A stretch of DNA of 64,000 nucleotides from an uncultured Tenacibaculum sp. (GCA_947497895.1 CANMIL010000001.1:372001-436000), one strand, 5' to 3'. Positions 1 through 64,000 are shown, counted from the first letter of the stretch. Notes: generated from the letters alone by a model not told the origin. Made by a program: numbers and translations.

Positions 1-212
1 GGATTTGTTGGATCAGCCAAAGTAACTAAATCGGCCATAAAAGGAATTTGTAAGGTAGTGCTCTCCAACATCATTCCTGGATGCCAATCGAACTTTTCAC
101 TTTTATCTAAAAATATTCCATTAAGCCCTTCAATAGGTGCTGCTAAACACGCTAGTCCTAGATTAAAAGGTCCTACTCCAATTGCTATAAAATCTGCTAT
201 ATTCTCTGCCAT
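1..212 (-). CDS. L-lysine N6-monooxygenase (siderophore biosynthesis), N-terminal part, truncated by window edge
   Basis: Translated by hand: [82 protein letters not shown]-binding motif and FDWHPGMM typical of lysine/ornithine N-hydroxylases. Not in the ORF track. Confidence 0.9.
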
Positions 213-218
213 TTTAGT

Positions 219-1724
219 CTAATTATTAGTTTTATATTGTTCTCCTTTTTGTCTGATCATATTTAAGATCTCAAAAAGATTTTCTTCTGTATTATTCGGA
301 TTCAATAGCGTGAATTTTAAATAGATGTTACCATCTAATTTGGTGCTAGCAACAGAGGTTTTCCCTTGTTTGTACAAAGTATTTTTAATGTACATGTTTA
401 CTCTATCGTGCACCTTGTTTTCTCGAACTCCTAAGGCTTTATATCGAAACACTACTGTGCTTAACTCAGGCTCATGAGCCACTTCAAAATGAACGTCATC
501 CTTAATTTTGTTGTAAACTGAAGTTGCTAAATGATGAACTCTTTCTAAATACTTTGCAATTGTTCCTTTACCTAATGTTTTTAGAGTAAACCAAACCTTA
601 AGTGCATCAAATCTTCTCGTTGTTTGAATAGATTTTTCAATTAGATTAGGTCTTTCTACATCTTTATCTTCAATAGGATTCAAATAATCCGCGTAATATG
701 ATACATATTGAAAATGTTTCTTATCCTTGGCTAAATAGGCACTACAGCAAACTGGCTGAAACATGGTTTTATGGAAATCCACAGTAATAGAATCAACCGA
801 ACTAATTTTTTCGAAATAATTCTTGTGTGTATCTGTTAAAACATAACATCCACCATAAGCTCCGTCGGCATGTAACCACATTTTATAATCTTTCGCAACA
901 CTCGAAATCGTTTCCAGCGGATCAAAACTACCGTAATCTGTAGTTCCTAAAGTAGCTACAACTGCCACCGGAATATTACCTTCTTGCTTTACTTTTTCAA
1001 TGGCTAAAACCAATTCATTCGGATCCATTCGCATTCTACTATCCGTTTTGACTGGAATAACGGCATCATACCCCATACCTAATAAAGCAGCGTTCTTCTT
1101 GATACTAAAATGAGCTTTGTCTGAACAGAATATTCTGAACTTACTAACTTCATCAAACCAACCATTTTGCTTAATATTCACTCCATAATGTTCAAAAGCA
1201 TAATGGTCTCTCGCCATCAATAATGCCATAAAGTTCGACTGGGTACCTCCACTAGTAAAAACTCCATCCGAGGTTTCTGGAAATTTAAACTCGTTACAAA
1301 TCCATCGAATTACTGCTTGTTCTATAAATGTTGCTGAAGTACTTTGATCCCAAGTTTCAATAGCTGTATTTATCGTAGTCGCAATAATTTCAGCAGCCAT
1401 TGCTGGTAACACTACAGGGCAATTTAAATGGGCTACATAATTAGGATTATGAAAAGCAATTGTATTCTTAATATATAAGTTGTTCAGATATTCTAAAGCA
1501 TTCTCAAAAGAAAGTGTGCTTACTCCATCAATTTGGGCATCAATCTTATGTTGATTTATCTCCTCCAAATTGTCACCTGCATAAAAATCTTTTTTACTAA
1601 AGAACTGTTTTAAGGTCTCTAAAATTAAATTTGTTTGTTTTTCTAAGTCTTTGAAAGACTCTCCGTGTAGTAAGTTAGTTTCTAGCGAAGAATCGACAAG
1701 TACCGGGAATTCGTCTAAGATCAT
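219..1724 (-). CDS. PLP-dependent decarboxylase (lysine / diaminobutyrate decarboxylase type) of a siderophore locus
   Basis: Group II decarboxylase motifs (FTSGGTQSN, HADGAYGG, DFHKTMFQP); adjacent to lysine N-monooxygenase. Confidence 0.88.
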   Translation of the reverse strand: MILDEFPVLVDSSLETNLLHGESFKDLEKQTNLILETLKQFFSKKDFYAGDNLEEINQHKIDAQIDGVSTLSFENALEYLNNLYIKNTIAFHNPNYVAHLNCPVVLPAMAAEIIATTINTAIETWDQSTSATFIEQAVIRWICNEFKFPETSDGVFTSGGTQSNFMALLMARDHYAFEHYGVNIKQNGWFDEVSKFRIFCSDKAHFSIKKNAALLGMGYDAVIPVKTDSRMRMDPNELVLAIEKVKQEGNIPVAVVATLGTTDYGSFDPLETISSVAKDYKMWLHADGAYGGCYVLTDTHKNYFEKISSVDSITVDFHKTMFQPVCCSAYLAKDKKHFQYVSYYADYLNPIEDKDVERPNLIEKSIQTTRRFDALKVWFTLKTLGKGTIAKYLERVHHLATSVYNKIKDDVHFEVAHEPELSTVVFRYKALGVRENKVHDRVNMYIKNTLYKQGKTSVASTKLDGNIYLKFTLLNPNNTEENLFEILNMIRQKGEQYKTNN

Positions 1725-1861
1725 TTATTTTTATTTAGTCTTAATAGTTGCAGCAAAATTAAGACGTAAAAAAATGTTAAAATGACGCAAATGTGAGAAA
1801 AAATGACGCGATATTACACGCTAATAATACCAATAAAAAAATTGAACATTTAGGTATAAAA

Positions 1862-1899
1862 ACAAACAAAGTCAGAGATATATCTCCAACTTTGTTTGT
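1862..1899 (-). terminator. Intrinsic terminator-like hairpin downstream of the photolyase gene
   Basis: acaaacaaagt / actttgtttgt 11-bp perfect stem with inner gagata/tatctc stem. Confidence 0.6.
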
Positions 1900-1918
1900 G
1901 TTATTATTTCTGAGAAAA

Positions 1919-3205
1919 TTATGCCTTCTTGTAGGCTTCAAGGGCTCTTAATCTAGCAATTTTATGATCTACAATTGGTTCTGGATAGGTCAATTCATTT
2001 AAATCTTCTACCCATTTTCTCGTATACTTCAATTCTTTATCGAACTTTTTTAACTGTTCTGTAGGATTAAAAATTCTAAAATAAGGTGCGGCATCGCATC
2101 CTGTTCCAGCCGCCCATTGCCAATTACCATTGTTCGATGCCAATTCATAATCTAACAGCTTTTCAGCAAAGTAAGCTTCTCCCCATCTCCAATCAATAAG
2201 TAAATGCTTACATAAAAAACTTGCTGTAATCATTCGTACACGATTGTGCATATAACCAGTTTCATTTAATTGACGCATTCCTGCATCAACAATCGGATAA
2301 CCAGTTTCACCTTTACACCATTTTTTAAACTCTTCTTCATTATTTCTCCAAGGAACAACATCATATTTTTCACGGAAGTTTCTGGTAACTACTTTTGGAA
2401 AATGAAATAGTATTTGCATAAAAAACTCGCGCCAAATAAGTTCACTTAAAAATATAGCGTTTGTTTTTAAAGCATGTTTTACCATTGTACGAATACTTAC
2501 TTGTCCAAATCTTAAATAAGGTGATAAATACGACGTTTGATCTAATGCAGGATAATCACGAACCTCTTCATAATTAAATAGCTTGTCAATTTTATATGGA
2601 ACTACTTTAATCGTGCTTTCTTCAAAACCTATTTCCTCCATTGAAGGAAAGTCAATATTATAGTTATAAAAGTTATTAGAATATTCACTTGTATCATTTT
2701 GAATCAAGTGTTCTTCTTCTTTAAATAGCTTCAACCATTGATTTTTAAAAGGTGTGTATACGGTATACGGGGTATTATCTTTTTTTAACACCTCTCCTTT
2801 TTCAAAAATTACTTGATCTTTAAATGTATTTGCAGGAATTTCATTCTTCTCAAAATGACCAATAACCTCAGCATCTCTTTTCAAAGCATAAGGTTCGTAA
2901 TCTCGATTAAAGAACAGCCCTTTACATGAATACTCTTCTAATAGGTCATTCCAAACCTTTAGCGGGTTTCCTGTTTTTACAGTTAAAGCGCTACCAAACT
3001 GTTTTAATTTGGTATCTATTTCTTGCAAGGTTTTATAAATGAACGTTACTCTTGCGTCGTCCTTAGGGAGTTTATCGAGTATTTCTTCGTCAAAAATAAA
3101 AACTGGAATGACTTCAAAACCAGATTTTAATGCATGAAATAAAGCGGTATTATCCTCTAAACGAAGATCTCTCCTAAACCAATAAAAAACAATATTATTT
3201 TTCAT
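1919..3205 (-). CDS. Deoxyribodipyrimidine photolyase / cryptochrome family
   Basis: MKNNIVFYWFRRDLRLEDNTALFHAL start, WREFFMQILFHFP, GNWQWAAGTGCDAAPYFRIFNP motifs. The track start at 3241 overlaps the neighbouring gene; ATG at 3205 is preferred. Confidence 0.93.
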   Translation of the reverse strand: MKNNIVFYWFRRDLRLEDNTALFHALKSGFEVIPVFIFDEEILDKLPKDDARVTFIYKTLQEIDTKLKQFGSALTVKTGNPLKVWNDLLEEYSCKGLFFNRDYEPYALKRDAEVIGHFEKNEIPANTFKDQVIFEKGEVLKKDNTPYTVYTPFKNQWLKLFKEEEHLIQNDTSEYSNNFYNYNIDFPSMEEIGFEESTIKVVPYKIDKLFNYEEVRDYPALDQTSYLSPYLRFGQVSIRTMVKHALKTNAIFLSELIWREFFMQILFHFPKVVTRNFREKYDVVPWRNNEEEFKKWCKGETGYPIVDAGMRQLNETGYMHNRVRMITASFLCKHLLIDWRWGEAYFAEKLLDYELASNNGNWQWAAGTGCDAAPYFRIFNPTEQLKKFDKELKYTRKWVEDLNELTYPEPIVDHKIARLRALEAYKKA

Positions 3206-3680
3206 TAAACATTTTTTCCAATGTGTTAAACCTATGCTCAAATATGTCTTGTAACTGTTTCTTTATAAAAACATTCTGAGCTATTGTTCCCAAAAAACCT
3301 AAAGGTATTTTATACGAAATTTTATCTTCCATAAGTGTTTTACCTCCAGGCGTTTCATAGAACCAATGCTCGTGATGCCACATATTATACGGCCCAAAGC
3401 GTTGTTCGTCAATAAAAAACTCACGCTCTTTTACATGTGTTATCTCGGTTACCCAATTTTGCTTTATTCCTGGTAAAATTCCTACTTTGTAGGTTATAAT
3501 TTGACCTGCATATGCTTTATGGTTTAATTCAGAAGTTATTTGAAACCCCATATGGGACGGGGTTATTCTCTGCAGATTTTCAGGTGAACTAAAAAAATCC
3601 CAGGCTTCTTCTAACGATACATTTAATACTTGCTTTGTATATAACGTATATATTCCTGAATGCTTTTTAAACTCAATCAT
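3195..3680 (-). CDS. SRPBCC-family ligand-binding protein
   Basis: ORF; EAWDFFSSPENLQRITPSHMGFQI is typical of photolyase-linked SRPBCC proteins. Confidence 0.75.
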   Translation of the reverse strand: MIEFKKHSGIYTLYTKQVLNVSLEEAWDFFSSPENLQRITPSHMGFQITSELNHKAYAGQIITYKVGILPGIKQNWVTEITHVKEREFFIDEQRFGPYNMWHHEHWFYETPGGKTLMEDKISYKIPLGFLGTIAQNVFIKKQLQDIFEHRFNTLEKMFNEK

Positions 3681-3681
3681 T

Positions 3682-4080
3682 TTATGATTTTTCTATTTTA
3701 TTCCAAATTTTATCCGAGTCTAATCTAAAACTACCAACATAGTTGAAGTTACACTCTGTTGGTTTAAGCAATGATAAAAAGTATCCTTTATCGTTTTGGT
3801 AAAGATGGTAAATTTCGCCAACAATAGGTTCGAATGTGAATTTCGCACTATATACTAATTCGTTGTATGTAAATTTACTATACAACGTTTCAAACTCCTT
3901 TTTCAGTTCGTCAAAAGAAGCTTTTATTTGCTTATTTGCTAATGTTATATTTTGCTTCTTCCAACTTACAGAGTTTGGTAAATCTATTTTCGGTGCTGTG
4001 AAATTTGTTGCATACGGTTTTAAGTAAGCGTCATATTCTTTCGTCTCCTCGTTGTAAACAACATTATCAGGTCTTTTCAT
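3682..4080 (-). CDS. DUF2452-like protein
   Basis: MKRPDNVVYNEETKEYDAYLKPY...; family recognised by eye; within photolyase cluster. Confidence 0.65.
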   Translation of the reverse strand: MKRPDNVVYNEETKEYDAYLKPYATNFTAPKIDLPNSVSWKKQNITLANKQIKASFDELKKEFETLYSKFTYNELVYSAKFTFEPIVGEIYHLYQNDKGYFLSLLKPTECNFNYVGSFRLDSDKIWNKIEKS

Positions 4081-4395
4081 GTATTTATTCTTTTCTTGTT
4101 CTTTATAAGTTATATGTAATTTATCAGAACCATTAAGTTAGTAATGAATTATTTGATATGATTGAACCTAAGTATCAATATTAAAATTAGATATTTAATA
4201 TAACGAAAACGCTTAAATATTACTATACTTTTATCTCTTAGAGGGATACCACAGATTTCGTGCGAGTTACTATGACTAATAGCGACTATATCTACTAACA
4301 AAAAAGAGAATGTCTTAGTAAGAAACTTCTTAACACAGACAATGACAATTCCAAAAAAATGAAATCTGCAGCACCACCTCTCTCAAGAGTTCTTC

Positions 4396-4938
4396 TTATA
4401 TATATTTCGTTATTTTTTTACTATTCGGTTTCGTCATTGAATAGAAATAATCCAATAATCTACCATTCTCATCAACTAAATACTTCTGAAAATTCCATTT
4501 TACTGTTGAATTAGAATTTCCATTTAATCCTTTTTGCGTTAACCACTTGTACAATTCATGCTGACCTTCACCTTTAACATCTACCTTTTCGGTTATTAAA
4601 AAAGTAACTCCATAATTTCTCTCACAAAAACTTTCAATTTCCGTAGCTGTCCCCGGTTCTTGTCCTCCAAATTGATTGCACGGAACTCCAATGATCATTA
4701 AATTATCCTTGTGAGCATTGTATAACTCCTGAAGACCTTTGTACTGCCCCGTAAATCCGCATTTTGAGGCTACATTTACAAATAGTAACTTCTTTCCTTT
4801 ATAGTCGTGTAAACTAATTGGATTATTATTAATATCATTAATTTCTATATCGTATAAAGAGGTTTTAGGCTCTAATGTTTGTGCTTTTATTGATGATCCG
4901 AACAGTGTCATAAATACTAATATTTTTAATAGTTTCAC
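4396..4938 (-). CDS. Glutathione peroxidase family protein
   Basis: NVASKCGFTGQYKGLQELY, CNQFGGQEPG, VKWNFQKYLVDENG. Confidence 0.93.
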   Translation of the reverse strand: MKLLKILVFMTLFGSSIKAQTLEPKTSLYDIEINDINNNPISLHDYKGKKLLFVNVASKCGFTGQYKGLQELYNAHKDNLMIIGVPCNQFGGQEPGTATEIESFCERNYGVTFLITEKVDVKGEGQHELYKWLTQKGLNGNSNSTVKWNFQKYLVDENGRLLDYFYSMTKPNSKKITKYI

Positions 4939-4953
4939 AGTTTTAATTTTTGG

Positions 4954-5484
4954 TTATTCGATTGTTATTTTTTTTATTTTTAATTCAAATTTTTCATCTT
5001 TCTTATTTCCTATCAAAATAGCGATTTCTTCAATGCTTTTTGAATCAAAATTTCCCTTATTCAATCTATATCCTCTAAAAGAAGGATAAAAATCATTTAA
5101 GTTTAGTTCTATTCTTTGCTCTTTATTTGTTGTGTTAAATGACTGTACATACCAAAACCTCATGTATTGTTTAGATTTAATACGAAACTGGTACTTTTTA
5201 CCATCTCCATTTACCCACAAAACAATCTTTTTATGACTTTCATCGATCGCAATATTAGTTTTTAATCGAGTCATAGCGAAGCCTCCATTATTTTCAGTAA
5301 ACACATTTCCTGAAAACACTCCATATCCGTTAGAATTTGAAAGCATTGCAGAAGTAGAAATACCTCCCATGACATCATCATTGGTTTGTCTCCATTTCTG
5401 GGAACTATTCTTTGAGAAATCATATATGATTATTTCAGAAACTGTCATAAATAAAACGGTTATAAGGATAAAAAATCGCATCAT
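4954..5484 (-). CDS. CIA30-family protein
   Basis: WRQTNDDVMGGIST, GFAMTRLK, RFWYVQSFNT typical of CIA30 domain. Confidence 0.85.
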   Translation of the reverse strand: MMRFFILITVLFMTVSEIIIYDFSKNSSQKWRQTNDDVMGGISTSAMLSNSNGYGVFSGNVFTENNGGFAMTRLKTNIAIDESHKKIVLWVNGDGKKYQFRIKSKQYMRFWYVQSFNTTNKEQRIELNLNDFYPSFRGYRLNKGNFDSKSIEEIAILIGNKKDEKFELKIKKITIE

Positions 5485-5489
5485 ATAGC

Positions 5490-6164
5490 TTATAATTTGA
5501 CGCTTACAATTCCGGCATCCATAGGTATTACTTGGCCTGAAATGGATTTTGAATGATCCGCTAGCAAATATTCAGCTAATGTAGCTACTTCCTTAGGATC
5601 TAAGTATTGTTTTAAAGGGTGTCTATCTCTCATACTTTCTTGTTGCTTTTCATTTCTCAGCAATCTCGCAGCTAAAGGAGTGTCTGTAACGGTTGGAGCA
5701 ATTACATTGAATCTTATTTTCGTTGCGTATTCTGCTGCTAACGATTTCGCTAGACCTTCAATAGCCGCCTTGCTGACCGCAATGCTCGAATGGAAAGGCA
5801 TTCCTAAGTGCGTAGCAACCGTACTAAACAAAACTACACTTCCTTTTGATTGAGATAATTGCTTCTCGTAATGTTTTATGACTTTAATAGCACCCAGTAC
5901 ATTAATATTAAAATCGTTTTGGAAATCTTCAATTTTAAGCCTACTCAAGGATTTTAAATTAATACTACCAGGACAGTATACCAATCCTTGAAGATCTTCA
6001 ATATCGGGTAAATCATCTTCTAAAACATCTAAGCTATGATGCGTTATGTTATCGATATCATTTGTCCCTCTGCTAAAGGTAATAACGTTATGTGTATCCT
6101 TAAGCTGGTTTGCTATGGATGCTCCAATTCCCTTACTTCCCCCTACTATCAAAATGCTTTTCAT
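5490..6164 (-). CDS. SDR-family oxidoreductase
   Basis: GGSKGIG cofactor motif, YCPG, SSIAVSKAAIEGL, C-terminal GQVIPMDAG. Confidence 0.9.
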   Translation of the reverse strand: MKSILIVGGSKGIGASIANQLKDTHNVITFSRGTNDIDNITHHSLDVLEDDLPDIEDLQGLVYCPGSINLKSLSRLKIEDFQNDFNINVLGAIKVIKHYEKQLSQSKGSVVLFSTVATHLGMPFHSSIAVSKAAIEGLAKSLAAEYATKIRFNVIAPTVTDTPLAARLLRNEKQQESMRDRHPLKQYLDPKEVATLAEYLLADHSKSISGQVIPMDAGIVSVKL

Positions 6165-6193
6165 CTATTCTTTTATTTTTTTGAGTGTAACTG

Positions 6194-6895
6194 TTAACTT
6201 TTCAAATAGTTCTGTAACTCAACAATTTTCTCTTGCTTATTAAAAGCTCCTCCGTAAAAACAGGTAACGGTTGATGAAGAGTCGTCTTTAACTCCTCTTG
6301 AAGAAACACATAAATGCTTTGCGTCAATAATTACAGCGACATCTTCAGTTTCAAGAATGTTTTGCAAATCAATCGCTATTTGATTCGTTAAACGCTCCTG
6401 TACCTGAGGTCTTTTCGCATAATACTGAACAATTCTATTCAACTTTGAAAGTCCTATCACTTTCCCCGATGAGATATAAGCCACATGTGCCTTTCCGATA
6501 ATCGGTACAAAATGGTGTTCACAGTTTGAATAAAACTGAATGTCCTTTTCAATCAACATTTGATTGTATTGATATTTGTTATCAAACAATGCTATTTTCG
6601 GCTTATTTTCAGGATTCAATCCTGAAAAGATCTCATCAATATACATCTTTGCTACACGCTGAGGAGTTCCTTTTAACGAATCATCAGTTAAATCTAGCCC
6701 CATTACGTCCATTATCTGTGAAAATAAATCAGCTATTTTTTCTTTTTTATCCTCATCTGATATATCGAAAGCATCTGCTTTCATTGGGGTTTCTATTCCT
6801 GTAAATAAATGATCTTCTCCTATTTCGTCTACTGAAAGACCATTTAGCGAATTAGACGTTAAAAGGGTATTCAACAAAGTTTCTTGGTGTTTCAT
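6194..6895 (-). CDS. folE: GTP cyclohydrolase I
   Basis: SNCEHHFVPIIGKAHVAYIS, GLSKLNRIV, RPQVQERLTNQIA. Confidence 0.95.
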   Translation of the reverse strand: MKHQETLLNTLLTSNSLNGLSVDEIGEDHLFTGIETPMKADAFDISDEDKKEKIADLFSQIMDVMGLDLTDDSLKGTPQRVAKMYIDEIFSGLNPENKPKIALFDNKYQYNQMLIEKDIQFYSNCEHHFVPIIGKAHVAYISSGKVIGLSKLNRIVQYYAKRPQVQERLTNQIAIDLQNILETEDVAVIIDAKHLCVSSRGVKDDSSSTVTCFYGGAFNKQEKIVELQNYLKS

Positions 6896-7274
6896 ATAGT
6901 TTAATTTTTAATTCCAAATGTTCTGGAATTTCTTTTTTAATTACTTGGTAAATCACAATGGCAATATTTTCAACAGTTGGATTTACGTCTTTAAAATGTT
7001 CTACTTCTAAATTCAAATTTTTATGATCAAAAGGCTCTAAAACCTTTTCTTTAATAATATCGGACAATATTTTTGTATCGATCACATATCCTGTTTCTTC
7101 ATCTACATATCCGATAACCGTGACTTCTAATTCATAATTATGGCCATGATAATGTGGATTGTTACATTTTCCGAAAACTTCCTTATTCTTCTCATCAGTC
7201 CAATTTTTGTTGTGTAACCGGTGGGCAGCATTAAAATGCTCTTTTCTTGTTATTCCCAGTTTAAATTCACTCAT
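6852..7274 (-). CDS. 6-pyruvoyl-tetrahydropterin synthase / 6-carboxytetrahydropterin synthase family
   Basis: FNAAHRL, GKCNNPHYHGHNYELEVTV, DHKNLN. Confidence 0.92.
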   Translation of the reverse strand: MSEFKLGITRKEHFNAAHRLHNKNWTDEKNKEVFGKCNNPHYHGHNYELEVTVIGYVDEETGYVIDTKILSDIIKEKVLEPFDHKNLNLEVEHFKDVNPTVENIAIVIYQVIKKEIPEHLELKIKLYETPRNFVEYPFNV

Positions 7275-7559
7275 TTATCTCTTAGCTATCTTATTATTGT
7301 TTATTGCTCTTTGTCTAGTACATTTGAATCTTCCCACTGAAAATTCTCGTTTTGCTTGATGCTTAGTACTTCTTCCTTGAACTCTCTTTCTCCAACGCTT
7401 AAAACTTGTTACTTTTAAATTCCGCCTCATCAACTGAATTACTTCTTTCTCACTAAGCCTGAATTGAAATTTAATAGCATCAAAAGTTGTTCTGTCTTCC
7501 CATGCCATTTCAATTATACGATCTATTTCAATAGCCGTCAATGAACTCAAATTCTTCAT
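7275..7559 (-). CDS. TIGR03643-type small protein of photolyase clusters
   Basis: IDRIIEMAWEDRTTFDAIKFQFRLSEKEVIQLMRRNLKVTSFKRWRKRVQGRSTKH. Confidence 0.8.
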   Translation of the reverse strand: MKNLSSLTAIEIDRIIEMAWEDRTTFDAIKFQFRLSEKEVIQLMRRNLKVTSFKRWRKRVQGRSTKHQAKREFSVGRFKCTRQRAINNNKIAKR

Positions 7560-7959
7560 TCGATAAATTTTTTAAATCAATCATTTTGTCAAAAAACTTC
7601 TTGTTGAAAGTATTTCCGTGCTTTTCCATCTGTACAAAGCTTCCATCTGAGTGTATGCTAAAATACGTCCCATTAAAAATGACTAACTTGTAATATGGAA
7701 TCGCCCATGAGAATCGCTTTAATTGATTCGTTATATGCACAATAATTCCTTTGGGTCGAAGTTCTATATTCGCGTAATTTAAATCAGAAACCTTGTTTAC
7801 AAAGCCCTGAAAGTTGTGACTCACATTGTTTATTATTAATCTACCACTTCCAATTCCTCCTAAACGTAATTTGTCTAGGAAGGAAAATGACTTTCCAATT
7901 AAATGATTAATTTCACGTAGGTCTGATTTTTCCGTATATGTTGTATTAAAAATAATCAT
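7528..7959 (-). CDS. Hypothetical protein in photolyase operon
   Basis: 143-aa ORF with 3-nt spacing to the next gene, same strand; no family recognised. Confidence 0.7.
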   Translation of the reverse strand: MIIFNTTYTEKSDLREINHLIGKSFSFLDKLRLGGIGSGRLIINNVSHNFQGFVNKVSDLNYANIELRPKGIIVHITNQLKRFSWAIPYYKLVIFNGTYFSIHSDGSFVQMEKHGNTFNKKFFDKMIDLKNLSNEEFEFIDGY

Positions 7960-7962
7960 GTC

Positions 7963-9429
7963 CTATTTTATTACGTGTTTATTTAAAATTCTATAGCTGT
8001 CCTCAATTACATCCCTATCATTTCTCATATTCCATATGGTATCTGAAGCTTTTTTTCTGGTAGAAGCAACGTCTACAATTGGATTCGGATAATTTTTACC
8101 TAATTTGAATCCATACAATTTTTGCTCAAGCATGGTTAACTTAAATGGTTCATGTCGAAAACTAATGGGTAAACCTTTTAATTCAGGAACCCATTTCGAT
8201 ATAAAATATGCTTCAGGGTCATGCTCAATACCGTTTTTTACTGGATTATATATTCTTAAGGTATTAATTCCAGTTTCTCCAGCTTGCATTTGAAGTTGAG
8301 GAAAATGTATTCCAGGTTCAAAATCGAGAAATACTTTCGATAAATACATTGACGCCTCTTGCCAAGGTTGCCAAAGATTGTGTGTAAAGAATGAAACCAC
8401 CATTGCCCGCATTCTGAAATTCAAATATCCGGTATCTCTCAAACAACGCATACAGGCATCTATAATAGGGATTCCTGTATTTCCTTCTTTCCAAGCCTCT
8501 TGATATTTTAAGGAAATATCTTTCTTTAGTTTTCGAAATCCTTTATTAATACTTTCGCTTTCCATGATACACTCCATTTCAAACTTTTGAATAAAATGAG
8601 CTTGCCATCGGAGTCGAGAGGTAAAAGCGTCTATTGCTCTTTTATTAGAGGCTTCTTTTCTAAAAGCTCTTGCATATTGATAAACCTCTCTGACTGAAAG
8701 ATTTCCCCAAGCCAAATACGGTGACAACCTACTACAACTTTCTCGTCCCTGATTAGGTTTCGAAATAAACTTCGCGTAGTTTATATAACGATCTTCAAAG
8801 AAAGATCTCATATATTTTAACCCAATAGTCCTTCCTCCTCTTTGTAAACTAGGTGTATCTTCTGTATCTAAACTTACTGGAGTTAGGTTTTGAGCTATTT
8901 CTTCGATTCTTTCATTACTTAGGAAACACGAATTGTCTTTAACCTCAAAATTAATTTGAGTGCTTGCCATATAATTTTCCCAATCTTCTTTCCAATGCTC
9001 TCTATTCTGTCTTCCTCTGAAAACACCATTGTTCACATTTTCTGTCCAATCAATAGAGTTGTTACTACAAAAACGTTTAAATGTTTTATCTCTATTGTAT
9101 GTTTTTAATAGCCCTGTTTCTTGGTGGGAATAAACATTAGCTATTTTATGTTGGGTTTGTAGATAACTAAACAAAGGAATAACCTCTGAGTTAACAGTTA
9201 GTATTTTAGTTTGATAAGGCTCTAATTGTTTATTTATATCTATCAGAGATTGTTTTATAAAATTCCAATGTCTTTCTGAATAATGAGCATCCTTTATCAA
9301 ACTAGGTTCAAATACATATAACAACAAGACCTTATGGCCTGAATTTAAAGCATTATAAACAGCCTCATTGTCATGTAATCTAAGATCTCTCTTAAGCCAA
9401 ACGATAACTATTTTTTCTCTTTGAAGCAT
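7963..9429 (-). CDS. Cryptochrome/deoxyribodipyrimidine photolyase family protein (second, divergent copy)
   Basis: VWLKRDLRLHDNEAVYNAL, SRLRWQAHFIQKFE, GIPIIDACMRCLRDTGYLNFRMRAMVVSF. Confidence 0.9.
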   Translation of the reverse strand: MLQREKIVIVWLKRDLRLHDNEAVYNALNSGHKVLLLYVFEPSLIKDAHYSERHWNFIKQSLIDINKQLEPYQTKILTVNSEVIPLFSYLQTQHKIANVYSHQETGLLKTYNRDKTFKRFCSNNSIDWTENVNNGVFRGRQNREHWKEDWENYMASTQINFEVKDNSCFLSNERIEEIAQNLTPVSLDTEDTPSLQRGGRTIGLKYMRSFFEDRYINYAKFISKPNQGRESCSRLSPYLAWGNLSVREVYQYARAFRKEASNKRAIDAFTSRLRWQAHFIQKFEMECIMESESINKGFRKLKKDISLKYQEAWKEGNTGIPIIDACMRCLRDTGYLNFRMRAMVVSFFTHNLWQPWQEASMYLSKVFLDFEPGIHFPQLQMQAGETGINTLRIYNPVKNGIEHDPEAYFISKWVPELKGLPISFRHEPFKLTMLEQKLYGFKLGKNYPNPIVDVASTRKKASDTIWNMRNDRDVIEDSYRILNKHVIK

Positions 9430-9468
9430 GTAAAATTGATTAATACTAACTATACTTCAAATTTACAA

Positions 9469-9506
9469 ATTTTGTTTAACTTAATAAAAAATAGGTTAAA
9501 CAAAAT
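9469..9506. promoter_or_regulatory. Candidate operator upstream of the second photolyase/cryptochrome gene: perfect 12-bp inverted repeat
   Basis: attttgtttaac-N14-gttaaacaaaat; 40-77 nt upstream of the start codon at 9429; same 12-mer upstream of crtI. Confidence 0.55.
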
Positions 9507-9666
9507 GTATTTTTATTTCTTATGGTATCATTGGTTTATACTATTAAAGCATAACTCTCTTAATTTCAAATAAGTTAGCTATGCTTTATTATGTTATATA
9601 GTATGATTTTACCTAAATCTAATATTTGAATGATTATTTTCCCAACACTTGAATAGAAAACATCTT

Positions 9667-11256
9667 TTATGAAAAGTAAATGAAACTCAAAATAACAATG
9701 ACAACCACGATTACACTGACTGGTTTTGCATATTTCCAAGGAGTAATATCTACTTCTTCTGTAAACTTTTGAACATAGGACTCCTCGCGCGGATACAACT
9801 TTCCTATTAAAAGCATAATACCAATATTAATTAAGAATAGAATTGCCATTACATGTAGGAAGTGTGGGTACTTTTCTGAACCAAAAACTAAAGGTTTCAA
9901 AACAAACTGACTAACTATGTACAATACAGCCCCAGAAATAATAGCAAAGTTCGCAGCAATTGCAGGTACACGTTTCGTTAAATAACCCACAACTATAATT
10001 GTAAGAATAGGAATACTATAACAACCATTTACTTCTTGCAAATAACCAAACAACCCTTCCGGCGCGTTGGCTATAAAAGGGGCTACAAACATGGCTAATA
10101 ATGCCAAAAATAGACCAAACCATTTTCCTGCTTTTACAGTTTCCTCTTCAGTCGCTTCTTTATTAATAAATTCTTTATAAATATCTAACCCAAATAAGGT
10201 AACAGAACTATTTAATGCAGAATTGAATGAACTCAAGATCGCACCAAACAAAACGGCTGCAAAAAAACCAACGAGAGATGCTGGTAAAACTCGAGTAACT
10301 AGCTCTGGATAGGCTTCATCTGCATTAGGAAGGTTTCCTTGGAAAAGATGAAAAGCGATTATACCTGGTACCACAACAATCAACGGACCTATTATTTTGA
10401 TAAACGAAGCCAAAAGCAACCCCTTCTGCCCTTCTTTTAGATCTTTTGCACCCAAAGCTCTTTGAATAATTGCTTGATTGGTTCCCCAATAAAACAGTTG
10501 TACAAGCATCATCCCTGTAAAAATAGTTGCAAACGGAATAGAAGACTCATTGCTACCTATAGCATTGAACTTTTCAGGGTTACTATTTAATAATGTCGAT
10601 ACACCATTAGCAAAATCGCCTTGACCAATTTCAACAAATCCAAAATACGGAATTAGTAATCCACCAATTAATAAACCTATTGCATTGATGGTATCAGAAA
10701 CGGCTACTGCCTTTAAACCTCCGAAAATTGCATAGATAGAACCAATTATTCCTATTGAAAAAACTGAAATCCATAATGCTGTTGTTTTAGAAACATCAAG
10801 TAACTCAGGAATATCAAACATAGTATTTATTGCCAAAGCACCTGAATACAATACAATTGGTAATAGTACAACTACATATCCTGTTAAGAACAAACCTGAA
10901 GTCAGTGCTTTTGTTGTTTTGTTATACCTTCTCTCTAAAAACGTCGGAACTGTGGCAATTCCACCTTTTAAATATCTAGGTAATAAGAACAGCGCAGTGA
11001 TCACCATGGCTATTGCTGCCAATGTTTCCCAAGCCATTACCAAAATCCCTTCTTTATACGCCGAACCATTCAACCCGACAATTTGCTCTGTAGATAAATT
11101 GGTTAACAATAAGGATCCCGCGATTACTACTCCGGTTAAGCTTCTACCTCCTAAAAAATAGCCTTTCGATGTGTTTTCATCTGTTTTTCGAGTTGCATAA
11201 TACGCTATAATAGCTACCAATGCCGTGAATCCTAAAAAAGAAAATAATGCTCCCAT
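9667..11256 (-). CDS. Sodium:solute symporter (SSS family, SGLT-like sugar transporter)
   Basis: Multi-TM ORF; GGRSLTGVVIAGSLLLTNLSTEQIVGLNGSAY, FNSALNSSVTLFGLDIY. Confidence 0.9.
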   Translation of the reverse strand: MGALFSFLGFTALVAIIAYYATRKTDENTSKGYFLGGRSLTGVVIAGSLLLTNLSTEQIVGLNGSAYKEGILVMAWETLAAIAMVITALFLLPRYLKGGIATVPTFLERRYNKTTKALTSGLFLTGYVVVLLPIVLYSGALAINTMFDIPELLDVSKTTALWISVFSIGIIGSIYAIFGGLKAVAVSDTINAIGLLIGGLLIPYFGFVEIGQGDFANGVSTLLNSNPEKFNAIGSNESSIPFATIFTGMMLVQLFYWGTNQAIIQRALGAKDLKEGQKGLLLASFIKIIGPLIVVVPGIIAFHLFQGNLPNADEAYPELVTRVLPASLVGFFAAVLFGAILSSFNSALNSSVTLFGLDIYKEFINKEATEEETVKAGKWFGLFLALLAMFVAPFIANAPEGLFGYLQEVNGCYSIPILTIIVVGYLTKRVPAIAANFAIISGAVLYIVSQFVLKPLVFGSEKYPHFLHVMAILFLINIGIMLLIGKLYPREESYVQKFTEEVDITPWKYAKPVSVIVVVIVILSFIYFS

Positions 11257-11258
11257 AA

Positions 11259-13550
11259 TTATTTTAATGTAAAAGTATTTGTTAAATCGGCTTTTGAGTC
11301 TCCTCCAACAAACACATTGAATTTTCCTGGTTCGACTAAAAACTCCCCTTTGTTATTATAAAAACCTAATTCTTTTTCAGTAAGTTTAAATTCTATTGTT
11401 TTCGATTCTCTAGGTTCAAGTTCGATTAACTCAAAACCTTTCAATTCTCGAATAGGTCGAGTTACAGAAGCATATTCATCATGAATATATAACTGCGCAA
11501 CCTCTTTACCTTTTACTTTTCCCGTATTTGTTATTTTAACGGATACTTGAACCTCATTCTCACCTACGACATTTACATTTAAATTATCATAAGAAAACTG
11601 AGTATAGCTCAATCCATATCCAAAAGGATATAAAGGTTCATTAGTTTCATCGGAATAATGAGACCAGAAAACATTTCCATCTCGAACGGGCCTTCCTGTA
11701 TTCTTGTGATTATAGTACAAAGGAACTTGACCAAGGCTTTTTGGGAATGTCATAGGAAGTTTACCACTTGGATTATAATCTCCATATAAAACCTGAGCAA
11801 TTGCATTTCCACTTTCAACACCTAACTGCCAAGCCTCTACAATAGCAGGAACATGTTCTTTTGCCCAAGGAAATGCTAAAGGTCTACCATTCATTAACAC
11901 CAACACGATATTCTTGTTAACCTTATAAACTTCTTCCAGTAATTGTTGCTGAACGCCAGGTAAATCAATAGTACTTCTACTTCGTGCTTCACCGCTTTGC
12001 ATTCCATGTTCACCTAAAACCATTACAACAACATCCGACTTTTTTGCTAAAGACAATGCTTCCCCAAACTCAGAGGTATCGGTTGTATTCACTTGTACCT
12101 CTTGTACCATTGAAATTTCGGTATTCGGAATTACTAAATCCGCTCCTTTTGCATAGTTTACCGAATTTCCGTCATATTTTTGAAAACCTTCGACTACTGA
12201 AATAGCAGTTCCTTCTTTGGCTGCTAAACGCCAATTTCCTAAAGGACTTGTTTTATCATTTGCTAAAGCTCCAATAATAGCAACCTTAACACCTTGTTTT
12301 TTTATAGGAAGTAAGTCATTCTCGTTTTTTAGTAATACAATCGATTTTTTAGCGATATCTAAAGCATCTTCATGGAATTGTTTTTTACCAGTTACTTCTT
12401 GTTCGTTTTGTTCATTACAATAACGATAAGGATCTTCAAAAAGTCCTAATTCATACTTCACGCGTAAAATTCGCCTAACAGCATCATCTAATAGCTTCTC
12501 ATCAACCGTACCTTCCTCAACCAACGATACCAATTCTTCAACATAAGCGCTTGATTCCATATCCATATCTGAACCAGCTTTTACAGCTAGTTCAGCTGCC
12601 TTTTTTAAATCTTTAGCATAACCATGCGATACTAATTCACCTATCGATCCCCAGTCCGAAATCACAAAACCTTTAAAGTTCCAATCTTTCTTTAATATTT
12701 CTCTTTGCAAAAAGGTATCGGCTGTTGCTGGAATTCCATTTAGTTCATTAAAAGCATTCATAAAGGTTTTTACACCAGCATCTGCAACCTCTTTAAACGG
12801 AGGAAAAACGGTATTGTATAATGTTGATGTACCAATATCTACCGTATTATACTCTCTTCCAGACTCTATAAAACCATAAGCCGCGAAATGTTTTGCACAG
12901 GCAGCGATTGTTTTGGAAGAAGATAAATCATCTCCTTGAAATCCATGAACTCTGGCTACCGCAATTTTTGCTCCTAAATAAGGATCCTCACCGCCTCCTT
13001 CCATCACTCTTCCCCAGCGGGCGTCTCTATAAATATCAATCATTGGAGCGAATGTCCAATTCAAACCTGCAGCCGCTGCTTCTTCTGCTGCATTTTTTGC
13101 TGATTTTTCAATTATCTCTAAATCCCAACTTGCAGATTCTGCTAATGGTATAGGTGCAATCGTTTTAAATCCATGAATTACATCAAAACCAAAAATTAAA
13201 GGAATTCCTAAACGTGTTTCTTCTACTGCTATTTTTTGCAAAGCTTTAACCTGCTTCACTCCTCTTACATTCAGCATAGAACCAACAAGACCTTTTTTTA
13301 AGTCTTCATATTTTTCAGCTTGATTCCCTTTCTTGGGCACAGGTCCTGTAGCATCCCAAAAACCATTGTATTGGTTCATTTGACCGACCTTCTCTTCTAA
13401 GGTCATTATTTTTAACAAACTATCAATTTTTCTTTCTATTGAAGTATCGACAGTAATATTATTCATAGCATCAGAAGTTTGATAATTGGTATTTGATTTT
13501 TTACAAGAACAAAACGCTATTGTAACGAATATGAGTAAGATTTTTCTCAT
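11259..13550 (-). CDS. bglX: Glycoside hydrolase family 3 beta-glucosidase, lipoprotein signal
   Basis: FCSCKK lipobox, MTLEEKVGQMNQY, KGFVISDWGSIGELVSHG nucleophile region, C-terminal fibronectin-like domain. Confidence 0.93.
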   Translation of the reverse strand: MRKILLIFVTIAFCSCKKSNTNYQTSDAMNNITVDTSIERKIDSLLKIMTLEEKVGQMNQYNGFWDATGPVPKKGNQAEKYEDLKKGLVGSMLNVRGVKQVKALQKIAVEETRLGIPLIFGFDVIHGFKTIAPIPLAESASWDLEIIEKSAKNAAEEAAAAGLNWTFAPMIDIYRDARWGRVMEGGGEDPYLGAKIAVARVHGFQGDDLSSSKTIAACAKHFAAYGFIESGREYNTVDIGTSTLYNTVFPPFKEVADAGVKTFMNAFNELNGIPATADTFLQREILKKDWNFKGFVISDWGSIGELVSHGYAKDLKKAAELAVKAGSDMDMESSAYVEELVSLVEEGTVDEKLLDDAVRRILRVKYELGLFEDPYRYCNEQNEQEVTGKKQFHEDALDIAKKSIVLLKNENDLLPIKKQGVKVAIIGALANDKTSPLGNWRLAAKEGTAISVVEGFQKYDGNSVNYAKGADLVIPNTEISMVQEVQVNTTDTSEFGEALSLAKKSDVVVMVLGEHGMQSGEARSRSTIDLPGVQQQLLEEVYKVNKNIVLVLMNGRPLAFPWAKEHVPAIVEAWQLGVESGNAIAQVLYGDYNPSGKLPMTFPKSLGQVPLYYNHKNTGRPVRDGNVFWSHYSDETNEPLYPFGYGLSYTQFSYDNLNVNVVGENEVQVSVKITNTGKVKGKEVAQLYIHDEYASVTRPIRELKGFELIELEPRESKTIEFKLTEKELGFYNNKGEFLVEPGKFNVFVGGDSKADLTNTFTLK

Positions 13551-13763
13551 TAGATTTCAGATTGTTTAGTTTCAATACATGGCAACGATCATTATTAAAA
13601 TGAACTTCACAGACAGTTAATAAACTGACTAATCGATCACCATGTTATTTTAAAGTTAAACAAATATTTAACAATAGTATTATCATAATCTCAAAAAGAA
13701 CGATAAATAAGTATGAAAACGTTTTCAGAAGTTCATTTTATTGAATAAAATATTGTAAAAAGC

Positions 13764-13916
13764 TTAAGATTTAACTGTGCTTCTTTTTGAATTTCCGCTG
13801 CATCTTTTACTACAATACTTTACGGAATCCCAATTTTTCTCCCATTTCTTTCTCCATGAAAAAGGACGATCACAAACTGGGCATATTTTTGTGGGTAAGT
13901 GTTGTTTTTTAGTCAC
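13764..13916 (-). CDS. DUF2256-type small zinc-ribbon-like protein (50 aa, GTG start); absent from ORF track
   Basis: Hand translation [50 protein letters not shown]; CPVCxRPFxWRKKWxxxWxxVKYCSxxC signature. Confidence 0.88.
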
Positions 13917-13961
13917 TACGTTGGACTTAATCTTTATATATTAGGAAAATTATGAAGGCTT

Positions 13962-15386
13962 TTAGTTTTTACCTCCTACTAGAGCATTTAACATACCTCT
14001 AAATACGAATCCGTGAAAAGGCAATACAGCATACCAATACATTCTTCCTAAAATTCCTTTGGGTCTAAATACTGCTCTTTGGTAAAGCGTTTCTTTAATA
14101 ATTTTAAATTCCAACCAAGCCTCTCCAGGAAGTTTCATTTCAGCATATAATAGCAATCTCTTTTCATTTTTATCTGCCAATAGAACACGCCAAAAATCGA
14201 GTGCATCTCCTGATGTTAATTCTGTTTGGTGCCTTCTTCCTCTTCTCAATCCAACTCCACCGAATAGTTTATCTATAAAACCTCTAACTTTCCATAAGAA
14301 ATTGAAGCGATACCATCCCGTTTCTCCACCAATACGCCAGATTTGATCTAATGTGAAATTTTCGTCAACTACTACCTTACTTCGGATATCCTTAAAACAT
14401 CCATATTGAGGTAAGTTAATATGCTTCGAAAACTTAGAATTAAACACGCCACTAATCATGGCATCTTTCCAACTTGAAACAATAGAGTTTTGTTCAATTT
14501 TTATAAAGGCTTTTTCTACAGCTTCCTTATAACTTATAGGTTTAATTGCTATTATTTCATTGATTTCAGAAGGTTTCCCAATTACTTCTACTTTCATACT
14601 ATCCACCAAAGAAGCTGCCAATTTAAAAGAAGTCGATGTAACAAAATACAACCAATACGAAGATAGTTTAGGTGTTAAAACCGGTAAGGTAATAATTAAC
14701 CTTCGTAATTTTCTTACTTCAGCAAACTGCAACAACATCTGCTTATAATTAAGCACCTCAGGCCCAAAAATATCAAATGAACGATTGTATAATTCTGATT
14801 TACCAATCGCTTCTGTTAAATAGGTTAGAACATCTCTAATAGCAATGGGTTGTGTTTTGGTATTTAACCACCTTGGAGCTACCATAACAGGTAACTTTTC
14901 TACCAAATCTCTAATAATCTCAAAAGAAGCACTTCCACTTCCTACAATAATACCAGCTCTAAAAGTTGTTAAGTGATATTTTGAAGAATGCAGTGTTTCT
15001 TCTACTTTAAACCTAGATTTTAAGTGTTTTGATAGACTTCGATCATTTACAATACCACTTAAGTAAATGACTTGATTGCACTTAGTGCTTTCTGTGAGTT
15101 TTTTAAAATTTAATGCGCAAGTATATTCAAGTTCTTCGAAATTTGAACTACTAGTAGACATTGAATGAATTAAGTAGTAAGCCATATCAATATCACTAGG
15201 AAATTCAATGTCACCTACCTTTAAGAAATCTACTTCCAGAAAGGAGATGTTTTCTTTTTCTTTTAAATCTTCTGGAATTCTATTTAAATCACGAACACAA
15301 CAGACTAATTCATGGTTATCGTCTAATAATTTTGGAATTAAACGTTTTGCGATATAACCTGTTGTGCCTGTGATTAAAATTTTCAT
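13962..15386 (-). CDS. SDR-family NAD(P)-binding oxidoreductase, DUF2867-containing type
   Basis: ILITGTTGYIAKRLIPKLL, FRAGIIVGSGSASFEIIRDLVEKLPVMVAPRW, C-terminal DALDFWRVL...LPGEAWLEF. Confidence 0.88.
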   Translation of the reverse strand: MKILITGTTGYIAKRLIPKLLDDNHELVCCVRDLNRIPEDLKEKENISFLEVDFLKVGDIEFPSDIDMAYYLIHSMSTSSSNFEELEYTCALNFKKLTESTKCNQVIYLSGIVNDRSLSKHLKSRFKVEETLHSSKYHLTTFRAGIIVGSGSASFEIIRDLVEKLPVMVAPRWLNTKTQPIAIRDVLTYLTEAIGKSELYNRSFDIFGPEVLNYKQMLLQFAEVRKLRRLIITLPVLTPKLSSYWLYFVTSTSFKLAASLVDSMKVEVIGKPSEINEIIAIKPISYKEAVEKAFIKIEQNSIVSSWKDAMISGVFNSKFSKHINLPQYGCFKDIRSKVVVDENFTLDQIWRIGGETGWYRFNFLWKVRGFIDKLFGGVGLRRGRRHQTELTSGDALDFWRVLLADKNEKRLLLYAEMKLPGEAWLEFKIIKETLYQRAVFRPKGILGRMYWYAVLPFHGFVFRGMLNALVGGKN

Positions 15387-15392
15387 TTCTAT

Positions 15393-16007
15393 TTATTTTT
15401 TGGGTCGTTGGTATGATAAACGCTTATTAGTTTCAGGAACCAAATAACTATCCAGTCCGTTTATTGCCGCAACTTTTGCTTTCGACAAATTCACAAAACC
15501 ATCATCTTCAACCAATCGTTCTTCGATGTATAAATCTAAAATTTCACCAAGTAGAAGTATGGTATCGTTTGCTTTTATGTAATACTCTTCAACATATTTC
15601 AACCCTATTTTAATAGGAGAAGTTTTTACAAAAGGAGCGTAAAACTCATTTAAGTATTCTTCTTCTAATAGAGTTTTATCAAACTCTGAAATATCAGACG
15701 GATATTTAGCCGAAGTATGGTGAGCATCTTCAATAATATCGTTGTGAATATGATTTACTGTAAAATACCCCGTTTCCTTGATATTATCATAAGTATTTCG
15801 CCTAACGGTAGTTGGCCTCAAGACAAAACCTAATATTGGAGGAGCCGAACCGTAATGTACTACAGAGCTAAACACTGCTACATTTGGTACACCTGTTTTT
15901 GATTTTGTTCCAATTAAATTCGCCGATTTGAAACCTGAAACACTATTGATAAGGTTTATTTTATATAAATGCTCTAATTGGTCGATGTGATCGCGAGTGA
16001 AATACAT
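15393..16007 (-). CDS. Flavin reductase-like FMN-binding protein
   Basis: NLIGTKSKTGVPNVAVFSSVVHYGSAPPILGFVLRP, TGYFTVNHIH. Confidence 0.8.
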   Translation of the reverse strand: MYFTRDHIDQLEHLYKINLINSVSGFKSANLIGTKSKTGVPNVAVFSSVVHYGSAPPILGFVLRPTTVRRNTYDNIKETGYFTVNHIHNDIIEDAHHTSAKYPSDISEFDKTLLEEEYLNEFYAPFVKTSPIKIGLKYVEEYYIKANDTILLLGEILDLYIEERLVEDDGFVNLSKAKVAAINGLDSYLVPETNKRLSYQRPKK

Positions 16008-17318
16008 TTATAAGCTTTTAAAATTATTAATCTTAACTCCCTGTGCTCTTAAATCGTGCATAAGGTTGTACAATCCAAAAAAGGTTCTGTTGATGTAAAT
16101 AAAATGTTTTGAACCTCTATTTCCATTCATCTTCTTCAACTCTGTACTTTTCGCATATTTTTGACCTAAATCAGCTATTTTGTTGAAAAAATCTTCGTTT
16201 GAAAAGTCAAATTCTTCTTTATGGAAAGGTTGTGTAAATAGAGAAAGCATTTCATGAAATAACTCAGTAAAAAACACTTTTTCCTCTTTAGAATCATCTT
16301 TTCTTAAGATTTCCAACTCGTATAGCTTTGACTCGAAAAACTCAGGATTGTTTACATTGTCTTTCTCTGCCAGCTCAAAATAAGGCACATAAAAACTATC
16401 TGGTACCTCTTTCATACATCCAAAATCAATAACAATCAGTTCGTTTTCTTTTGACACTAAAAAGTTACCTGGATGCGGGTCGGCATGTACTTTTTTTAAA
16501 ACATGCATTTGATACATGTAAAAGTCCCATAAAGCCTGTCCAATTTTATTAAGATTCTCTTGAGAAGGTTTTTGCTCAATATATTCCGACAAATGAACAC
16601 CATCCATCCAATCCATCGTTAAAATTCGCTCCGAAGAATACTCTGGATAATAATCTGGAAACTTAAGATTAGGTATTACACCGCACTTATCTGCTATTTC
16701 TTTACTTTGAGCCAGCTCCAATTCGTAATTGGTTTCCTCTATTAATTTATTTTCTACTTCTTTAAAATACTCATCAGATCCTTCACCTCTAATATTAAAC
16801 ATTTTAATAGCTATTGGTTTTACCATAGCTAAATCAGAAGATATACTATCGGCAACTCCAGGATATTGTATTTTAACCGCTAATTTCTTTTTATTCTTTG
16901 TTGCTTTATGAACCTGCCCTATACTAGCCGCATTCACAGATTCTGCGGTAAATGTATCGAATACTTCCGTTGGAGCCTTCTTAAAGTATTTTCTGAAGGT
17001 TTTTACTACCAAAGGAGATGATAATGGTGGAACTGAAAATTGTGATAATGAAAACTTCTCTACATACGCTCTTGGAAGTATGTTTTTTTCCATACTTAAC
17101 ATTTGAGCTACTTTTAAGGCCGATCCCTTTAAGGTCTTCAATCCATCATAAATATCCGTTGCATTTGCTTCATTTAAGTTCTCTTTTGCCTCCTCTTCCG
17201 ATTTTACAATTTTTTCTCCATAGTACTTCGCATAATTCACTCCTACCTTTATACCTGTAGTGATTAATTTTGAGGCTCTTTCTATCTTTGAAGTTGGAAT
17301 ACTATTTATACTCTTCAT
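16008..17318 (-). CDS. ABC1/AarF (UbiB-like) atypical kinase
   Basis: DGLKTLKGSALKVAQMLSME (KxGQ-like), AASIGQVHKA, HADPHPGNFLV, VIDFGCMKE. Confidence 0.92.
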   Translation of the reverse strand: MKSINSIPTSKIERASKLITTGIKVGVNYAKYYGEKIVKSEEEAKENLNEANATDIYDGLKTLKGSALKVAQMLSMEKNILPRAYVEKFSLSQFSVPPLSSPLVVKTFRKYFKKAPTEVFDTFTAESVNAASIGQVHKATKNKKKLAVKIQYPGVADSISSDLAMVKPIAIKMFNIRGEGSDEYFKEVENKLIEETNYELELAQSKEIADKCGVIPNLKFPDYYPEYSSERILTMDWMDGVHLSEYIEQKPSQENLNKIGQALWDFYMYQMHVLKKVHADPHPGNFLVSKENELIVIDFGCMKEVPDSFYVPYFELAEKDNVNNPEFFESKLYELEILRKDDSKEEKVFFTELFHEMLSLFTQPFHKEEFDFSNEDFFNKIADLGQKYAKSTELKKMNGNRGSKHFIYINRTFFGLYNLMHDLRAQGVKINNFKSL

Positions 17319-17391
17319 TTATTATTTTTTTATTGTTGCCATATTCAGAAAGCAAACGTTGTCTTAGAAATCATTATTCTAAAAATCGTTT

Positions 17392-18048
17392 TCAAGCTGT
17401 AGGTGTTTTTTCTTTCCACAAAAACTTTGCAAAATCAAAAACACTTTGTACTGGCGTTAAATCTTTTAAATCAAAACTTGCTTTTACCGACTTCTCTATG
17501 AAAATATCTGTTTTTTCAAAATTTGGTGATTCATCCTCTAACCAAAACTGAAGCGTAAATAACAACTGTAACCATGAGGCTTCGCCCATTCCTTTATCTC
17601 TCAGCTTATTGATTCTTTCATTTTTTAAATCAATTGCGTCTGTAAAAATCTCTCTAGTAGTAAACTCTATGAACTCTTTTCTTAAATTAGACAATAGCTT
17701 TAGTGATTCTAATTTATTCTTGTTTTCTTTCAATCGCTGATAAACATATGATCGATTCGCTGTTAATAATTCAAAGAAAGTATAATAGAAACTTAACAAC
17801 TTGCTTTTCGAATCATACGTTTTATAATCTTCATTATTCAGAAGAAGTTCTAATGTTTTGGTACAGAAAATGGCAAATATCTGCTTTTCCAATACTTCAA
17901 AACTTGAAAAAAACTGATAAAACTCGTTTTCTTCAAATTTGTTTTCTTTTGCAAAAGCATATACTGATTTTGGGGTACCGTTTAACAGCACTTCATTCAT
18001 ATATAATTCAATTATTTTGTCCGAAGTGATACTCTTTTTTGCTGTCAT
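17392..18048 (-). CDS. TetR-family transcriptional regulator
   Basis: N-terminal TSDKIIELYMNEVLLNGTPKSVYAFAKENKFEENEFYQFFSSFEVLEKQIF helix pattern. Confidence 0.65.
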   Translation of the reverse strand: MTAKKSITSDKIIELYMNEVLLNGTPKSVYAFAKENKFEENEFYQFFSSFEVLEKQIFAIFCTKTLELLLNNEDYKTYDSKSKLLSFYYTFFELLTANRSYVYQRLKENKNKLESLKLLSNLRKEFIEFTTREIFTDAIDLKNERINKLRDKGMGEASWLQLLFTLQFWLEDESPNFEKTDIFIEKSVKASFDLKDLTPVQSVFDFAKFLWKEKTPTA

Positions 18049-18059
18049 TTTTTTAATAT

Positions 18060-18533
18060 TTAATTATTTAAGACAATGTATGTATTGAGACTCGTTGCAA
18101 TAATCATCCATAGCAAATAAGGGACGATGAGCCACGAATATCGCTTAAGTTCTTTTTTAAAGTTGAAAGTAAAGTAAACTATCAACAGAAGTAATAGTGA
18201 AATTACCAATAAACCAAGAGCTGTTTTATGTTGATTGAAAAACACAAAGTTCCATCCAACATTTAATATCCATTGTACTGTGTATAGTAGTAAAAGCTCT
18301 TTGTTTAAAAAGCTTCTTTGAAAGCTCAATTTTGTCATATATCCTGCAAAAAGAACCATAATTGTTGTCCAAGCAGTTCCAAACATCCAGTTTGGTGGCG
18401 ACCATGGTGCTTTTTCTAATGATAAATACCAATCTGTCCTAGGACCATCATTCATTAAAAGAACACCTATATAAAGTGCTAATAAATTTGCGATAAGAAA
18501 TATTACGTATCTAACTACTGGTTTATTCTTCAT
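18060..18533 (-). CDS. tspO: TspO/MBR-family tryptophan-rich sensory protein
   Basis: WYLSLEKAPWSPPNWMFGTAWTTIMVLFAGY, WNVGWNFVFF-like region. Confidence 0.9.
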   Translation of the reverse strand: MKNKPVVRYVIFLIANLLALYIGVLLMNDGPRTDWYLSLEKAPWSPPNWMFGTAWTTIMVLFAGYMTKLSFQRSFLNKELLLLYTVQWILNVGWNFVFFNQHKTALGLLVISLLLLLIVYFTFNFKKELKRYSWLIVPYLLWMIIATSLNTYIVLNN

Positions 18534-19224
18534 AACTTCTATTCTTTAAATAGTTAAACAACAACTGAATAGAAAACAACAAATTAAAAGCGTAAAAAAT
18601 GTCTTCAAATGGTATTGTAAACAATCTAAAACCTAAATTTTCATTGTTATTATACCAAACAACAGGCTCATCTATAAAACTTCCTGTCAAAATTCCATTT
18701 ACAATAAAAAAAGGAATTAATATAACTAGAAAACTAGGATAGTAAACTCTTAACTCTTCTTTATGATACTTCATTGAATACATTAAAAGCACTAAGAAGA
18801 ATATAAAATTTACCGTACTATACCATTTCCCGAAATTCATAAATAACAACCCTCCAACTACAACTAGAAGAATTATCGACACCCATAAGCTAACTTTATC
18901 TGTGAACTTGAAATTAGGAACATAGTATTTCAATACTTCATGTGTAAACAAACATGCATAAGGAATACAAAAGAAGAACATCCATTCCTCTAAAGGCATT
19001 TTAAAAATTAACAAAGAAATATGATACTCTGAATTAAATCCCCATATCCCCGCAGAGGTAAAAAAAGCATCCCATATTAAAAACGGTATTGCTATAGCTA
19101 AAATGCTTAAAAACGCGTACTTAAAGTATTTTATAAAGTGAAATTTCTTCTCGAAAATACTATACAGTAAGGGAATACTTAAACTTCCAAGATTTAAAAT
19201 CAAATACAAATAATTGTTTACCAT
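18523..19224 (-). CDS. crtY: Lycopene cyclase, CrtYcd fused-domain type
   Basis: Membrane ORF with FLIWDAFFTSAGIWGFN and PLEEWMFFFCIPYACLFTHEVL. Confidence 0.88.
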   Translation of the reverse strand: MVNNYLYLILNLGSLSIPLLYSIFEKKFHFIKYFKYAFLSILAIAIPFLIWDAFFTSAGIWGFNSEYHISLLIFKMPLEEWMFFFCIPYACLFTHEVLKYYVPNFKFTDKVSLWVSIILLVVVGGLLFMNFGKWYSTVNFIFFLVLLMYSMKYHKEELRVYYPSFLVILIPFFIVNGILTGSFIDEPVVWYNNNENLGFRLFTIPFEDIFYAFNLLFSIQLLFNYLKNRSYEE

Positions 19225-19670
19225 TTCGCTTTTTTGAAATACTTAAATGGAACAAATAACATTCCAAAACATTCACCATGTTGTTTTCCCATATGCTTGT
19301 GATGTATTTTATGGGCCTTTCGTAAACCTCGTAAATACCTATTTTTTGTATTCTTAAACCAATTAAACCTTCTATGGATTAAAACATCATGAATAATGAA
19401 ATACGCCATACCATATAGCAATATCCCTAATCCAATAAAAAACAAATAATTTAGCTCTGGTCGAATACCAAAATAGAATAACAACATACTCGGTATTGCA
19501 AATACAACGAAAAAAGCATCGTTTTTTTCGAAAACATGTGGATAACCAGGTTGATGGTGATCTTCATGCAAAAACCATCCAAAACCATGCATAACGTACT
19601 TATGAGTGCACCATGTAACTCCTTCCATTATAATAAATGTTCCTAAGGTTATTGCTATAAATAAAATCAT
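19218..19670 (-). CDS. crtZ: Beta-carotene hydroxylase
   Basis: WCTHKYVMHGFGWFLHEDHHQP, HKIHHKHMGK histidine boxes. Confidence 0.94.
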   Translation of the reverse strand: MILFIAITLGTFIIMEGVTWCTHKYVMHGFGWFLHEDHHQPGYPHVFEKNDAFFVVFAIPSMLLFYFGIRPELNYLFFIGLGILLYGMAYFIIHDVLIHRRFNWFKNTKNRYLRGLRKAHKIHHKHMGKQHGECFGMLFVPFKYFKKAKW

Positions 19671-20104
19671 AGAGATGTATTCTTTTTAATATAAAAATCC
19701 AAATAATCTGAGCTATCTACTTCCTTTAGCTTTTCCGATAAAAACTCTTTATCCATATTTATACTCGATTTATAGTTTAGTATTGCTGGTATATTCTCCT
19801 GAATCACCAATCGTAAATAACGTAAATCTGTATTGTTTGGATTTTCTTTAATTAACTTTTCTAGTTTTTTCTTTCCTTCATTAAAAACAGCTAATTTTTT
19901 CCATGGAAAAAATTTATGTTTCGCTTGTTTCATTTGTAACGAAACCACATAACCTTTTACACTAATTTTATCTGAAGATTTATATTTATTTATAAAAACA
20001 ATTTCTTTTTCCTTTGTATCCGCCATATGATAGTCCATAACATAATTAGGAACGTCATTTAACGTCATGAAAACATAGGTAAAAGCAACTAATAATAGTT
20101 TCAT
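19667..20104 (-). CDS. Hypothetical protein in carotenoid operon
   Basis: 145-aa ORF, 4-nt overlap with crtZ, signal-like N-terminus; no family recognised. Confidence 0.75.
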   Translation of the reverse strand: MKLLLVAFTYVFMTLNDVPNYVMDYHMADTKEKEIVFINKYKSSDKISVKGYVVSLQMKQAKHKFFPWKKLAVFNEGKKKLEKLIKENPNNTDLRYLRLVIQENIPAILNYKSSINMDKEFLSEKLKEVDSSDYLDFYIKKNTSL

Positions 20105-20119
20105 AGAGATAGGGCGAAT

Positions 20120-20965
20120 TTACTCTAACAAATTTAACTTATATCTAGCATATCCCCTCATCAAAAGACTAATTTTTAATCCGTTTGATATTCTAACTCT
20201 TGACTCCATAATTTCTGAAGAAGGAACAGATTTTAATTTTCTCAATAAGCGTTTATAATACTTGTAAGCAATATACACTCCGAACTTTGCTTCAACAGGT
20301 AATTTCAATATCCCCTTGTTATATGCATACTCAAAATCTTCCTCTATTTCCTTTATGATAACTTCTTTCGATTCATTATTCAGCTCTCTTAAATTCACAT
20401 TAGGAAAATACGATCTGTTTAGTTCTTCTATATCTTCTTTTAAATCTCTTAAAAAATTCACTTTTTGAAAAGCAGACCCTAAACGCATTGCTGCATCCTT
20501 TAACTCTTGATACTTTTTCTCATCTCCTTTAACAAAAACTCGTAAACACATTAACCCTACCACATCTGCCGAACCATAGATATAGGCATCGTACTCTTCT
20601 TGAGTTTCATATTCTTTTTTTGACAAATCAGCTCTCATACTCTTCAGGAATGCTTGAACTAAATTATCTTCAATATTATACTTTTTCACAGTATGAATGA
20701 ACGAATTCAAAATTGGATTCAAGCTAATACCCTGATGAAGCCCTAAGTAATAATTTTTTTCAAATTGAAACAATAGCGCTTCCTTATCATAATCATGAAA
20801 GGTATCCACTATTTCATCAGCGAACCGAACAAAACCATAGATGTTATAGATAGCAGATCGTATTTCAGGAGCCAACATTCTCGTGGCTAAGGAAAAAGAA
20901 GTACTATACTTTTTTGTTACTAGCTTACTACAGGTATACGAAACTTGATCAAATAGTTCTTTCAT
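20120..20965 (-). CDS. crtB: Phytoene synthase
   Basis: YSTSFSLATRML, RFADEIVDTFHDYD, NFLRDLKEDIEE. Confidence 0.95.
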   Translation of the reverse strand: MKELFDQVSYTCSKLVTKKYSTSFSLATRMLAPEIRSAIYNIYGFVRFADEIVDTFHDYDKEALLFQFEKNYYLGLHQGISLNPILNSFIHTVKKYNIEDNLVQAFLKSMRADLSKKEYETQEEYDAYIYGSADVVGLMCLRVFVKGDEKKYQELKDAAMRLGSAFQKVNFLRDLKEDIEELNRSYFPNVNLRELNNESKEVIIKEIEEDFEYAYNKGILKLPVEAKFGVYIAYKYYKRLLRKLKSVPSSEIMESRVRISNGLKISLLMRGYARYKLNLLE

Positions 20966-22440
20966 TATTTGCGTGTTTTTAAGATTAGTTCTGAGGCTAC
21001 TTTTCCAGAAATCAAAGATGGAGGCACTCCTGGTCCGGGTACCGTTAATTGCCCTGTAAAGTATAAGTTGTTTACTTTCTTACTCTTTAACTTTGGTCTC
21101 AGAAAAGCTGTTTGGGTTAAAATGTTTGCCAATCCATAAGCATTCCCTTTATACGAGTTATAATCTTTAATGAAATCATTAACACAATAACTCTCTTTAA
21201 ACAGAATACTGTTCCTCACTTTTTGGTTGGTTAGTTTTTCAAGTCTTTCAATTATTATATTGAAGTATTTTTCTCGTAGCTCAGGTGTATCTTCTATCCC
21301 TGGAGCTAATGGTATTAAGAATGTTCCTGCTTCCTTACCTTCTGGGGCAAATGATTCATCTGTCATTGAAGGAAAACTTGCATAAAACAAAGGATTCTCA
21401 GGCCAACTAGGATCATCATATATTGTTACTGCATGCGTATCAAAATCGGCATCAAAAAACAACGTATGATGTTCAACATTCTTAATCTTAGAATCAAACC
21501 CAATATAAAATAATAATGATGAAGGTGCAAATATTTTTTTAGACCAATAACTTTCAGAATACTGTCTAAACTTTTGATCTAAAAGACTTTCTGTATGATG
21601 ATAATCTGCTCCACTAAGTAATAGTGACGTTTCAATTTCTTTATCGTTTACCGTAATGCTTTTTACATTGTTCTTTTGGTCTAAGTTAATTTTACTAACA
21701 TTTGCATCGGTTACAAATTTAACTCCCATTTCTTCGGCCAAACTCACCATACCCTCTATAACTTTATACATACCTCCTTTTGGATGCCAAGTTCCAAGAG
21801 AAAAGTCAGCATAATTCATAAAGTTATAAAAGGCAGGTGTATTACTCGGTTTGGCACCTAAAAAAAGAATGGGGAACTCTAGAATTTGAATTAACTTATT
21901 ACTTTTTATTTTTTTTCTTACTTGTTGTCGTATTGTAGAAAAGAACTGATTTACCCTTACGGCTGTTTTAGGTGTAACTAACTCAAGAGGTGAAACTCCA
22001 GGCTTGTATACCATATCTTTAACAGCAATATCATAATTGTCTTTTGCCGAATTCATGAAATTCATAAGGTGTTTCGAACTTCCTTTCTCTTCCTTTTCAA
22101 AAATCTCACAAATAGCTTCAAGATTATCAGGAATGGTAATACTATCACCTACACCAAAATAAACTTGGTAAGCTGGCGACAACTTTTCCAATTGATAATA
22201 ATCCGATGGTTTTCTACCGAAGTCTGCGAAAAACTTTTCGAAAACATCTGGCATCCAATACCAAGTTGGACCAATGTCGAAGGTAAAACCATTATTTAAA
22301 TATTGCCTTGCTCTTCCGCCTACTGTATTATTTTTTTCATAAACAGTAACATCATATCCATACTTGGCCATATAACAAGCCGCAGATAATGAGGAAAAAC
22401 CAGAACCGATAATTGATATTTTATTTTTTTGTTTAATCAT
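20965..22440 (-). CDS. crtI: Phytoene desaturase
   Basis: ISIIGSGFSSLSAACYMAKYGYDVTVYEKN, GPGVPPSLISGKVASELI. Confidence 0.95.
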   Translation of the reverse strand: MIKQKNKISIIGSGFSSLSAACYMAKYGYDVTVYEKNNTVGGRARQYLNNGFTFDIGPTWYWMPDVFEKFFADFGRKPSDYYQLEKLSPAYQVYFGVGDSITIPDNLEAICEIFEKEEKGSSKHLMNFMNSAKDNYDIAVKDMVYKPGVSPLELVTPKTAVRVNQFFSTIRQQVRKKIKSNKLIQILEFPILFLGAKPSNTPAFYNFMNYADFSLGTWHPKGGMYKVIEGMVSLAEEMGVKFVTDANVSKINLDQKNNVKSITVNDKEIETSLLLSGADYHHTESLLDQKFRQYSESYWSKKIFAPSSLLFYIGFDSKIKNVEHHTLFFDADFDTHAVTIYDDPSWPENPLFYASFPSMTDESFAPEGKEAGTFLIPLAPGIEDTPELREKYFNIIIERLEKLTNQKVRNSILFKESYCVNDFIKDYNSYKGNAYGLANILTQTAFLRPKLKSKKVNNLYFTGQLTVPGPGVPPSLISGKVASELILKTRK

Positions 22441-22451
22441 ACATCTACAAA

Positions 22452-22530
22452 GTTAAACAAAATTATAATAGATCTGAAAAAAGCTTCTAAAATTTCTGTT
22501 AATTTTTTCTTTAGATTAATTAAACAGAAT
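22452..22530. promoter_or_regulatory. Candidate crtI operator region: exact GTTAAACAAAAT (22452-22463) plus imperfect inverted repeat ttctgttaatt...aattaaacagaa (22494-22530)
   Basis: Located between merR stop and crtI start; 12-mer identical to both arms of the 9469-9506 inverted repeat. Confidence 0.5.
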
Positions 22531-22548
22531 AGAAATCAAGATGAAAGT

Positions 22549-23466
22549 TTACATCTGATCAAGAAATTTTATAACCGATGGAAAGGCAGAAATATCAGAT
22601 TCGAAATTACTCAAATCAATAGACATCGCTCTATTTCCAAGACTCACGAATTTATGATTCGTATTTTTAAGCACATTATCTACTTCTTCAAAATATCCTA
22701 ATAACTTATCGTCATATGGTTTCACAGTCATGGAATTAACAAAACACACATCACTCTCACTATCAAAGAAATAAGTTAAGTTATTTAAAGGTAAACTTTG
22801 ACCTAAGTATATTGTATGGTAACCTCTCAAGGCTAACTCATAATTTAAATACAGTAAACCAATTTCATGGATTTCTCCATCGGGTAAAAACAATACAAAC
22901 GTAAGATCTTTATTGTTTGCAGTGTATTCCAGCTTTTCTGTATTCAACTGAATTTTTTGAATAATTAAATTAGAAATAAAATGTTCATGGGCAGGCATTA
23001 AAGTGTCCGTTTGCCATAACATTCCAATATGCTCTAAGAAAGGAACAAAAACATCTTTAAATATTTCACGAAAGGTCTTCTTATGCAATAATTTATTATA
23101 AGTATTATTAAATAAAACCTTATCAAACTGAAACATTGATAACTTAAACGAGTTAATAGCTTCATCACTTGCCGCTAATTTAAATGACAATTCACGTGCT
23201 GTCACTTTAATTTGCTCTGGTGACATATCAGCTATCTTCGAAATTTTATAGTTATGTTTATTCAACAAAACTACGTTCAACAGCTTTGTCAGGCTGTCCG
23301 AAGAATAATATCTAATATTGGTATCTGTACGTTTAGGCTCAAGTAAACGATACCTTTTTTCCCATATTCTTATGGTATGCGCCTTGATACCCGAAATATT
23401 TTCCAGGTCTTTAATCGTGAAGGTCGTCTTAATATTGTTCAATATTTGAGTCTTTTTATTAAACAA
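22549..23466 (-). CDS. MerR-family regulator with cobalamin-binding domain (CarH/LitR-like)
   Basis: MerR HTH FTIKDLENISGIKAHTIRIWEKRY; Wx9EH motif LWQTDTLMPAHEH; ExHxxG motif GEIHEIG. Start is a TTG that coincides with a TACCTTTG promoter-like box, so the exact start is uncertain. Confidence 0.9.
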   Translation of the reverse strand: MFNKKTQILNNIKTTFTIKDLENISGIKAHTIRIWEKRYRLLEPKRTDTNIRYYSSDSLTKLLNVVLLNKHNYKISKIADMSPEQIKVTARELSFKLAASDEAINSFKLSMFQFDKVLFNNTYNKLLHKKTFREIFKDVFVPFLEHIGMLWQTDTLMPAHEHFISNLIIQKIQLNTEKLEYTANNKDLTFVLFLPDGEIHEIGLLYLNYELALRGYHTIYLGQSLPLNNLTYFFDSESDVCFVNSMTVKPYDDKLLGYFEEVDNVLKNTNHKFVSLGNRAMSIDLSNFESDISAFPSVIKFLDQM

Positions 23467-23486
23467 AGGTACAATATTTTTTTTAA

Positions 23487-26066
23487 TTACTTTAAAAATA
23501 GTCTTAGTACAATATTCGGTGTAAAGCCGAGAGATAGATTATCTACTGGTCGAACTTTAAATTGAGAATTTTCAGAAATAACTGTATGTCTACGATCGAG
23601 TATGTTGGTTCGATCATAAATATTCAATAAAGAAACTCCAATCCTTCCCTTCCATCTTTTGTATTTATCGAAACTAAAATCATACGATGAAGAAATATCA
23701 ACTCTGTGATAATCTGGTAATCGATATGCATTTAATTCTCCTATAACAACAGCGCCATTTTCCTGAACATTATCAACAACACTATACGGTGTTCCTGTTT
23801 TATACAACCAAGCCAGTGACAAGCTTAAATTACCGAACTTTAAATTATGTGCCCATTGAAAACTATTTGTTATATCAAAATTACTAGGAAAAGGTCTTCC
23901 TTCGTTTGCTCCTTCAAAAGTATATGTTGATTTCGCATAACTGTAATTTATCCAAGAATCGTATTTTCCAAAACTCTTTTTTAATAAAATATCAACACCT
24001 TCAACATCACCTGTTCCCTCCAAAAGGTTTTGCACACTCCCTACAGTACCACGAGTATACGATGAGATACCTAGACTATGTTTTTTATAAAAATCAATAT
24101 CAAAAATGGTTTTATCCGATTTATAAATTGCTCCAAGCGTATATTGATGATTTCTTAAAATTGGTAACTCCTCATTATCTATCAATAACCAAATTTGATC
24201 CTCCAACCCAAAATCGGATGTATGGTTCTCTAAAAGCTGATTTATTACCTGTTGTTTAAACTCATACGAAGTCTTTATATGCCATTTTGGTAAAATTTGT
24301 TGCTCCACATGTAATCTAGGCGCAAAGTAGCCCTTATCGGCTAAGGAGAAGTAATTCGCTCTAAGTCCTAAATTTAAAACTGTTTTATTTTTGTTATTGT
24401 AAGCATAGTTAAAAAACAAGGAATGCGTATTATTATCCTCTGTATCGCCGAGCCTATAAAATATACCATTTCCCAGAGTAGATTGACGTTGAATTTGATA
24501 ACTAATTCTATTATTCACTAATTCGTAACCAGTCAAAAATGAGGTTCTTTCATCTGTTTTAGTTTCAACTGTTGTTTTAAAACCAAAATCTTGAATAAAG
24601 TTTGTTTTTAACGCCTTTTGAGTATAAGGTTCATCATAATTGAACTCTCCTTCATAATTATATGAAAAATCGTACTCCGACGAATATATACTGGTTCTCT
24701 GTACTGTATTATCGCTCCAGTCATGATCCCACTTCAAACGCCATCCAGTATTTCTTATATTTAAGTAATCTCTTGTTATATAAGCATCGTTATTTATCGT
24801 ATTAAAAAAGTAACTCAATTTATTTCGTACTCTTAAATAATTGAATGTTAAAACATCTCTATGAGATAAATCATAGGTAATTTTCCCATTAAAATCGAAA
24901 AAATAGAAGTTATTTTCGTTTTCAAAGGTACTCCCTATAAATGCCTCGTTACTCGCTATAACTGAATTTTGAAAAACTTTTTCTGAAAAATTATTAAAAG
25001 TTGGAGTTTCAAATATGTCCGATAGTGACCTTCGCCCCGATAACACTATTCCCAGCTTTTTTCCTAGAGGAACATTTACAAAAGCATCGAAATGAGTCAT
25101 GTTTACTCCTAAACCTCCTTGTATTTTATTTGGTATTTGTTTTTTTGTTTCTATATCAACTACGCCTGATATGTGATTACCATATTCAGAACTTGTTCCG
25201 CTCTTATATATTTTAACATCACTAATAATATAAGGATTGAATGCCGAAATCATTCCAAATAAATGAGAAGAGTTATACATTTTAATTCCATCGAACAAAA
25301 TTAAATTTTGTTCAGGTGTACCTCCCCTAATAAAAAGATCCGAAGCCGTTTCACTAGCGCTATTAATTCCTGGTAAAAATTGTATGGTTTGAAGTACATC
25401 AGGCTCTGTTAATCCTGAAATGGCGCCAAGTTTTTGTGGTGAAATAACTATTGCCCCATCGGATTGTTTATCAATTCCTCCTGACAAGTAATCGGAAACG
25501 AGCACCTCCTCTAAAACTGTAATTTCTTTCTTTAGAAGAACATCCACGCATTTATTCTTTTCAAAAAAACTACAAGGAATTATTTTAGATTCATATCCCA
25601 CATAGGAAATACTGATAGAATCCGATTCTATAGTATTATTTAAACCGAAAAATCCTCTTGAATTGGAACTGACTCCTCTTTTTAGCCTTTTTACTAGAAC
25701 ATTGGCTCCTTCTATTACTTTTCTATCTTTTTCATCAAAAATATACCCACAAATCTTATAATCGTTCTTCAAATTATATTCAGAAACGATAATATAGCGC
25801 TCCTTTACAATTTCAAACTTTAAAGAAGTTTCTTCTCGCAACTTATTCAAAACAACCGAAATTTCCTTGTTTGAATTATCAGTTTTCACATATTTATTTT
25901 GAATAACTAGATCACTATAAGAAAACTTAACTTTATGAACAGATTCTACTTTTAACAAGTAGTCTCTCAACAAAAAAGTCTTCTTAGAGTTATCCTCCTG
26001 CGCAAATACTTGGTTTACAAATGAGCTAAGAAAATATAATATTAGAACATAAAGTTTAAATTTCAT
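23487..26066 (-). CDS. TonB-dependent receptor with N-terminal STN and carboxypeptidase-like domains
   Basis: STN-like VHKVKFSYSDLVIQNKYV, ICGYIFDEKDRKVIEGANVLVKR, plug FLPGINSASETASDLFIRGGTPEQNLILFDGIKMYNSSHLFG. Confidence 0.92.
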   Translation of the reverse strand: MKFKLYVLILYFLSSFVNQVFAQEDNSKKTFLLRDYLLKVESVHKVKFSYSDLVIQNKYVKTDNSNKEISVVLNKLREETSLKFEIVKERYIIVSEYNLKNDYKICGYIFDEKDRKVIEGANVLVKRLKRGVSSNSRGFFGLNNTIESDSISISYVGYESKIIPCSFFEKNKCVDVLLKKEITVLEEVLVSDYLSGGIDKQSDGAIVISPQKLGAISGLTEPDVLQTIQFLPGINSASETASDLFIRGGTPEQNLILFDGIKMYNSSHLFGMISAFNPYIISDVKIYKSGTSSEYGNHISGVVDIETKKQIPNKIQGGLGVNMTHFDAFVNVPLGKKLGIVLSGRRSLSDIFETPTFNNFSEKVFQNSVIASNEAFIGSTFENENNFYFFDFNGKITYDLSHRDVLTFNYLRVRNKLSYFFNTINNDAYITRDYLNIRNTGWRLKWDHDWSDNTVQRTSIYSSEYDFSYNYEGEFNYDEPYTQKALKTNFIQDFGFKTTVETKTDERTSFLTGYELVNNRISYQIQRQSTLGNGIFYRLGDTEDNNTHSLFFNYAYNNKNKTVLNLGLRANYFSLADKGYFAPRLHVEQQILPKWHIKTSYEFKQQVINQLLENHTSDFGLEDQIWLLIDNEELPILRNHQYTLGAIYKSDKTIFDIDFYKKHSLGISSYTRGTVGSVQNLLEGTGDVEGVDILLKKSFGKYDSWINYSYAKSTYTFEGANEGRPFPSNFDITNSFQWAHNLKFGNLSLSLAWLYKTGTPYSVVDNVQENGAVVIGELNAYRLPDYHRVDISSSYDFSFDKYKRWKGRIGVSLLNIYDRTNILDRRHTVISENSQFKVRPVDNLSLGFTPNIVLRLFLK

Positions 26067-26969
26067 TTATTGCTTTAGTAAGGTGACTGTATTTTCACCT
26101 GTAAAAATAACATCTATTTTCATAGGTTCAAAAACAGTTTTTAAAGCAACCTTCAAATCGCTATGTGTATAGCCACCTGTAAATTTTTGTTCTAAATTTA
26201 TTTGATCAGATTTCACCTTTATACCATACTGGTTTTCAATAGAATAAACCACATACCTTAAAGCAATACTTTGAAATGAGCTTTCTCCATTTTTCCATAG
26301 TGGTTCTTCATTAGATATTGTCCAATTTTCAGTAGCTCCGTTTTTAAAACTCCTGCTCGCCTTTCCTTTCGTTAAAATATTCTCTTCATTTCCTGATACA
26401 ACACTTACTTTACCTTCAAAACATTTAACTTCTACATAATCATTCGAAGTTTGCACATCAAATTGAGTTCCTAGAACACTAACATTCCCTAAATCAGTAA
26501 TTACGCTAAACCTTTTTCCTTTTTTAACTTTGAAAAAGGCTTCTCCTTTTAAAATTACCTCTCTTTTCTCATTCCAATTCTTATCATCAAAACTAATTGA
26601 TGCCTTTGAATTTAAATAAACTTGAGAGCTATCAGGTAGCATTACAGCCATTTGTTCTCCATATCCAGTTGTATAGTTAACTGAATTGTCAATAAAAAAT
26701 ATAAATCCGATAATTAAAGCTATTGAAGCAGCTGCAAAATATTTCCAATTTAATTTTACCACTTTTGATTTCTTCTCTTCAATACGCTCATTTAATTTCG
26801 CATAAACTTTATCAGAATTAAATTCAGGCTTTTCAAAATCAGCAGAAACCTCCATTATCTTTTTACATATGGCATAATCAGAGGTTTTCTGAAATTCATT
26901 CAGCTCACTCTCTGTAAGTTCATTATTTAACCACCTCTGTAAGAAGGCTTCATCTATTCTTTTATTCAT
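26067..26969 (-). CDS. FecR-family anti-sigma factor
   Basis: TGYGEQMAVMLPDSSQVYLNSKASISF, GEAFFKVKKGKRFSVITDLGNVSVLGTQFDV. Confidence 0.93.
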   Translation of the reverse strand: MNKRIDEAFLQRWLNNELTESELNEFQKTSDYAICKKIMEVSADFEKPEFNSDKVYAKLNERIEEKKSKVVKLNWKYFAAASIALIIGFIFFIDNSVNYTTGYGEQMAVMLPDSSQVYLNSKASISFDDKNWNEKREVILKGEAFFKVKKGKRFSVITDLGNVSVLGTQFDVQTSNDYVEVKCFEGKVSVVSGNEENILTKGKASRSFKNGATENWTISNEEPLWKNGESSFQSIALRYVVYSIENQYGIKVKSDQINLEQKFTGGYTHSDLKVALKTVFEPMKIDVIFTGENTVTLLKQ

Positions 26970-27012
26970 TTCTCGTTTTTCTATGTGTATAACAAATAAA
27001 CCTCATGCAACC

Positions 27013-27528
27013 CTACCTAAAATTTGCCCCTAATCGATCTCTAAGGCTTTTTAAAGCTAGTGACATTCTTTTCTCAACTGCTTTTACAGAAAGTCCAAGT
27101 ATGTCTGCAATTTCTCTATATTTCTTCTTATCAATCCTATTCATTAAAAACACCTCTCTTTGCTTGGGAGGCAACTCTGCAATTGCATCTTTTAATTTTT
27201 TAAGAAATTGTTGTTCTTCTAAAATAAATTCGGGGGTTTCGTTTGTATACTCTTTTTTATTTTCAGAGGCATGCTTTAACACAATTTTTTTATGAGCCAC
27301 ATGGTTCAAAAACATATTATTGGCTACTGTAAATAAAAAAGATTTCGCCTTTTCTAAAACTACTTTAGCGCAATTTTCCCATAGCTTTATAAATGATTCT
27401 TGAACAAAATCCTCTGCGAGGTCTCTATCAGCACATTTATAGTACATAAAATTATATAAAGACTGCGATTGATCTTCATACAATTTGTTAAAGGTTTTCT
27501 TTTGGCAAATGTTCTTTTCGGTTTTCAT
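27013..27528 (-). CDS. ECF-type RNA polymerase sigma factor (FecI-like)
   Basis: DLAEDFVQESFIKLWEN, LPPKQREVFLMNRIDKKKYREIADILGLSVKAVEKRMSLALKSLR. Confidence 0.94.
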   Translation of the reverse strand: MKTEKNICQKKTFNKLYEDQSQSLYNFMYYKCADRDLAEDFVQESFIKLWENCAKVVLEKAKSFLFTVANNMFLNHVAHKKIVLKHASENKKEYTNETPEFILEEQQFLKKLKDAIAELPPKQREVFLMNRIDKKKYREIADILGLSVKAVEKRMSLALKSLRDRLGANFR

Positions 27529-27710
27529 TACAGCAAACTTAAGATTTTTTAAAAAAATGGTAGGGTATTTTTATTTTTATTTGTTTAACACATGATTAAT
27601 TAAATAAAGGTGCTATTAGCCATACCCTACCACCCTTCTAACTTACTAATAGCACCACTTTAATTAATGATTATTTTACCTCTCATAAAAAAGATTCTTT
27701 TTACTTATTG

Positions 27711-27718
27711 TACCTTTG
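27711..27718 (+). promoter_or_regulatory. Bacteroidetes-type -7 element TACCTTTG immediately upstream of MFS start
   Basis: TAnnTTTG consensus; same ATTGTACCTTTG 12-mer occurs at the merR start. Confidence 0.45.
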
Positions 27719-27722
27719 CCCG

Positions 27723-28922
27723 ATGCAAAATTCAAAAAATCAGTCTAGGTTAGAATTCATCGTTTTAATGGCATCCTTAATGTCATTAGTTGCTTTGTCA
27801 ATTGATGCACTACTTCCTGCTCTTGAAAATATTGGTAATTCAATACAAATCACAGACTCAAAAGACAACCAGCTCTTAGTTACTATGATTTTTTTAGGAC
27901 TTGGTTTTGGACAGTTAATCGCTGGGCCAATTTCAGATAGTATTGGTAGGAAACCTGTTATTTATATTGGTTTTATTCTCTTTGTTCTTGCCAGTTTTCT
28001 ATGTGTAGTGGCAAATAATTTAGAGACTATGATAGTGGGTAGAATACTTCAAGGAATCGGCCTTTCGGCACCAAGAACGATAAGTATTGCCATGGTAAGA
28101 GATACGTTTAGCGGGAATTACATGGCAAAAATAATGTCTTTTATCGTTGTAATTTTTATTCTAGTTCCCGTTATTGCACCTTCTATCGGTAAAATTCTTT
28201 TAGACCTGTATGGTTGGAAATCGATTTTCCATAGCCAGCTTATTTTTGGGGTTTTAGTAATGATTTGGCTCTGGAAAAGACAGCCCGAAACTTTAAAAGA
28301 AGATCATAAAACACCTTTATCATCTCAATTATTTATCAACGGATTCAAGGAGTTCATGAAATATAAACAAGCAATCATTTTCACTTTGGTTTCTGGATTG
28401 ATCACTGGTTCTTTTATGGTGTATTTAAGTGCTTCACAACAAATTTTTCAAGAACAATATAACTTGGTTGATGAATTCCCATTTATTTTCGCTGGACTTG
28501 CTATTTCAGTAGGGCTGGCTACTTTTTTAAATGGAACTCTAGTCATGCGTTTCGGTATGTTTAAACTCGTGAAGTTTTTTTCTGTACTATTTGTTGTTAT
28601 ATCCATAGCATATATTTTCTTGTTTTTCGGAAAAAAGAATCCTCCTGTTGAAATTTTAGTAGGCTTCTTCTCTATTCAGTTTTTTGCTATAGGCTTTTTA
28701 TTTGGAAACTTAAGGGCACTAGCAATGCAACCCATTGGACATATCGCTGGAGTTGGTGCCGCTTTAAATGGATTTATATCTACGATTATGGCTGTTCCTA
28801 TCGCCAGTTTTATTGGTAATTGGGTAGATAAAACATCAATTCCCTTGTTTTTTGGTTTTTCCATATGTGGAATTATCACTCTTATTTTATTACAGTATGT
28901 AAAAAAATATCTTACAGTTTAA
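27723..28922 (+). CDS. MFS transporter, Bcr/CflA-like multidrug efflux
   Basis: 12-TM ORF; DALLPALENIG, GLGFGQLIAGPISDSIGRKPVIY. ATG at 27723 preferred over track TTG at 27708. Confidence 0.9.
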   Translation: MQNSKNQSRLEFIVLMASLMSLVALSIDALLPALENIGNSIQITDSKDNQLLVTMIFLGLGFGQLIAGPISDSIGRKPVIYIGFILFVLASFLCVVANNLETMIVGRILQGIGLSAPRTISIAMVRDTFSGNYMAKIMSFIVVIFILVPVIAPSIGKILLDLYGWKSIFHSQLIFGVLVMIWLWKRQPETLKEDHKTPLSSQLFINGFKEFMKYKQAIIFTLVSGLITGSFMVYLSASQQIFQEQYNLVDEFPFIFAGLAISVGLATFLNGTLVMRFGMFKLVKFFSVLFVVISIAYIFLFFGKKNPPVEILVGFFSIQFFAIGFLFGNLRALAMQPIGHIAGVGAALNGFISTIMAVPIASFIGNWVDKTSIPLFFGFSICGIITLILLQYVKKYLTV

Positions 28923-28942
28923 CGAATTAATCATTTGAAATT

Positions 28943-29638
28943 TTGAGTTTAGAAATAGTATATCAAGATGAATACATAGTTTGTGTATCAAAACCTAATA
29001 ATGTCGTTGTGCATCATGCTCGCCATTCTAGAAATGTTGTTGATGAGAAATCTCTATTACAACTACTTGAAGAACAACTAGGAGAAAAACTATACCCTGT
29101 TCATCGATTAGATCGTAAAACTTCTGGAATTATTTTGCTTACAAGAGAAACAAAGTTTGTTTCAGAGTTTCAAAAACTCTTTACAGATAATGCGATCACC
29201 AAAACATATTATGGCTTAGTTAGAGGTCATGCACCTGAAAAATTGGTGATTGATTCTCCTGTAAAAGGAAGGGATGCTAACGTACACAAAGATGCTGAGA
29301 CCTTACTCGAAACGATTCATAAAATAACTCTAGACATCCCTGTAAAACCCTATGACACTTCGAGATACAGTTTGGTTAAACTTACTCCGAAAACAGGGCG
29401 ACTCCATCAATTAAGAATTCATACAAACAAAATAAGCCATCCGCTTATTGGTGATCCAAAATATGGTGACAAAAATCATAATATCATGTATCAGGAGAAT
29501 TTTAATTGTGAAAATCTTTTTTTACATGCTAAAAACTTAGAGTTTGTCCACCCTTTTTCAAAAGAAAAACTTAGTTTATCAGTATCATTTCCTAAAGACT
29601 GGGAACTCCTTTTTGAAAAATTTCACTGGACTATTTAA
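28943..29638 (+). CDS. RluA-family pseudouridine synthase (TruC-like)
   Basis: YPVHRLDRKTSGIILLTR, LTPKTGRLHQLRIHTNKISHPLIGDPKYGD; TTG start. Confidence 0.92.
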   Translation: MSLEIVYQDEYIVCVSKPNNVVVHHARHSRNVVDEKSLLQLLEEQLGEKLYPVHRLDRKTSGIILLTRETKFVSEFQKLFTDNAITKTYYGLVRGHAPEKLVIDSPVKGRDANVHKDAETLLETIHKITLDIPVKPYDTSRYSLVKLTPKTGRLHQLRIHTNKISHPLIGDPKYGDKNHNIMYQENFNCENLFLHAKNLEFVHPFSKEKLSLSVSFPKDWELLFEKFHWTI

Positions 29639-29653
29639 GCTACATATTATTAT

Positions 29654-29693
29654 AAAATATAAAAGGTTGCCAAATGGCAACCTTTTATATTTT
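29654..29693. terminator. Bidirectional intrinsic terminator between convergent genes
   Basis: Perfect 18-bp stem aaaatataaaaggttgcc / ggcaaccttttatatttt with AAAT loop. Confidence 0.9.
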
Positions 29694-29723
29694 GTTTCGA
29701 TTTTAGTCTAAGTACATTTGCTA

Positions 29724-30203
29724 TTAAAACTCTTTGAAAATAGCATGCATTAAACGTTTTTTATCATTAATACTTTCTTCTAATGATATCATTGTTTCCG
29801 TTCTATTAACACCATGAATATCATCAATTCTATAGATAATATCCTTAGCATCATTTGTGTTTTTAGCTCTTACTTTACAGAATATGTTATACTTTCCTGC
29901 AGTAACATAAGCAACAGTAACATTCGGTATTAATCTAAGGTTATCTAATACATGCTGTGTCATAGATGTTTTTTCTAAAAATACACCTACATGCGCTATG
30001 AACGAATAACCCATTTTTTCATAGTTCAAAGTAAGAGTAGAACCTTCAATGATTCCTTCATCTTCCATTTTTTTCACTCTCACGTGTATTGTACCTGCAG
30101 ATACTAATAATTTCTTTGCGATATCGGTAAATGGTGTTCGAGCATTTTCAATTAAAATGTCTAAGATTTGATGATCGATCTCATCCAGTACAAATTTTTT
30201 CAT
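29724..30203 (-). CDS. Lrp/AsnC-family transcriptional regulator
   Basis: LDEIDHQILDILIENARTPFTDIAKKLLVSAGTIHVRVKKMEDEGII. Confidence 0.94.
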   Translation of the reverse strand: MKKFVLDEIDHQILDILIENARTPFTDIAKKLLVSAGTIHVRVKKMEDEGIIEGSTLTLNYEKMGYSFIAHVGVFLEKTSMTQHVLDNLRLIPNVTVAYVTAGKYNIFCKVRAKNTNDAKDIIYRIDDIHGVNRTETMISLEESINDKKRLMHAIFKEF

Positions 30204-30284
30204 TTTTGTATTTATTCAAGTAATATTGCTAAAATATGATTTTTTTTCAAACTTTATATACTTTAATTACAAGAAGTCTAAAGA

Positions 30285-31337
30285 TTAATCATTTTTATTG
30301 AATTCTTTGTGACTTAAATAAGATGACAGGTCTCCTTCTTTCTCTTTAACTAAAGTGAGTGCAAATTTATTACTTTCAATTCGTTCTACATACTGATAAG
30401 CAATATCTTTTTCATTATTTTTTGAGCGCTCAATTACGTCATAGAAGTTCTTGATATTGTTAGGTATAGCGAAATATTCTTCATATTCGTCGAAATTATT
30501 TGTTGCGGAAATATGAAAAATTCCTTGAATTAGAGCATAAAAATTGAATTTTCTCACCTCTTCTCTTGCATAATCGTCAGAAAAATGTCCTGCCTCGATC
30601 AAAATTGTGTTGTGTCCAAGCTTTTGAAAATTGTCTCCAGTTGCCGTTGGGTAAAACTCATCCGTATACCTTCCGACATGATTCGGAATTACCTCCTGCA
30701 AAAGCTTATTCATGGCTATAATTACATTCATCGTTTGAATTCTACCTGGAGTAACTTTTCTAGTTTCCTCTTCAGAAGGTGCTAAAAATGATATTGTTGC
30801 AGGATTCTCTGTTCCTTCAACACCAAATATTGTTCTTTGATCGTGAAGATTAAAACAAAATTCTGGGTTAAAATTATCTAGAACACTACGCAATATTTTA
30901 CTCTCCTTAGCTTTTAAGTCGACCGCATCTCTATTTAAATCAACACCGTTAGCATTAACTCGGGTATAAGCCAAAGCTCCATCAGGATTTAAAATAGGAA
31001 TTATGTGAATTTCAGTTTCCCTTAAAATAGTTTTCACTATTTCATTACTCTGATAGGTAACCATGAAATTTAAAAAGTCAAAAACAGCCTTTGTTCCTGT
31101 ACTTTCATTTCCATGCATTTGACTCCAGATTAATATTTTCTTTTTACCAGAACCTAATTTTAATTTAAAAATAGGAAGCCCCTCTTCGGAGTTTCCTATT
31201 TGTTTGTTTTCAAAGTTTTCAGAAAGCCTCTCCAGTGCACCTTTTATGTCTTTAAAAGTTACCCACCTACCTTCGATAGATTTCTCTTTAATAAATGGAT
31301 ATTCCTGCTCTAGAAAATCTAAATTAATAATACTCAT
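30285..31337 (-). CDS. M14-family zinc carboxypeptidase-like protein
   Basis: WSQMHGNESTGTKAVFDFL, NPDGALAYTRVNANGVDLNRDA, FNLHDQ. Confidence 0.9.
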   Translation of the reverse strand: MSIINLDFLEQEYPFIKEKSIEGRWVTFKDIKGALERLSENFENKQIGNSEEGLPIFKLKLGSGKKKILIWSQMHGNESTGTKAVFDFLNFMVTYQSNEIVKTILRETEIHIIPILNPDGALAYTRVNANGVDLNRDAVDLKAKESKILRSVLDNFNPEFCFNLHDQRTIFGVEGTENPATISFLAPSEEETRKVTPGRIQTMNVIIAMNKLLQEVIPNHVGRYTDEFYPTATGDNFQKLGHNTILIEAGHFSDDYAREEVRKFNFYALIQGIFHISATNNFDEYEEYFAIPNNIKNFYDVIERSKNNEKDIAYQYVERIESNKFALTLVKEKEGDLSSYLSHKEFNKND

Positions 31338-31346
31338 GTTTATTTT

Positions 31347-32813
31347 TTAAACAGCGAACCAAGCGTCCACTAATTTTTGCTCAATTGATTCTTTAGAGTT
31401 ATGTACATAATCATTTTTAATAGGATCATATTTATAATCTTTTGACCAATTTTCTATATTTTCTGCTAGCGTATTTAAAGATTTACAGATGAAGTCTACT
31501 TCATCATTCGTTGTTGTTGGATGCACGGACAAACGAATCCATCCTGGCTTTTCGGTATTGCAGCCATCTTTGATCAGATCTTTAATTTTATGTGAAGTAT
31601 TTTGATCTACATTTAACAAGAAATGTCCATAGGTTCCCGCACAGGAACAACCTCCTCTTGTTTGAATACCAAATCTATCATTCAATAGCTTTACCACTAA
31701 ATTAAAATGATATCTTTCAAAGTAGAACGAAAAAATACTCAGTCTATCCTTATGTTCTGGTGCAAGTATCTTAACACCATCTATATTCTCTAAACACTTA
31801 AACAGCTCTTCATTGATTTCATCTTCTCTAGCCTTCATTTTATCAACCCCCATTTCGTCTTTAAGCTGAATTGATAAGGCTATTTTTATTGCTTGTAAAA
31901 AACCAGGCGTTCCTCCGTCTTCTCTTGTTTCAACATCATCTATATAATCATGCTCTCCCCAAGGATTGGTATAGGTTACCGTTCCTCCTCCTGGATTATC
32001 AGGAATTGTGTTTTTATATAGCTTTTTATTAAATAATAATACACCAGAACTTCCTGGCCCACCTAAAAACTTATGAGGAGAAAAGAAAATAGCATCTAGG
32101 TACTCATCTTCTTTCTCAGGATGCATATCAATTGAAACATAAGGTGCTGAGCAAGCAAAATCTACAAAGCACAAACCATTGTATTTATGAATTAAGGAAG
32201 CCACTTTGTGGTATTCCGTTTTAATTCCTGTTACATTTGATCCAGCAATTACAGATGCTATCTTTATTGGTCTATCTTGATACTTTTTCACTACTTCTTC
32301 AAAAGTATCAATACAAATTAAACCTTCTTCATTACAAGGAACTACTTCAACATCAGCAATGGTTTCATACCATGACGTTTGATTTGAGTGATGCTCCATA
32401 TGGCTTACAAAAACAATAGGTCTTTTATCGCCTGGAATGGTAGTGTGTTCTTTCAGGTTTTCAGAAACTTTAAGTCCTAAAATCCTCTGAAATTTATTAA
32501 TTACACCTGTCATACCAGAACCTTCAGTTATTAAAACATCGTCATTACTAGCATTAACATGCTTTTTAATAATATTTCTGGCTTTATGATACGCGAGTGT
32601 CATGGCAGCTCCTGTAGTTGAAGTTTCCGTATGAGTATTCGCCACAAACGGACCAAACTCGTTTAAAAGTTTGTTTTCAATTGGTCTGTATAATCTTCCG
32701 CTCGCCGTCCAATCAGTATAAATTAACTTCTTTTCACCATAAGGTGTTTCAAAAGTTTGATCAATTCCTACAATATTTTGTCTGTATTTTTCGAAATATG
32801 CTTCTAAATCCAT
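31347..32813 (-). CDS. Class V aminotransferase-fold PLP enzyme (cysteine desulfurase-like)
   Basis: IYTDWTASGRLYRPIE, FFSPHKFLGGPGSSGVLLF, GIQTRGGCSCAGTYGH. Confidence 0.88.
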   Translation of the reverse strand: MDLEAYFEKYRQNIVGIDQTFETPYGEKKLIYTDWTASGRLYRPIENKLLNEFGPFVANTHTETSTTGAAMTLAYHKARNIIKKHVNASNDDVLITEGSGMTGVINKFQRILGLKVSENLKEHTTIPGDKRPIVFVSHMEHHSNQTSWYETIADVEVVPCNEEGLICIDTFEEVVKKYQDRPIKIASVIAGSNVTGIKTEYHKVASLIHKYNGLCFVDFACSAPYVSIDMHPEKEDEYLDAIFFSPHKFLGGPGSSGVLLFNKKLYKNTIPDNPGGGTVTYTNPWGEHDYIDDVETREDGGTPGFLQAIKIALSIQLKDEMGVDKMKAREDEINEELFKCLENIDGVKILAPEHKDRLSIFSFYFERYHFNLVVKLLNDRFGIQTRGGCSCAGTYGHFLLNVDQNTSHKIKDLIKDGCNTEKPGWIRLSVHPTTTNDEVDFICKSLNTLAENIENWSKDYKYDPIKNDYVHNSKESIEQKLVDAWFAV

Positions 32814-32894
32814 GCCTGAAACGTTATTAACTCTAACTAAATTTTAATAATTCTTTTTTCAATAAATCCCTTTATTGAAACAAAATGACAGTAA

Positions 32895-34286
32895 TTACTC
32901 TATAATCTCCTCGATTTCGGTAATAAATCTCTTAGCTAATGCATCAGCACTATCTTCAGAAATTGATTCTGTATAAATTCTAATAATCGGTTCTGTATTA
33001 GATTTTCTTAAATGAACCCATTCATTTTCAAAATCGATTTTTACTCCATCGATTGTATTTACTTCTTCATTTTCATATTTCGCAGCCATTTTACTCAAAA
33101 TATCATCAACGTCAATTTTAGGTGTCAACTGAATTTTATTTTTACTCATAAAATAACTAGGATAGCTATCGCGTAACTCTTTACATGATATTTTTTTATC
33201 TGCTAAATGAGATAAAAACAAAGCTATTCCTACCAAAGAATCTCGTCCATAATGAGAAGCAGGGTAAATAATACCTCCGTTTCCTTCTCCTCCAATTACG
33301 GTATTGGTCTCCTTCATTTTTTTAACCACATTCACCTCTCCCACTGCACTTGCGGTATAACTACCTCCATGCTTTTCTGTAACATCACGTAACGCACGAG
33401 AAGAAGAAAGGTTAGAAACTGTATTTCCTCCACCTAACTTTCCTAATACATAATCTGCACAAGCTACTAATGTATACTCCTCTCCAAACATTGAACCATC
33501 CTCCGATATTAAGGCTAAACGATCTACATCAGGATCTACTACAATTCCAAAATCAGCTTTCTTTTTAACGACTAACTTTGAAATGTCTGTTAAATGTTCT
33601 TTAAGAGGTTCTGGGTTATGCGGAAATTCACCATTAGGTTCACAATACAATTCTACGCACTTTACCCCTAACTCTTTTAATAACATTGGTACAGCAATAC
33701 CTCCTGTAGAGTTTACTCCATCTACCACAACTTTGAACTTCGCTTTCTTAATTGCTTTTTTATTAACTAAATCAAGCTTAAGTACTTCTTTGATGTGCTT
33801 TTTTATGTAGTTCTTTTTCTTTTTATAAACTCCTAAATTATCTACTTCAGCAAATTGTAATTCATCGCTCTCAGCTAATTTTAGTACTTTAGCTCCATCT
33901 TCACCATCGATAAACTCTCCTTTTTCATTCAACAATTTTAAAGCATTCCACTGTTTTGGATTATGAGAAGCTGTTAAAATAATACCTCCATCTGCTTTTT
34001 CAATTGGAACCGCCACTTCAACTGTTGGAGTTGTAGACAAACCTAAATCAACCACGTTAATACCTAAACCTATCAAGGTATTAGCTACTAAACTGTTGAT
34101 CATTTTACCCGAAATACGAGCATCTCTTCCAATGATAATTTTTATACTATCTTTTTCTTTATTCTTGTTTATGATAAATGTACCATAAGCAGCAGCAAAC
34201 TTAACTGCATCAATAGGAGTTAAATTATCTCCTATGTTACCACCAATTGTACCTCTAATTCCGGATATAGATTTAATTAATGTCAT
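32895..34286 (-). CDS. glmM: Phosphoglucosamine mutase
   Basis: SISGIRGTIGG, GGIILTASHNPKQWNALKLLN, VVDPDVDRLALISEDG. Confidence 0.92.
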   Translation of the reverse strand: MTLIKSISGIRGTIGGNIGDNLTPIDAVKFAAAYGTFIINKNKEKDSIKIIIGRDARISGKMINSLVANTLIGLGINVVDLGLSTTPTVEVAVPIEKADGGIILTASHNPKQWNALKLLNEKGEFIDGEDGAKVLKLAESDELQFAEVDNLGVYKKKKNYIKKHIKEVLKLDLVNKKAIKKAKFKVVVDGVNSTGGIAVPMLLKELGVKCVELYCEPNGEFPHNPEPLKEHLTDISKLVVKKKADFGIVVDPDVDRLALISEDGSMFGEEYTLVACADYVLGKLGGGNTVSNLSSSRALRDVTEKHGGSYTASAVGEVNVVKKMKETNTVIGGEGNGGIIYPASHYGRDSLVGIALFLSHLADKKISCKELRDSYPSYFMSKNKIQLTPKIDVDDILSKMAAKYENEEVNTIDGVKIDFENEWVHLRKSNTEPIIRIYTESISEDSADALAKRFITEIEEIIE

Positions 34287-34384
34287 GTTAATTTTTTATT
34301 AGATAACAAATATAGCGGTATTTGGGGTATTTACGACATTCCGTAACACGTTTAAGTGTAACAATTGTTACATTTAACAACAAC

Positions 34385-34416
34385 AAAAAAACCGTTAAAC
34401 TAATAACGGTTTTTTT
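34385..34416 (-). terminator. Intrinsic terminator downstream of metalloprotease gene
   Basis: 13-bp stem aaaaaaaccgtta / taacggttttttt. Confidence 0.85.
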
Positions 34417-34440
34417 CGATCTGGGGGAAATAAGAAGCCG

Positions 34441-35880
34441 TTACTGGCTTTTGTATATCATTTTTTGAACCGTTCGTCCATCTTTATCTTTTGATTTTAT
34501 TAAATTATAACCTTCTGGTACCTGCTTATAAAACTCTTTTTCGTTTGCACGTTCATATTTGATTTTATGTACGGTGTAATTGTTATCTATAATTCTTCCG
34601 AAGTTAACAACCGTTCTCTCCCTTTCTTCGACACCTTCCTCTCTCGGAATATGACACTTAAATGCTTTTTCTCTTGAAATTTGTAATATTTTTATTGCTG
34701 TATACGGAGGATGCGTATTTGGGGTTTCGTCTTTTGAAAAACTCTGTTCTATATCATTAGTATCATAGCAATCAACAAACTCGTAATCAAATCCTTTTTG
34801 AAATTTAAAATTGCCGTTATTATCATGAGAGTCGTCAATAACTACCTTATCGTAATTACCTTCATAGGGTTCATATAAACTTTCTACCGAAGTTTGAACT
34901 CTCACATAAAAAGGAGAAACTTCTTGTTGGATACTCAGTTTCATTCTTTTTCCTTGTCCATCAGTAAAAAAGGCATTTTCTAAAGAACGACAAGGCATTA
35001 CATTTGAGCTCATGAAGTTTGAAGAAGGTACTTCTGTTATCTCTATACCACATTTATTCCTAGTCACTCTAAGCTCAGAAGAGCAATCTCCTACAAGATC
35101 ATCAATAGAAAATTCTACGGATGGAGAGGTGTCATCTACAAAATCATTGTAACGCACTAATTCACAATTGTTTTTATTCCAGTTGTGATGAGTATGATAC
35201 AAATTAAAGTTATGACCAACTTCATGTGGTAAGGTGGAGGTTAGCAAATACTCATCATCAATAACAGTATTAATTCCAGGTTTATTGGCAACTCCAGCAA
35301 TTCGTGTTTGGTCGTATTGACTTCTTCTTATTGAAGATGCTATGAATATATTGAAACTATCAGAACGATATTTATTAATTCCTTTAGTGTATTCCACCAA
35401 TTGATTAAATGTTCTATTTCCTCCTAAGTAAACAACCGACCTCCAAGTGTTATTAATACTACCGTAGCCTCTATATTTAAAAAATATATTGAAAGCGTTA
35501 AATGATTTATTCAAAATTGTAACAGCTTCTAAAATATCGTCTTCTGATATTGGAATTTCTCTGTATCCATTATTATCATTCAAAATATGAAAGTAAACAT
35601 TAAACACATAAATCGCGTTCGTAGGTTTTTTAGACAAACCAAACGATTTCGCTTCACTTAAACTATTAACATTGTTACCGTATTCATGGTCTTCCTCACA
35701 TGAAAAAGGAACAATATTGTTTAATTTCATATAACTTTCTACTTCCTTGAGCTCTATAGTATTCGATCTGAGTACATCAAATATTTTCTCTTGTGCCAAA
35801 CTTATACTAATGCAACACAAGCTTAAAATTAGGGTACACAGTGCCTTTAATGCCATATTCATTATAGACAAAATTTTCAC
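34441..35880 (-). CDS. Secreted metzincin-like metallopeptidase, pappalysin (M43)-like
   Basis: Signal-like N-terminus; LPHEVGHNFNLYHTHHNW zinc motif followed by SSNFMSSNVMPCRS Met-turn-like segment. Confidence 0.75.
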   Translation of the reverse strand: MKILSIMNMALKALCTLILSLCCISISLAQEKIFDVLRSNTIELKEVESYMKLNNIVPFSCEEDHEYGNNVNSLSEAKSFGLSKKPTNAIYVFNVYFHILNDNNGYREIPISEDDILEAVTILNKSFNAFNIFFKYRGYGSINNTWRSVVYLGGNRTFNQLVEYTKGINKYRSDSFNIFIASSIRRSQYDQTRIAGVANKPGINTVIDDEYLLTSTLPHEVGHNFNLYHTHHNWNKNNCELVRYNDFVDDTSPSVEFSIDDLVGDCSSELRVTRNKCGIEITEVPSSNFMSSNVMPCRSLENAFFTDGQGKRMKLSIQQEVSPFYVRVQTSVESLYEPYEGNYDKVVIDDSHDNNGNFKFQKGFDYEFVDCYDTNDIEQSFSKDETPNTHPPYTAIKILQISREKAFKCHIPREEGVEERERTVVNFGRIIDNNYTVHKIKYERANEKEFYKQVPEGYNLIKSKDKDGRTVQKMIYKSQ

Positions 35881-36413
35881 TTTGGTTAGAGTATTTTTTG
35901 GAGATCATTCTTCCATTATCTATGCAATAGACAATGGACAAAATGTTTCATGAAAGCATGTGCTAATCTTTCACAATTCAATACATCGTTTAGAAAACGA
36001 TGGTCCACAGTTAAAACTGATTGCGTAAATTTTTTAAACCGTTACGTTAATTTAATTAAATAAAGTATTGTTTAGATGAGAAGTTCTTTTTTCATATTGT
36101 ATCTATTATTTAGGGGTTATTAAAATTTGTTCAATTAAAATTAGGGGATAATTTTAAATTAATTGTCATCGGCGCGACAAATCATTACCACATATTCACA
36201 AAATTGATTGTTAAGTGTGTTTAGATCTCATACAAGGTTTCATGGCTTGTACAGTGCGTAGTAGAACAAGTAGTAACTATAATTTTAAAAAGTATAATAA
36301 TTTGTTAATTAGGGTAATGCACAAATTATTAGGCGCTAAATATGGTTTCTTCCAATTATTTTTTTCGATACAACTAAGATAAAACTAGAATATTTATTTT
36401 AACATGATAATTA

Positions 36414-36704
36414 TCAAGCTTTTGCCACTTTTCCAAAGAAAAGTTGTTTTTCTTCCATTTTTCCGAATTGATTCTCTTTTTTGGGGTTAAAAAAATTCAA
36501 TTCGACTAATACTCTTGATTTTATAATATGATCGACATCCATATTCCCCATATTGTTTGATACTACTGCTAGATTATTTATTTTTTGATCGTAGATATTT
36601 TCAGTTAAACACATTGTAAGTGCTCCTTGAAAAGTAGGATCCTTAGCATCTTTGCTTGTAAGTAGAATTAGTAACTTTTTCTTATCCATCAATAGCATTC
36701 TCAA
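36414..36704 (-). CDS. Hypothetical protein
   Basis: 96-aa ORF; no clear family. Confidence 0.5.
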   Translation of the reverse strand: MRMLLMDKKKLLILLTSKDAKDPTFQGALTMCLTENIYDQKINNLAVVSNNMGNMDVDHIIKSRVLVELNFFNPKKENQFGKMEEKQLFFGKVAKA

Positions 36705-36870
36705 CTAATTTGGGGTTTCCTTTACGAATTTAAAAGAAGTATTCTTAAATGGATAAAAATAATGTTAACTATATGATATAGTGTAGACAACTTGCCTTTA
36801 AGTATCGTTAAAACGCAAACGACTTATTAACAATTGTTTAAAAATAATGGCTCACGAAGATTAAAACCAC

Positions 36871-36903
36871 AAAAAAACCGACTAAAATAAATTTTAGACG
36901 GTT
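36871..36903 (-). terminator. Intrinsic terminator of rpsA
   Basis: Minus strand AACCGTCTAAAAT...ATTTTAGTCGGTTTTTTT, one mismatch in stem. Confidence 0.85.
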
Positions 36904-36927
36904 CTATAACATAGTTAGAAAATAATA

Positions 36928-38697
36928 TTATTTCCCTTCCATTTTCTTCTTTAATTCAGCTAATCCACCGATATCTCCTAAAGTAGTTTTTTCTACTTCC
37001 TGAGCTTTCTTAGCAGCAGCTTTTACATTCTTTTGCTCTTCCTCTCTAAAGATAGATGTATGAGAAACAACAATTCTACGGTATTCTTTGCTAAACTCAG
37101 TTACTTGGAACTTAACAGCGTCACCTTTAGCTAACTTACCACCTTCTTCTTTTTCTAAGAAACGAGTTGGAGCAAATGCTTCAACACCATCAGCGAAAGC
37201 TACAGTAGCACCTTTATCATTCTTTTCTTTGATAGTTCCATCGTGGATAGATCCGATAGTATACTTAGATTCATGAGCATCCCAAGGATTCTCTAAAGTT
37301 TGCTTATGACCTAAGTTTAACTTACGGTTTTCAACATCTAACTCTAATACTTGAACATCTAATTTATCACCAACTGTTACAAAATCAGATGGGTGCTTAA
37401 TTTTCTTAGTCCAAGATAAGTCAGAGATATAAACTAATCCGTCGATTCCTTCTTCTAACTCAACGAACACACCAAAGTTAGTGTAGTTACGAACAGTTCC
37501 TGAATGCTTAGAACCTACAGGGTATTTTGTAGTAATATCAGTCCATGGATCTGGGTGTAATTGCTTGATACCTAAAGACATTTTACGCTCTTCACGATCT
37601 AACGTTAAGATTTGAGCCTCAACTTCGTCACCAACTTGTACGAAATCTTGAGCTGAACGTAAATGAGTTGACCAAGACATTTCAGATACGTGAATTAAAC
37701 CTTCAACTCCATCTTCTACCTCAACAAAAGCACCATAGTCAGCTAAAACAACTACTTTACCTTTTACATTATCACCAACTTTTAATTCTGGATTTAATGC
37801 TTCCCATGGGTGAGCAGATAATTGTTTTAATCCTAATTGAATTCTTGACTTGTTATCATCAAAGTCTAAGATTACAACGTTTAATTTTTGATCTAACTCA
37901 ACAACTTCGTTCGGGTGGTTGATACGAGACCAAGATAAATCAGTAATATGAATTAATCCGTCAACACCTCCTAAGTCAACAAATACACCGTAAGAAGTTA
38001 CGTTTTTCACAACTCCTTCTAATACTTGTCCTTTTTCTAATTGACCAATAATTTCACGTTTCTGATCTTCTAAATCAGCTTCGATTAATGCTTTATGAGA
38101 TACAACTACGTTTTTAAATTCATGGTTGATTTTAACAACTTTGAATTCCATAGTTTTTTCAACATACTGATCGTAATCACGGATAGGCTTCACATCAATT
38201 TGAGAACCTGGTAAGAAAGCTTCAATACCAAATACATCAACGATCATACCTCCACGAGTTCTACACTTAACAAAACCGTTAACGATTTCTCCAGTTTCGT
38301 GAGCGTTGTTAACACGATCCCATGCTTTAATTACACGTGCTTTTTTGTGAGATAATACTAATTGACCAGAAGAATCTTCTCTTTTATCAACTAATACTTC
38401 TACTTTGTCTCCAACAGCTAAGTTAGGGTTGTAACGGAATTCATTTAATGAAATTACACCCTCAGATTTAGAATTGATATCGATAATAGCATCACGATCA
38501 GTAACACGTACTACAACTCCTTCGATTACGTCACGCTCGTTTACGAAACCTACAGTTCCTTCTAAAGCCGTTTCAAATTCTTTTAATTTAGCCTCATCAA
38601 CTGCTTCAATACCTTCTTCGTACTTGTGCCAATCAAAGTTTGCTAAAAATTCCGCTGGATTTACAGCTTCCGCTGTATTTTTTGTTTCTTCAGACAT
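36928..38697 (-). CDS. rpsA: 30S ribosomal protein S1
   Basis: Multiple S1 repeats (VTSYGVFVDLGGVDGLIHITDLSW, LADYGAFVEVEDGVEGLIHVSEMSW). Confidence 0.97.
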   Translation of the reverse strand: MSEETKNTAEAVNPAEFLANFDWHKYEEGIEAVDEAKLKEFETALEGTVGFVNERDVIEGVVVRVTDRDAIIDINSKSEGVISLNEFRYNPNLAVGDKVEVLVDKREDSSGQLVLSHKKARVIKAWDRVNNAHETGEIVNGFVKCRTRGGMIVDVFGIEAFLPGSQIDVKPIRDYDQYVEKTMEFKVVKINHEFKNVVVSHKALIEADLEDQKREIIGQLEKGQVLEGVVKNVTSYGVFVDLGGVDGLIHITDLSWSRINHPNEVVELDQKLNVVILDFDDNKSRIQLGLKQLSAHPWEALNPELKVGDNVKGKVVVLADYGAFVEVEDGVEGLIHVSEMSWSTHLRSAQDFVQVGDEVEAQILTLDREERKMSLGIKQLHPDPWTDITTKYPVGSKHSGTVRNYTNFGVFVELEEGIDGLVYISDLSWTKKIKHPSDFVTVGDKLDVQVLELDVENRKLNLGHKQTLENPWDAHESKYTIGSIHDGTIKEKNDKGATVAFADGVEAFAPTRFLEKEEGGKLAKGDAVKFQVTEFSKEYRRIVVSHTSIFREEEQKNVKAAAKKAQEVEKTTLGDIGGLAELKKKMEGK

Positions 38698-38820
38698 GTC
38701 TGAATAAAATTTTGTATCTTTTTGTTAGTCAGATTTTTAACGATACTAACGCCAAGAGAAATTAAACTTATTAAAATATAAAATAGACCTTTTTTAAATC
38801 TGTTCTCGCGAAAAGGCGTG

Positions 38821-38828
38821 CAAATGTA
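38821..38828 (-). promoter_or_regulatory. Candidate -7 element TACATTTG for rpsA
   Basis: Matches Bacteroidetes TAnnTTTG consensus on the minus strand upstream of rpsA. Confidence 0.45.
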
Positions 38829-38911
38829 CGGATTTTTATTTGAAAAGCCTAGAACGCACTAGATCAATTTTTTAGAAGAACTCTACTTTTAAGTAAAAAA
38901 GCGTATAATTA

Positions 38912-39985
38912 TTACTTTTTCATACCAAGAGGCAAAATTAATCTAATAAAGAACACAATCAATAATCCATGTAAAAAAAGTAATGATCTGCTGGTAAAAG
39001 AGAAACTTTTGAAATAGTTTTGACCACTACCCACCGATTTTAATATGGTATCGGATATAAATAAGTCCCAAGAAATTCCCACGTTTTTTAATTCTTCTTT
39101 TCTAGCTAATAACTCATTTTCCACAATATCAAAATCAATATTGATTAACTCTAAAGTATCTAACAATTCACCCATTGAAACCTTATTTTTAGAACTAAAA
39201 GGAGTAAAACGCTCAATTCTATTGTAGAACTGATTAACCTCAATCATTTTCTTAGCATTGCCTCCCATTGAATCAAGTTTCTGTAAGTCAATATCTTTTA
39301 AATCTGGAAGTGTACAAACAAACTCTGTTTCCTCCTCTCCTTTACTTATATTAAATCGAATACTTCTATTTGCAGGAAATTTTTGAAAAAAAATAGCTAA
39401 CGATTTATCTGGGCAAATAATATCATATCTATACAGGTACTTTGTTTTACTAAAAAAAATACTACCACTTTTAAACTTTACATTTAAAGAATCAAGTTCA
39501 AACATAGATACTTTCTTCTTTATAAAATTAACTAATTCCATCTTCTTTATGATGGTTAGTTGAGCTTGATTAAATTTTTCATTATCAAGATCTTGCTGAT
39601 ATTTAAGAATATCTTTTGAAATTGTATATTCGGAGTTAAATCCATAATAATTAATACAATGGAAGGCTCCTATTATCGATGAAGAAACCAAAAGCATGGA
39701 AATAATCAGTACAAACTTTAATAGTTTTGATTCGCTAAAGCGGGCTTTTAAATACTGAATAAGTAGAACTGCCAAAATAATTAACGCAAAAAACGTAAAT
39801 ACAACACTAAAAATTGTATTCACAGTTTTATACCTAAAGTAAAGGTACATAGGGTTTATCCCATACATTTTACTTAGCTCTATGTAATTAGCTATTTCAT
39901 ATTTGTAGATCCCCAGTACTAAAACAATAATTATTACAGATATGGCAATAAAAGCACCTAAATACGTAGTTAGTTTTTTAATCAT
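38912..39985 (-). CDS. Hypothetical membrane protein
   Basis: 357-aa ORF with hydrophobic segments at N-terminus, about residues 55-110, and C-terminus. Confidence 0.75.
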   Translation of the reverse strand: MIKKLTTYLGAFIAISVIIIVLVLGIYKYEIANYIELSKMYGINPMYLYFRYKTVNTIFSVVFTFFALIILAVLLIQYLKARFSESKLLKFVLIISMLLVSSSIIGAFHCINYYGFNSEYTISKDILKYQQDLDNEKFNQAQLTIIKKMELVNFIKKKVSMFELDSLNVKFKSGSIFFSKTKYLYRYDIICPDKSLAIFFQKFPANRSIRFNISKGEEETEFVCTLPDLKDIDLQKLDSMGGNAKKMIEVNQFYNRIERFTPFSSKNKVSMGELLDTLELINIDFDIVENELLARKEELKNVGISWDLFISDTILKSVGSGQNYFKSFSFTSRSLLFLHGLLIVFFIRLILPLGMKK

Positions 39986-40256
39986 CCCCCTTTTAACTTT
40001 TTCAATAGTATCTCATTAAAACCATGAATACTTTCTAGCTAAATTAAACATAAAGAACTAAAAAACAAGCTATTAATTGTTTTATCCTTCTCAAGAATCT
40101 GAATAAGGTTTTGATGTAAAATGAAATCAAGAGTTTTACTTACAAGAACATATTTCTATAATTTGTAACTCTATAACTTCGTATAAGAACAACATTATTG
40201 CTTTTAAATAGATTGTAATAAACTATTGATGAGATAAGGAAGTGATCTACGGCTCT

Positions 40257-40358
40257 ATTTCCTTAATTTCCACTTTAAATAAAGATTCGAAAATATAGAA
40301 AATTTGTTGAGCATCTTTTTTTTGTACAGAAATTGTGTATTCACAATCCATTTCCAAC
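40257..40358 (-). pseudogene. Remnant of the yigZ 3' end (about 34 codons)
   Basis: 102 bp gap-free match to 45656..45757 with 6 substitutions, all G/C to A/T relative to the intact gene. Confidence 0.88.
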
Positions 40359-40702
40359 TAAAACTTTATTTGAGTTTAAAAAGTATATTTTTTAATTGAT
40401 TTGTGTAATTAATATCTTTTACAACATCAATTAACCTAATTTTGCGGGCATTTTATTTAATGAATGGTTGTCATTAAAAAAACCGATTTAGACACCAAAG
40501 AACAATAATATTTAATTAATTCAAACTTCAAACAATTAGAGATTTATTAACGCAATGATCCCCGTTAAATGTTATATTTTTTATTGTTTTAGTACTCTAA
40601 ATCGGTTCAATTATTTATCACAAAAGGTTTACACCAAAATCATTTTGAAGATTTTAGTCATCATCTAATTGTGACATTAATTTTTAAGTAAAAGGTTTAT
40701 TA

Positions 40703-42055
40703 TTAATATCCCGCATTTTGCGTTATTAATGAATTAGTATCCAGTTCCGACTGAGGAATTGGTAGTACTAAAGAATTATCACTAGCCGCCAAAGTTCCGA
40801 TAGCTCTACCTGTTCTTTTATGATCATGAACTAAATGACCTTCGAAACCTAATTCCAATTGTCTCTCATTAAATAGTAAATCTAAAGTTAAAGCTCCTAA
40901 TGCAGTAGCTCCTGATCTTCCTCTTAATGCATTAATTTCAGCTAACGGCGCCATACCGATAGAGGTTCCTTCTCTAAAATTAGACTCAGCTCTTATTAAA
41001 TGCATTTCTGCAATTCGTAATACTGGAACATTTCCAAATTGATTGGTATACTTAGAGGTTAAGTTTAACCCGTTATCAGGACTTACATAATGAAAAGAAG
41101 ATCTTACATCATTAGCAGGATCATCAAACAAAGCTGTATAAGGTCCTTCAATAGCAATATCTCCTTGTCTACCTCCATTTGCCTGAGATGCATAAAAAGT
41201 AATCATTTGATTTGTACCTGTTTGAGAAGTTACCTGAAAAGCAAAAATATCTTCAACACTATCTTCATCATTATTAAAAGCTCCTGCAAATGTTGGTGCT
41301 AAACTATGACCACTATTCATTAACACATCGTTTGCTGCATCTCTAGCTCCAGTATAATTTCCTTGTTGGAAATATACTCTAGCTTGTAAAGCCTTCGCTG
41401 CATATTGATCTGCAAAAAAGCCATTTGACCCTGGTAATTTCATAGCTGCATCAGAAAGGTCGCTCAAAATTTGAGTATATACTTCTTCTACAGAACTACG
41501 AGCAATATCTAAATTTCCACTATAGTCAATAATACCATTCAGATGCAAAGGAACTCCGTCTTGAGTATTTCCTCCACCTGTTTGATAATTCGGTCCAAAC
41601 AATCTCACTAAATCGAAATATGTTAATGCTCTTAAGAACTTAGCCTCTCCTTCAATTCTATTTCTCTCTTCAGTACTACTGGTAACTTTACCTATGTTAT
41701 CAATTACTAAGTTAACCTGATTAATAACCTCATAAGAATTATTCCAATGACCTGATACAAATCCATTATCTACTAAAATACTTTTAGTAAAAAACTGTCT
41801 TGGGTCCAAAAATGTACCATTCCAAGAAACTTGGTTGGTAACTCCTAATAAATCGGCAATGATGTGCGTTCTACCCCCAAAGGTAGCCTGTTGTCCAGCT
41901 TCATCATATGCTCCAATTAAAATATTTGCAATATTCTCTTCAGTAGAAATAGCAGTTTCTACTGAGATACTTTGTGCAGGCTCTAAGTTCAATTTATCCT
42001 CGCAACTAACAAAGACAATCGATATTGCTATTATAAGTAAATATGCTTTTTTCAT
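40703..42055 (-). CDS. SusD/RagB-family nutrient-binding outer membrane lipoprotein
   Basis: VSCEDKLNLEPAQSIS lipobox, YEVINQVNLVIDNI, EAKFLRALTYFDLVRLFG, RQLELGFEGHLVHDHKR. Confidence 0.95.
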   Translation of the reverse strand: MKKAYLLIIAISIVFVSCEDKLNLEPAQSISVETAISTEENIANILIGAYDEAGQQATFGGRTHIIADLLGVTNQVSWNGTFLDPRQFFTKSILVDNGFVSGHWNNSYEVINQVNLVIDNIGKVTSSTEERNRIEGEAKFLRALTYFDLVRLFGPNYQTGGGNTQDGVPLHLNGIIDYSGNLDIARSSVEEVYTQILSDLSDAAMKLPGSNGFFADQYAAKALQARVYFQQGNYTGARDAANDVLMNSGHSLAPTFAGAFNNDEDSVEDIFAFQVTSQTGTNQMITFYASQANGGRQGDIAIEGPYTALFDDPANDVRSSFHYVSPDNGLNLTSKYTNQFGNVPVLRIAEMHLIRAESNFREGTSIGMAPLAEINALRGRSGATALGALTLDLLFNERQLELGFEGHLVHDHKRTGRAIGTLAASDNSLVLPIPQSELDTNSLITQNAGY

Positions 42056-42072
42056 CTTATTATCTTTTTAAA

Positions 42073-45054
42073 TTAGAATGTTAAGTTTAATCCAATAGAT
42101 ACTGTCTTAGCAGCTGGTGCTGAATAGAAAACTTGTCCTATTCCACCTGCGTCACTTCTAGACTCTGGATCATAACCATCATAATCAGTAAAAGTTAACA
42201 GATTAAACCCACTGACATATACTCTAACGTTCCCGAATTTTACTTTATCCAAAATTTCTTTTGGTAATGTATATCCCAACGTAATATTTCTTAATCTTAT
42301 AAAATCACCTTCTTGAAGATATCTCGTAGAGTGTGCTGTACCATTACCCCATCCTAATCTCGCTTGAGGAACATCTGTAATATCTCCAGGTTTTTGCCAT
42401 CTTCTTAACTGATCTTTTGTTTGGTTATCAAACCAATCTGCATTAGCCGATTGGAAACGCCCACCATTATTATAAATGCTTGCGCCAAATTCTCCTTGTA
42501 AAGTAAAGTTGAAATCAAAGCCCTTATACTTAATCGTATTTGTTAAACCTGCTATCCATTCTGGAAATGGATTACCTACTACTACTCTTTCTGCCGAATT
42601 CGGATCGTTTGTTGTACCTCCTGAACCATCATTTAAGTTATATAATGCATCTCCATTTGCTGGGTCTACACCTGCATACTCAATTAAGTAAAATGCATTG
42701 GCCACTTCGCCTTCTCTTAAGATATTTCTTCCATTAATTACATCATTTCCTCCTGGCAACGATACAACTTCATTATCATTTTGACCAATATTGAAATTTG
42801 TTGTCCATTTGAAATTTTCATTCGTAATATTTTCAGTTTGCAAAGAAAATTCTACCCCCTTACTTCTTAACCTACCTATATTTCTATTAATACTTGTAGC
42901 TCCAGAACTCCCAGGAAGTGGAGAAGCAAAAAGTAATCCATCAGTGTCTTTGTTATAATAAGCAAATTCTCCTGTTATTCTGTTATTTAACACTCCAAAC
43001 TCAAGTCCAAAATCTGTTTGACTTGAAGATTCCCAAGATAATTGGCTATTTCCTGGTTGAGTTGGAGCAATACCTGGTCTTTGGTTATAAGATACCCCTT
43101 GAAACAATCCTAATGCGGCAAAATTTCCAATCTCGGCATTTCCTACCTCACCATAACTAGCTCTTAATTTTAAGAAACTAATAACTTCACTGTCTATTAA
43201 AAAGTCTTCTTCAGAAATAATCCAACCTCCTGAGAAAGCAGAGAAAGTACCAAACTGATTGCTTCTACCAAAACGAGAAGAACCATCGCGTCTTACACTC
43301 GCTTTAAAAAGATACTTATTCTTGTATGAATATGTTGCTCTTGCGAAGTACGATAAAAATGAAAATTCAGTAAAACTTCCTTCTCCTGCAGTAATTTCTG
43401 CCGCACTATTTATTGTCTGAAAGTCATCAGTAGGAAATTGAGTTCCTGTAACACTGGTAAACCTTCTTTTAGATTTGTTAAATTCAGTACCAAGGACAAT
43501 ATTCAAGTCATGATCTTCTGGTAACCCTACATCATAACTTAAATAATTACTAAAGTTATAGCTTTCAGTATTTACATTCGAAGCAAAAGCCTCTCCATTT
43601 GTTGATTGGAATGGTGCTAATCTTCCTGTGAATGAGTCTTCTGTTTGCGCATATAAGTCATAACCAAAATCAGTATTGAATGTTAAACCATGTATAAATT
43701 CATAGTTCGCAAATGCACGACCTGTTACTCTTCTAATAATAGTGTTATAGAATGCGTGTTTATCTTGTAATAAGAAGTTGGCATACACCGTATTTGTGAA
43801 GGGATCTCCATTAGCATCATATGCTGGAGAAATAGGTGCTTGAGCAATTGCTTGTAAAGGAGTTACGAATGCATTGTCATTAGCAATTCTATCAATATCA
43901 ACTCTTGAAAAGTTCATATTCATTCCTGCTGTAAACTTATCAGTAAGCTTGTGCTGGATATTCAATCTCGATGAAATTCTTTCTAAATTATTTCCTTTTA
44001 CAATACCTTTAGTATCATTATAGGCTCCAGAGAAAAAATATGTAGTTTTTGCATTACCACCAGAAACTGAGAAATCTACATCTCTTGTATAACCATCTCT
44101 CAGTGCTATATCTTGCCAATCCGTATCATAAGTCCCTTCTCGCCATGTTCCATCAGAGTATCTATCTAATCGAGCTTCAACAAAACCTGCAGCGGGCCAA
44201 CCTCCAAAATTCAAACCATTTTCTCCTGCTTCTAGAAAAAGCTCTACATACTCTTCCGCATTTAACCAATCTCTTTTATTGGCTGCAGAACTTATACCAT
44301 TCGAAATATTTAGACTAAATTTTGCCTTACCTTCTTTACCTTTCTTGGTTGTTATAATCACAACTCCGTTTGCTCCTCTCGATCCATAGATTGCTGCCGA
44401 AGATGCATCCTTTAATATATCAATAGATTCAATTTCATTTGGACTTAAAGTCAATAATGGGTTTGTTGGTGAACCATTGTTTGACTCATCAGCATTTATT
44501 AATGGAATACCATCTAATACATATAAAGGTTGAGTACCTGCACTAATACTAGCCTGACCTCTTACCCTTACATTTAATCCTGCTTCAACTTTACCATTAC
44601 TTTGGCTTACTTGAACTCCGGCTGCCTTACCCGCAATATTATTAATAACACTAGGGTTAGGAACATTTGCAATATCGCCAGAGTTAATTTTAGCAACATT
44701 ATCCGTTAGATTTCTTTTCGTTTGTGTACCGAAACCAATAACAACGACTTCGGTTAATAAGTTATCACTTTCTAATTTTACATTAATAGTAGTTTGTGTT
44801 CCTACAGTTTGTTCTGATGTTTTCATTCCCACAAAACTGAATAGCAAGGTATCACCAGTTTTCGCTTTAATGCGGTATCTACCATCAAAATCCGTTTCTG
44901 TACCCAAAGTAGTACCCTTAATTAGTACCGTAACTCCTGGTAATGGTCCCGTCTCGTCAGACACAATCCCAGTAATCTCCCTTACTTGAGCAAAAGACCA
45001 TAGGATGTTAAATAAAAAGAGAAGTGTTATCCCCCGTTTTAATTTTACTTTCAT
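42073..45054 (-). CDS. SusC/RagA-family TonB-linked outer membrane protein
   Basis: EITGIVSDETGPLPGVTVLIKGTTLGTETDFDGRYRI, IESIDILKDASSAAIYGSRGANGVVIITTKKG. Confidence 0.97.
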   Translation of the reverse strand: MKVKLKRGITLLFLFNILWSFAQVREITGIVSDETGPLPGVTVLIKGTTLGTETDFDGRYRIKAKTGDTLLFSFVGMKTSEQTVGTQTTINVKLESDNLLTEVVVIGFGTQTKRNLTDNVAKINSGDIANVPNPSVINNIAGKAAGVQVSQSNGKVEAGLNVRVRGQASISAGTQPLYVLDGIPLINADESNNGSPTNPLLTLSPNEIESIDILKDASSAAIYGSRGANGVVIITTKKGKEGKAKFSLNISNGISSAANKRDWLNAEEYVELFLEAGENGLNFGGWPAAGFVEARLDRYSDGTWREGTYDTDWQDIALRDGYTRDVDFSVSGGNAKTTYFFSGAYNDTKGIVKGNNLERISSRLNIQHKLTDKFTAGMNMNFSRVDIDRIANDNAFVTPLQAIAQAPISPAYDANGDPFTNTVYANFLLQDKHAFYNTIIRRVTGRAFANYEFIHGLTFNTDFGYDLYAQTEDSFTGRLAPFQSTNGEAFASNVNTESYNFSNYLSYDVGLPEDHDLNIVLGTEFNKSKRRFTSVTGTQFPTDDFQTINSAAEITAGEGSFTEFSFLSYFARATYSYKNKYLFKASVRRDGSSRFGRSNQFGTFSAFSGGWIISEEDFLIDSEVISFLKLRASYGEVGNAEIGNFAALGLFQGVSYNQRPGIAPTQPGNSQLSWESSSQTDFGLEFGVLNNRITGEFAYYNKDTDGLLFASPLPGSSGATSINRNIGRLRSKGVEFSLQTENITNENFKWTTNFNIGQNDNEVVSLPGGNDVINGRNILREGEVANAFYLIEYAGVDPANGDALYNLNDGSGGTTNDPNSAERVVVGNPFPEWIAGLTNTIKYKGFDFNFTLQGEFGASIYNNGGRFQSANADWFDNQTKDQLRRWQKPGDITDVPQARLGWGNGTAHSTRYLQEGDFIRLRNITLGYTLPKEILDKVKFGNVRVYVSGFNLLTFTDYDGYDPESRSDAGGIGQVFYSAPAAKTVSIGLNLTF

Positions 45055-45651
45055 AATTGATTGATTTATAATTAACTATATCAAAAGAAGAAAAATTAAT
45101 AGAAATATCCAACTAAATGTTTAAATTTAACAGAAAAAAACGAAAAATGTAAAATTTTACAACAAGTGAATTTAAGTTTAATTTTATACAATTACTTTAT
45201 AAGACATTAGATCAATGCCTTAACAATAAAAATGAAGTAATAACCACCTATAGGTTGTCGTATTAGTCAATAAAAACTTAATGAAATTAACAAAAAATTA
45301 ACACTTAACAATGAAAAAATAAAATTTTTCCCGTTTAGAGAATCTTTCGACTTTCAATTAATAAATATTCAAAAATATAGATGGAAATTTATTAATATTG
45401 CAAACCAAATAATTGCTATTTATACCCTGTAATTGTGCATTCTATATGTTTTTTAAGGATAATTTACAGAGAATTAAACTCAATAAAAGTAAATCTCTCT
45501 TTATCAAGGCTAATTTTTTTTGATTTGTGCAGCAATTAATAATCTCTAACAATAAGATTTAAGCCAAATTATAGAAGTACCATATATAGACTTACTCATT
45601 TTAAAATGAGTAAAAAACATAAAAATTAATTTCAAGTAGTATACTCGCAAA

Positions 45652-46266
45652 TTACATTTCCTTAATTTCCACTTTAAATAAAGCTTCGAAAATATCGAAA
45701 ATTTGTTGAGCATCTTTCTTTCGTACAGAAATGGTGTACTCACAATCCATTTCCAACTTTTGATTCACAATAAGAAGATTACGTTCTTTTATGATTCTTT
45801 GTACTTTATTCATCATATCGTAACCAAACTTTAACTGATAAAGAACGTCAATGGTTTTCTCAACTATTTCAGATGCTTCTAAGGCCAGCTGTGCTGAAGT
45901 TCTATACGCATTTATTAATCCACCAACACCCAATTTCGTTCCACCGAAATAACGTACTGATACTATTAAAACATTAGTTACATCAAATGCTTGAATTTGT
46001 CCATAAATTGGTTGTCCTGCAGAGTTACTTGGCTCTCCGTCATCATTTGCTCTAAATCGAACTTTTTCTGTACCAAGTTGCCAAGCATAACAATGGTGTC
46101 TTGCTGTATGATGAACCTTTCTTAATTCTTCTAATCTCTCTTTAACATCTTCTTCCGATAAAACGGGATAAGCATAACCGAAAAACTTACTATTTCTATC
46201 TTTAAATAGCGTTTCCTCTGAAGGTTTCGTTAAGGTTTTATATGTATCTTTTATTTCTTCACTCAT
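45652..46266 (-). CDS. yigZ: YigZ/IMPACT-family protein
   Basis: SKFFGYAYPV, HHTARHHCYAWQLG, NDDGEPSNSAGQPI, VSVRYFGGTKLGVGGLINAYR. Confidence 0.94.
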   Translation of the reverse strand: MSEEIKDTYKTLTKPSEETLFKDRNSKFFGYAYPVLSEEDVKERLEELRKVHHTARHHCYAWQLGTEKVRFRANDDGEPSNSAGQPIYGQIQAFDVTNVLIVSVRYFGGTKLGVGGLINAYRTSAQLALEASEIVEKTIDVLYQLKFGYDMMNKVQRIIKERNLLIVNQKLEMDCEYTISVRKKDAQQIFDIFEALFKVEIKEM

Positions 46267-47126
46267 TAGGCTACTGTCACTAAAATAATTCCAATAATTG
46301 CAAGTCCCACTCCTATTTTATTCTTTAAACTGAAAGTTTCTTTAAATAATAAAAGCCCTAGCAACGTTGATGCTATTACTATTCCTACGTTATTAATGGT
46401 AAACAATTCGGAACTCTCAAAATTCTTATTCTGAAGCGCCTTCACTAAAAATACAATAGAATAATAATTGGGTATTCCCAAAACTACACCAGCAATAATA
46501 CTTTTGAATTCTAACTTTTCTTTTAAAGCAAAATGCTTTACAACCAAAAGAATTAAGCCAAAAAATGCAGCAAAACCAAATAAACTTCCCGAAAAGAAAT
46601 CTACATCATTCTGAGAAACATAATTGGTTTCTACATATTTTAATGTTGTATCAATAACACCAGAACCTAAAAAAAGTAAAATAGGAAACATTAAACTCCC
46701 TTTATTGCTAGATTGAGAATCTTTTACTGAAGATAAATACACCGCAACCAGTGCAATTACAATTCCTACTAGTTTTAAAAATGTGGTACTCTCCTTATAA
46801 AGTATAATTCCAAAAACAACTGGAACTACAACGGACATTTTTCCTGCTATAGAAGCCACCGAGACTCCATTATATTGTGCCGTTTTTGCCATAACAAAAA
46901 AAATAGTCACAAAAAGTAATCCTAAAACGACAGCTCCAACAAACCAAGGTTGATGTCCAATTGTTCCAACATTTCCAATAGCATTAGCAGACAACATTCC
47001 AAGCACAAAAGCAACCATATAGTTTACTACAATGGCTTGCAACGTATTCACTTTATAAACACCGAAATATTTAAATATGACAAATAGTGATGTTGAAAAA
47101 ATTATACTTAAAATAAGATGTAGCAT
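46266..47126 (-). CDS. EamA/DMT-family transporter
   Basis: 10-TM-like hydrophobic ORF with drug/metabolite transporter pattern. Confidence 0.8.
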   Translation of the reverse strand: MLHLILSIIFSTSLFVIFKYFGVYKVNTLQAIVVNYMVAFVLGMLSANAIGNVGTIGHQPWFVGAVVLGLLFVTIFFVMAKTAQYNGVSVASIAGKMSVVVPVVFGIILYKESTTFLKLVGIVIALVAVYLSSVKDSQSSNKGSLMFPILLFLGSGVIDTTLKYVETNYVSQNDVDFFSGSLFGFAAFFGLILLVVKHFALKEKLEFKSIIAGVVLGIPNYYSIVFLVKALQNKNFESSELFTINNVGIVIASTLLGLLLFKETFSLKNKIGVGLAIIGIILVTVA

Positions 47127-47127
47127 A

Positions 47128-47736
47128 CTATTTAAATACGTTCCTATCTAACAAATTAATAACATCTTCTTGTTCAGGGTTTATATTCCATGTTTTTATC
47201 CCTAACTCATCAGCGGCAATAGTATTTTCCTCTGTATCGTCAATAAAAATAGTTTCTTCTGCTACTAAATTGTTTTCATTTAAAACGAATTCATAGATAT
47301 TAGCATTCGGCTTTCTAAGATTTATTTCATGTGACAAATAAAACTTTTCAAAGCAAACCTTGAACTCTTCGTATAACTTCGCTCCCCAATCTCTTTGTAT
47401 CCAAGAAATGTGTAAATCGTTAGTATTACTTAGCAAAAACAATCTGTATTTATTGCTTTTGGCAAGCTCTTTTAAGAAAGTCAACCTATGAAGAGGAAAA
47501 TCTAATAGAATTGCATTCCAAGCATCTACTAAACTTTGTTTTTCAATATTAAACTTATCATGAAAGAAACCTACAAACTCATCTGTAGTCATCAATCCCA
47601 TTTCATAATTATAATACACCTCCATCATTTCATTGGAGATTTCTGTAACTCCTAGTTTTGCTAACTCTTTATAAGTTGCCTGCTTATCTAAATTGATGAA
47701 AACATCCCCAAAATCAAAAATGATATTTTTAATCAT
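47128..47736 (-). CDS. HAD-family hydrolase
   Basis: IKNIIFDFGDVFINLD, LFLLSNTN, FIDDTEENTIAADELGIKTW. Confidence 0.92.
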   Translation of the reverse strand: MIKNIIFDFGDVFINLDKQATYKELAKLGVTEISNEMMEVYYNYEMGLMTTDEFVGFFHDKFNIEKQSLVDAWNAILLDFPLHRLTFLKELAKSNKYRLFLLSNTNDLHISWIQRDWGAKLYEEFKVCFEKFYLSHEINLRKPNANIYEFVLNENNLVAEETIFIDDTEENTIAADELGIKTWNINPEQEDVINLLDRNVFK

Positions 47737-48763
47737 TCCTATATATTCTTATTATATCGTTATTATTTCTTTTTTCTTCTTTTACAACACCGTTTAAATT
47801 AGGTCCTTTAACTCCATTATCAAACCCACCTTCACCTATGAACACTCTTGCCTCATCCCATAAATCATTATCAATGAATTGCTGTAATGTTTTCGCCCCA
47901 CCCTCTATAATAATAGATTGAATTTTATGCTTGTTCAGAACCTCAACGATTCCATCTACTAAACTATTAGAAAAATCTAATGTTTCATAAATAACACTCT
48001 TTGAATCCTCTTTTGATACTTCAGTTATAACAATAGTCTTTTGATCATCGGAAAAAACCTTACTAGTTAATGGTAGCTTCAAACTCCTATCAATAACAAC
48101 TCGTATTGGATTATTGCCTTTCCAACTTCTTACATTTAATGATGGATTATCCAACTGCACCGTATTAGTTCCAACCAAAATCGCATGCTCTTGGCTTCTC
48201 CATTTATGTACCAATTGTTGAGAATATTGATTCGAAATCCAAACTGGCTTCAATTCATCTTTAGTTAAAGGCGCTATAAAGCCATTCTTCGTTTCTGCCC
48301 ATTTTAAAATTATATAAGGTCTTTGTTTGTTTTGAACTGTAAAAAATCGCTTATGATGCTCAAAACATTCCTTTTCAAGTACACCTACGGTAACATTACA
48401 ACCTGCTTTCTTTAGCCTTTCAATTCCCTTACCCGCGACAAGTGAATTTGTATCAATACAACCAATGACAACGTTAGGTATTTTCTTCGCTACAATGAGA
48501 TCAGCACAAGGAGGTGTTTTTCCATAATGTGAACAAGGCTCTAAGGTTACATAAATTGTAGATTTTTGAAGTAATTCTTGATCTTCTGCGGAATTAATTG
48601 CATTTACCTCAGCATGAGACCCTCCATATGGTGATGTAAAGCCCTCTCCAATAATTTTATCTTCATAGACTACCACTGCTCCAACAGATGGATTGGGCCT
48701 ACAAGTTCCAATACCATTTTTAGCTAATTCTAAACAACGTGATATAAATATTTTATGGTTCAA
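47729..48763 (-). CDS. ribD: Bifunctional riboflavin deaminase-reductase
   Basis: RPNPSVGAVVV, GGSHAEVNAI, YVTLEPCSHYGKTPPCADLI, IIIEGGAKTLQQFI. Confidence 0.95.
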   Translation of the reverse strand: MNHKIFISRCLELAKNGIGTCRPNPSVGAVVVYEDKIIGEGFTSPYGGSHAEVNAINSAEDQELLQKSTIYVTLEPCSHYGKTPPCADLIVAKKIPNVVIGCIDTNSLVAGKGIERLKKAGCNVTVGVLEKECFEHHKRFFTVQNKQRPYIILKWAETKNGFIAPLTKDELKPVWISNQYSQQLVHKWRSQEHAILVGTNTVQLDNPSLNVRSWKGNNPIRVVIDRSLKLPLTSKVFSDDQKTIVITEVSKEDSKSVIYETLDFSNSLVDGIVEVLNKHKIQSIIIEGGAKTLQQFIDNDLWDEARVFIGEGGFDNGVKGPNLNGVVKEEKRNNNDIIRIYRND

Positions 48764-48777
48764 ATTTAATACTAGAA

Positions 48778-49272
48778 TTAGATTTTAATTTCAAGTTCTT
48801 TTTCTTCATCTATAGAATAATTTGATGTAAAGTCTAATAGACTGTAAGTCATAATACCTTTAAAATGAAGCTTAACAGTTTTTTTAAATAATGAATTGAA
48901 TATACCTTCAATCAATTTATCCTTCTCTCTTCCATACAAATCTGAAATAGGGACACTGACGTTAAAAGGAACTGCAAACTCATCAAGCATTGGAACATCA
49001 AATTCTTCGGATACGACATTTGCCAATTTGGCTTCATTCAATATCACATTCAATCCTTCAATGGTTATTTTCCCTCCAATATGGTTGGGGTTTTTAAACC
49101 AGGCTTTTCCCGAAAAGACAATCTGACTAGCATCAACCTTAATCACATTTAAATCATCTAATTTTAAGAATGTCGGAGTCTCCTTAATTTTACAACTAAC
49201 GCACATCCCAATAAATAAAAAACAAGTAATTATTCTAATCATCATTATTCTTTTTTTTAGGTATCTTGCCAA
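48778..49272 (-). CDS. Hypothetical lipoprotein, LEA14-like pattern
   Basis: GMCVSCKIKETPTFLKLDDL lipobox; KNPNHIGGKITIEGLNVILNEAKLA. Confidence 0.6.
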   Translation of the reverse strand: MARYLKKRIMMIRIITCFLFIGMCVSCKIKETPTFLKLDDLNVIKVDASQIVFSGKAWFKNPNHIGGKITIEGLNVILNEAKLANVVSEEFDVPMLDEFAVPFNVSVPISDLYGREKDKLIEGIFNSLFKKTVKLHFKGIMTYSLLDFTSNYSIDEEKELEIKI

Positions 49273-49292
49273 AGCAAAAATACTATATTCAT

Positions 49293-49787
49293 ATGACTCC
49301 GTCAGATTTTATTATAAGAGAAATAAAACCAGATGATAATCTAGAAGTTGCTAATTTAATCAGAAATGTATTAATAGAATTTGGTGTTCCCAAAACAGGC
49401 ACTGCTTATGAAGACAAAGCTACAGATGAGATGTATGAAACCTATCAAAACTTAATTGGTCAATATTATGTTATTGAATTCAATAATCAGATAGTTGGAG
49501 GTGCTGGCTATTCGAAACTTGAAGGAACCGATAAAAATATTTGTGAGTTGCAAAAAATGTACTTCTTACCAATCACCAGAGGTAAAGGATTAGGAAGTAA
49601 ACTTATCAATCATTGTTTAGACAATGCTAAAAAGGAAGGTTTTGAACAATGTTATTTAGAAACGATGCCTTATATGAATGCCGCACGTGCTCTATACCAA
49701 AAGAACGGTTTTAAAAACTTAGACAAGCCATTGGGAAATACAGGACATTTTTCATGCAATGTTTGGATGATTAAAGATTTAGTATAA
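49293..49787 (+). CDS. GNAT-family N-acetyltransferase
   Basis: ELQKMYFLPITRGKGLGSKLINHCLDNAKKEGFEQCYLETM; ATG at 49293 preferred over track TTG at 49266. Confidence 0.92.
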   Translation: MTPSDFIIREIKPDDNLEVANLIRNVLIEFGVPKTGTAYEDKATDEMYETYQNLIGQYYVIEFNNQIVGGAGYSKLEGTDKNICELQKMYFLPITRGKGLGSKLINHCLDNAKKEGFEQCYLETMPYMNAARALYQKNGFKNLDKPLGNTGHFSCNVWMIKDLV

Positions 49788-50636
49788 ATGACAATCAAAG
49801 AGCTTAAGTCCTTATTCTCAGAAGAACTTTCTTCTACATATCCTAAAACCGAAATCGACACCTTCTTCTATATAGTAGTTGAAGAGTATTTAAATTTCCA
49901 AAGAATTGATACGGTACTTAACTCTCATGAAAAATTAAAAAAAGAAGAAGAAACCTCAATCTTATCTGTATTAGATAGATTAAAGCAAGAAGAGCCGATA
50001 CAATATATAATAGGTAAAACTGAATTTTACGGACTTCCATTTAAAGTAAACACTAACACATTAATACCAAGACCAGAAACTGAGGAATTAGTTGATTGGA
50101 TTATTAAAGAAAATAAGAATCGTGATAAGGAGCTAAAAATTCTAGATATTGGCACTGGGTCTGGGTGTATCCCTATAAGTTTAAAAGCAAATCTTCCGAA
50201 ATCCAAAGTTTCTACAATTGATGTTTCTAATGATGCCATTGAAGTGGCAAAACAAAACGCAATAATTAATAAGGTAGAAATTAATTTTTTAAATATCGAT
50301 ATCTTAGATAGTGAAACACTTCCAGAGACCTATGATATAATTGTATCTAATCCTCCTTATGTAAGAGAGCTAGAAAAAGAAGAAATAAAAAACAATGTTT
50401 TAAACAACGAACCTCACTTAGCTTTGTTCGTTGAAAATGATAATCCACTTATCTTCTACAACAAAATATCGAAACTTGCTTCGAAACATTTACGCAAAGA
50501 CGGAGCATTGTTTTTTGAAATTAACCAATATCTAGGAACAGAAACTTCACAGCTTGTAAAAAATAATGGTTTTCAAACCGTTCATCTAAGAAAAGACTTA
50601 TTTGGTAATGACCGTATGATTATGGCAAACCTATAA
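49788..50636 (+). CDS. prmC: Peptide chain release factor N5-glutamine methyltransferase
   Basis: PIQYIIGKTEFYGLPFKVN, LIPRPETEELVDWI, DIGTGSGCIPISL, VSNPPYV. Confidence 0.95.
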   Translation: MTIKELKSLFSEELSSTYPKTEIDTFFYIVVEEYLNFQRIDTVLNSHEKLKKEEETSILSVLDRLKQEEPIQYIIGKTEFYGLPFKVNTNTLIPRPETEELVDWIIKENKNRDKELKILDIGTGSGCIPISLKANLPKSKVSTIDVSNDAIEVAKQNAIINKVEINFLNIDILDSETLPETYDIIVSNPPYVRELEKEEIKNNVLNNEPHLALFVENDNPLIFYNKISKLASKHLRKDGALFFEINQYLGTETSQLVKNNGFQTVHLRKDLFGNDRMIMANL

Positions 50637-50892
50637 TGACCAGTATAATAGGTGCCAAATTCCTATATATTCCCTTTTAAAATTTCATTCAACTATAAAA
50701 AAGTGTATTTCACCTTCGATTAACGGCATATACATCTAAGTTTCCAACTTAAAAGAAAAAAGATATACTACTTTTAAATCGTAGAAACAAATCAACTCCT
50801 ACTACTACTACTAACCATTTATTGATAGCGTTTCTATAATTATTAGCTAATCATAAATTTTTTAACAATTAATACCCTATAACAATATTAAA

Positions 50893-51222
50893 ATGGAAAA
50901 AGTAGATCTTACTATGCTTATAGAGAAGTCACAAGCAGAATCTGGACTTGTTTTTGACTCTGAGGGCCATGTACTTGACTCTCACAACGTAACCAACGAG
51001 AATAATGTCTCCGCCATGGTTAGCGTAATGGCAACTATGTCTGACGAGCTTCTTCAAGATACTATGGGTGCAAAAGACTCAAAGCTTATCTCTTTAGCCT
51101 CGGAAAGCGGTTTCATTATTATCAACAAAATAAATAAAGATCAATCTATTTGTTTAATGACAAAAGATCTTTCAAAAGCTAATTTCATGAAGCTTACGCT
51201 TCGTAAAATAGTTTCAAAATAA
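50893..51222 (+). CDS. Roadblock/LC7-like small protein
   Basis: ESGLVFDSEGHVLDSHN...AMVSVMATMSDELLQD...SLASESGFIIINKI matches the Roadblock/MglB-like beta-alpha pattern by eye. Confidence 0.65.
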   Translation: MEKVDLTMLIEKSQAESGLVFDSEGHVLDSHNVTNENNVSAMVSVMATMSDELLQDTMGAKDSKLISLASESGFIIINKINKDQSICLMTKDLSKANFMKLTLRKIVSK

Positions 51223-51258
51223 TAGCAAAACATTTTTATTAATTAAATCCTTTTTATC

Positions 51259-51630
51259 ATGAAAGAAATTTTAAACGACCTTATTACGAATTTAAAAGGA
51301 ATGGACGGATTTGTTGCCGTATCAATTACAGACGTAGCCTCTGGAGAAGCGTATGACTCGTATACTGCTGACAAGAAATTCGATCCGAATTTAGCTTCTG
51401 CTTATAATCTAGAGGTAGTAAAAGCAAAACTAAAAGCTATTGAAGCTTTAGGATTAAAAGAAGAAATTCAAGATATAACAATTACGTTATCTTCTCAAAT
51501 ACATATTATTAACATTGCTCCAAGTGGAGACTACTTCATCTACTTAGCTGTAGATTCTGGTAAGGCAAATATGGGAATTACCAAAGCTATGCTAAATAAG
51601 CATAAAGCTAAATTAAATGAAGCACTATAA
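51259..51630 (+). CDS. Roadblock/LC7-like small protein
   Basis: LITNLKGMDGFVAVSITDVASGEAYDSY...HIINIAPSGDYFIYLAVDSGKANMGITKAML. Confidence 0.65.
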   Translation: MKEILNDLITNLKGMDGFVAVSITDVASGEAYDSYTADKKFDPNLASAYNLEVVKAKLKAIEALGLKEEIQDITITLSSQIHIINIAPSGDYFIYLAVDSGKANMGITKAMLNKHKAKLNEAL

Positions 51631-51640
51631 AATATAACAC

Positions 51641-51838
51641 ATGAAAGACACCAATCACTTACCTATTGATAAATCGTTAAAGAAACATTTGAACGGTCAA
51701 CTGAAATCTTTTAGAAAATATAGATTTTCAGAAGGAGTTGTTACAGTTACAGCAACTGGCAAGAAAAAGAAGGCTTTTCTTGACATATTATTCGATGAAC
51801 ATGATAGTTTAGGTGATATGATGAAAGCTTTATTCTAA
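51641..51838 (+). CDS. Hypothetical 65-aa protein in Roadblock/PAS cluster
   Basis: ORF spaced 10 nt after the previous gene; basic, no family recognised. Confidence 0.6.
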   Translation: MKDTNHLPIDKSLKKHLNGQLKSFRKYRFSEGVVTVTATGKKKKAFLDILFDEHDSLGDMMKALF

Positions 51839-52020
51839 AAAAAAGGAATACAGATTATAAAATATAAAAAAAAGAAAAACTTAATTCTTTCAATTATAAA
51901 ACTTGGGTAAAAAATATTGCTTAAGTATATGATGGCGAAGATACTTTCTGATAAAAAAGGTTTTCCCCTTGATAACATACTATACAAACAATGTTTAAAC
52001 CCCTTTAATCAATTAAAATT

Positions 52021-52563
52021 ATGAGTAACAACAGACCAACCCCTACTAACGAAGAAATTGCTTGGGACAAAACGAAAGTTATTAAAAGTAAAACTGATGA
52101 AGTAGGTACTATAACTTATGTTAATAATGTTTTCATAGAAGCTAGTGAATACACTAAAGATGAGCTTATCGGTCAACCGCATAACATTTTAAGACACCCA
52201 GACATGCCTAAGGTTATTTTTAAAACCTTATGGGATCACTTAAAAGCTGGAAACAACTTTAACGCAGTAGTTAAAAATCTTACAAAAACAGGTAAATATT
52301 ATTGGATTGTTACCAACTTCGATATTTTCAAGGATCCTTCTGGTACACCTACAGCTTTTTTGGGAGCTAGAAGTTTTGTTCCGGATGCTGTAGTAGATGT
52401 GATTGCTCCTCTATATGCGAAATTATTAGAACTTGAAGCTAGCGGTGGTATTGATGCCAGTGAAAAACACCTGAACGAATTTGTTGCAGACAAAGGTGGA
52501 GATTATGTTTCTTTCATTAAACAAATAATATCAGATAATGGAGTTGACACAAGCTCTTGGTAG
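52021..52563 (+). CDS. Free-standing Aer-like PAS domain protein
   Basis: TYVNNVFIEASEYTKDELIGQPHNILRHPDMPKVIFKTLWDHLKAGNNFNAVVKNLTKTGKYYWIVTNF; no transmembrane or MCP domain. Confidence 0.9.
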   Translation: MSNNRPTPTNEEIAWDKTKVIKSKTDEVGTITYVNNVFIEASEYTKDELIGQPHNILRHPDMPKVIFKTLWDHLKAGNNFNAVVKNLTKTGKYYWIVTNFDIFKDPSGTPTAFLGARSFVPDAVVDVIAPLYAKLLELEASGGIDASEKHLNEFVADKGGDYVSFIKQIISDNGVDTSSW

Positions 52564-52603
52564 AAAGCATTAAAATTCGTTAAATAAAAAATTTTTAAAT
52601 ATT

Positions 52604-52978
52604 ATGAACCTAGAAGACATAAAAAAATATTCGCAAACAATAAGTAATCAATTAAGCGGACTAATCTCCATTACTGTTATTTCAGCTGAAGATGGAATGG
52701 TGGTAGATTACTTCAGTAGCAATGAAGATGTAGATAACCAGTTAGCTGCTTCGTTCCAAGTTGAGGTATTAAGACAGATTACCAGAGGGTTGAACTATAT
52801 TGATGATTTAGAAAATAAAGAAATCCAAAACTTAATGGTTACTTTAGAGGACCAAACACATTTTGCTTTCTTATCTGATTCTAAAGATTTAATTGTTCAC
52901 ATTATTGCAAACAATAAAGAAACAAACGTTGGAATGGTTAACTTATTCCACAAAAAGAACAAGCAATTATTAGATTAA
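52604..52978 (+). CDS. Roadblock/LC7-like small protein
   Basis: SNQLSGLISITVISAEDGMVVDYFSSNEDVDNQLAASFQVEVLRQI...HIIANNKETNVGMVNLF; resembles the 51259 product. Confidence 0.65.
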   Translation: MNLEDIKKYSQTISNQLSGLISITVISAEDGMVVDYFSSNEDVDNQLAASFQVEVLRQITRGLNYIDDLENKEIQNLMVTLEDQTHFAFLSDSKDLIVHIIANNKETNVGMVNLFHKKNKQLLD

Positions 52979-53018
52979 ACTATTCAGTTTTATTTCTAAT
53001 AAATAATATATGATTATG

Positions 53019-53047
53019 AAACCTCCTAATATTTATATGGAGGTTTT
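53019..53047 (+). terminator. Terminator-like hairpin after third Roadblock-like gene
   Basis: aaacctcc / ggaggttt stem followed by TTTT. Confidence 0.6.
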
Positions 53048-53106
53048 ATCTTTATGTAAAAAATGATTAAGATAGCTCCTTAATCATTTGAACTACCTAT
53101 TAAAAA

Positions 53107-53139
53107 CAAAAAGCAATGATAAATTATCATTGCTTTTTG
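53107..53139. terminator. Bidirectional terminator between the convergent Roadblock and PAS genes
   Basis: caaaaagcaatgataa / ttatcattgctttttg near-perfect palindrome with A/T tracts. Confidence 0.8.
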
Positions 53140-53161
53140 CTTGTTATTTTAATACATCATC

Positions 53162-53776
53162 CTATTCTAAACCAAATACCCATTTAAAAAAGGAACCTTT
53201 CTTTTTTTCACGAGTTCCTCCCTCTGTTCCTACCATATCACTATCAAGTACTAAGTCTTCAATATACTTATTGTAATCAGTATCTTTAGAATCAAAGAAA
53301 CCTTTGAAAAACTTTTCAGACGCCTCTAAACCCGATTCTTTTTCTATCTCTACTAATTTTTTATAAAAAGGAATCATTTCATCTACTGCCTTTCTAGGTG
53401 CAGGCTTTCGTATACCTTTATATCCTGTAATATTTCCTTTGCTATCTTCCTTCACCACAAAATCCGTAATAACCCAATAGTATCTTCCGGTTTTAGCTAA
53501 GTTTTTAACCACTGCAATAATATTCTGTTTCGATTGAATGCGATTCCACATCATTTGAAAAATAACACGCGGCATATCCGGGTGTCTCACAATATTGTGA
53601 CCAGCACCTACCAATTCAAACTCCTCATAACCACTCGACTCAACAAATGCTTCGTTACAATATTCAATTACCCCCCGTTTATCTGTTATGCTGATAAGTA
53701 CATCATCTTTATCTAAAACGATTTCCCTATCTACTGGTTTTGGCGGAGTAATTCTTGGTTTTCTTTCTAAACTCAT
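53162..53776 (-). CDS. Free-standing Aer-like PAS domain protein (paralogue of 52021..52563)
   Basis: EYCNEAFVESSGYEEFELVGAGHNIVRHPDMPRVIFQMMWNRIQSKQNIIAVVKNLAKTGRYYWVITDF; same C-terminal helical tail. Confidence 0.9.
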   Translation of the reverse strand: MSLERKPRITPPKPVDREIVLDKDDVLISITDKRGVIEYCNEAFVESSGYEEFELVGAGHNIVRHPDMPRVIFQMMWNRIQSKQNIIAVVKNLAKTGRYYWVITDFVVKEDSKGNITGYKGIRKPAPRKAVDEMIPFYKKLVEIEKESGLEASEKFFKGFFDSKDTDYNKYIEDLVLDSDMVGTEGGTREKKKGSFFKWVFGLE

Positions 53777-54110
53777 AATTTTGATTAAAACTATTTATAT
53801 TAAACTTAAACTTTATTCCTTTTTTGGGAGAATCAATGCGTAAGAATTGTCATTTGACATTCTTCCAACCATTAAACAAAATGCCTAATTACTACAATTC
53901 CTAATTATAGCTAGAACTGTAAATAATAACACTTCTTAGTTTAAATTCGATGATAAGGAGGGGAATTAATAAAGTTACTTTTAGTAAGTAGTTTTAGTCT
54001 GGTTAAAGGTCAAATATATATATTTTTTTGATATATCCTTACTGTAATGATTCTAAATTAATTGTTTCATTTTCATTTAAAAACGAGTTCTCAATATGTA
54101 ATTGTTTTTA

Positions 54111-55601
54111 TCAAATTTTGTCTTGTTCTAAAAATGTAAAAATCTGCTTCATCTTTTCTATTAATTGGTATATTTCTTCTTTAGTATAACTAGCAAACCC
54201 CATTCTAATAGCATTGTGTTTTTTGTTTGCCATATCATAACGTTTCCAATCTCCAATTGAAAAGTTATGTTTTTCTCCTTCTCTTTTTACTTTTTCCCAA
54301 GTATACCTATTATTTAACTTTACCCAAATAGCCATTCCTCCTTTAGGAATATCAAAAGAAAAATAATTTGAAAGCTCACTTGAAAGCAAACTACAGAACA
54401 AATTTCTTCGTTCTTCATAAATTTTTAAAATTTTTCTAATATGCCTATCTAGATCTCCTGACTTAATGAATTCAGCAAAAGTTAATTCAAGTATGGCATC
54501 TCCTTGTCTATCAACATAACCTCTATATTTCGACGCTTCTCTTACAAAAGCCTCCGAACCGATTAAATATCCTATTCTAAACACTGGAGCTACTGTTTTA
54601 CATACTGATCCTATATATACCACATTCTTTCTTTCATCATGACTAGCTAAAGGCAAAATAGGCGCATGATTGTAGTTAAAATCGTAATCATAATCGTCCT
54701 CAATAATAGCGAAACGATATCTTCGAGCTAAATTCAATAAATGAATCCTTCTTTCGGCGGATAAAGTAACTGTGGTAGGGTGATGATGATGTGAGGTAAT
54801 ATAAACGGCTTTTATTGCTGATGTTTTACATATTTTTTCAATTTGGGAAGTAACAATTCCCTCAGAATCCACCTCTACTCTTTTTAACATTGCACGAGTT
54901 TGCATAAACGTGATATCCGCTGAAGAGTAGTTTGTCATTCCAACAACTATTGTATCACTTTCCTTCAATAATAGTTGAGCACTCAGCCAAATCCCCATTT
55001 GACTTCCTCTTGTTATCAATAGGTTATCCTTTGTGATTTTTAAACCTCTTGAAGAATTTAAGTACTCTACCAATACTTCTCTTAATCTTTCGTTTCCATA
55101 CGTAGAGCCATATGAAATATCTTTAAAAATATTTTTTCTCGCCGATATACGTCGATAAATCCTTCCCAGTTCAACTGTTGGAGCCAACCTTGTATCTGAA
55201 ACTCCATCATTTATTTTAATCCATCCCTCATCATTAATACTTTTCTTTTCTGTTAATAAAGGGTCTTTATAAAAAGTAAAATCAGCCCCAACGATATCAT
55301 TATTTTCTTCCATTGAACTGATAAATTCTTGTTGATTCAAAATAGGGAGATCTTCTTTCACAAAAGTTCCTTTCTTTGGTACACTTATCACCCACCCTTG
55401 CTCTTCTAATTCTTCATAGCACGCCACTACAGTTTTTCTATGCACATTCAACAAGCTACTTAACGACCTGGTACCTAAAAGCTTTGTTCCACTTGGCAAT
55501 CTTCCTTCGCTTATATGCACAATAAACTGATTTGCCAATTGTAAATACAAGGGTTGATTCGTATTCTTTTTAAGTGTAAAACTAGTTTTATACGGAAACA
55601 T
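54111..55601 (-). CDS. MocR-family regulator (GntR HTH plus class I aminotransferase domain)
   Basis: QPLYLQLANQFIVHISEGRLPSGTKLLGTRSLSSLLNVHRKTVVACYEELEEQGWV; TSHHHHPTTVTLSAERR; IIEDDYDYDFNY. Confidence 0.94.
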   Translation of the reverse strand: MFPYKTSFTLKKNTNQPLYLQLANQFIVHISEGRLPSGTKLLGTRSLSSLLNVHRKTVVACYEELEEQGWVISVPKKGTFVKEDLPILNQQEFISSMEENNDIVGADFTFYKDPLLTEKKSINDEGWIKINDGVSDTRLAPTVELGRIYRRISARKNIFKDISYGSTYGNERLREVLVEYLNSSRGLKITKDNLLITRGSQMGIWLSAQLLLKESDTIVVGMTNYSSADITFMQTRAMLKRVEVDSEGIVTSQIEKICKTSAIKAVYITSHHHHPTTVTLSAERRIHLLNLARRYRFAIIEDDYDYDFNYNHAPILPLASHDERKNVVYIGSVCKTVAPVFRIGYLIGSEAFVREASKYRGYVDRQGDAILELTFAEFIKSGDLDRHIRKILKIYEERRNLFCSLLSSELSNYFSFDIPKGGMAIWVKLNNRYTWEKVKREGEKHNFSIGDWKRYDMANKKHNAIRMGFASYTKEEIYQLIEKMKQIFTFLEQDKI

Positions 55602-55644
55602 CTGGACTACTTAATTTATTAATTCTGGACTAAAATAATAGTCC
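55602..55644. promoter_or_regulatory. Candidate MocR operator: CTGGACTA direct repeats (55602, 55625) plus inverted tagtcc (55639)
   Basis: Immediately upstream of the divergently transcribed mocR gene; repeats 23 bp apart. Confidence 0.6.
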
Positions 55645-55700
55645 TTAAATATAGTATTTTTGTCTACGAACTTGAATTAATAATTATTTTTTTACTAACC

Positions 55701-56177
55701 ATGTCTAAACAACACAATTACAAAGCAACTATTAAATGGACTGGAAATAATGGAACGGGTACCTCTGGATATAGGGATTATGAGCGTAGTCACGAAATTA
55801 TTATTGAAAACAAACCTATAATATCAGCATCCTCAGATCCGAGTTTTAGAGGAGATAAAACCAAACACAATCCTGAAGATATGCTCGTTTCTTCTGTTTC
55901 TACCTGTCATATGCTATGGTATCTTCATTTATGCTCAGAGGCTGGTGTTATCGTTATTGAATATGTAGATAATGTGAAAGGTACCATGATTGAAACCAGT
56001 AATGGGGGTGGAAAATTTACTGAAATAGTATTACAACCTATGGTCGTTGTTCAAAACGCCTCTATGGTTGAGAAAGCCAATAAACTGCACCATAGAGCGA
56101 ATGAGCTATGTTATATTGCAAACTCTCTTAATTTCCCAGTTAGTCATATTCCAAAAACAAGCTATATAGAAAATTAA
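55701..56177 (+). CDS. OsmC-family peroxiredoxin-like protein
   Basis: NPEDMLVSSVSTCHMLWYLHLCSEAGVIV. Confidence 0.92.
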   Translation: MSKQHNYKATIKWTGNNGTGTSGYRDYERSHEIIIENKPIISASSDPSFRGDKTKHNPEDMLVSSVSTCHMLWYLHLCSEAGVIVIEYVDNVKGTMIETSNGGGKFTEIVLQPMVVVQNASMVEKANKLHHRANELCYIANSLNFPVSHIPKTSYIEN

Positions 56178-56178
56178 C

Positions 56179-56694
56179 ATGTTAGAAATAAAATTAGCCA
56201 ACCAATCAAATGCCGAACTTATCGCCTTATTAGGAAGAATAACCTACTCTGAATCTCACGGTCATTTTATAGAAAATCAGCAAGACTTATTTGATTACAA
56301 TACTGTGGCTTTCTCTATTGAAAAAGTTGCGAAGGATTTGGAAGATACTAATAACATCTACTTCATTCTTTATTACAATTCTTTTCCAGCTGGATACGCC
56401 AAGATTGTTTTAAACGCAAAAAATGAAAATGTTAGCTCAAACAACTGTTGTAGATTGGAGAGAATATATATTCTAAATGAATTTATTCCTTTAAAACTTG
56501 GTCAACAAACCTTAGATGTTATGCTTAACAAAGCTAAAGAGCTGAAATTCGATACTGTTTGGTTAACAACTTATATAAAAAATTATCGAGCGATTAAATT
56601 TTATCAAAAAAATGAGTTCTTAGAAGTCGGAAATTATTCATTTCGAGTTGGAGAGACAGACTATGACAACTTCGTTTTTTCTAAATCTTTATAA
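56179..56694 (+). CDS. GNAT-family N-acetyltransferase
   Basis: CRLERIYILNEFIPLKLGQQTLDVMLNKAKELKFDTVWLTTYIKNYRAIKFYQKNEF. Confidence 0.9.
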   Translation: MLEIKLANQSNAELIALLGRITYSESHGHFIENQQDLFDYNTVAFSIEKVAKDLEDTNNIYFILYYNSFPAGYAKIVLNAKNENVSSNNCCRLERIYILNEFIPLKLGQQTLDVMLNKAKELKFDTVWLTTYIKNYRAIKFYQKNEFLEVGNYSFRVGETDYDNFVFSKSL

Positions 56695-56705
56695 ATTAAA
56701 TAGAA

Positions 56706-57365
56706 ATGAAAGAGTATTCTAAATCAAAGTTAAACAGAGTAAAAAGAGGTGCAAATAGAGCTGTGTACGATCAAGAAGAAATCAATAAAATTATTGATGC
56801 AGGGTTTCTTGGCTATGTCAGTTATACTTATGACGGCGTACCTATTAGCATTCCAATGGCTTATGGAAGAATTGGTGATAAAATTTATTTACATGGATCA
56901 AATGGGAACAGAATGTTACAATCATTACTTTCATTAGAAACAGTGAGCATCACCATTACCCATTTGGATGGATTAGTCCTTGCTCGTTCAGGATTTCATC
57001 ATTCCGTAAACTATCGTTCAGCTACTATTTTTGGAACTCCGAAAAAAATAGAGGACGATAAACAAAAAGAAATTGCCTTAAAATGCGTCCTCGATTATAT
57101 GATTCCTGGAAGGTGGGACAGCTTACGAGAAATGAATCAAAAAGAGCTTAATCAAACTTTAGTAATTGAAATTTCAATTGATACCGCATCTGCCAAAGTT
57201 AGAAATGTAGGTGCTATTGACGAACCTGAAGATGAAACATTACCAATTTGGGCAGGAATTGTTCCTATAGTTCAAAAGGCGGAAGCCCCCATCTCAGATG
57301 AAAAATTGGCTCAAAATATTACCATTCCAACACATGTTACTGAGTACTACGAAAAGCATAAATAA
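56706..57365 (+). CDS. Pyridoxamine 5'-phosphate oxidase-family protein
   Basis: GFLGYVSYTYDGVPISIPMAYGRIGDKIYLHGSNGNRML. Confidence 0.88.
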   Translation: MKEYSKSKLNRVKRGANRAVYDQEEINKIIDAGFLGYVSYTYDGVPISIPMAYGRIGDKIYLHGSNGNRMLQSLLSLETVSITITHLDGLVLARSGFHHSVNYRSATIFGTPKKIEDDKQKEIALKCVLDYMIPGRWDSLREMNQKELNQTLVIEISIDTASAKVRNVGAIDEPEDETLPIWAGIVPIVQKAEAPISDEKLAQNITIPTHVTEYYEKHK

Positions 57366-57401
57366 TTTGGTAACTTAGCTATTAAATTTATTTTAGTTAA
57401 G

Positions 57402-58088
57402 ATGAAGAAACTATTGAAAATTGTAGGGCTTCTACTATTAATTATCGCAGTTGCTTTGGGTATTTATATCTACAGTAAAAATGAACCAATTCCAGAAGGT
57501 GAAGAAGGAATAAAAGCAGACGAATTAGCTCAAAAAATGCTAACATCTCTGAACTATGAAGCTTATAAAGCAACTCGCTTTATTGAATGGAGTTTTAGAG
57601 GAAAACATTTTTATAAATGGGATAAAGAATTGGATACAGTATCCGTTATGTGGGATGATAAACGAGTTTCTTTACATACAAAAAATCCAGAAAGTAGTAT
57701 TGTTTTCGTAAAAAATGAGAAAACTAATGCTCCTGAAATACTTCAAAAAGCTATCGATTATTTTAATAACGATAGCTTTTGGCTAGTTGCTCCCTATAAA
57801 GTTTTTGAAAAAGGTATAAAACGAAGCCATGTTAATTATGAAAATAAGGATGCATTGCTTATCACTTATACCACAGGAGGTTCCACTCCAGGAGATTCTT
57901 ATTTATGGATTCTAGACGAAGACGGGAAACCTGTTTCTTATAAAATGTGGGTATCAATTATACCAGTTGGTGGTATGGATGCTACATGGAATGACTGGAC
58001 TACTTGTGAATCGGGAGCCCTACTCCCATCAAAACATGAACTTTCTATTGGTACTCTTGATATGGGAAATGTAAAAGGTTATAATTAA
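57402..58088 (+). CDS. Hypothetical protein with N-terminal TM/signal segment
   Basis: LLKIVGLLLLIIAVALGIYIY followed by soluble domain with several Trp. Confidence 0.75.
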   Translation: MKKLLKIVGLLLLIIAVALGIYIYSKNEPIPEGEEGIKADELAQKMLTSLNYEAYKATRFIEWSFRGKHFYKWDKELDTVSVMWDDKRVSLHTKNPESSIVFVKNEKTNAPEILQKAIDYFNNDSFWLVAPYKVFEKGIKRSHVNYENKDALLITYTTGGSTPGDSYLWILDEDGKPVSYKMWVSIIPVGGMDATWNDWTTCESGALLPSKHELSIGTLDMGNVKGYN

Positions 58089-58100
58089 ACTAAAATTGCT

Positions 58101-58288
58101 ATGGAAAAGAAAGATTAACAAAACTTCCGATAACATTTCATGGTGTCGATCAGGATACTATAACTGACATCCTTTCAAAAATAATTAAAGGCGGTCTTTG
58201 TACATTCGATATTCTTGAACAAGAATCTAACAGTTTTAAAAATTATGTAGACAACGCTTCGATGGAGGATTTAAAAACTGTTTGGTAA
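58101..58288 (+). pseudogene. Small gene apparently broken by a single frameshift
   Basis: ATG GAA AAG AAA then, after a frame change, RLTKLPITFHGVDQDTITDILSKIIKGGLCTFDILEQESNSFKNYVDNASMEDLKTVW*; no in-frame start for the long segment. Confidence 0.45.
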
Positions 58289-58318
58289 AGAATGATTTGT
58301 TTTATTTTGGATACTCTT

Positions 58319-59644
58319 TTAAATTCTAGGTTCCAAATAAAACTTATATCTTAACTCTACAACTCCTCTTTCAACAATCAAACTAATTTTTTTATTGGGC
58401 TTTGCTTGAAACAATGCTGTAATGGACTCTAACGTGTATTCATGTCCGAACTTACCATTAATTCTTTTTATGATATCTCCTGGCTCTATTCCTGCGATAT
58501 CTGCTGGAGAACCTTTAACTACACTTTCCACTCTAAAAGAAGGTTTAAATTTGTAGGCATAACTTGTAACAAATGAAATCACATTTCCTGAGGTATCATC
58601 AGTTGTAAAGCTCGTTCGGGCCTTTAATGCATTTTTCTCTTTTACCAGTTCTAAACCATTGTAAACTACATGTAGCCCACTCATATTGTAATGAAAACCT
58701 TTCTTCAATGAACTAGATTTTTTTAACGTTAGTTTTTTATTCGGATAGTCAATCCAAACCTTAAATCGTTTTAATATACCTCCACCTATACTTCCATTAC
58801 GCTTTTTAAATTTTCTAGCATTTAACGTTGATATAGTGTCCAAAAATGAAGCTGTTGGTTTTTCAAGTACGTACTTACCTATTTTTACTTCTTTTACTCT
58901 ACTTCTTTTACCATAAATAGTTCCACTTAATCCTTCTCCCAAAATATCAATAAAATACTTTTCAGGTGTTGCAATGTTTTTATCCGTTCCTTCAAACATC
59001 CAAATAGCATCACTTCCTCCAGAGTCTATAAGCATGGTAACAGGAATATCCTTTCTATTATCATCAGTACTAACGGAGATATTCACAAATGGCTTGTTTT
59101 TATAAGACTCTAAGTCAAGTACCTCACAGGAGCCACACCTGGGTTGTTCATATGTTTCGGGTTTATATAGTGTTAATGTCTTGGTATTGTAATTAACCCT
59201 TGCAATCACATCCTTAAGCAAATCATGGCCAATAATTCCATGAATAGTCGTTCCCATTTTGGAAGAGAGTTTAAATGTATCGTCCAAAATCACAAAAATT
59301 TCTTGGCTAAAACCTAATATGTTTTTAATCCGAATTTCATTGTTTTTTGAACGGATCGCCTCTACTGGTTTTCCCGACCCAAGACCACGGATAAAAACCT
59401 TCTCCGTGTTTTTAAGAGTTAAACTATCTTTTTTGCTTAAATTAAAAAGTATCGACTTTCTAACTCCTGTATCTAAAATAAACGAAAGCTCCTTTCCATT
59501 TATACTTAACGGAAAGACTATTAAATTGTTAATTAAACGAAATTGAACGACTTCTTTTTCTGATTTTTTTATAAATTGGAATTTAGACTGCGCTTTAATC
59601 ACTGAAATTGAGAACAGTAAGAGTAAAAGTATTTTTTTATTCAA
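58319..59644 (-). CDS. Retropepsin-like aspartyl protease with C-terminal PDZ domain
   Basis: Two D-T/S-G motifs (FILDTGVRKSILF, MLIDSGGSDAIW); VVKGSPADIAGIEPGDIIKRING PDZ. Confidence 0.9.
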   Translation of the reverse strand: MNKKILLLLLFSISVIKAQSKFQFIKKSEKEVVQFRLINNLIVFPLSINGKELSFILDTGVRKSILFNLSKKDSLTLKNTEKVFIRGLGSGKPVEAIRSKNNEIRIKNILGFSQEIFVILDDTFKLSSKMGTTIHGIIGHDLLKDVIARVNYNTKTLTLYKPETYEQPRCGSCEVLDLESYKNKPFVNISVSTDDNRKDIPVTMLIDSGGSDAIWMFEGTDKNIATPEKYFIDILGEGLSGTIYGKRSRVKEVKIGKYVLEKPTASFLDTISTLNARKFKKRNGSIGGGILKRFKVWIDYPNKKLTLKKSSSLKKGFHYNMSGLHVVYNGLELVKEKNALKARTSFTTDDTSGNVISFVTSYAYKFKPSFRVESVVKGSPADIAGIEPGDIIKRINGKFGHEYTLESITALFQAKPNKKISLIVERGVVELRYKFYLEPRI

Positions 59645-59799
59645 GGACTAATTTTTAGGGTTTTACTAAATATACAATCATATTTTTATTTGATATAAAA
59701 TTTAGGATATTTTTAACCTTATTTTTTTAATTAAAACGCAGTTATTTTATCAAAATATTTTCGCAAATTTGCCGCATAAACAACTAATTTTTTTGAAAA

Positions 59800-60993
59800 A
59801 TGCCATCTATTTCTAATAAAGGAAATTCAATGCCTCAATCACCAATAAGAAAATTGGTTCCCTATGCTGAGGCTGCAAAAAAAAATGGAACAAAGGTTTA
59901 TCATTTAAATATTGGTCAACCTGATATTAAAACTCCTCAAGTTGCCTTAGATGCTGTGAAAAATAATTCTATTGAAGTATTATCATATGCTCGTTCTGAA
60001 GGATCTGAAATATATAGAACTAAATTAGCTGATTACTACGGGAAAAACGATATTAACGTTGCGGCGAATAATATCATTGCTACTACTGGTGGATCTGAAG
60101 CGTTATTATTTACGATTGGTAGTATTACCGATCCAGGAGATGAAATTATTATTCCTGAGCCTTTTTACGCTAATTACAATGGTTTTTCAACTGCTTCTGG
60201 AGTTAAAGTAGTACCTGTTATTTCGAAAATTGAAAATAACTTCGCATTACCTGCTATTGAAGACTTTGAAAAGTTAATTACCTCAAAAACAAAAGCTATT
60301 TTAATTTGTAACCCTGGAAATCCAACTGGATACCTTTACAGCCAGGAAGAATTAGAAAAGTTAAAGCAAATAGTTGTAAAACACGATTTATTCTTAATTG
60401 CTGACGAGGTGTATCGTGAGTTCACTTATGATGGTGAAAAGCATAATTCTGTAATGTCTTTAGACGGATTAGATCAACACACCATTATGATTGACTCTGT
60501 TTCAAAGCGTTATAGCATGTGTGGAGCTAGAATCGGTTGTATTGTATCTAGAAACGAAGAGTTTATCAATACAGCACTTAAATTTGCTCAAGCACGTTTA
60601 AGTCCTCCTACGTATGCTTTATTAGCTAGTGAAGCGGCATTAGAAACTCCTCAAATTTATTTTGACGAAGTTATTGAAGAATATCAAGAAAGAAGAAATA
60701 TTTTAATTTCTGAATTACAAAAAATTGAAGGAGTTCGCGTGGCAAATCCAAAAGGTGCATTTTATTGTATCGCTGAATTACCAGTTGAAAACTCTGAAGA
60801 TTTTGCTCAATGGATTTTAGAAAAATTCCATCACAACAATGAAACTCTAATGGTTGCACCTGCAGGTGGTTTCTACTCTACAAAAGGAGAAGGCTTAAAT
60901 CAGGTACGTATCGCTTATGTATTGAACAAAGAAGACTTAACTCGTTGTGTAGAAATACTAAAAGTAGCGTTAGAACAATACAATAATCAATAG
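59800..60993 (+). CDS. Class I/II PLP-dependent aminotransferase (aspartate aminotransferase-like)
   Basis: LNIGQPDIKTP, ICNPGNPTGYLYSQEEL, IADEVYREFTYDG, SVSKRYSMCGARIG. Confidence 0.93.
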   Translation: MPSISNKGNSMPQSPIRKLVPYAEAAKKNGTKVYHLNIGQPDIKTPQVALDAVKNNSIEVLSYARSEGSEIYRTKLADYYGKNDINVAANNIIATTGGSEALLFTIGSITDPGDEIIIPEPFYANYNGFSTASGVKVVPVISKIENNFALPAIEDFEKLITSKTKAILICNPGNPTGYLYSQEELEKLKQIVVKHDLFLIADEVYREFTYDGEKHNSVMSLDGLDQHTIMIDSVSKRYSMCGARIGCIVSRNEEFINTALKFAQARLSPPTYALLASEAALETPQIYFDEVIEEYQERRNILISELQKIEGVRVANPKGAFYCIAELPVENSEDFAQWILEKFHHNNETLMVAPAGGFYSTKGEGLNQVRIAYVLNKEDLTRCVEILKVALEQYNNQ

Positions 60994-60994
60994 T

Positions 60995-62002
60995 TTGAAA
61001 ATACAACAAAACATATCTCTAAAAGAGTTTAACACGTTTGGTATTCATGTGAATGCCAAACGTTTTGTTTCTATAGAATCTGTATATCATTTACAAGAAC
61101 TTCTAAAAATTGAAAAGGATATTTTCGTCATAAGTGGCGGAAGTAACATGCTTCTAACAAGAGATATTGACCAACTTGTTGTTCATATTAACATAAAAGG
61201 AATTTCTATTGATCGCGAAAGTGAGAATTCTGTTCATTTAACTGTTAATGCTGGAGAAAATTGGCATGAGTTTGTTTTATGGTGTATCTCTGAAGATTAC
61301 GGAGGAATAGAAAATCTTTCTTTGATTCCTGGTAATGTCGGAACCTGCCCTATTCAAAATATTGGCGCTTATGGTGTCGAAGTTAAGGATGTTATTACCA
61401 AGGTAGAAGTTATTGAAATAGCTACTGGTAAAACACATAGTTTTTCGAACAAAGATTGCCAATTTGGATATAGAAACTCTATTTTTAAAAACGAAGCTAA
61501 AGGAAAATATATAATCTCTTCTGTTAGTTTTAATTTAACAAAAAAAACGCATAAACTAAACACCTCTTACGGTGCTATTGAAAAAGAATTAAAGGAACGA
61601 AAAATTGCATCTCCAACAATTAAAGATGTTTCCGATGTAGTTATTGCAATTCGTGAGTCAAAATTGCCTGATCCAAAAAAAATTGGGAATAGTGGGAGTT
61701 TCTTTAAAAACCCTGTAATATCAAAAGAGCTCTTCGAAAAAATACAAAAAAAACATCCCAACATACCTTCATATCCTGTTTCAGAAACTGAAATAAAGGT
61801 TCCTGCTGGATGGTTAATTGAACAATCAGGTTTTAAAGGAAAACGTTTCGGTGATTATGGAGTTCATGAAAAACAAGCCTTAGTGTTAGTGAATTATAGT
61901 AATGCTTCAGGTAAGGATGTTTATAATTTAGCTCAAAGAATTCAAAAAACGATATTCGAAAACTTTTCTATAGATTTAGAAATTGAAGTGAACATTATTT
62001 AG
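60995..62002 (+). CDS. murB: UDP-N-acetylenolpyruvoylglucosamine reductase
   Basis: NTFGIHVNAKRFVSI, ISGGSNMLLT, IENLSLIPGNVGTCPIQNIGAYGVEV, GNSGSFFKNPV; TTG start. Confidence 0.95.
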   Translation: MKIQQNISLKEFNTFGIHVNAKRFVSIESVYHLQELLKIEKDIFVISGGSNMLLTRDIDQLVVHINIKGISIDRESENSVHLTVNAGENWHEFVLWCISEDYGGIENLSLIPGNVGTCPIQNIGAYGVEVKDVITKVEVIEIATGKTHSFSNKDCQFGYRNSIFKNEAKGKYIISSVSFNLTKKTHKLNTSYGAIEKELKERKIASPTIKDVSDVVIAIRESKLPDPKKIGNSGSFFKNPVISKELFEKIQKKHPNIPSYPVSETEIKVPAGWLIEQSGFKGKRFGDYGVHEKQALVLVNYSNASGKDVYNLAQRIQKTIFENFSIDLEIEVNII

Positions 62003-62106
62003 AATGTCCTTCTATTTCTAGTTTCTACTTTTACTGGGATTAAAACTGTTTTTCTAGTACTGAAAATTGCGTTGATTAAAGCTAAAATGTTATTTGATAA
62101 TTTCAT
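61999..62106 (-). CDS. Candidate 35-aa microprotein, copy 1
   Basis: MKLSNNILALINAIFSTRKTVLIPVKVETRNRRTF*; 28/35 identical to copy 2, with 12 synonymous codon differences among the conserved residues. Confidence 0.7.
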   Translation of the reverse strand: MKLSNNILALINAIFSTRKTVLIPVKVETRNRRTF

Positions 62107-62222
62107 AATTGAATGACTTTAAGGGGTTATTCATTTATTATGACACATAAAATTTGAATAAGTCACATTTCTATATATCTAAACTAAAAATTCGCTTAAA
62201 TAGTATTCAATTAAAAAAAAAT

Positions 62223-62437
62223 GCGGATAATTCAGGGTAATTGAATTTAGAGGGAAATTTTGCTTTTCAAATGAGAATAGCCAAATATTGTAACCTTATT
62301 CTTTTATTTCTAAATCTTAAAGGGAATTAAAATTTTCAATTGCACAGAATATTGATTCATTCGTACTCCCAACTCTAAACTTATATTAAATGCTTATTAA
62401 AAAAGCGGATAATTAAGGGCGTTTAGCTGGAGAGGGG
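62223..62437. repeat. Direct repeat of a conserved 3' element (62223..62255 and 62405..62437)
   Basis: gcggataattcaggg...gaggga and gcggataattaaggg...gagggg. Confidence 0.55.
62310..62360 (-). pseudogene. Possible degenerate third copy of the microprotein gene
   Basis: MNQYSVQLKILIPFKI*; shares K-x-LIP-x-K with the intact copies and lies between them, followed by the same 3' element. Confidence 0.3.
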
Positions 62438-62470
62438 TATTTATTCTTTCAATAGTAGCTAAAAAACTAA

Positions 62471-62578
62471 TTAAAAATTTCTTCTGTTTCTCTTTTCAAC
62501 TTTAACAGGAATTAAAACAGTTTTTCTAGTACTAAAAATTGTATTTATTAAATCTAAGATAGTATTTGACCAATTCAT
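62471..62578 (-). CDS. Candidate 35-aa microprotein, copy 2
   Basis: MNWSNTILDLINTIFSTRKTVLIPVKVEKRNRRNF*; duplicated together with its upstream region (62124..62170 vs 62595..62642). Confidence 0.7.
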   Translation of the reverse strand: MNWSNTILDLINTIFSTRKTVLIPVKVEKRNRRNF

Positions 62579-62642
62579 GATTATAAGTATTTTAGGGTTA
62601 TTCACACTTATATGACACCAAATTTTTTAATCGGTCACATTT

Positions 62643-63293
62643 TTAAATATTATTTTCTTTTTTCAGCATATTTATGTGCTTAATAAGTCGTTCTACCTCA
62701 ATTGCTAGAGTACCGTTATAAACACCGCGGATTCGTCTTTCTCTATCTACCAGAACAAAATTCTCTGTATGTATAAAAGCATTTACATCTCCCGTTTTTA
62801 CAAAATCTTCATCTGCAAAATATCCGCTTCTCGCAATATCATAAATATGATTTTTATCGCCAGTTACCAAATTCCATTTCGATGTGATAACATTGTTCTC
62901 GATAGCATATTCTTTTAAAACTGAAACAGAATCTTTCAATGGTGTTACTGAGTGTGACAATAACAATACGTTATCATCATTTTTAAATGCATCTTGAAGT
63001 TTACTCATATTTTTTTCGAGCATCGGGCAAATTCCAGGACAAGTTGTAAAAAAGAAATCGGCAACATAAATTTTACCTTTGTAAGTTTCCTGACTAACCC
63101 TCTTCCCTTCCTGATTAACAAACTCGAAGTCAGGTATGGTATGAATCTTTTCATAATTAGGATTATCACTTGAGATCCATTCAGGATTGAGCTCCGCAGA
63201 GTTAAAAAACGGTAGTCCTTCATTATTTTTTGAGGTCGTTGTACATGACACTGATACCCATATCACTAAAATCAATTTATTGAATACTCTCAT
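62643..63293 (-). CDS. SCO1/SenC-family protein
   Basis: GKIYVADFFFTTCPGICPMLEKNMSKLQ (CxxxC); FIHTENFVLVDRERRIRGVYNGT. Confidence 0.93.
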   Translation of the reverse strand: MRVFNKLILVIWVSVSCTTTSKNNEGLPFFNSAELNPEWISSDNPNYEKIHTIPDFEFVNQEGKRVSQETYKGKIYVADFFFTTCPGICPMLEKNMSKLQDAFKNDDNVLLLSHSVTPLKDSVSVLKEYAIENNVITSKWNLVTGDKNHIYDIARSGYFADEDFVKTGDVNAFIHTENFVLVDRERRIRGVYNGTLAIEVERLIKHINMLKKENNI

Positions 63294-63852
63294 CCTTTAT
63301 ATTTACAGTATAACATTTTTTTAAACCAATTAAGCCATAGCGTTCACCATTTTTTGTTACGTAGTTGGCTCTTATTTTTCCATCGGGTTGCCACATTTTT
63401 TGTGCCCCTTCCTCTTTTCCATTGGTATAATTGAAAAATTTAAAAATTTGTCCACTTTTATACCAATCTTTTACTATTCCATTATACTCACCTAACGCAT
63501 TAAAATAATACTCAAATTTTTGTTTACCATTTTTCCACCAGCCTTTATGAACACCTATTTTCACACCTTCTTTATAGAATCTTTCTTCTGCTAATTCTTG
63601 GTTGTCGTATCTTTTTACTTCGTATCCATTTTTTCTTCCATCACAATAATCCGTTAGAATAGAAGTATAATTTACCGGATCATATGAGCTCAGTTTTCCA
63701 GAGAACTCTTCATTTTGAAAGAAAAGAACACCGTTAATTAAAGAAAAGTCCTCTTTGGAAAACTTGTATATAGTATCAGTAGAGCATTCTGTTTTACAGT
63801 TAAAACAAAAACAAAATACCAACCCTACTAAAATTGAGCTCTGAATTTTCAT
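63277..63852 (-). CDS. YwqK-type MORN-variant repeat lipoprotein
   Basis: DGRKNGYEVKRYDNQELAEERFYKEGVKIGVHKGWWKNGKQKFEYYFNALGEYNGIVKDWYKSGQI repeats. Confidence 0.85.
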   Translation of the reverse strand: MKIQSSILVGLVFCFCFNCKTECSTDTIYKFSKEDFSLINGVLFFQNEEFSGKLSSYDPVNYTSILTDYCDGRKNGYEVKRYDNQELAEERFYKEGVKIGVHKGWWKNGKQKFEYYFNALGEYNGIVKDWYKSGQIFKFFNYTNGKEEGAQKMWQPDGKIRANYVTKNGERYGLIGLKKCYTVNIKDESIQ

Positions 63853-63855
63853 TTA

Positions 63856-64000
63856 CTATCGTGTTATAGTTCCAGGAGTTCCGTAATATCCATTTCCATT
63901 TAAATATGGAGCATCAGCCGTTATATTATAGTGATAAATTCCATCCGGAAAATCTGTAGTCGCAGAAATATGACCGTGATAAACATCTAAATCATCACTA
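63856..64000 (-). CDS. YHYH-domain protein, C-terminal part, truncated by window edge
   Basis: Hand translation ...SDDLDVYHGHISATTDFPDGIYHYNITADAPYLNGNGYYGTPGTITR*. Confidence 0.8.
   Translation of the reverse strand, partial: SDDLDVYHGHISATTDFPDGIYHYNITADAPYLNGNGYYGTPGTITR

Follow-up and report, generated by a model that had tools for sequence, protein, structure and literature searches.

What can Roadblock proteins do in a genome that seems to encode no small GTPase for them? In the current understanding, such proteins regulate small GTPases or serve as scaffolds for them. The question is raised by a locus at positions 50893-53776 of the window, by which we mean the whole 64,000-nt stretch analysed (G000:C1:372001-436000), from a Tenacibaculum-like genome. 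An earlier note on this DNA had placed six ORFs between prmC and a mocR gene, three of them Roadblock-like, and had proposed that two PAS proteins act through them on a GTPase from another part of the genome. The six ORFs were all confirmed at the stated positions:

49788-50636, + strand: prmC, one flank of the six-gene cluster
50893-51222, + strand: R1, predicted Roadblock/LC7 protein, 109 aa
51259-51630, + strand: R2, predicted Roadblock-fold protein from a family without Pfam match, 123 aa
51641-51838, + strand: S65, small protein, 65 aa, third conserved partner
52021-52563, + strand: PAS1, free-standing Aer-like PAS protein, 180 aa, without aromatic tail
52604-52978, + strand: R3, diverged R2 paralogue (E ~1e-8 to R2), 124 aa
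53162-53776, - strand: PAS2, free-standing Aer-like PAS protein, 204 aa, with tail KKKGSFFKWVFGLE
54111-55601, - strand: mocR-type gene, the other flank

Intergenic gaps of 36 bp (R1-R2), 10 bp (R2-S65) and 40 bp (PAS1-R3) arrange R1-R2-S65 and PAS1-R3 as in two small operons, and the six ORFs are real genes, since homologues occur in conserved order in other genera. Inspection of the window neighbours bears out the observation that no MglA-type or other GTPase, MCP, kinase or response regulator adjoins the cluster. The nearest locus found in a scan of relatives' contigs is that of Tenacibaculum sp. MAR_2009_124. A phage or defence origin of the cluster was considered and rejected, PHROGs and PADLOC having returned nothing relevant.

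The Roadblock pair and its distribution

The AlphaFold (AF2) models of R1 and R2, built from alignments of each window protein with the fetched loci, reach a pLDDT of 91 and 94, respectively, and both follow the order a-b-b-a-b-b-b-a. This succession of helix-strand-strand-helix-strand-strand-strand-helix matches the account of the Roadblock fold given for Ragulator (PMC5680233). In Foldseek comparisons with the PDB, the top matches of both models are Roadblock/LC7 proteins, MglB, MglC and Asgard Roadblocks, at E ~1e-7. The Pfam model Robl_LC7 is matched by 17 of the 18 R1-family members at E<=1 (best 3e-10), the window R1 itself scoring 15.9 bits, below the curated cut-off of 23 bits; a weak match of the window R1 to LAMTOR5 (2.9e-4) is likewise below cut-off. 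R2 and R3 have no meaningful Pfam match. As a sequence search of the PDB with R2 also returned nothing meaningful, the R2 fold rests on AlphaFold and Foldseek. Structure prediction had been named beforehand as a check on the Roadblock assignment, and on these models we predict with high confidence that R1 and R2 adopt the Roadblock/LC7 fold. R3 joins them through its homology with R2 (E 1.7e-8 and 2.7e-8, 20-21% identity): it is a diverged R2 paralogue, whose Roadblock membership is by homology only. R3 adjoins R2 only in the window and in one further locus (L012). In these same two loci, the very diverged R3 and the tail-less PAS1 form what looks like a lineage-specific second pair.

The genome-contig scan identified 229 R2 relatives, of which 80 were kept. 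These belong to Tenacibaculum, Flavobacterium, Aquimarina, Aestuariibaculum, Capnocytophaga and one further Flavobacteriaceae bacterium. In most of the 80 loci the gene immediately preceding R2 is R1, and the pair is found in the first four of these genera; in the Capnocytophaga loci inspected, the gene upstream of R2 resembles folB, not R1 (gene name by inspection). An ileS-type gene (also named by inspection) adjoins R1-R2 both in T. soleae (L020) and in one class of Flavobacterium loci (L044 type), so that gene order is conserved across genera. Across broader samples, R2 is present in 5 of 151 genomes of the family (mostly one per genus), 20 of 398 of the order and 25 of 396 of the phylum. 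The R1-R2 pair, usually with an S65-family gene, is conserved across several Flavobacteriaceae genera, albeit patchily. Synteny outside this strain was the second check set beforehand, and the R1-R2 order is indeed kept. Of 20 papers in which 'roadblock' and Flavobacterium both appear, none describes such a module in its title or listed abstract.

Two variations of the locus were seen in Flavobacterium. In many genomes there are two R1-R2 loci, oppositely oriented and about 12 kb from each other, and each has a small tailed gene of a separate type (for instance L037 with L071, and L047 with L073). The F. davisii group (L081 7100-10363; L262; L263) has R2 amplified into several copies (four in L081), with a PAS gene and a transposase-like ORF nearby.

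PAS proteins, small partners and C-terminal tails

Both PAS proteins match PAS_3 (PF08447), at 1.8e-14 for PAS1 and 1.8e-10 for PAS2, and in the PDB both come closest to Aer, the aerotaxis receptor of E. coli (8dik; E 9e-25 and 2.9e-23). Each carries a single PAS domain and no HAMP or MCP domain, in keeping with the description of both as lacking an output domain. The Aer residues that contact FAD include H53, R57, M69, W70, N85 and R115 (PMC9668731). H53, R57, W70, N85 and R115 (Aer numbering) are identical in PAS1 and PAS2 and kept by most other PAS-family members examined; the M69 position holds Leu in PAS1 and Met in PAS2. With these contacts kept, PAS1 and PAS2 likely bind FAD. The redox-type input proposed for them is also supported, as both are nearest to Aer and retain the FAD contacts. 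Two more PAS copies are present in the same genome, on contig C2.

S65 is a third conserved partner, a role that the earlier note had not given it. Its homologues adjoin R1-R2 in Tenacibaculum, where they lie downstream of R2, and in Flavobacterium and Aestuariibaculum, where they are divergent and upstream of R1. The family is characterized by an N-terminal motif like 'L..DLN.KL.KFR.FR..NG', followed by a Lys-rich linker and an aromatic C-terminus, as in MKTVDELRFDLNVKLEKFRRFRIENG...KKGFFKKIFS. The window S65, placed in the family by profile search, has the motif 'L..L..KL..FR.YR..G' and a Lys-rich aromatic tail region, and its tail is diverged. Members of the same slot in L014, L021, L022 and L265 are S65-like by position and motif only. 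The Flavobacterium S65-type gene is under purifying selection and encodes a real protein, given a median dN/dS of 0.14 (25 copies) and a motif and tail that are nearly invariant across these copies.

Other small ORFs occur near some of these loci. In T. adriaticum (L018, roughly 1-7700), many ORFs of 50-80 aa precede R1-R2, at least one of which resembles a double-glycine leader peptide (MKKQILNLGKALNRSEQKTINGG...), and a similar single ORF is found near the R1-R2 pair of genome G220 (L265 6171-6347).

As read from the sequences, an aromatic C-terminal tail is common to S65-family and PAS proteins, a feature that is new here and absent from the first reading. Examples of PAS tails are EEERGFFSRLFGR, KKKGSFFKRFFGIE and EKRKSFFGRLFVQ, and the S65-type proteins of Flavobacterium have KKGFFKKIFS as their last residues. 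The motif F[FL].[KRW][ILVF][FL] is found in the last 16 residues of 11/25 PAS proteins, 8/14 S65-family proteins and 0/593 background proteins, counts that describe rather than test, since the motif was defined after the tails had been seen. The window's own PAS1 and S65 are without it. Tenacibaculum has another form of the tail: in the L018 genome the PAS protein ends in WFFFSDYQE and the S-protein in FFFSEFNN, and in G220 the PAS tail is WFFVTEYEMS and that of the S-slot protein FVTTEYYESD. The PAS and S65 tails resemble the membrane-targeting tail of E. coli MinD, which ends in EEKKGFLKRLFGG; the C-terminal amphipathic helix of MinD binds the membrane (PMC8155659). Scores of helical moment and of a lipid discriminant were rejected as evidence on the tails, because the tail of E. 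coli MinD itself falls within the bulk of the background; by helical moment, the PAS and S65 tails do not stand out either.

The simplest reading is that the PAS and S65 tails would lead to a common destination, either the membrane or a partner. One tentative alternative is that the Roadblock dimer is itself what the tail docks onto, as a peptide, PAS and S65-type proteins competing for one site. The receiver-domain protein RomR offers a precedent, its C-terminal helix, in which a Trp is essential, having nM affinity for MglC, a Roadblock dimer (PMC12719032). Docking would suit both the specific, similar tail forms shared by S65-type and PAS proteins of the same genome (L018 genome, G220) and the situation in Capnocytophaga, which keeps R2 and a tail-bearing PAS, with R1 not seen beside R2. 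However, tail-bearing PAS proteins exist in genomes where R2 was not found (G117, G128, G129 and G148, of which G117, G129 and G148 are outside Flavobacterium and Tenacibaculum), and this fits membrane targeting better. The roles that we infer for tails and docking are given here as candidates.

Association of PAS with Roadblock genes, and the search for a GTPase

A PAS gene adjoins the R1-R2 module in four Tenacibaculum loci (the window, L012, L013 and L015); in the F. davisii group it sits near R2 copies or between them (L262, L263). As overlap of PAS and R2 at family level, with one genome per genus, was too sparse, co-occurrence was analysed within genera. A full-length PAS relative is present in 17/18 R2-positive versus 2/6 R2-negative Flavobacterium genomes, and in 10/11 versus 1/4 Tenacibaculum genomes. 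For both genera together this gives 27/29 versus 3/10 (stratified exact p = 3e-4, rising to 5e-4 when the window and its sister are left out, neither corrected for phylogeny), the R2-negative group being small (n=10 genomes). Adjacency and genome-wide co-occurrence in two genera thus sustain the link between PAS and Roadblock proteins drawn in the earlier note, to which we give moderate confidence.

Deeper in the Bacteroidota, R2 has other neighbours. Genome G576 (L196) combines a separate R2, a fusion of a receiver domain (REC) with R2, an R1-like Robl_LC7 protein (1.5e-14), a 233-aa protein and a Ras-like GTPase; in G819 (L200), R1, a 225-aa protein, a GTPase and R2 lie together; in G911 (L208) a GTPase, a protoglobin (PF11563, 2.6e-30) and R2; and in G655 (L197) R2 adjoins a REC protein. 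With these REC and protoglobin neighbours and fusions, the R2 family appears repeatedly beside free-standing sensory domains.

Operons of this kind have further features. Between the Roadblock and GTPase genes, several deep Bacteroidota encode a protein of the 233-aa type (L196 10955-11656; L239 5943-6647; L240 1469-2170; L241 6197-6901; L246 7064-7768), which in L196, the locus checked, has no Pfam match; it ends in a basic amphipathic tail, e.g. LKRLFTKIMSI, and is perhaps another membrane tether. Small proteins that appear hemerythrin-like or CZB-like by eye are found in Roadblock-GTPase operons of L239 (7210-7680), L244 (7629-8042) and L246 (7841-8167), and would be further free-standing sensory domains.

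It is conceivable, if rather unlikely, that the PAS proteins have no functional tie to the Roadblock module, the two being chance neighbours in a few strains and co-occurring because both track certain clades. Most Flavobacterium R1-R2 loci have no nearby PAS gene, and each of the two occurs without the other, R2 lacking such a PAS in G036, G116, G145, G287 and others. Against this stand the co-occurrence within two genera, the adjacency in Tenacibaculum and the F. davisii group, the tails common to PAS and S65 proteins and the linkage of R2 to other free-standing sensory domains in distant relatives.

The GTPase expected elsewhere in the genome was sought by six-frame searches. No Ras/MglA-type GTPase was found in this genome by PF08477, PF00025, a single relative or an 11-sequence GTPase profile; the profile found none in 24 R2-positive Flavobacteriaceae genomes (this one and 23 others), and no convincing match to a Ras-like GTPase was obtained in 151 genomes of the family. 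Full-length matches to the profile were limited to G576, G819, G911 and G858. The positive controls were found at E < 1e-60, and the best matches in the Tenacibaculum-like genome are either P-loop fragments or long GTPases of the translation or multi-domain type. The idea that R1 and R2 are MglB-like GAPs acting on a distant GTPase, suggested by MglB being among their nearest folds and by deep Bacteroidota members in operons with Ras-like GTPases, is already largely refuted by these searches, and the earlier note's claim of a GTPase in another place is not supported. In the R2 tree, in which R3 and the REC-R2 fusion form long branches, Flavobacteriaceae sequences group together; the nearest outsiders are those of G819 and G576, one from within a GTPase operon and the other from next to one. 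Since the deep forks of this tree are weak, loss of the GTPase by descent in the Flavobacteriaceae lineage is likely, not proven.

A candidate scaffold without a GTPase, and known systems

The reading that we favor, with a probability of about 0.5, is that of a GTPase-less Roadblock signalling scaffold, tethered by S65 and receiving a redox input from the Aer-like PAS proteins. It builds on computed folds, synteny, FAD-pocket conservation, common tails, co-occurrence and the lack of a detectable GTPase; the fold and synteny claims are strong. R1 and R2 would form Roadblock dimers, most likely an R1:R2 heterodimer, which the S65-family protein would bind through its conserved N-terminal 'FR..R' helix; the basic aromatic C-terminus of this protein would keep the dimers at a shared docking site or at the inner membrane. 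The Aer-like PAS proteins would bind FAD, sense the respiratory redox state and reach the site of S65 through the same kind of tail, and their redox state may then alter the assembly or the partners of the scaffold. No output partner of the module was found in this analysis, and any output is one that we infer. A more specific version, which we regard as doubtful, is that a Ras-type Roadblock cassette no longer uses its GTPase and has become a membrane-held docking platform, switched by FAD-binding Aer-like PAS proteins that share a C-terminal address tag with the small tether.

The module is real and conserved, and is a case of orphan Roadblock proteins. In 2014, a survey found 328 MglB homologues to lack a coupled GTPase gene, and none of these had been characterised (PMC4316618). 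The present module stands out by the genome-wide lack of a detectable GTPase and by a tail common with redox PAS proteins. It is a compact, conserved case with no Ras-like GTPase detected genome-wide, with candidate inputs (the redox PAS proteins) and with a candidate tether. If the scaffold reading is true, it would show a role of Roadblock domains without a GTPase, and Flavobacteria would gain an energy-sensing route without chemoreceptor arrays.

Several known systems share parts of this design. The MglB/MglA system of Myxococcus xanthus, with MglC and RomR, has Roadblock-fold proteins that R1 and R2 match at Foldseek E ~1e-7 (MglB and MglC); both have two Roadblock paralogues, and distant relatives of the module have an R1-GTPase operon and a receiver-R2 fusion. 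Unlike this system, the module has no detected MglA-type GTPase in its genome, including within four genes of R1/R2, and combines free-standing Aer-like PAS proteins as candidate input with a tiny tailed partner. Orphan MglB proteins (Wuichet and Sogaard-Andersen 2014, PMC4316618; Snodgrassella mglB-3, PMC11112851) are also encoded by Roadblock genes uncoupled from a small GTPase gene, but Snodgrassella still carries MglA, whereas no Ras-like GTPase was found in the 24 R2-positive Flavobacteriaceae genomes. Streptomyces conservons (CvnA-D) similarly group a Roadblock protein with small partners and a sensor; they comprise a histidine kinase, a Roadblock protein, CvnC and a GTPase, whereas our cluster has neither histidine kinase nor GTPase. 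E. coli Aer shares with PAS1 and PAS2 the PAS domain and the five FAD-pocket residues, but the two proteins have in place of the HAMP and MCP domains only a short extension at the C-terminus, which in PAS2 bears an aromatic tail. Finally, Ragulator (LAMTOR1-5), a pentamer whose lipid-anchored scaffold binds two Roadblock heterodimers, offers a parallel in concept only, that of Roadblock heterodimers held by a small protein anchored in the membrane (PMC5680233); the module, in contrast, has no recognised p18 homologue and no Rag GTPase, and consists of one Roadblock pair only.
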